From: a virus
DNA: 22,559 bases
IMG/VR virus record: IMGVR_UViG_3300032665_000205
Coordinates: 1-22,559 of that record
Reading direction: 5' to 3' (one strand)
Positions 1-22,559 of the stretch are shown piece after piece. Position numbers and translations under genes: made by a program. Positions within the stretch are counted from its first letter, which is position 1, and each line of letters opens with the position of its first letter. The notes under the pieces were generated by a model that ran no database searches, was not told the DNA's origin, and worked only from the letters and a program-made list of their open reading frames with translations.

Positions 1-588
1 GTTTCCCGGGGTGGCGATGTCTCCGGTCGCGGTGATCTTGCCATTGACCTGGAGGTCGCCCGCGAGGGTCGCCCCGCTGGCGTTGAGGGTCAGAACCTTG
101 GCACCGAAGGCCACGACCGTCTGGGTCGGGCTCACCAGCACGTAGTTTTCCGGGGCCTGGTCGGAGACGCCCATGCCCAGGTAAAGGCCATCGGCTAGGT
201 CGAACCGGCGCGCGCTGGCGGGGTTGGCCTGGGCGCCCGAGGCCTGGGCGTTGGTGATGTCCCGGTCGGCCACGACGAGGAACCCGACGTCGCCCGCCAC
301 CGGGTCGCAGATCACGGCGTTGGTGCCGCCCTGGATCCGGAGGTAGGGCACGCCGTAGATGGTGGCATGGGGCACGGCCTGGCCCCCGCCGTCCATCTGG
401 TTGACCAGGGGCAGCACATCCACGGTGCCCTGGGGGGCCACGCCGCCCGGGGTGTGTACGGCCACGACCTGGACCAGGGTGGCCACGTTCACCCGGGCCA
501 GGGCCTGCTTGATGACGAACATGAGCTGGTTGAACGGCGTGTTGCCGGTGGCGAGGTCCTTCTGGGGATAGACGGGGGTATCGGCCAT
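1..588 (-). CDS. Baseplate spike protein (Gp138/gpV-like), 3' end beyond window
   Basis: The frame opens with ATG at 588 and stays open for 196 codons to the left edge, so the C-terminus is missing. Residues about 10-100 look like the N-terminal OB-fold of phage membrane-piercing spikes of the Gp138/gpV type: V-x-V-V-A-V-H, then QGTVDVLPLV, then a Y-G-V-P-Y stretch and a P-x-A-G-D-V-G-F turn. After about residue 150 the sequence becomes short beta repeats (TLAGDLQVNGKITATGDI), the pattern of the triple beta-helix stem. The protein should sit under the hub as a trimer and puncture the host outer envelope. It starts one base after the hub gene stop, so the two are translated together. Family assignment comes from sequence pattern; a VgrG-like or gpV name would be equally fair. 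Confidence 0.72.
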   Translation of the reverse strand, partial: MADTPVYPQKDLATGNTPFNQLMFVIKQALARVNVATLVQVVAVHTPGGVAPQGTVDVLPLVNQMDGGGQAVPHATIYGVPYLRIQGGTNAVICDPVAGDVGFLVVADRDITNAQASGAQANPASARRFDLADGLYLGMGVSDQAPENYVLVSPTQTVVAFGAKVLTLNASGATLAGDLQVNGKITATGDIATPGN

Positions 589-589
589 G

Positions 590-1462
590 TCAGTTCCCCA
601 CCCAACTCGCGGAGATCTTGGATTCCCAGGGCCCGCCCGGCATCTCGCAGGAGAGATGGTGCTTGAGCCCATGTACGCGCCAGGTGCCGCAGCACACCGG
701 GATGACGCTCTGCACATTGATCAGGCCGCCCAGCTTGACGCCAGGGTTGTAGAGGCAGGTGACTTTGAGCCCCTCTTTGTCGAACACCGGGTAGCCACGC
801 ATGCCTGTGCCGGCGGAGATCAGCGGCGCCGTTCCGGCCCGGGCCTGCCCCTTGGGAGCGACGAACAAGACCCCGTCATCCACCCCGAATTCGATCCCCG
901 CGGCGTCCGCCACGGCCCCGGCCTGCTGCATGGCGCTGCCCGGGAGGTAGGGATTGGAGAGGTGGCCCGTCACGCCCCCATCCTCGAACTGGTAGCCCAT
1001 CTGGGAGGCCAGCGTGCTCATGAGGGTCTTGATCGGGACGACGCCCTGGTAGCTCTTGGGTGGAACCGGGGCGATGGCCGGGTAGTAGCCCGCCAGTGCC
1101 TCCAGGTGGAAGTAGAGGCCCGGGCTGCTCTGGTAATCCACCCAGGCGCCCGAGATCTCGCCCTCGAAAGCCGTGGCTAGGCCGTATTGGTCCCCGGCCA
1201 GTAGCTGGATGAGGTTCTTGTGGACGGCCAGGGGCTTGGCGGACTTCCCGGGGAGGGTCGTCAGCAGGTTTATATCCGCTTCGAGCATCCCGTAGATTTT
1301 CAGTTTCAGGCCGTTCTTGCTGGGATGCCCGCCCTTGTCGATCTCGGCCTCCATGCGGAGCCCGGAGGCGATCTTGGTGTTGTTCGTGCCGTCAAAGGTC
1401 CCGCTGGCCAACGTGAGCTTGGCCTGGAGGACTTTGGAGGTGAAACTGGCACCCTGGGTCAC
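590..1462 (-). CDS. Baseplate hub protein (gp27/gpD-like)
   Basis: A 290-aa protein just upstream of the spike. The N-terminus (S-F-T-S-K-V-L-Q-A-K-L-T-L, then SGLRMEAEIDKGG) resembles the conserved opening of baseplate hub proteins in phages with DUF3383 sheaths. The middle holds a V-P-I-K-T-L-M-S-T-L-A segment, and the end (WESKISASWVG) also fits hub proteins that link tail tube to spike. I chose the GTG at 1462 because the family-like sequence begins there and it follows the plug gene stop by four bases. The frame also extends to a TTG at 1507, but those 15 residues look unstructured and would overlap the plug gene. No strong ribosome binding site is visible, so translation is probably coupled. 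Role inferred from position and pattern. Confidence 0.7.
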   Translation of the reverse strand: MTQGASFTSKVLQAKLTLASGTFDGTNNTKIASGLRMEAEIDKGGHPSKNGLKLKIYGMLEADINLLTTLPGKSAKPLAVHKNLIQLLAGDQYGLATAFEGEISGAWVDYQSSPGLYFHLEALAGYYPAIAPVPPKSYQGVVPIKTLMSTLASQMGYQFEDGGVTGHLSNPYLPGSAMQQAGAVADAAGIEFGVDDGVLFVAPKGQARAGTAPLISAGTGMRGYPVFDKEGLKVTCLYNPGVKLGGLINVQSVIPVCCGTWRVHGLKHHLSCEMPGGPWESKISASWVGN

Positions 1463-1466
1463 GTGA

Positions 1467-1772
1467 TCACCGTTGGTAGATCGAGATGGTGCAGTTCTGG
1501 CCCCCAAGACTCACGTCGAGTTGCTGGGAGGGCACGGCCTGGAGGGGCACCTGGAGGGCTGGCTGGCCCTGTTGGGCATAGAGCAGGCGATACCTGCCCG
1601 TGGGCCCCAGGCCGGTGTAGTCGGGATCCTGGGAGCCCTGGGCATCATCAAAGCCCAGGTGCCCCACGAAGCCCAGGTAAGGGTAGCTGTCGATCTTGAC
1701 GCAGTTCAGACAGGGTACGCCCGCCCAAAGCAGCGTGCCATCGATGGCGAGGTCGCAGTAGAGGTTGCTCAT
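1467..1772 (-). CDS. Baseplate plug-like protein, halves in permuted order
   Basis: A 101-aa protein between the Dit-like gene (ATGA overlap) and the hub gene. Two blocks match what I know of the phage baseplate plug family (cyanophage Pam3 gp18 type). Residues 3-65 (LYCDLAIDG, YLGFVGHLGF, DPDYTGLG, RYRLLY) look like the family's usual C-terminal part. Residues 72-101 (LQVPLQAVPSQQLDVSLGG, then QNCTISIYQ) look like its usual N-terminal strand pair. In family members as I remember them, the PSQ-x-L-x-V-x-L block comes first. Here it comes last, after a short Gln/Ala/Pro linker, so the domain appears circularly permuted. Length is normal for the family. Family call moderately sure; the permutation rests on recall of the usual architecture. 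Confidence 0.68.
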   Translation of the reverse strand: MSNLYCDLAIDGTLLWAGVPCLNCVKIDSYPYLGFVGHLGFDDAQGSQDPDYTGLGPTGRYRLLYAQQGQPALQVPLQAVPSQQLDVSLGGQNCTISIYQR

Positions 1773-2299
1773 GAGGCTGCCTCTGCATCTTGGAAGATGG
1801 TTTTCCAGGGAGGCGACGGGGGCGTAGCCGGAGCCTGGGCCTGCTCCTTTCCACCTGGAACCTTGGAGGCGCTGGAGGGGTTCTTGGGATGGGAGATCTT
1901 CACGGCGGTATAGGCCGGCGCGACTTCCCGGACTTGTTTCAAGGCCAGGTCGACCACCAGCATGCTCGATCCGCCGTTGTCGACGGTCTGGGCGTAGTCG
2001 ACGCCCTCCAATGCGACGTTGAAGTAGTTACAGGTGGGGGTAACGATGTTGTAGAGGTTCGTGCTGGCCAGTTCCGTCGCGAGAGCCCCTTGGAAGGCAG
2101 ACATCCGGATCATGCCGCCCACCGCCAGGCGAACCTTGGGGGCGAAGGGCTCAACCACCTTGTTGTAGCTAGTGAAAGCGCCCTGCTCCACGGGAAAATC
2201 GGAGATCTTGGCCTTGGCCGAGAACTTGAGGTCGAGAACCGTGTCCACGTCGAACACCAGGTCCCCAGCCAGAGAGTAGACGCCGAAGCCGTTGGCCAT
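1769..2299 (-). CDS. Dit-like baseplate / distal tail protein
   Basis: A 176-aa protein starting two bases after the tape measure stop. Residues about 18-65 (DVDTVLDLKFSAKAKISDFP, then EQGAFTSYNKV, then PFAPKVRLAVGG) match the N-terminal pattern of Dit-like tail proteins, which ring the tube end and start baseplate assembly. Residues 65-130 continue as a mixed alpha/beta domain. The last 45 residues are rich in Pro, Ala, Ser and Lys and are probably flexible. The TGA stop overlaps the start of the plug gene (ATGA). Order tape measure, Dit-like, plug, hub, spike is the usual one in phages with this tail type, which supports the call. Confidence 0.68.
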   Translation of the reverse strand: MANGFGVYSLAGDLVFDVDTVLDLKFSAKAKISDFPVEQGAFTSYNKVVEPFAPKVRLAVGGMIRMSAFQGALATELASTNLYNIVTPTCNYFNVALEGVDYAQTVDNGGSSMLVVDLALKQVREVAPAYTAVKISHPKNPSSASKVPGGKEQAQAPATPPSPPWKTIFQDAEAAS

Positions 2300-2300
2300 C

Positions 2301-3875
2301 TCAGAACCCCCCGTCCGCGTGGTCCAACAGGGAATTCGACCTCAGCGCCCCAGGGATCTCCTTGGCGATGCCCTGGGCGTCCGTGGCCTGGGTGTGGATG
2401 TTGATGGGGCCGTTGATGTTGGTTTCGCGGTGACTGGTGGACCTGGACGAGGCGTTGGAGATCGAGGGACGCATAGCCATCCCGGCGCCACCGGCATAGG
2501 CCGGCTGCAGCCCACCCGAGGCGCCACCGGCCATGCCGAAGGTGGCGACCTTGAGCACCACGCTTCCGATGGCCTTGAGCTTGTCCCAGATCCAGCCCAG
2601 GGCGTGTTTGGCGCCCTCCAGAACCGACTTCCACATCTTGGAGGCGGCGTGCTCGATCGTGAACCACACCTTCAAAAAATGAAATGCGATGTCATAGGCT
2701 ACCTGGTTGAACCAACGGCCCACCTCCTTGATGTGGGTAATGAGCAGGTAGAGACCGGCGGCAACCAGGGCAATGGCTGCCACCAGGAGCGCGATGGGCC
2801 AGGTGGCCATGAACCATGCGATGGCCGCATTGATGCCCATGAGAATGGCATTCCCGTTGACTACCAGGAAGGCGGCGGCGATACCCAGGATGGCCGCTTT
2901 GACCACCTCCGAATGGTCCCTGATCCAGGCGGCGATCTTGACCAGGACATCACCAATGGCCTGGAGCGCGGGCATGAGGGTCGACATGATTTCCCGTCCT
3001 GCGGCAGCCAGGGCTCCCTGAAGCTGAATCATGGACTGCTCAAATTGCTCGGCCTTCTTTATGTCTTCGTCCGAACTGACGTGCTTCTTGATCTGCCCGG
3101 TGAGTTCCGCAACGGCCTTTTTGCCGGTCTGAAGCAGCCGAATGGTCCCCTCGTCCAACCCCAGCCGCTCGCCCAGGGCCATGGCCTTGGCTCCGCTCAT
3201 CTTCTCCATCTTCTCGGCCAGCAGGCCCATGACCTGGGTGGCGTCCTTGCCTTTGAGGGCAACGGCGGAGATGCCCATGCCAGCGAAGATCTGCAGGGCC
3301 ATCTTGGACCGGGGCCCGTGAATGGCGATCATCTGGAGCCTGGAATTCAGGCCCTTCAGGGACTCGCTCATCCCTTCAGCGGTGCCCCCGAAGCGCTTGG
3401 CGGCGCCCTGCAGGGCCTCGACCTCTTCCACGTCGGCGTCCAGGGTCTTGGCGAGGCGCCCGGCCTCGACCTGGGCCTCCACCGTGTGGTGAATGAATTC
3501 GGCCATGCCGGCGGCGGCGGCCAGGATGCCGAAGAATTCAAGGGCGGAGGTGGCCAGTTCCTTGAAGAACTCCTTGCCCTTTTCCTTCTGCTCCTTGATC
3601 TTCTCGGTAGCCTCCCGTGCCTCCTTGACCAGGTTGTCCTTGATGGCCTTGGCCGCTTTCTTCTCGGCGGCCATCAGTTCCTTGGCCTTCTCCCGGGCGA
3701 CTTCAATCTCTTCCTTGGTCCCGCCCTTGGCAGCCGCGACGATGGCCTTGGCCGACTTGGAGGACTTCTTGACCAGATCCTCATAGACCTTCTCCGCGTC
3801 CTTGCCGCCCTTGTGCATTTCCTTCGTGTCGATCCCGAAGGACACAAAGAAGGCGTCGAGCACCGTTCCGCTCAT
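2301..3875 (-). CDS. Tail tape measure protein
   Basis: A 524-aa protein, the longest in the window. Residues about 20-105 are almost pure Lys/Glu/Ala helix (coiled coil). A hydrophobic stretch lies near 108-127, and a second long hydrophobic region at about 324-380 has the Ala/Ile/Leu segments typical of tape measures. The C-terminus is Gly/Ser-rich and unstructured, ending in a HADGG-F motif. The protein sets tail length, fills the tube lumen and is ejected ahead of the DNA. It starts at an ATGA overlap with the end of the chaperone -1 frame (stop at 3872-3874), the standard arrangement. About 520 residues implies a short tail of several tens of nanometres, using the known rule of roughly 1.5 angstrom per residue. 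Confidence 0.88.
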   Translation of the reverse strand: MSGTVLDAFFVSFGIDTKEMHKGGKDAEKVYEDLVKKSSKSAKAIVAAAKGGTKEEIEVAREKAKELMAAEKKAAKAIKDNLVKEAREATEKIKEQKEKGKEFFKELATSALEFFGILAAAAGMAEFIHHTVEAQVEAGRLAKTLDADVEEVEALQGAAKRFGGTAEGMSESLKGLNSRLQMIAIHGPRSKMALQIFAGMGISAVALKGKDATQVMGLLAEKMEKMSGAKAMALGERLGLDEGTIRLLQTGKKAVAELTGQIKKHVSSDEDIKKAEQFEQSMIQLQGALAAAGREIMSTLMPALQAIGDVLVKIAAWIRDHSEVVKAAILGIAAAFLVVNGNAILMGINAAIAWFMATWPIALLVAAIALVAAGLYLLITHIKEVGRWFNQVAYDIAFHFLKVWFTIEHAASKMWKSVLEGAKHALGWIWDKLKAIGSVVLKVATFGMAGGASGGLQPAYAGGAGMAMRPSISNASSRSTSHRETNINGPINIHTQATDAQGIAKEIPGALRSNSLLDHADGGF

Positions 3876-4027
3876 TCGTTCCCCTTGTAAGCCAGGGCCT
3901 CGTTGTGGTTGTCGACGGCGATGATTTCCAGCATGTCGTAGGCATCCTCAAGGCTGTAGTAGGTTTCAAGTTCCCGGAGCGTGGCCAGCCGGCGGCTGAC
4001 TATCGGCCCGATGACCGGTGGGAGATT
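3872..4027 (-). CDS. -1 frame extension of tail assembly chaperone (GT-like)
   Basis: This 51-codon stretch is open in the -1 frame relative to the chaperone gene and ends in a TGA overlapping the tape measure ATG. It encodes a clearly protein-like sequence: NLPPVIGPIVSRRLATL, then ELETYYSLEDAYDMLE, then a V-D-N-H-N-E ending. It has no usable start of its own: between the upstream stop at 4151-4153 and the internal ATG in DMLE there is no ATG, GTG or TTG in this frame. The likely route is -1 ribosomal slippage in the chaperone message, most simply at the run of five A at 4026-4030. That would fuse residue 161 of the chaperone to these residues (about 212 aa total). This G/GT arrangement is known from lambda and many tailed phages. 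Confidence 0.72.
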   Translation of the reverse strand, partial: NLPPVIGPIVSRRLATLRELETYYSLEDAYDMLEIIAVDNHNEALAYKGNE

Positions 4028-4509
4028 TTTGTAATCGGCGCTACCAGGGACGCCGCCGGAGCCTTGGAGGTCGAGGGCTTGGCGGCGAAGGAAAAACCGG
4101 TGTGGAGCGCCAGGATTTCCTTTCGCAGGGCGAGGAGCGTCTTGACCTCCTCAATGTCGTCCGCGTTGAGGTTGATGGGCCGGGAGAAGTCCGGGTTGGC
4201 CACTGGCTCGGGAACGACCCTGACGCACTCCAGCATCTCGTCCAGGAGGGGTTCCAGGGTGTTCCAGCGCATCTTGCCTGCGCCGCTGAGGATTCCCTTC
4301 AGGATGGCGCCTATCCCCTCTTCGGAGACCAGGCCTTCCATGCCGGCGGCCACGATGTGGTCAGGGATGTCGACGCCGGATTCGATCAGGGCCAGAAAGA
4401 CCCGGGTCGCCCACTTTTCAGCCGGAACAGCAGCCATTTCGGTCAGGAGGAAGAGCTTGCCCTTGTCCCGGCCTTCGGCGGTGATGGTGACGGGCTGAGT
4501 CTTTCGCAT
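4000..4509 (-). CDS. Tail assembly chaperone, short form (G-like)
   Basis: A 169-aa, largely helical protein lying one base downstream of the tail tube gene and upstream of the tape measure, the fixed position of tail assembly chaperones. The N-terminus (PVTITAEGRDKGKLFLLTEM, then AEKWATRVFLAL) and an I-L-x-G-x-x-S-G segment near residue 90 resemble myovirus chaperones. The last eight residues (ISHRSSGR) look unlike the rest and are what follows when the ribosome does not slip; the protein-like sequence continues in the -1 frame. Short and long forms would together coat the tape measure during tube assembly and are not expected in the mature virion. Function inferred from position, frame structure and pattern. 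Confidence 0.75.
   Translation of the reverse strand: MRKTQPVTITAEGRDKGKLFLLTEMAAVPAEKWATRVFLALIESGVDIPDHIVAAGMEGLVSEEGIGAILKGILSGAGKMRWNTLEPLLDEMLECVRVVPEPVANPDFSRPINLNADDIEEVKTLLALRKEILALHTGFSFAAKPSTSKAPAASLVAPITKISHRSSGR
4026..4032 (-). other. Candidate -1 ribosomal slippage site
   Basis: Read on the minus strand, the site is A-C-A-A-A-A-A before T-C, with zero-frame codons ACA AAA ATC. A lysine tRNA on AAA can move back one base and still pair with AAA, after which reading continues as AAT CTC CCA into the protein-like -1 frame. It is not a perfect X-XXY-YYZ heptamer. A second, less attractive run (T5 at 4092-4096, codons GGT TTT TCC) lies upstream in the open overlap. Downstream, short inverted repeats lie at 4002-4012 and 3986-3998 and could form hairpins, though the second is far from the site. 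Confidence 0.45.
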
Positions 4510-4510
4510 A

Positions 4511-4945
4511 TCAGGCCTTCGCCTTCGTGACGGACTGCCAGGTGATCTCGTAGGTCAGGGGCTGGAGCACCTGCTTCGCGTCGGGCATGTCCTTGTAGTT
4601 GGTGAGCTGGCCGCTGACGCACTTGTATTTCGTGCCGTTGGACTTGAGGGTGATGGTGGCGCTGGCGGCGATGGCGTCGTTCTTCTGGTCCATGGCCTGG
4701 GCCCAGTCATCGAACACCTGTTGGTCGCCGCTAGAGGCGCTGAGCTTGATCTTCATCTTCCGGGGGTGCTTGACGTAGCCGGCCGCCTGCACACCGTCGA
4801 GGCCGAACTCCGTGTGCACCTTGGGCATGGCGTCCATGTCCACGAAGTCATCAGTGCCCCAGCCGCGCAGGATCACCGGATTGTTGTAGACCCCGGGGAT
4901 GGTGATGGCGAAGATTGCGTCGATGGAGGTAATTGAGCGAGGCAT
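4511..4945 (-). CDS. Tail tube protein (DUF3277-like)
   Basis: A 144-aa protein directly after the sheath gene. It starts at the ATG at 4945, preceded by GGGAG at good spacing; an upstream in-frame extension exists but only mirrors the sheath gene. The sequence has an early beta segment (FAITIPGVY), a central charged KMKIKLSAS strand, a helix around QQVFDDWAQAMDQ, and ends in strands (YEITWQSVTKAKA). This is the layout of the small tube proteins paired with DUF3383 sheaths. It should polymerise into the inner tube through which DNA passes. Order sheath, tube, chaperone, tape measure is the conserved one. Confidence 0.78.
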   Translation of the reverse strand: MPRSITSIDAIFAITIPGVYNNPVILRGWGTDDFVDMDAMPKVHTEFGLDGVQAAGYVKHPRKMKIKLSASSGDQQVFDDWAQAMDQKNDAIAASATITLKSNGTKYKCVSGQLTNYKDMPDAKQVLQPLTYEITWQSVTKAKA

Positions 4946-4956
4946 GTGGGACTCCC

Positions 4957-6441
4957 TTACTGGACGTCGATCGACGCGAGGTTGAGCTGGGTGACACCGG
5001 AGGCGCCGCAGTACCAGAACGAGCAGGGCGGCGTGGTCTGGGCGGCCCGAGACTGGGCAGAGGCGGGGAGCACCTGGAGATACCAGCCGATGGTCCCCAG
5101 GGTGCCGGAGATGGTGACGCCGGCCTGCAGGTTGACCGTGGAGATCTCCGAGGCGGACAGCACCGCGCCCTGGGTGATGACCCCGTTGTAGACGGCCTGG
5201 GCGATCACGCCACTGCAGGCCTCCTCGATCAGGCCATAGCCAGAGGGGTCGTAGGCCACGGCGTTGACGCTGGTGAACATGGTCATCTCGGCCAGCTGCA
5301 GGGCCGCATTGAGCCAGATCGCGTCCACGTAGGCACCAATGTTCTCGTAGGGCCCGCTGATCTGCCCAGGGTAGAGGATGTTCCACTGGGTGGCCGCCGT
5401 CGCATAGGCTCCGTAGTAGTTGTAGCCGTTGGCCTTGAGATTGGCGGCCGAGATGGCATCGGTGACGCTCGCGGCCAGGCCGGAACTCGTCTTGTAGGAG
5501 TAGTCGATGCGGCCCTTGGAGCGCGTGTAGTCCACCGAAGCGGCGCAGCCCAGGATGAAGGAGGCCAGGAGCGGATCCGAGTAGACCGGCGCCACACCCG
5601 AGATGGAGTTCGTCATCAGGTAGGCGCCCAGGCCCGTGAAGGACCCCGGGGTCTGGGTGGCGGTGATGTCCGTGTCGTAGGGCACATAGAAGAATTCACC
5701 ATTGGTCCCAGAGGTCCAGGTGGCGAAGGCCTCCTTATCGGCGAGCACCGGCTCGAAGGCCGAAGTGAACCCGGCCCAATTGCTGGTGTAGTTGACCAGG
5801 GTGGCCATGGCCGCCGCAGGGGTCTGGGCGGCCGAGCCCTGGGAGAGGACGGCGCCGGCCGCCGCGGTGAGCCCCAGTTCGAGCGCCGTGGTGCCAGAGG
5901 CAACCGTCATGGTGCTGGTGGCCCCGGTGGTGCCGGAGGTGATCACGAAGGCGTTGAACTGCGAGGACCAGGTCACAGCGGCGCCGGTCAGGGTCAGGGC
6001 CGTGGTGAGCAGGGCGGCCGCATTGCTGAACGAGGTGGCCGTGGACAGGTTGACGGCGGAGGCCGTGTGCACCGTGCCGTCGATGGTGACGCTCAGGGTG
6101 CCGGAGACGATGGCCTGTAGCTGGGCCAGGGTCAAGCTGATGGTCCCACCCCGCAGGAATGCGGCGATGGGGGTTGCGGCGTAGCGGCTGAACAGCAGGG
6201 CGTTGGGCTTCTGGGTGCTGTTGGTCCACCCGCCGAAGTAGGTGGCGGCCATGGAAGCTTCGAGGGTTCCGGAGCCAAAGTAAGCCAGCACCGCGGGGGC
6301 GCTGGGGAAGCTCAGCGGGGGGCCGAACGGCAGGTTTGCGCTCTCGCTGAGGATGAGGCCGTTGAGGGCCAGGGGATTGCCGCCCGCAGAGAGCACGCTG
6401 GGCGTCACGCTGATGATTTGGGAGACGGGAATGGTGCCCAT
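4957..6441 (-). CDS. Contractile tail sheath protein (DUF3383-like)
   Basis: A 494-aa protein, beginning PVSQIISVTPSVLSAGG, the typical opening of DUF3383 sheath proteins, followed by G-L-I-L-S-E-S. A Y-F-G-G-W segment near residue 70 and a late region with K-x-N-G-Y-N-Y-Y-G-A-Y and D-x-x-W-L-N-A-A-L-Q also fit the family. An inserted Ser/Thr/Ala/Gly-rich stretch (about residues 105-200) looks like a surface beta domain. The sheath wraps the tube and contracts during injection, so its presence makes the tail contractile. The ATG at 6441 follows GAGGA at seven bases, and that site overlaps the stop of the neck gene. Length is normal for the family. Confidence 0.82.
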   Translation of the reverse strand: MGTIPVSQIISVTPSVLSAGGNPLALNGLILSESANLPFGPPLSFPSAPAVLAYFGSGTLEASMAATYFGGWTNSTQKPNALLFSRYAATPIAAFLRGGTISLTLAQLQAIVSGTLSVTIDGTVHTASAVNLSTATSFSNAAALLTTALTLTGAAVTWSSQFNAFVITSGTTGATSTMTVASGTTALELGLTAAAGAVLSQGSAAQTPAAAMATLVNYTSNWAGFTSAFEPVLADKEAFATWTSGTNGEFFYVPYDTDITATQTPGSFTGLGAYLMTNSISGVAPVYSDPLLASFILGCAASVDYTRSKGRIDYSYKTSSGLAASVTDAISAANLKANGYNYYGAYATAATQWNILYPGQISGPYENIGAYVDAIWLNAALQLAEMTMFTSVNAVAYDPSGYGLIEEACSGVIAQAVYNGVITQGAVLSASEISTVNLQAGVTISGTLGTIGWYLQVLPASAQSRAAQTTPPCSFWYCGASGVTQLNLASIDVQ

Positions 6442-6451
6442 GGGCGGGTCC

Positions 6452-6970
6452 TCAGAGGGTCAGAGCGTTGATGACGTTGATATGGGCCGCCTCGCAGAAC
6501 TGTGCGGACGCGGTCATGGAGGGGGCGTATTGCAGGTGCAGGACGGTGATCCAGCGCTCCTCGAACTCGTCTTCGCTGTCGACGATGGAGAGTTCCAGGG
6601 GGTTGTCGGCCCACAGCGGGGTGATGCCGTAGGACGCCAGAAAATCGATGGCCAGGGGGCTCGCCCACATGGTGGCGATGATGGAGGCCCAGTCCCCAGA
6701 GGCGGCGCCATAGGCGTCCACCTGGATGGCGAACTCGGTAGCCTGGGTGGTGGTGGTGGTGCCCGCGGTGGGGCTGTAGTCCACCTCGTTCCCGGCCAGG
6801 CGCTTTTGGGCCTTGTGGAGCATGTTCACGAAGCCGCCAGCGGGGGCCGCGGCTCGGTTCTGCAACTCCTGGAGGACGGTCGTGCCCGCCACTAGGCCCA
6901 GGGCATCGGACAGCCATGCAGCGAGGCCGGTGAACACCTGATCGGTGGTGATGGAGGGCGTGTAGGTCAC
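6452..6970 (-). CDS. Tail/neck terminator protein (gp12-like)
   Basis: A 172-aa protein between the collar-type gene and the sheath gene. It begins T-Y-T-P-S-I-T-T-D-Q-V-F-T-G-L-A-A-W, followed by Q-E-L-Q-N-R-A-A-A-P, as in phage neck terminator (gp12-like) proteins. It ends with a domain containing DEFEERWITVLHLQY. I chose the GTG at 6970, whose last bases form a GTGA overlap with the previous stop. The 15 extra residues possible upstream (ATG at 7015) lie in the coding region of the neighbour and look like its shadow. The protein should cap the tail tube and form the joint with the head. Family call from pattern and position. Confidence 0.68.
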   Translation of the reverse strand: MTYTPSITTDQVFTGLAAWLSDALGLVAGTTVLQELQNRAAAPAGGFVNMLHKAQKRLAGNEVDYSPTAGTTTTTQATEFAIQVDAYGAASGDWASIIATMWASPLAIDFLASYGITPLWADNPLELSIVDSEDEFEERWITVLHLQYAPSMTASAQFCEAAHINVINALTL

Positions 6971-7338
6971 GGCGCCACCTGCTGGGACAGGCCCACCGCG
7001 CACCAGTCCGGCCACGTTTCGAACACGGTGGCTACCTTCCAGATCGTGCCGTCGGGCAGGGTCAGGAGATCGCCGCCTTGGCCAGAGGCGCGGATGATGC
7101 CGTTGACGGCGCCGTAGCAGTAAGCCTTGCGGGTGACGCCCTGGAGGCCCAGCCCGTTGAGGTGCTGGATGTCCTTCCCGGCCAGGGCCTGGATGCTGAC
7201 CGGGCCGGTGGTGGTGGTGTAGGTGGGCACGCGCTTGCCGCTGGGCAGGCCCGTGGCACCCGTGCTGGTCCGGATGGTGGCCAGAACCGGCGGATGGACG
7301 GCGCCAGTGCAGCAGGAGGCGAGGCCGTGGACGTTCAT
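6967..7338 (-). CDS. Conserved head-tail connector/collar-type protein
   Basis: A 123-aa protein joined by ATGA to the gp10-like gene before it and by GTGA to the terminator after it. The sequence opens M-N-V-H-G-L-A-S-C-C, has a V-P-T-Y central strand, a G-V-T-R-K-A-Y segment, and a conserved-looking GGDLLTLPDGTIW followed by E-T-W-P-D-W. I recognise this pattern from small proteins at the same place in other phages with DUF4054 and DUF3383 genes, where they are labelled collar or hypothetical proteins. Probably a head-closure or neck ring component. The biochemical role is not established from sequence. Confidence 0.6.
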   Translation of the reverse strand: MNVHGLASCCTGAVHPPVLATIRTSTGATGLPSGKRVPTYTTTTGPVSIQALAGKDIQHLNGLGLQGVTRKAYCYGAVNGIIRASGQGGDLLTLPDGTIWKVATVFETWPDWCAVGLSQQVAP

Positions 7339-7853
7339 GACTGCACCGGACCCGGGAACTTCTCCCCGTTGACCTCGTAGGCCACGCTGTTCAGCATGAC
7401 CTTCGTGTCCTGGAGGGTGGCCTGGGCGCCGCCTTTGAAGCCCTTGGCGGCGATGGTAACGTCCTTGTCGGGCGGGTCGTTGAATTCAATGATGGCCATC
7501 TGGAGGTCTTGAGCGATGGATTCACCCAGGCTCTTCAAGGCGGCCTGCAGGTTGCCGCCGTTCGCCCGGTAGAGATTGAGCAGGCGGCGGTTCCAGTCGG
7601 GGGACTTCTCGGTGAGCATGCGGCTGAAGAAGGGCCGGGCCTCGGTACGGGCCGCAGGGCCCATGCCGGTCTTGCCCACGGGGGCGAGGTGGCCGAACTC
7701 GTTCAATGCGGCCACATTGGCGACGCTGGTCCCGTCCGGGTAGGTGGCGCCCTCCAGGAAACCAATGCGCAGGTTGACTTCTTCGCCAGCCCGCTCCATC
7801 AGTTCTTGGATTTTTGCCTTGAGCGCTTCCCCGCCCCGGAAGGTGACTTCCAT
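7335..7853 (-). CDS. HK97 gp10-like head-tail joining protein
   Basis: A 172-aa protein with the features of the HK97 gp10-like/minor tail group: an N-terminal helix (LKAKIQELMERA), the segment R-I-G-F-L-E-G-A-T-Y-P-D-G-T-S-V-A, the short N-E-F-G motif near residue 52, an A-R-P-F-F motif near 72, and late conserved pieces (K-G-F, L-Q-D-T-K-V-M-L-N-S-V-A-Y-E-V). GGGAGG stands before the ATG at 7853 at workable spacing, overlapping the end of the adaptor gene. Such proteins take part in joining tail to head. Here it lies between the DUF4054 adaptor and the collar-type protein, as expected for the connector block. Confidence 0.68.
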   Translation of the reverse strand: MEVTFRGGEALKAKIQELMERAGEEVNLRIGFLEGATYPDGTSVANVAALNEFGHLAPVGKTGMGPAARTEARPFFSRMLTEKSPDWNRRLLNLYRANGGNLQAALKSLGESIAQDLQMAIIEFNDPPDKDVTIAAKGFKGGAQATLQDTKVMLNSVAYEVNGEKFPGPVQS

Positions 7854-7854
7854 G

Positions 7855-8280
7855 TCAATTCCCTCCCGGCAGGAAGGACGCGGGCCGGGGGGCGCCGCGG
7901 TAGCGGAAGCCCAGATAGGGCCGCACGGCCTGCCAGAAGCTGGCGCCGTACTTGGTCTGGAGGAACCACGCGGCGGTGCCCGGGACCGGGCCCATGTCGG
8001 CGTGGACCTTGACGGTGCCCTCGCTGGCGTCGGTGATGCGGCCCACCAGGGCCTGAGAGCCCCGGGCGCTGGTGGCGTCGTAGAGTTCGGCCAGGTGGGC
8101 GGTGAGCATGTGCATGAGGACTTTCTGCGTCCCTGGATCCTGGACCGGGCTCGTCCCCGTGTTGTTCAGGTAGACCCCGGACTCCAGGAAATACCCGGGG
8201 GCGGTGGTCGCGGCGATCCCTGCGAACTCGGGATACCGGGACGCGAAGTAGGCGGGATCGAAGGACGCGGTGTAGCCCAT
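7855..8280 (-). CDS. Head-tail adaptor (DUF4054-like)
   Basis: A 141-aa helical protein. The N-terminus [14 protein letters not shown] matches the DUF4054 opening (F...YPEF), and the middle has [14 protein letters not shown], also typical. The following [13 protein letters not shown] segment and the W-F[10 protein letters not shown] motif are hallmarks of the family, which includes gp6/gp15-like adaptor rings binding the portal. The end (ASFLPGGN) is short and Gly/Pro-rich. Start ATG at 8280, three bases after the previous gene's stop. The protein is expected on the outside of the portal, where it opens the connector block. Confidence 0.78.
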
Positions 8281-8283
8281 GGC

Positions 8284-8685
8284 CTAGTCCAGGCCCGTCT
8301 GAGGCGGGAGTTTGGAGAGGACCTTCTTCATCTCGTCGGTCGGCTCCAGGCCGTGGCCGGGCTTCTTGGGGTCGAGCCCTTCGAGGCCAGTCTTCTCGTC
8401 CTTGCGTTCCTTGGCCTGGGCCTTGCCGTCCTGGTGCTTCTCGGTCATGAAGATGTGGCCCTTCTTGACGGGCTCCAGCTCGGCATGGGACCGGAACCAC
8501 TCCTCGGCGAAGTCCTTGGGGATCCGGGTGGCCCCGTGCCCGAAAAAGACCGGGACATCGGGGGCCTGGGGGGTGCGGTTCAGGGGGCCGTTGATGCGGA
8601 AGGTTTGGTCGACGCCGTCAGCGGCCTTCACCGTGAGGTGAAACCCGTTTGGGATCTTGCAGTAGACGATGACAGTTTCGGCCAT
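8284..8685 (-). CDS. Small conserved phage protein after the capsid gene
   Basis: A 133-aa protein between the major capsid and DUF4054 genes. The first 75 residues look folded: V-I-V-Y-C-K-I-P-N-G-F-H-L, then G-x-G-A-T-R-I-P-K-D-F-A-E-E-W-F, then a G-H-I-F-M-T stretch. I recall similar N-terminal domains in unnamed proteins at the same spot in other phages. The last 55 residues are Lys/Glu/Asp/Gly/Pro-rich and probably disordered. GGAG stands eight bases before the ATG. It may be a minor head or head-completion protein; no function can be assigned from the sequence. Confidence 0.6.
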   Translation of the reverse strand: MAETVIVYCKIPNGFHLTVKAADGVDQTFRINGPLNRTPQAPDVPVFFGHGATRIPKDFAEEWFRSHAELEPVKKGHIFMTEKHQDGKAQAKERKDEKTGLEGLDPKKPGHGLEPTDEMKKVLSKLPPQTGLD

Positions 8686-8688
8686 GGG

Positions 8689-9783
8689 TTACGCTCCGAG
8701 CATCTGGACGACGCCAGTGGGCTGATACCAGATCGCGCCCCAGCCGCCGCCGGACTTCTTCTGTTTGAAGGAGGAGGAATCACGCACCACCGCGTGGGCG
8801 CGAACCTTGAGGTTGAAGGCAGTGGTGACCACTTCGTCGCCATTGAGTTCGTCGGCGATGAGCTGCAGCAGGTTCCCGGAGGCGGTGGCATACTGCACGG
8901 CCGTGACGACCTCCAGGTGGGGGAAGTTCTTCTTGAGCATGTCGGCCACGGAGACGTTGTATTGCGTGACCTTGGTGAGGTTCACAGACAGCGACGGGCT
9001 CATGGCCAGCTTCATCGCGCTCTCCATCGTCACCATGCCCGAGGTCTGGTTGATGAGGGTCTGGACCATGAGCTGGATGTCCCCGTAGACGCCCAGGGCA
9101 TCCTTCAGGCTCCAGAGATAGTTCGAGCTCACCTGCAGCGGGGAGATGGCGGCCGGGAGGTTCGGGTCGTTCAGGAGCCCGTAGTTCTGCAGGCCCGAGA
9201 ACCCGTAGAAATACATGGTGTTCATGAACTCGGCCATGACCTTCGCGGAGGCCAGGTTCTTCCGGTTCGCGGCGTCGATCTTGGCCAGGCCGGCGCGCTC
9301 CAGTTCCAGCTCGCCCCATTCGGTTTGGGTCTGGAAGAGGTAGCTCTGGCGGGGCACCCAGTTGACTTGGAAGTTGGCCTCGCCCGCGGTGCTGTAGTCG
9401 TCATAAGAGGCGACCATGCCGGTGGCCTCGACGATGGGGAATTCCCACGTCATCTTGGTCCAGTCGCCCTTCAGCTCTTCCTTGGCGATCTTGGTGGCGT
9501 TCAGGGGGGCCGTGTAGACCTCGATGAACTTGGGGTCGATGACGGTGGTCAGGAACTGGGGGATGCCCGCGTTGCTCTGGGTCACGGCCAGGGGCTGGGC
9601 GGCGTCGAAGCCGAAGGTCCGGGGATCGATGCCCAGGTCGCGGCGGGCGCTGTCCATGGCCACGTCCAGGCGGCGGCCCCATTCAGGGCGCTGCTCGGCC
9701 ACGGCGCCCGGCAGGATGATCGCGAAATCCTCCTGCAGCCGGTCGAAAAGCTTGTCACGGTTGGGATTGAAGAGGGTTCTCAT
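8689..9783 (-). CDS. Major capsid protein (DUF2184-like)
   Basis: A 364-aa protein. The start is the ATG at 9783, after GAGGAA at six bases and three bases downstream of the cement gene's stop; the longer open frame to 10545 is only a shadow of the cement gene. The sequence (PNRDKLFDRLQED, then DDYSTAGEANFQVNWVPRQS, then Y-G-F-S-G-L-Q-N-Y-G-L-L-N-D-P-N) fits the DUF2184 major capsid family with an HK97-type fold. Residues 220-300 carry the peripheral-axis type helix-strand pattern, and the end has R-A-H-A-V-V-R-D-S-S-S-F. It should form the icosahedral shell. There is no obvious separate delta domain, since a DUF2213 protein with scaffold-like tail is encoded upstream. Confidence 0.85.
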   Translation of the reverse strand: MRTLFNPNRDKLFDRLQEDFAIILPGAVAEQRPEWGRRLDVAMDSARRDLGIDPRTFGFDAAQPLAVTQSNAGIPQFLTTVIDPKFIEVYTAPLNATKIAKEELKGDWTKMTWEFPIVEATGMVASYDDYSTAGEANFQVNWVPRQSYLFQTQTEWGELELERAGLAKIDAANRKNLASAKVMAEFMNTMYFYGFSGLQNYGLLNDPNLPAAISPLQVSSNYLWSLKDALGVYGDIQLMVQTLINQTSGMVTMESAMKLAMSPSLSVNLTKVTQYNVSVADMLKKNFPHLEVVTAVQYATASGNLLQLIADELNGDEVVTTAFNLKVRAHAVVRDSSSFKQKKSGGGWGAIWYQPTGVVQMLGA

Positions 9784-9785
9784 GG

Positions 9786-10760
9786 TCAGTTCCTCGTGCC
9801 GATGATGGCCAGCTCGCCCACGTTGGCCGGGGTCTGGAAAAAGAACGGCGTCTCGATACAGGCGGAGGCGTTGACGGTGCCGCTGGCGAGGGTTCCGGGG
9901 GTGGTGGAGACGGTGTAGGTGCCGACGCCCCCCGTGGTGCCGGTGAGCTGGTTGACGATGTAGGTCCCCGCGGCGAGGCCGGAGGTGGAGTCGGTGAGAA
10001 GCTGGCCGGGGACCAGGGTGCCGTCGGTCACGGCCGTGACGGTCATGACGTTGGTGGCGAAGGTCGCGGTGACGGTGGCTCCGCCGATGCTGTCGGCGGG
10101 GGTCGAAGCGCAGGCTTCGGCGGTGCCGATGGTGATGGCGGTGACGGTGGGGCTGGACAGATTGTAGGTGCCCGCGCCGCCCTGGGTGCCGGAGGCCTGG
10201 GAGACCACCCGGGTGTTCGCCGGGATGCCCAGGCCAGTGACCAGGTGGCCGATGCCGATGTAGCCGGTAGTGAGGCTGGTCACGGTCATGACCAGGTTGG
10301 CGAAGGTGGCCTGGAAGGTGGAGGCCACGCCCGAGGGGTAGTTCGGGAAGCTGCCGGCGGCGCCCGGGATCACGGCGCCGGAGAACAGGTTCGCGAAGAC
10401 CTTGTTGCCACGGGTCGCGCTCTGGAAGCCGCAGCGGGCCCAGAAGTCGCCGCGGTTGAAGATCGCAGCGTCGCCGCCCAGCTGGTTGATACCGTTGGGG
10501 GAGAGCAGGTTGGAGGAATTCGCTTGGAACTCGTTGAGCACCCAACCGTCGGGGACGGAGGGCACGCCACCGGGAGCGTAGTTGGTCAGCGTCTTGCTGT
10601 CGCTGCCCACCCAGGCGAACCGGGCGACGTTCAGGCCATTGACCGAATCGGCGACGAAGCCGCCAGCGGGCCCGATCACCATGGCCAGAGGATTGCTGGA
10701 GGCCTTGGCGCCTTCGGTGCCGACGGGAGAGGTGAGGTTGACGGAAGTCTGGAAACCCAT
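9786..10760 (-). CDS. Capsid cement/decoration protein (Gp24-like) with two repeat domains
   Basis: A 324-aa protein immediately before the major capsid gene. Residues 1-130 (FQTSVNLTSPVGTEGAKAS near the start, then N-x-F-Q-A, G-D-F-W-A-R-C) resemble structural cement proteins of the Gp24 type, which lock capsomers together. Residues 150-211 and 231-296 are two related Gly/Thr/Val-rich beta domains. Both have F-A-x-x-V-M-T-V-T near the start and G-x-G-T-Y followed by serine-containing strands later. The C-terminal 25 residues (F-F-F-Q-T-P-A-N-V-G-E-L-A) return to the cement fold, so the repeats look inserted into it. GGAGG lies six bases before the ATG. Likely displayed on the capsid surface. 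Confidence 0.7.
   Translation of the reverse strand: MGFQTSVNLTSPVGTEGAKASSNPLAMVIGPAGGFVADSVNGLNVARFAWVGSDSKTLTNYAPGGVPSVPDGWVLNEFQANSSNLLSPNGINQLGGDAAIFNRGDFWARCGFQSATRGNKVFANLFSGAVIPGAAGSFPNYPSGVASTFQATFANLVMTVTSLTTGYIGIGHLVTGLGIPANTRVVSQASGTQGGAGTYNLSSPTVTAITIGTAEACASTPADSIGGATVTATFATNVMTVTAVTDGTLVPGQLLTDSTSGLAAGTYIVNQLTGTTGGVGTYTVSTTPGTLASGTVNASACIETPFFFQTPANVGELAIIGTRN
9873..10313 (-). repeat. Two protein-level tandem repeats in the cement gene
   Basis: About 10313-10128 and 10070-9873 encode two versions of the same roughly 60-residue beta module. Shared marks in order are V-M-T-V-T, a G-x-L-x-(T/P)-G region, a V-V/I-V strand, and GG-x-G-T-Y. The DNA has diverged considerably, so this is an old duplication rather than a recent one. 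Confidence 0.6.
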
Positions 10761-10763
10761 GGC

Positions 10764-11633
10764 TTACCTCCGGATCCGGTCAGGGTTGAAACGCTTGGCG
10801 TAGGAGTCTTCCGCCTTGGAATCCATGCCCAGGGTCGGAACGACAGGCTCGTCGTCCAACTTCGCGAGGAGCATCTGGACCAGGGGGCGGAAGGCGGAGG
10901 GGTGCACGCCCTCGGTGGGGACCTTGGCGTGGTCGAGGGCCATCTTGTAGACGGCTTCGGGGCTGGTCTGGCCGCGCACGGCGCCGATCAGGGGTTCAAC
11001 TTCGTCTTCGGCCAGGCGAACGGACTGCATGCGCTGGACCGTCGCGTCAGCCGCGGCCTTGATGGCGGCGTCCATCGCCGGCTTGCCGACGGTGAGGGCC
11101 TTGGTGTCGTTGGGATCCACGGCAGTTCCTTTCTTGGGGGGGAAGCCATCGCCGGCCGCCGGGGCGGGCGAGAGCTTGTCGAGGAGGGCCGCGACCTGGG
11201 ACATAACCTCGTCGGGCAGGTTCTGGGCCTGGAGGAGGCCGAGGAGGGCTTTGCCGGCTTCGTCAGCGTCGGCGGTGCAGCCCTTGTCCTCGCCCATGTC
11301 GTCTTCGTCGCCCGTGGGCGGGACGGGGGGAACGGCGGGCTTCTTGCCGTCTTCGATGTCGGGGCCTTCGGCCTCGCCGTCCTCGAGGTTGTCGAGGAGG
11401 TCAAGCACGTCGTCGAGGTCCGCATCCTGCGCCAGACGCGGGGTGAAGGTCTTCTTGACGTCCTGGGCCAGCTTGGCCTTCTGGGTCTTGAAGGCCTTGG
11501 CGGTGATGTTGGCGACCAGCGGGTTGAGATCGGAGATCTTCAGGGCCTGGTCGGAGGCGAGCAGGGGACGGAGGTAGCCCAGAAGGGCCCCCCGCGCCGC
11601 GATCGCCCTGGGAGTGAGCTTTTTCTGCTTCAT
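10764..11633 (-). CDS. Possible nested in-frame scaffold protein
   Basis: Within the DUF2213 gene an in-frame ATG (codon 202, M-K-Q-K-K-L-T-P) is preceded by AAAGGAG about nine bases upstream, one of the best ribosome binding sites in the window. It falls exactly at the end of the Lys/Pro/Ser-rich linker (P-K-T-P-K-E-Q-S-P) that separates the protease-like part from the charged helical part. Starting here gives a 289-aa protein with the scaffold-like region alone, the same arrangement as lambda C and its nested scaffold Nu3. Separate production is inferred from the site and boundary, not shown. Confidence 0.5.
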   Translation of the reverse strand: MKQKKLTPRAIAARGALLGYLRPLLASDQALKISDLNPLVANITAKAFKTQKAKLAQDVKKTFTPRLAQDADLDDVLDLLDNLEDGEAEGPDIEDGKKPAVPPVPPTGDEDDMGEDKGCTADADEAGKALLGLLQAQNLPDEVMSQVAALLDKLSPAPAAGDGFPPKKGTAVDPNDTKALTVGKPAMDAAIKAAADATVQRMQSVRLAEDEVEPLIGAVRGQTSPEAVYKMALDHAKVPTEGVHPSAFRPLVQMLLAKLDDEPVVPTLGMDSKAEDSYAKRFNPDRIRR

Positions 11634-12236
11634 TGGGGATTGCTCCTTTGGGGTTTTGGGTTTGGCATCGGAGACCAGGACATCGGGACCGGCCCGACCC
11701 TCATCCACCAGCGCCACGTGGTTTCCGCGCAGCTCGCGCATCACGCCGTCATAGGCAACTCCTTCGTAGGTTCCCGGGGTCATGTCGAGGATCCAGCGGT
11801 AGGCACAGGACAACTCAACCTGCTCCCGGGTGTTGATTCGCTGAATGGCCGCGGCGTCCCATACGACGAGGCTGTTTTGCAGGTACGGCTTGACGAAAAT
11901 GGCGTCGTTGCCGGTGGCGCCGACGACCATGGCCTTCTTCTCGATGTCGACCGCCAGGTCCTCGGCACTCAGGGGCTCGTGGCCAGCCAGGAGGGGCAGC
12001 CCGTTGAAGTAGGGCGCGGCCTTGGCCAGTTCCTCGGGATCCCGAAGCAGGAAATAGGTCCGGTTGGGGTCGACCACCACCCCGGCTTCCTTGGCGATGT
12101 CGGCGATCTCTTCGCCCAGGTAGGGGCAAACCATGGCCTTGCTGATGTTCGAGACGGCCACATGGAGGTAGCCGTTCTCGTCCACGGTGCGCATGGACTT
12201 GTCCAAGGCGAGAATCACGCGCTCACGCGACTGCAT
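10764..12236 (-). CDS. DUF2213 prohead protease with scaffold-like C-terminus
   Basis: A 490-aa protein. Residues 1-190 fit DUF2213, a family next to capsid genes and thought to be the prohead maturation protease. Visible conserved sites are H86 (L-L-A-G-H-E), S142 (V-E-L-S-C-A-Y) and H173 (G-N-H-V-A-L-V-D-E-G-R-A-G). A Ser-His-His set would be compatible with a herpesvirus/phage-type serine protease, but that is inference. From about residue 200 the sequence turns into charged helices, including an acidic stretch (D-D-V-L-D-L-L-D-N-L-E-D-G-E), as in scaffolds. Start ATG at 12236 has GGAGG five bases upstream; an ATG ten codons earlier lacks such a site. It overlaps the end of the head morphogenesis gene by 14 bases. 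Confidence 0.7.
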   Translation of the reverse strand: MQSRERVILALDKSMRTVDENGYLHVAVSNISKAMVCPYLGEEIADIAKEAGVVVDPNRTYFLLRDPEELAKAAPYFNGLPLLAGHEPLSAEDLAVDIEKKAMVVGATGNDAIFVKPYLQNSLVVWDAAAIQRINTREQVELSCAYRWILDMTPGTYEGVAYDGVMRELRGNHVALVDEGRAGPDVLVSDAKPKTPKEQSPMKQKKLTPRAIAARGALLGYLRPLLASDQALKISDLNPLVANITAKAFKTQKAKLAQDVKKTFTPRLAQDADLDDVLDLLDNLEDGEAEGPDIEDGKKPAVPPVPPTGDEDDMGEDKGCTADADEAGKALLGLLQAQNLPDEVMSQVAALLDKLSPAPAAGDGFPPKKGTAVDPNDTKALTVGKPAMDAAIKAAADATVQRMQSVRLAEDEVEPLIGAVRGQTSPEAVYKMALDHAKVPTEGVHPSAFRPLVQMLLAKLDDEPVVPTLGMDSKAEDSYAKRFNPDRIRR

Positions 12237-13071
12237 CTTCGCCTCCGTCTGGGATCTCGTCGTCATCGATGCCGGGAATGATGCCCATGGCCACGCAGCC
12301 GCAGTTGATCAGCTCGCCGGGCTGAATGAAGTCGCCGTATTCGTCATCGAAGCAGCCTTCGGCGGTGTCGAAGATCTCACCGTTCATGGCTTCATGCGAT
12401 TCCCGGGGGTTCTTGCTGGCGGTGGTGTGGACCCACTTCGACTTTTCGATACCTAGGCCCAGCTTACGCACCTTGTTCATGACCGCCGTGGCCTTGGCGT
12501 TCTGGTCGCGGGCGATGAGTGCAGCACGGCGACGGGTCACGCCGTAGCGGTCTTGGAGGTCCTTCGCGAGGTCCCCCATGTCGTGGCCGTGCTGCACGGA
12601 CCTCATCACCATGCCTTCCACATCCGCGAGGTGCTGAGAGGGAATAGACTTGATGAGGCCAACGTTTTCGCCGATGACGGCGCGGTAGGCGTCGTTCATG
12701 GGGCGGGTCATCTGGAATTTGACCGCGAAGCCCGCCTTGCGCAGGGTGTGCTTCAGGGCGGTGTCCGAATGCTTCAGGGTCTCGTCGGCGAAATGCGTGG
12801 CGATCTTGTCGGAGGCTTCCTTGAAGACCTTGCTCCACTTTCGGCCCAGGGCCTTGAGGGCGGCGCGCTGGGCGGCGGCGGGGCTCATGTCCTTGGCCAT
12901 CAGGGCGTGTGGAGGCGTGGCCTTGTAGGCTCGCAGGACCACGCGCAGGATGTCCCTGTGCATGGCATCGATGAAGCCCAAGAGCTTCGTCCGGTACCAG
13001 GACTGAATGCCGAGGTTAGGCCGGACGGCGGCGAGGAGGATAGGCTTCGGGCCCGGGGCGCGCAGCTTCAT
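12223..13071 (-). CDS. Head morphogenesis protein (Mu F / SPP1 gp7-like)
   Basis: A 282-aa protein joined to the portal gene by an ATGA overlap, the usual partner order. The N-terminal part is helical (W-Y-R-T-K-L-L-G-F-I-D-A-M). The C-terminal half carries the family pattern: R-x-A-L-I-A-R-D-Q-N-A-K-A near residue 190, then K-W-V-H-T, then H-E-A-M-N-G-E near 229, and an I-N-C-G-C motif near 262. Such proteins enter the prohead in low copy with the portal and help assembly or early DNA injection. The acidic tail (G-I-D-D-D-E-I-P-D-G-G-E-D) ends inside the start region of the DUF2213 gene. Confidence 0.8.
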   Translation of the reverse strand: MKLRAPGPKPILLAAVRPNLGIQSWYRTKLLGFIDAMHRDILRVVLRAYKATPPHALMAKDMSPAAAQRAALKALGRKWSKVFKEASDKIATHFADETLKHSDTALKHTLRKAGFAVKFQMTRPMNDAYRAVIGENVGLIKSIPSQHLADVEGMVMRSVQHGHDMGDLAKDLQDRYGVTRRRAALIARDQNAKATAVMNKVRKLGLGIEKSKWVHTTASKNPRESHEAMNGEIFDTAEGCFDDEYGDFIQPGELINCGCVAMGIIPGIDDDEIPDGGEDAVA

Positions 13072-14513
13072 ACGGCACCCATGGGCTTCGTGAGGCCTTC
13101 GACCTTGGCCAGGAGCGGATCCTTGCCCTGCACCAGCGCGTCAGGGGGTGCCGGAATATCGTCGTCCACGTCCAGGCCGTCATACCCGCTGTTTGGGTCC
13201 TTGGCGATGCGTGCCCGCTCCTCCTGGGCAGAGATCACGCCAGCGGCGATCATCTCCACGGCGCTGTCGGCGTCGGCCTTGCGGATCCGGCCCAGCTTCT
13301 CGGCGTCGGGCTGCCAGAGGGGTTCGAAGTCGAAGGTGATGTCGGGGTCAATGCAACCGAATTCTGAGAGCTGCTCAAGCCGGATGATCTTCTCAAGGTT
13401 CTCGCGGAAGAGGATTTCCTGGCGGTCGGCGATCAGATCATAGAAGACCCGGATCTCGCCCTCGGAGCTCGCGTTGAGGCCGCTGGGGGAGATGCCAGTG
13501 AGGATAATGAGGGGAAGCTGGCTGTCGCTGCTGATGTGCTCCAGCGCCTGGGCCTGGAGTTTGTCGAGCCCCGAGATGGGCGCGTTGAACTGGAAGAACT
13601 CCTCGGAATCCTTGTCCAGGAGCATCATCCCGAAGTTGTCACGGGCCGCGGCGAAGAAATCAGCCCGGTCCAGGAGGGCATCGCCGTTCCCGCCGTTCAG
13701 CACGTCGGCCATTTTGGTCTTGACGCCAGAAACACTGTAGCCCTGGATCATCCGGTTGACGTTCTTCCGGGTGGAGAGCCAGTTCTCGACGGTCTCCATG
13801 ATCAGCTGGGACATGGACATGCCGCCGAAATTGTACGAGGGCTTCAGTAGGTCCGGCACCGGCTGGCTAATGAAGGTAAGCATGCGGCTGTCATGCACGC
13901 GCTGGCCCAGGACGAACCAGGACCGGGGGGCATAGAAGCTGTCGGCCAGGGGGTCGGAGCTGTTGTATTCGAAGGGGAAGGTGTAGAGCGGTTCAACAAC
14001 CTTGAGGCCCTGGAACGATCCCAGGGGGATCTTGTAGCGACTCTCCAGCAGGGGCGAGGCCAGTTCGCGGGCCGAGCGGCGGGCGCCCTTGATCTTCACG
14101 TAGAGCTGACCCCGCCCGAAAAAACCGTCGTGGATGGCGGCCATGCGGAACCAGCCACGGATCTTGTGTTCCTTCATCCGCTGGGTGAGGATCTTGATCT
14201 CGGCGTCCTTCTTCTGGCCGGACTCCGACTTGAGCCGGATCCACTTGCGCACCATCTCAAAGGCGACGCGCTGGGTGGCGTTCCGGTAGGCCGCGCGCTG
14301 GGTCAGCTCGGATAGGAACGGGTAGCCCAGGAAGCCCATCCCGGCGAAGGCCTGGTTGAGGTAGGCGAACATCGGCTCGTTCGCGGCATCCATGGCCAGG
14401 CGAGCCTTTTCCGGCATGACGCCCTTGGGCAGATCAGGCAGACCCCATGCCCGCTCGGGGCGGAGAACCTCCAGGGCCCGGAGCTTGGCGAGGAAGCCGG
14501 GATCGATCCTCAA
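13068..14513 (-). CDS. Portal protein (DUF1073 family)
   Basis: A 481-aa protein. The order F-L-G-Y-P-F-L-S-E-L-T-Q-R, R-x-A-F-E-M-V-R-K-W, H-D-S-R-M-L-T-F, then a G-M-S-M-S-Q-L segment, and LPLIILTGISPSGLNASSEG near residue 340, is that of DUF1073 portals. The portal forms the dodecameric ring at one vertex for packaging and tail attachment. I start it at the TTG at 14513, whose bases overlap the TGA of the preceding gene (TTGA) with GAGGA upstream. A stop lies three codons upstream in frame, and the next candidate, an ATG at codon 33, would lose N-terminal sequence. Length is as usual for the family. Pfam now links this family name to anti-CBASS Acb1, but everything here points to a portal. 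Confidence 0.85.
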   Translation of the reverse strand: MRIDPGFLAKLRALEVLRPERAWGLPDLPKGVMPEKARLAMDAANEPMFAYLNQAFAGMGFLGYPFLSELTQRAAYRNATQRVAFEMVRKWIRLKSESGQKKDAEIKILTQRMKEHKIRGWFRMAAIHDGFFGRGQLYVKIKGARRSARELASPLLESRYKIPLGSFQGLKVVEPLYTFPFEYNSSDPLADSFYAPRSWFVLGQRVHDSRMLTFISQPVPDLLKPSYNFGGMSMSQLIMETVENWLSTRKNVNRMIQGYSVSGVKTKMADVLNGGNGDALLDRADFFAAARDNFGMMLLDKDSEEFFQFNAPISGLDKLQAQALEHISSDSQLPLIILTGISPSGLNASSEGEIRVFYDLIADRQEILFRENLEKIIRLEQLSEFGCIDPDITFDFEPLWQPDAEKLGRIRKADADSAVEMIAAGVISAQEERARIAKDPNSGYDGLDVDDDIPAPPDALVQGKDPLLAKVEGLTKPMGAV

Positions 14514-14815
14514 GGGGTCTCATCCTCTTCGTTGAGCCCGGACATGCCGGCCAGGATGCCCTTGCCCTCCAGGAACCCGACGAGGCGAGAATGCCTGCGC
14601 TCCTGGGCCCCGATACGGGCGCCCTGGGACTGGAAGGACTTGAGCAGTTGCCCAATCTGAGACTTCAGATCCTCCAGGGCTTCCTTCATGTCCTTGCGGT
14701 CGGTCTCGTACTTGGCGACGATGAGGCGCTGAATTAGCTGGTGCTGACCGGCCAGCAGTGCGCCCACGGCCGTGAGGGCGGTCAGGATGATGGTGATCCA
14801 GGTGGCGATGGTCAT
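14510..14815 (-). CDS. Small single-span membrane protein with coiled coil
   Basis: A 101-aa protein. Residues 3-24 (A-T-W-I-T-I-I-L-T-A-L-T-A-V-G-A-L-L-A) form one membrane segment at the very N-terminus. Residues 30-75 are a charged helix likely to form a coiled coil (K-D-M-K-E-A-L-E-D-L-K-S-Q-I). The C-terminus is acidic (N-E-E-D-E-T-P). I do not recognise the family. It lies between another membrane coiled-coil protein and the portal gene, at the end of the lysis block, and overlaps the portal start by TTGA. It could be a lysis accessory protein or a spanin-like part. An N-in orientation is not resolved. Confidence 0.6.
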   Translation of the reverse strand: MTIATWITIILTALTAVGALLAGQHQLIQRLIVAKYETDRKDMKEALEDLKSQIGQLLKSFQSQGARIGAQERRHSRLVGFLEGKGILAGMSGLNEEDETP

Positions 14816-14818
14816 GGC

Positions 14819-15325
14819 CTACGCCTGAACCGCAGGAGGCACCCAGCCGTGAACCTCGGGGGCTTCGGGCTGAAGGGCGGCGGGGGCGGGTTCAGTAGGC
14901 GGAACAGGTGTGGGGGCAGCGGCTTCCGCCACCGCCTGACCAGCCTTGACCACGGCAGCGGACCGCGCTACATCGGCCTCCATCTGGGCGTGGATGCGCT
15001 CCTGGAGGGCCACGAAAGAAGCACAGGCCCGTTCCTCGAAGTTGGCCATCTCCGCCGTGAAGTTCTTCTCAGCAGTTTCAATGCGAGTCTTCACGCTTTG
15101 AACGTCGTCAGCGACCTTCGCCATTTCCTTCTGGACGGACACCTCGACCTGGTCGCGGAGCAACTCCAGGATGGCTTTGACACGTCTCTCATCGGTTCCG
15201 AGATCGGCTTTGATCTGGGCCCACCATGCCTTGATGCTGGGCCAGAAATGGACCAAGAACGCCACCATCATACAGACGAGGCCCCACACGATGTGGGTCA
15301 AATGGGAGGTGATGATTTCGGGCAT
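14819..15325 (-). CDS. Membrane-anchored coiled-coil protein, unknown function
   Basis: A 168-aa protein. The ATG at 15325 has GAGGAGG five bases upstream; 15 extra upstream codons exist but reach into the previous gene. Residues about 8-30 (I-V-W-G-L-V-C-M-M-V-A-F-L-V-H-F-W) are one membrane span, and residues 45-130 are charged helix, probably coiled coil (E-L-L-R-D-Q-V-E-V-S-V-Q-K-E-M). A Pro/Ala-rich tail (A-P-T-P-V-P-P-T-E-P-A-P-A) follows and ends in a hydrophobic motif. This anchor, helix and Pro-rich tail layout is spanin-like, but no family is recognised. It belongs to the same block as the holin and endolysin genes. Confidence 0.6.
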   Translation of the reverse strand: MPEIITSHLTHIVWGLVCMMVAFLVHFWPSIKAWWAQIKADLGTDERRVKAILELLRDQVEVSVQKEMAKVADDVQSVKTRIETAEKNFTAEMANFEERACASFVALQERIHAQMEADVARSAAVVKAGQAVAEAAAPTPVPPTEPAPAALQPEAPEVHGWVPPAVQA

Positions 15326-15335
15326 GGGTGCCTCC

Positions 15336-15989
15336 TCAGAATCGAATGACTGCGCGGCCCAGGGCCTCAAGGGTGGTTTGGCCGCCGCCGATCTGCCGGC
15401 GCACCACGTCCACCCCGACGGAAACAGCGTGGTAGGTGTATTCCACGCCTCCGCCTGCGGTCTGGTTGGTGCCGTAGATGACGGCGACGCCCCAGTTGCG
15501 CACCGGGGGCTGGGCGGCGAGCCGGGCGTTCTGGGCGGCGATCACATCCCGGGAAGCCAGGGCCTCGGCCTTGTAGGCGTCCCGGTCCTGGGTCAGGTTG
15601 GTGATCTGGGCGGCCTGGTCCGAGATGAGCTTGGCTTGGTCATCAATCAGCGCCTGGTCCTTCGGGTCATGAGCCACCACAGGAGGCGCGCCCAAGGGCT
15701 CCTCCAGGGACAGGGCCGTGCCCGGGGCGGGCGCTGGGACAAGAGCGGGATGTTTGAATCCCGCCACGTCGTGGGCCACGGCCTTGACGTCGGCGACGAT
15801 GGCAGCGGCCCGGGTGGCGATCTTCGGTTCAAGGGTCGCCTCCTGGGTCTGGGCCTTCTTGATGGCAACCTGGGCCTGGGGCACCACGGGCGCCGGCTTG
15901 GCCTTCGTGGCGCAGGAGTACATGGAAAAGCCCAGGACCAGGAGGATGGCTGCCAGGGCCAGGGCGACGTAGACCTTCAACTTGGTCAC
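15336..15989 (-). CDS. Spanin-like membrane protein or lipoprotein
   Basis: A 217-aa protein starting at a GTG (15989) in a GTGA overlap with the holin stop. Residues 5-24 are hydrophobic (V-Y-V-A-L-A-L-A-A-I-L-L-V-L-G-F), followed by M-Y-S-C-A-T. The cysteine could be a lipid-modified residue, although Tyr at -2 departs from the usual lipobox. A Pro/Ala linker, a coiled coil (residues about 107-160, D-D-Q-A-K-L-I-S-D-Q-A-A-Q-I) and a C-terminal Gly/Val-rich beta region (V-R-N-W-G-V-A-V-I-Y-G) follow. Position after holin and endolysin and the anchor plus coiled coil suggest a spanin that joins inner and outer membranes in lysis. No outer partner is evident in the overlapping frames, so a one-protein spanin or a structural lipoprotein remain possible. 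Confidence 0.55.
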   Translation of the reverse strand: MTKLKVYVALALAAILLVLGFSMYSCATKAKPAPVVPQAQVAIKKAQTQEATLEPKIATRAAAIVADVKAVAHDVAGFKHPALVPAPAPGTALSLEEPLGAPPVVAHDPKDQALIDDQAKLISDQAAQITNLTQDRDAYKAEALASRDVIAAQNARLAAQPPVRNWGVAVIYGTNQTAGGGVEYTYHAVSVGVDVVRRQIGGGQTTLEALGRAVIRF

Positions 15990-16309
15990 TGGGCACCTCC
16001 AGTGGACGGGGTCGCGGTGGGCCCGGCCGACTTGTGGATGTAGCCCGCCAGCACCGCGACGCTGGAGGAGAGGGCGAACAGAGCCGTGACGAGCGTGCCG
16101 TCCACGTGGCCCTGGTCATTCATCAGCGCCTGCCACCAGACCGCCAGGATCAGGACCACCAGGCCGAAGCAGAGCGTCACACCGGCCAGCAGCGCCAGGG
16201 TCCGCTCCGCATTCTCCGGGCAGTCCGTACGGATCACAGCCCGCAGGAACGGGATGGTAAGGCCAGTCACAGGGGCCGAGGTAGGGGTCGCACACGGGAC
16301 GTCAGGCAT
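15986..16309 (-). CDS. Holin-like two-span membrane protein
   Basis: A 107-aa protein with two hydrophobic segments, about residues 38-60 (L-A-L-L-A-G-V-T-L-C-F-G-L-V-V-L-I-L-A-V-W-W) and 71-91 (T-L-V-T-A-L-F-A-L-S-S-S-V-A-V-L-A-G-Y-I), and a short charged loop between. The tail is polar and Ala/Gly/Thr-rich. It directly follows the endolysin gene with an eight-base overlap and precedes the spanin-like gene by GTGA. Size, two spans and place are those of a class II-type holin that lets the endolysin out at the end of infection. Holins vary greatly in sequence, so the call rests on layout. Confidence 0.68.
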   Translation of the reverse strand: MPDVPCATPTSAPVTGLTIPFLRAVIRTDCPENAERTLALLAGVTLCFGLVVLILAVWWQALMNDQGHVDGTLVTALFALSSSVAVLAGYIHKSAGPTATPSTGGAQ

Positions 16310-16823
16310 TGGGCACCAGCCCGGCGCGGTAGAGCCAATCCTTCAGGAACGGCTGGTCGTTGGGATGCTCCGCCGCGACACTCTGGTAGTGCGCCACGCT
16401 GACCTGGATCAGGGCATCCATCAGTCGCGACGGGTCGCAGGCATTGAGGGCGGCTTCCGTGGCCGGCCCGTAGCACCCATCCGTGGCGATCTGCTGACCG
16501 CAGATGACGGCGGCACGCTGGGCGAGGCGCACGCCCGAGGGCAGGCCGTCGTTCACGTCCATGTCGAAAATCTTGGTGGCGACAGCCTGATCCTTCAGCC
16601 CGTCATAGCGCCAGTAGTCCAACCGGTAAATGGTCCCGATATCCCCAGGCGACAGCGCCCAGGGATCGTTCGAGAAGTGCAGTTCGGGATGCCGACGGTT
16701 GAAGTCCAGCAGCTCAGGGGTTGAGATCCCGCAATTGGTTCGCCCACCCGTGTCTCCCTTGAGGTCACACTTCCCGCCCTCGTTCTTGAGGACAAAGGGA
16801 AGCGCGCGGAGAAGATCGGCCAT
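16302..16823 (-). CDS. Endolysin, GH108 glycosyl hydrolase
   Basis: A 173-aa protein. The N-terminal domain carries the GH108 marks: P-F-V-L-K-N-E-G-G with the likely catalytic Glu15, then D-T-G-G-R-T-N-C-G-I-S at 24-34, and an I-Y-R-L-D-Y-W-R-Y-D segment. The C-terminal half (residues about 100-160, L-A-Q-R-A-A-V-I-C-G, then D-G-x-x-G-P-A-T-E-A-A-L) is the peptidoglycan-binding domain that normally goes with GH108. The enzyme cuts the glycan strands of peptidoglycan at lysis. No signal peptide is seen, so export depends on the holin. CGGAG stands six bases before the ATG. Length is complete for the family. It is the first gene after the only clear intergenic gap. Confidence 0.9.
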   Translation of the reverse strand: MADLLRALPFVLKNEGGKCDLKGDTGGRTNCGISTPELLDFNRRHPELHFSNDPWALSPGDIGTIYRLDYWRYDGLKDQAVATKIFDMDVNDGLPSGVRLAQRAAVICGQQIATDGCYGPATEAALNACDPSRLMDALIQVSVAHYQSVAAEHPNDQPFLKDWLYRAGLVPNA

Positions 16824-16870
16824 GGGGAACTCCGTAGACCCCAGCGTCGATCAAGCGGGAAGGCGAAGCG

Positions 16871-16910
16871 AACCACTCCCTACCACTCCCTACCACTCCC
16901 TACCACTCCT
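16871..16910. repeat. Four 10-bp tandem repeats in the intergenic gap
   Basis: The plus strand reads four consecutive copies of ACCACTCCCT in register (A-ACCACTCCC-T-ACCACTCCC and so on, the last copy ending CTCCT). The minus strand, which is the coding direction, reads repeated GGGAGTGGTA. The array lies in the 93-bp gap (16824-16916) between the helix-turn-helix gene and the endolysin gene. In this gap I see no convincing -10/-35 pair and no terminator hairpin followed by T. The array may be a protein-binding site or the remains of slippage. Each copy also contains a GGGAG core similar to a ribosome binding site. Confidence 0.85.
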
Positions 16911-16916
16911 GCGTAC

Positions 16917-17126
16917 TTATCCTGCCCGTGGGGTGTCCCGTGCCGCCAAAACGTCCTCCAGATCCTCCAGGTCCACCTCCGGCCGCCGGCCCCGCCCGCG
17001 CTTCCCGTTCGGGTTCCGGAAATGCACCTGGGCGGTCCCGTCCTCGGGGATCCATTCGTCCAGGAACTGGCGCCGGCCAATGCCGGCCAGTTCCGCCGCC
17101 GTCTTGGGGTTGATCCAGGTCGTCAT
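16917..17126 (-). CDS. Small helix-turn-helix DNA-binding protein
   Basis: A 69-aa protein starting in an ATGA overlap with the large terminase stop. Residues 4-25 (W-I-N-P-K-T-A-A-E-L-A-G-I-G-R-R-Q-F) have the pattern of the MerR/excisionase-like winged helix-turn-helix. A basic wing region (N-G-K-R-G-R-G-R-R-P) and a closing acidic helix (V-D-L-E-D-L-E-D-V-L-A-A-R) follow. Proteins of this shape act as excisionases, small regulators or packaging helpers. Being coupled to the terminase and just upstream of the tandem repeats, it could act in packaging or bind the repeats to control the genes after them. The fold is fairly clear; the role is not. Confidence 0.68.
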   Translation of the reverse strand: MTTWINPKTAAELAGIGRRQFLDEWIPEDGTAQVHFRNPNGKRGRGRRPEVDLEDLEDVLAARDTPRAG

Positions 17127-18448
17127 CGGCGCATCCTCCCCAGCAGGGCGGGATTAATCTTGATGGGCCCGGCAGGGTCTCCGGACAGTTCGGTCAGTGC
17201 CCAGACCAATGCGTCGAGGCGGTCAGGGCTGTCCGTGCTCACTGCGGGGTCCCAGTCGCACAGCTGGTCCTCCAGGATCGGGAAGGCGCCCACGTGGTGG
17301 ACCCGGTTCTGCTCATAGAGGGCACTGATCGGCTCGGCGCGGATGGCCTTGCCTCGGGAGGCATGCACGGCCTTGTAGCTGGCATTCAGACCCACCCGCT
17401 TGCCGTCGATCTCCACGTGCCGGATGATCGTCTCAACCAGGTCTCCGCCGTTGTTCACCTCGCCGATGATACGGTCGGCCTTCTGGCGCAGGTAGGCCTG
17501 CACCAGGACCCGGGCCCAGGTGTCCGGACTCGCGCTGAGGCTCAGATCGTCCAGCACGTAGAAGTGGGCCGGGCTCTGGCTGTCCATGCCGGCCACGATG
17601 ATGCCGGTCTCGTCGCTGTCGGCGTTGGAAGTGACGGCCGGGTCAGCGGCCACTACAATTCGGCGCAGTTGCGGGAGTTTCTCGACCCGGTTGTCGTCGA
17701 AGTTGGCCCGGTGCCACAGAGCCCCCGGGTTGTCCTCCAAGATCTCACCCTCGAGCTCTTGCCGTCCCAGGCGGGTCCCGGCATATTTATTGACAATAAA
17801 AGTAAAGAATTCGGGCGCCAGATTGGCCTTGTTGTCCAGGCTCCGGCCGTTCGTGATGGAGGTGGTCTTCGAGGCGGCAATCTCCCGGATCAGCTTCGTG
17901 GGGCGGGGCGTGGTGGTGATCACCCCGCGCGGGTGGTCGCCCAGGCGCAGGCCGAACTGCAGCTGGTCCCAGGCGTCAGGGAAGCGCCAAGAGGCTAACT
18001 CGTCCACCCAGGCCCCATCATGCTGGGGGCCGCGCAGTAGATCTGGCTCATCGGCGCTGTACACGGTCGCCAGGGCGCCATTCGGCCAGGTGATGCGCCG
18101 TTTGCTAGGCTCGTACTTTGGCCTGTGCCAGGAGGGGCAGATGGCCAGCAGCCCGGATTCACCCTCGACCATCACGTCTCTGGCATCAGCCGCGGTTCTG
18201 GCCACCAGGGCGAACCGACCTCGTCGGCCGGATTCAACCTCGCCGCGAACCCATTCAGCGCCGGTTCTGGTCTTGCCCCAGCCGCGACCGGCCTTGATCA
18301 GCCACCAGACCCAGTCACCCACTGGAGCCAACTGCTCAGGGCGGCTCCAGAAGTCCCAGCGATAGCGCAGGGCAGGGCCAACCGCCTCCAGGAAGGCCTC
18401 CTGCTCGGCCACAGGCAGTTCAAGGAATGCTTCAGCCATTGACCTCAT
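17123..18448 (-). CDS. terL: Terminase large subunit
   Basis: A 441-aa packaging motor with all main motifs. These are Walker A A-G-R-G-W-G-K-T at about 53-60, Walker B G-A-W-V-D-E at 145-150 with the catalytic Glu, and the coupling motif T-T-T-P-R-P at 178-183. The nuclease acidic residues are D269 (V-A-A-D-P-A), the E/D region around 330-336 (G-E-V-N-N-G-G-D-L) and D409/D412 (D-R-L-D-A-L-V-W-A). The ATPase pumps DNA into the prohead through the portal; the nuclease cuts the concatemer. ATG at 18448 overlaps the small-subunit stop (ATGA); a second ATG three codons on is possible. Full length. One short AT-rich stretch (17783-17811) uses codons unlike the rest of the gene. Confidence 0.93.
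   Translation of the reverse strand: MRSMAEAFLELPVAEQEAFLEAVGPALRYRWDFWSRPEQLAPVGDWVWWLIKAGRGWGKTRTGAEWVRGEVESGRRGRFALVARTAADARDVMVEGESGLLAICPSWHRPKYEPSKRRITWPNGALATVYSADEPDLLRGPQHDGAWVDELASWRFPDAWDQLQFGLRLGDHPRGVITTTPRPTKLIREIAASKTTSITNGRSLDNKANLAPEFFTFIVNKYAGTRLGRQELEGEILEDNPGALWHRANFDDNRVEKLPQLRRIVVAADPAVTSNADSDETGIIVAGMDSQSPAHFYVLDDLSLSASPDTWARVLVQAYLRQKADRIIGEVNNGGDLVETIIRHVEIDGKRVGLNASYKAVHASRGKAIRAEPISALYEQNRVHHVGAFPILEDQLCDWDPAVSTDSPDRLDALVWALTELSGDPAGPIKINPALLGRMRR
17783..17811. other. AT-rich patch with hyphenated palindrome inside terL
   Basis: Twenty-nine bases that are almost all A or T lie inside a gene that is otherwise strongly GC-rich. They contain a perfect inverted repeat, TTTATT-GAC-AATAAA (17786-17800). 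On the minus strand the codons here are TTT ACT TTT ATT GTC AAT AAA TAT, nearly all ending in A or T. The encoded residues belong to a conserved part of the terminase, so the reading frame is real. No good -10/-35 pair could be fixed on either strand. Confidence 0.5.
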
Positions 18449-18984
18449 GCCATCCCCAGCCGGCGCCGCAGGTCAGCCATAGCGCCGTCCAGGTTCGGGC
18501 CAGTCTCGTCTTCGGCCTTGGGTGGGTGCCCGGCGGTGACCAGGGACACGGCCACCCGGGAGAGGTTGTGCGAGAGGGAACCGTAGGTAGCGAGGTTGAG
18601 AATCTCGGCCGCCTTGCCTTCTTGGTTGGCCTCGGGATCCTCCAGCTTGCCCATGGACTTGTCGGCCAGCTTGGCCAGCCGGTGCGCGGTGCGGGTGTTC
18701 AGGGCGGTGATGGCTGCCAAGTTCGCGGCAGTGGTGCGCATGTTTGCGGCGAGGCTGCGGATCGTCAATTGCGTCGAAATCGGCAGCTCCTCGACTTCTG
18801 CCTCAACGCAAGCAAGTTTCTTTGCAACGGTTTGAATCTGTTTTGTCTGCGTCGAAAAGTTTCGCCGCAAGGTCGCCTCGTTCACCCCGATGTCCCGGGC
18901 GACAGCTCGGCAGGATTCTCCCCCGGCGAGGCGACGTTGAACGTCGGCCTTCTGGTCTTCGGTGAGTTTCGGGCGTCTTCCCAT
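18445..18984 (-). CDS. terS: Terminase small subunit
   Basis: A 179-aa protein just ahead of the large terminase. Residues 5-45 form a helix-turn-helix (L-T-E-D-Q-K-A-D-V-Q-R-R-L, then S-C-R-A-V-A-R-D-I-G-V-N-E-A-T-L-R-R) that would recognise the packaging site. A long helical middle (L-T-I-R-S-L-A-A-N-M-R-T-T-A-A-N-L-A-A-I) would form the oligomer core. The C-terminus (M-A-D-L-R-R-R-L-G-M-A) is the likely contact with the large subunit. The gene starts inside a TAATG overlap with the small gene before it. Codons around 18770-18860 end in A or T more often than in the neighbours. The name follows from position and fold rather than from a specific family match. Confidence 0.78.
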   Translation of the reverse strand: MGRRPKLTEDQKADVQRRLAGGESCRAVARDIGVNEATLRRNFSTQTKQIQTVAKKLACVEAEVEELPISTQLTIRSLAANMRTTAANLAAITALNTRTAHRLAKLADKSMGKLEDPEANQEGKAAEILNLATYGSLSHNLSRVAVSLVTAGHPPKAEDETGPNLDGAMADLRRRLGMA

Positions 18985-19151
18985 TACCGAGTCCCCTTGA
19001 TCTTCGTCTTGGGCACGGCGGGGTGACTCCCGAAGCCCACGAGCCTAGTGATCTGGATTTCCCTGCCTTGGGCGTCCAGGAGGACCGGCTTGTCCTTGGC
19101 GAGCAGGATGGGAGCCGGGGCGGGCTGGATCTGATCTTCGTGCCAGGTCAT
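18984..19151 (-). CDS. Small protein of unknown function (55 aa)
   Basis: A 55-codon gene with ATG at 19151 in an ATGA overlap with the ninB stop and a TAA stop overlapping the terminase small-subunit ATG (TAATG). The same frame continues upstream to 19439, but that part is a shadow of ninB. The protein begins M-T-W-H-E-D-Q, has a strand-like P-A-P-I-L-L-A-K-D-K-P-V-L-L-D and Q-G-R-E-I-Q-I-T-R-L-V centre, and a basic end (P-K-T-K-I-K-G-T-R). No family is recognised. Stop-start coupling on both sides supports it as a real gene. Confidence 0.6.
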   Translation of the reverse strand: MTWHEDQIQPAPAPILLAKDKPVLLDAQGREIQITRLVGFGSHPAVPKTKIKGTR

Positions 19152-19600
19152 GCCACCCTCCCGGTCGGTTCCAGCCGCTCGAAAGGCTTGAGCACCACCC
19201 CGCGCTCCTTCGTGGCGGCGTCCAGGAAGGTCAGGAACTCGGCCATCTGCCTCAACCCAAAGTCCCGGGTCCGGCAGCCCAGGAGGACCATGCCGCCGCC
19301 CAGGCCCGGGGCGATGCGGCCCGTCTCGCGCATGAAGGCCGCGGTGAGGATGTCTTTCCAGTCCTCCGGGTCGAGCAGCTGGGCCTTGCCGTTGACCTGC
19401 CACTCGATCTGCTGGGACCAGGCGGTGAGGATGACCCACATGAGGGCGTTCTGCTCAAGGGAGCGTTTCGTCTCAGTGGCGGTGATGGCGATGGGGGCGC
19501 CGGCCTGGGCCTGCCTTTCCCAGTGGTCGGCGAGCCAGCCAAGGAAGTACTCGAGGTGGCAGCGCTCGCGGAGGACGAAGGTGGTCTTGGCGAGGCTCAC
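19148..19600 (-). CDS. ninB: NinB-like recombination protein
   Basis: A 150-aa protein, close to the length of lambda NinB (Orf). The conserved marks are visible: R-S-L-E-Q-N-A-L-M-W near residue 46, W-x-V-N-G-K-A-Q-L-L-D-P-E-D-W-K-D near 66, a F-M-R-E-T-G-R segment, and F-L-T-F-L-D-A-A near 123. NinB binds single-stranded DNA and assists phage recombination. The gene starts with GTG at 19600 in a GTGA overlap with the gene before it and ends at an ATGA with the 55-aa gene. Placement between the helicase and the terminase genes matches the nin-like region of other phages. Confidence 0.88.
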   Translation of the reverse strand: MSLAKTTFVLRERCHLEYFLGWLADHWERQAQAGAPIAITATETKRSLEQNALMWVILTAWSQQIEWQVNGKAQLLDPEDWKDILTAAFMRETGRIAPGLGGGMVLLGCRTRDFGLRQMAEFLTFLDAATKERGVVLKPFERLEPTGRVA

Positions 19601-19914
19601 GGGCGCACCTTTTGAGATGCATTCTCACTCCTGGAGGCCATCCAACCGGCTACCCACGAGCGGAAGGGCCAGCCATACCCTTTTCGTGTCACCAGGGGGC
19701 GCGGGGTACGGGGCGCAGTGGCTTCCTGCTTGTCGGCCATCCCCCATTTGGCCTCAAGGTGGGACCATGCCCGGCGGATGGGGTCCGGACGGGAATCAAC
19801 CAGGGCAAAGGCCGCGATTCGACTAAAGGTGTAGCCCGGGCCTTCCTCGGTGACAACGAGGGCGTCATTGTGGATGGCGAAACCTACTTGGGCAGCGGGA
19901 AGTCTGGAGTTCAT
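19597..19914 (-). CDS. Hypothetical protein between helicase and ninB
   Basis: A 105-aa protein starting with ATG at 19914 in an ATGA overlap with the helicase stop and ending in GTGA with ninB. The sequence has a short beta-rich start (V-G-F-A-I-H-N-D-A-L-V-V-T), a segment S-R-I-A-A-F-A-L-V-D-S, a helix with W-S-H-L-E-A-K-W-G, and a basic, Trp-containing end (G-Y-G-W-P-F-R-S-W-V-A-G-W). No family is recognised. The coupled stop and start codons suggest it is translated with the replication genes, so a role in replication or recombination is possible but unproved. Confidence 0.55.
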   Translation of the reverse strand: MNSRLPAAQVGFAIHNDALVVTEEGPGYTFSRIAAFALVDSRPDPIRRAWSHLEAKWGMADKQEATAPRTPRPLVTRKGYGWPFRSWVAGWMASRSENASQKVRP

Positions 19915-21242
19915 GAATACAAATCCTGTTGGGGTAAAGGGATCGGGTTAGGGTCGGTTTCCTGCTCTATCTCGTAAAAATGCTGTTCGTTACCTCTGAA
20001 ATCGAGCTTCCATCGGCGCCCCACATGCGACCCATCCCGGTTTTTCTGGAGCTTGGCCTTGATCTGGTTCTCTTTGTCGCGCCAAAGATGCAGGACTACT
20101 GCACCGTCCTTCCCGGGGCGGTCGGAGTCGGCATGGTCGGCCAGGGTGGGCTCCCTACCCTCTGCATCGCCCTTGAGTTGGCAGAGCAACACGAAGCCGA
20201 TGCCCAGCTCTTGGGCTAGGCCCATGATGCCGGTGGAAACGGCGCCGAACGCATAGGCTTCGGAACTGCCACGCCCCACCTGACCTCGCCCGATTTTGTC
20301 GAACTGATCCAGAAGCACGGTCTGAATCTGGTGCCGGTCCACCTCGTGGCGGATCATGGCCTCCAACTTCGGCCAAGGAGTTCCGGCCGTCGGGCACTGG
20401 AGGCGCCCGGCCTGAAGGATCTGAGTTTTGGTGCCCACTCGGTTGACGTTCTCGACTGTGTATTCCCCGCGCTTCAGGGTCGACATGGGTACCTTGGATA
20501 GGTAGGACGCCAGCCGGGCCCGCATGGACTCTTTGGTGAGTTCGAGGGAAACCACCAGTGTTTTCATGCCTTTTTTGGCGGTCTCCACGGCGATTTGGGT
20601 CATGAGCGCGGTCTTTCCGACACCCGGCCGGGCCCCCACGGTGACGAATTCCCCCGCGGGGATGGGCGCTACCTGGTCAAGGGTGGGTAGCCCCCACCAG
20701 CCGCCACGCGTCTGGCCTGGGCGGCAAAAGGGTTCCATGGCGGCCATGGAATGCAGGATTTCCATCCAACCCTCGCCTGGGTCGCTCCGCCCGTCGCGCA
20801 TGATCCTGGCCAATTCAGCTTGGGCGGTGTGGATGAGATTTTCAGGATCTTCGGCGGTGTCTTGGCCTAGCACCTGGAGGGAGTTGCCCAGGCGTAGGAG
20901 TTCCCGGCGCCTCCTGTGCCCGGTCAGGATCTCGATAAGTACCTGGGGTTTGCCCACTTCCTGGCCGTCCAGCACCTCCGAGAGCCCGGCAAGGCCCCCC
21001 GCCCGGGCGAGAGTGCCCCGGGCGTCCATCACGTCGCGGATGGCAAGGAGTCCGAGCTCCTGATGGGCGGCCAGTGCCATCTGCATCGCCTCGAAGATCG
21101 CGCGGTGGGCCGGAGTCAGAAAATCCTCTGGGCACAGGGAGGGGAGACAGAGGGACGCGGCGTGTTCCGCTCCAGGAGCGCACAGGGTGGCGAGAAGGCT
21201 GCGTTCGGCGTCGGGGTCTTCGGGAACGAGGTGGCGGCTCAT
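19911..21242 (-). CDS. DnaB-type replicative helicase
   Basis: A 443-aa protein with both DnaB domains. The N-terminal helical domain opens P-E-D-P-D-A-E-R-S-L-L-A-T-L, with F-L-T-P-A-H-R-A-I-F. The RecA-like domain has Walker A G-A-R-P-G-V-G-K-T at 203-211, the following L-V-V-S-L-E-L strand, Walker B V-L-L-D at 309-312, and the late K-N-R-D-G-S-H-V-G motif at 400-408 that includes the arginine finger region. It unwinds DNA at the phage fork. It is coupled by ATGA to the initiator-like gene before it, so initiator and helicase form a pair as in lambda O and P or in phages that carry their own DnaB. Length is normal. Confidence 0.92.
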   Translation of the reverse strand: MSRHLVPEDPDAERSLLATLCAPGAEHAASLCLPSLCPEDFLTPAHRAIFEAMQMALAAHQELGLLAIRDVMDARGTLARAGGLAGLSEVLDGQEVGKPQVLIEILTGHRRRRELLRLGNSLQVLGQDTAEDPENLIHTAQAELARIMRDGRSDPGEGWMEILHSMAAMEPFCRPGQTRGGWWGLPTLDQVAPIPAGEFVTVGARPGVGKTALMTQIAVETAKKGMKTLVVSLELTKESMRARLASYLSKVPMSTLKRGEYTVENVNRVGTKTQILQAGRLQCPTAGTPWPKLEAMIRHEVDRHQIQTVLLDQFDKIGRGQVGRGSSEAYAFGAVSTGIMGLAQELGIGFVLLCQLKGDAEGREPTLADHADSDRPGKDGAVVLHLWRDKENQIKAKLQKNRDGSHVGRRWKLDFRGNEQHFYEIEQETDPNPIPLPQQDLYS

Positions 21243-22108
21243 GCTGCACCTGCCGGGCTAGCGGATCGGGTTTTGACAACATGCACCACGGCATCAAGCA
21301 GTTCCGGCTTGTTCAGCAGCGTAGGGAGCATGGGCAGGTTCAACTCAATCCCATCCCGGGCGCGCTGGAGCTTGGCGGCGGCGAACCCACGAACTACCTC
21401 AAGCAGATCAGGTCCCTGCACAAGCCCGCTCCCATTCACTTTGCAGGTGAGCAGCCGCTTCCAGACCTCCCACGACGCAGCTTTTGAGCCCGGGCGCCCC
21501 GCAACGTGGATCTTGTCGGGGGGAATGGAATCCTTGAGCCGACGCGTTTCCGTGAAAAGCTTGCCCCAGGTGGTGCAGGCTTCCTCGAATTCCGGGCTGT
21601 AATCCCCGAGGACGACCCCGACATTCCCCCGCTTGCGGGGGGTAGGGGGGGTAGTTTGTACTGACTGTTGAATACTGATTGGCGACCTTTCAGCGACACG
21701 CTCAGCGATCGCTGAGTGACCATTTTCGTCCAAGGTTGGAGGGTCGCTTAGCGACTCGCTCAGCGATCGGTTGCCCCAGCGCTTAGCGTTGGTCAAGGTG
21801 GAACCCTTGCGATGAGCATCGGATTCCTTGGCACGGTCGAGATGTTCCTTCCGGAGCCTGGGGGAGAACAGACGGTCTCCCTCTGGCTGAAACAAGGATC
21901 CAAGAATAGTCAAAGTCTTCCGGGCCTGGGCCGTCGTGATGCCCAGGAGCCTGCCGACGGCCACAGGATCAGCCGGAATGGTTCCGTCCTGGTCGCAGTG
22001 GCACCACAGGTCAATGAGGTCGCTTCGCTGTTCTCTGGGCAGCGCACGGACTTTGGAATCTGAGAGATATTCCTTGGTATAGAGGCGCATGAAGAAATTG
22101 GTGCCCAT
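21239..22108 (-). CDS. DUF1376-like replication initiator
   Basis: A 289-aa protein. I start it at the ATG at 22108, which forms a TAATG overlap with the stop of the 56-aa gene; the open frame continues 16 codons upstream but that part overlaps the neighbour. The N-terminal domain (F-F-M-R-L-Y-T-K-E-Y-L-S-D-S-K, then D-L-W-C-H-C-D-Q-D-G-T-I, then V-G-R-L-L-G-I) matches the DUF1376 winged-helix group, common before phage helicase genes. R-W-G-N near residue 113 fits the basic end of that domain. A low-complexity linker follows, then a C-terminal domain (residues 185-289, W-G-K-L-F-T-E-T, A-S-W-E-V-W-K-R-L) that may bind the helicase. Dyad repeats lie inside the linker-coding DNA, as iterons do in lambda O. 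Confidence 0.72.
   Translation of the reverse strand: MGTNFFMRLYTKEYLSDSKVRALPREQRSDLIDLWCHCDQDGTIPADPVAVGRLLGITTAQARKTLTILGSLFQPEGDRLFSPRLRKEHLDRAKESDAHRKGSTLTNAKRWGNRSLSESLSDPPTLDENGHSAIAERVAERSPISIQQSVQTTPPTPRKRGNVGVVLGDYSPEFEEACTTWGKLFTETRRLKDSIPPDKIHVAGRPGSKAASWEVWKRLLTCKVNGSGLVQGPDLLEVVRGFAAAKLQRARDGIELNLPMLPTLLNKPELLDAVVHVVKTRSASPAGAA
21651..21788. other. Candidate replication origin in the initiator gene
   Basis: Four exact copies of the near-palindrome CGCTYAGCG stand at 21699-21707, 21745-21753, 21757-21765 and 21780-21788. A degenerate inverted copy at 21710-21718 completes a 16-bp perfect palindrome (CTCAGCGATCGCTGAG, 21701-21716). The 13-mer CGCTCAGCGATCG occurs twice (21699, 21757). 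Copies fall in two different reading frames, so protein repetition does not explain them. Next to the cluster, 21651-21681 is richer in A and T than its surroundings and could be the unwinding element. The lambda origin has the same layout inside gene O. Confidence 0.55.
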
Positions 22109-22278
22109 TAGAATGGAATCTCCCAGAAAGGCGTGATGCCATTGGCAACGGCCCATGCGCGGTAGGTATCGAACCGTTCACGGTTGGTCTCGCATGTATC
22201 GAAGCCGTTGGCAACGCACCAGAATTCATACGAGCCCTCGGGCCAAGGTGAGCGGTTGAAGGGGATGACCTCAGCCAC
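22108..22278 (-). CDS. Small aromatic-rich protein (56 aa), unknown
   Basis: A 56-codon gene starting at GTG (22278), the first start after an in-frame stop, with GAGG six bases upstream. It ends in TAA overlapping the initiator ATG (TAATG). The product (V-I-P-F-N-R-S-P-W-P-E-G-S-Y-E-F-W, then W-A-V-A-N-G-I-T-P-F-W-E-I-P-F) is rich in Trp, Phe and Tyr and looks like a folded mini-protein. Two V-A-N-G segments (near residues 22 and 44) suggest a short internal repeat. The alternative frame from an ATG at 22280 gives a Ser/Pro/Arg-rich product running deep into the next gene and is not credible. No family is recognised. Confidence 0.62.
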   Translation of the reverse strand: MAEVIPFNRSPWPEGSYEFWCVANGFDTCETNRERFDTYRAWAVANGITPFWEIPF

Positions 22279-22559
22279 ATTTCACCTCGTCTTCCATGGC
22301 GCCCGGCTCGCCGGCCAGGACCCGGGCCCGGGTGAGATAGGCCTTGGCCTTGAGTAGGGCGTCGACGGCCCGTTCGATCTTTTGGCTATCCGGCAAATTG
22401 GGTTGGAAATGGCATTTTGAGACGGAGTGTATCCGGCAAAAAGGGTTGGCTCCCCGGTGGGGACTCCTTGCCAGGAGGATGAATGATTTGGCGTCATCGC
22501 AACCTACCCGGCGCTTGCGGAAACTGCCGCAAGGTCCACAAAGAAGCCCTGGAGGCCGG
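22271..22559 (-). CDS. Cys-rich, possibly zinc-binding protein, 5' end beyond window
   Basis: The frame is open from the right edge (first full codon at 22558) to TGA at 22271-22273, giving 95 residues without an N-terminus. The visible part begins with L-L-C-G-P-C-G-S-F-R-K-R-R-V-G-C and continues N-P-F-C-R-I-H and S-K-C-H-F. Several spaced cysteines with nearby histidines suggest a zinc site. The C-terminal half is a helix (K-I-E-R-A-V-D-A-L-L-K-A-K-A-Y-L), then an acidic end. It overlaps the 56-aa gene by eight bases. Many phages carry small Cys-rich proteins at the head of the replication module; the specific family is not recognised. Confidence 0.58.
   Translation of the reverse strand, partial: RPPGLLCGPCGSFRKRRVGCDDAKSFILLARSPHRGANPFCRIHSVSKCHFQPNLPDSQKIERAVDALLKAKAYLTRARVLAGEPGAMEDEVKCG
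22387..22440. repeat. 11-bp direct repeat pair
   Basis: TATCCGGCAAA occurs at 22387-22397 and 22430-22440, 43 bases apart. The distance is not a multiple of three, so the copies encode different residues in the Cys-rich gene. Confidence 0.6.

Follow-up and report, generated by a model that had tools for sequence, protein, structure and literature searches.

Natural circular permutation of a Pam3 gp18-type baseplate plug in a clade of metagenomic phages

The 101-aa gene at positions 1467..1772 on the minus strand of an IMG/VR virus record of 22,559 bases (the window, which is the whole stretch of DNA analysed) was confirmed to encode a baseplate plug of the Pam3 gp18 family that is circularly permuted by nature. 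Its product, MSNLYCDLAIDGTLLWAGVPCLNCVKIDSYPYLGFVGHLGFDDAQGSQDPDYTGLGPTGRYRLLYAQQGQPALQVPLQAVPSQQLDVSLGGQNCTISIYQR, starts with ATG and carries first the block that is usually C-terminal in the family (residues 4-65, 1578..1763, minus strand, positions 37-99 of the Pfam profile PF22479, Pam3_gp18) and last the block that is usually N-terminal (residues 75-101, 1470..1550, minus strand, profile 3-32), the old C-terminus being joined to the old N-terminus by the linker AQQGQPALQ (residues 66-74, 1551..1577, minus strand). An earlier note had described two halves in reversed order, and the residues that it named were correct. The linear order of the family, a PSQ N-block followed by an LYxDL...RYxLLY C-block, was reversed in the window plug and in 20 distinct relatives. 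Although a clade shares this reversed order, the family norm is the usual one, seen in 79 distinct plugs, in the Pfam profile and in all four relatives of solved structure. The explanation that we consider very probable is a working plug or adaptor of the Pam3 gp18 family, with a circularly permuted chain, a predicted docking on the hub and a probable single origin, for which duplication would be the likeliest route.

The undoubled plug matched PF22479, whose accession the earlier note had given correctly, with 50.8 bits in two out-of-order pieces, residues 4-66 falling on profile 37-99 and the remaining residues on the start of the profile. When doubled head to tail it gave a single stretch, residues 74-167 on profile 3-99 of 101, with 106.3 bits and an E value of 1.2e-30. 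Both scores exceeded the curated cut-off of 24.2 bits, and the score against PHROG 349 rose from 54.6 bits single to 116.5 bits doubled. This continuous match across the joint supports the proposal, made in the earlier note, of a circular permutation with the ends meeting at the junction of the PSQ block and LYxDL; no linear match to a different fold was found. The effect of doubling was controlled with a profile made from 40 normal plugs, against which 39 held-out normal and 21 permuted plugs were scored single and doubled. The held-out normal plugs changed by -3.1 to -2.3 bits, and all 21 permuted plugs gained between 31.5 and 48.3 bits, their median span on the model increasing from 62 to 93 of 96 positions. 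The gain of the permuted plugs is far beyond chance. To judge from these profile matches, the window plug is a permuted branch of the PF22479/phrog_349 family and not a standard member.

The permuted gene keeps the slot of the family, with a Dit-like gene on one side and the hub gene on the other. Its ATG shares the tetranucleotide ATGA with the stop codon of the upstream Dit-like tail protein gene (1769..2299, minus strand; PF21821, 1.5e-7; phrog_1830), and 4 nt separate its own stop from the GTG of the baseplate hub gene (590..1462, minus strand; E217_GP41-like, 9.4e-14; phrog_196, 1.9e-49), a start codon taken directly from the sequence. This hub is the expected docking partner of the plug. 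Beyond the Dit-like gene lie the tape measure gene (2301..3875, minus strand; several tape-measure PHROGs) and a DUF3383 gene (4957..6441, minus strand; 2.8e-114), whose product, judged by its position and by general knowledge, is probably the tail sheath, in keeping with a contractile tail. Since the DUF3383, E217_Gp32-like, capsid, Mu F-like and portal genes upstream all run in the same direction, the plug sits in a contractile-tail structural module. PHROG 349 is placed in the category 'head and packaging'; the Pfam match, the gene position and the solved relatives of the plug point to the baseplate. The nearest terminase to that of the window phage was from a Desulfofustis phage (56%), and no host was found.

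IMG/VR scans with block order typed by script revealed the permuted order in 26 contigs from many metagenomes, corresponding to 21 distinct proteins (the window plug and 20 others) with identities from 100% down to 44%. The same census gave 128 loci with normal-order plugs, 79 of them distinct below 80% identity. In all the permuted proteins the ATG lies 0-4 residues ahead of the LYCDL strand, and in all 21 the linker between the old C- and N-termini has 9-12 residues. Nei-Gojobori dN/dS values were mostly 0.2-0.5 among the closer permuted genes and 0.17-0.47 for pairs with the window gene. The permuted plug is thus inherited by a clade and under purifying selection. A reading of the gene as debris or a misassembly of two adjacent plug genes could draw on the two blocks being recognisable separately and on a degenerate tandem plug copy in one relative (L086), but the intact reading frame, the fixed start and linker length, the dN/dS well under 1 and above all the conserved clade across 26 contigs refute it, leaving it next to no probability. 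The permuted plugs occupy the same slot as normal plugs except for fibre-like inserts in L086 and one gene in L117, and a hub gene was found in all eight permuted records tested. No second intact plug gene was found in the 18 permuted records searched whole, several of which are fragments.

The structure of the plug was predicted with AlphaFold2 from the 21-row alignment (pLDDT 89.4, pTM 0.80), an earlier 8-sequence model being poor (pLDDT 67) and set aside. The top VIA-align match of the model was Pam3 gp18 (PDB 7yfz chain h), with model residues 1-71 on 33-100 over 68 residues at 2.4 A and a Z of 5.2, a modest value with unrelated chains close behind. In a sequential aligner this offset is what a permutation predicts, and it recurred against the other solved plugs (residues 34-107 of Bas63, and 31-100 of both Pa193 and E217). 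The Z values alone would not prove the plug fold; more telling is the common offset of about 30 residues across four plug relatives. The last 30 model residues were unmatched because a sequential aligner cannot place both parts simultaneously. This confidently predicted fold agrees with solved plugs along two thirds of the chain. Foldseek found nothing at E 0.001 or better for the model in PDB and BFVD, which is unsurprising for a short, permuted chain.

Solved relatives suggest how the plug may dock. Six copies of Pa193 gp34 sit on the trimeric hub, the contacts being given as one pair of segments at residues 11-17 and 63-72 and a second pair at 208-214 and 153-158 (PMC11042391); since gp34 has only 106 residues, the first pair was assigned to it. 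By alignment they correspond to about residues 82-88 (SQQLDVS) and 32-40 (YLGFVGHLG) of the window plug, both within motifs conserved in permuted and normal forms. From this alignment, the docking surface appears to be kept, with the chain order of its two segments swapped. By analogy with Pa193, the window plug would be an adaptor on the trimeric hub, six per baseplate, bound through motifs 82-88 and 32-40. The related E217 gp33 leaves the baseplate cap upon contraction (PMC10329688). We infer the function of the window plug from its fold, its slot and the conserved hub-contact motifs.

The hub gene gave an independent view of the origin of the permutation. In the hub tree the permuted phages formed one clade (support 99/95), and four relatives with normal-order plugs (L095, L097, L100 and L101) were its sister group (100/99). 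With a single permuted clade in an independent tree, the permutation likely arose once, probably in a phage related to L095 and L097. In the plug tree all permuted plugs grouped with the normal-order plugs of L095 and L097 (94/96), and the latter two were nested among permuted rows with weak support (83/47 and 86/47). This placement would allow a reversal, so that the permuted order could be ancestral in the branch with L095 and L097 reverting, or could have arisen in several events; but a single permuted plug clade was not rejected (p-AU 0.31) and the hub tree separates the two orders, and we regard both scenarios as very unlikely. C6 and W16 (window numbering) are common to L095, L097 and the permuted clade; being present in both orders, they are probably older than the permutation. 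The strand, the single origin, the sister group, the absence from isolate genomes and the fibre-like fusion of L086 (the last two described below) all go beyond the earlier note.

In the favoured reading, the chain is opened in the beta-hairpin turn between the ..CTISIYQ strand and the LYCDL strand, and the old termini are linked by 9 residues. A few normal plugs, that of L097 among them, tolerate inserts in the same hairpin, which add as many as 7 residues. The likely route would be a tandem duplication of the plug gene, in-frame fusion of the two copies and then deletion of the leading N-block and the trailing C-block. The length of the linker is about that of a normal C-terminal tail plus a normal N-terminal lead, as would be left by a fused tandem duplicate, and tandem plug copies do occur (L086). 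No intermediate with the order N-C-N-C was seen in 166 loci, so the duplication route is a conjecture, and apart from the tandem mini-copy of L086 no relics of the old blocks were found beside permuted plugs. Gene fission with re-fusion in the other order, or local recombination, is a possible though rather improbable route. It would account for the missing N-C-N-C duplicate, and the 73-aa protein A0A8S5P001, mainly C-block, may hint at split plugs or may merely have a wrong start; however, a separate N-block gene beside a C-block gene was not found, and both the linker length and the tandem copies suit duplication better. The mini-ORF of L086 (L086:3847-4017, 56 aa, MICCDLILNGSQVWAGVP...SSQFNIVLGQQSCVLVLYNRN...) lies in tandem before the full plug and overlaps the stop of the Dit-like gene; it resembles a permuted plug that has lost its middle part.

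The full plug of L086 is itself part of a longer protein. A 705-aa ORF (L086:4004-6121) consists of a permuted plug whose new C-terminus is fused to about 600 aa of fibre-like sequence with collagen-like GPPG repeats, and is followed by another fibre-like gene and then by the hub. The permuted plugs show that a chain of about 100 residues tolerates opening in its hairpin and, in at least one case, a fibre-like extension. The permutation might have been adaptive, with a C-terminus at the hairpin tip that allows fibre-like fusions and a plug that doubles as a fibre anchor. The tails of about 20 aa on the permuted plugs of L117 and L118 are in keeping with this, and so are the 77 normal plugs whose stop could be seen, which end within about 18 residues of their last block. 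On the other hand, the majority of permuted plugs stop no more than about 10 aa after the last strand, and the single long fusion known may be secondary, so that this reading is unlikely; one fusion does not suffice to show selection of the permutation for fibre attachment. The related view, that the permutation was enabling and merely provided at the hairpin tip an attachment point later used for fusions as in L086, we hold to be equally doubtful. If true, it would point to a possible new way of anchoring fibres on a minimal contractile tail. In L117 a 301-aa gene without Pfam match (L117:4360-5262) separates the permuted plug from the hub; the two genes are adjacent in other relatives.

Natural circular permutants are known among swaposins, legume lectins and some viral RNA polymerases with permuted palm motifs, in which the fold is kept and the order of the chain rotated, as is predicted here. 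The type of event is thus already known and the window plug is a variant within a known family; the literature searched contained no case of a conserved, clade-wide circular permutation in the baseplate plug of a phage. The window plug shares with Pam3 gp18 its conserved motifs, its size and the gene slot before the hub, and differs in its rotated order, residues 1-71 corresponding to 33-100 of Pam3 gp18, and in the linker that joins the old termini. Its sequence match to Pa193 gp34 (PDB 9b45) and E217 gp33 (PDB 8env) continued through the doubling joint without a break (E about 1e-5), the offset in fold comparison was the same, and the hub-contact segments lie in conserved motifs, whereas these two proteins have the normal order and are only about 25% identical to it, and the docking of the window plug is predicted. 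The normal-order plugs of L095 (IMG/VR 2561511128) and L097, which share C6 and W16 and whose phages carry the sister hubs, have the PSQ block first and LYCDL second, and that of L095 aligns linearly with PF22479 over profile 3-100. The window plug offers a clean natural permutation in one small structural component of a machine built from many proteins. Because the permuted and normal orders occur in sister clades with a co-inherited partner, the importance of chain order for folding and docking is directly testable. In linear profile searches permuted plugs will appear as partial matches.

Outside IMG/VR the permuted order was not encountered in the phage records, plasmids and bacterial genomes scanned. 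None of 50,697 GenBank phage records covered a junction-spanning query to 80% or more. Aeromonas phage 2_D05 gave a match in a single piece that begins within a gene annotated with 100 codons, located before the hub, and overruns the end of that gene; this match was taken to be an ordinary plug extended by chance. Plasmids yielded no permuted plug, a match in a Kovacikia plasmid being rejected since it lay within a long, unrelated transporter-like frame. The bacterial genome scan yielded 10 loci, all of normal order, and a scan at E 1e-21 of 398 genomes from a single phylum, a weak one as it had no positive control, yielded no permuted plug.

Three cysteines of the window plug (C6, C21 and C94) hardly vary within the permuted clade, whereas normal plugs do not usually have a cysteine at position 6. 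The strand of C6 should pair with that of C94, so that the new terminal strands could conceivably be linked. The 73-aa protein A0A8S5P001 mentioned above, a BFVD entry from Siphoviridae sp. ct16C7 with a plug domain, aligned nearly full length to part of the window model (TM 0.78 by its own length) and is possibly a plug without an N-block, or one with a wrongly assigned start.
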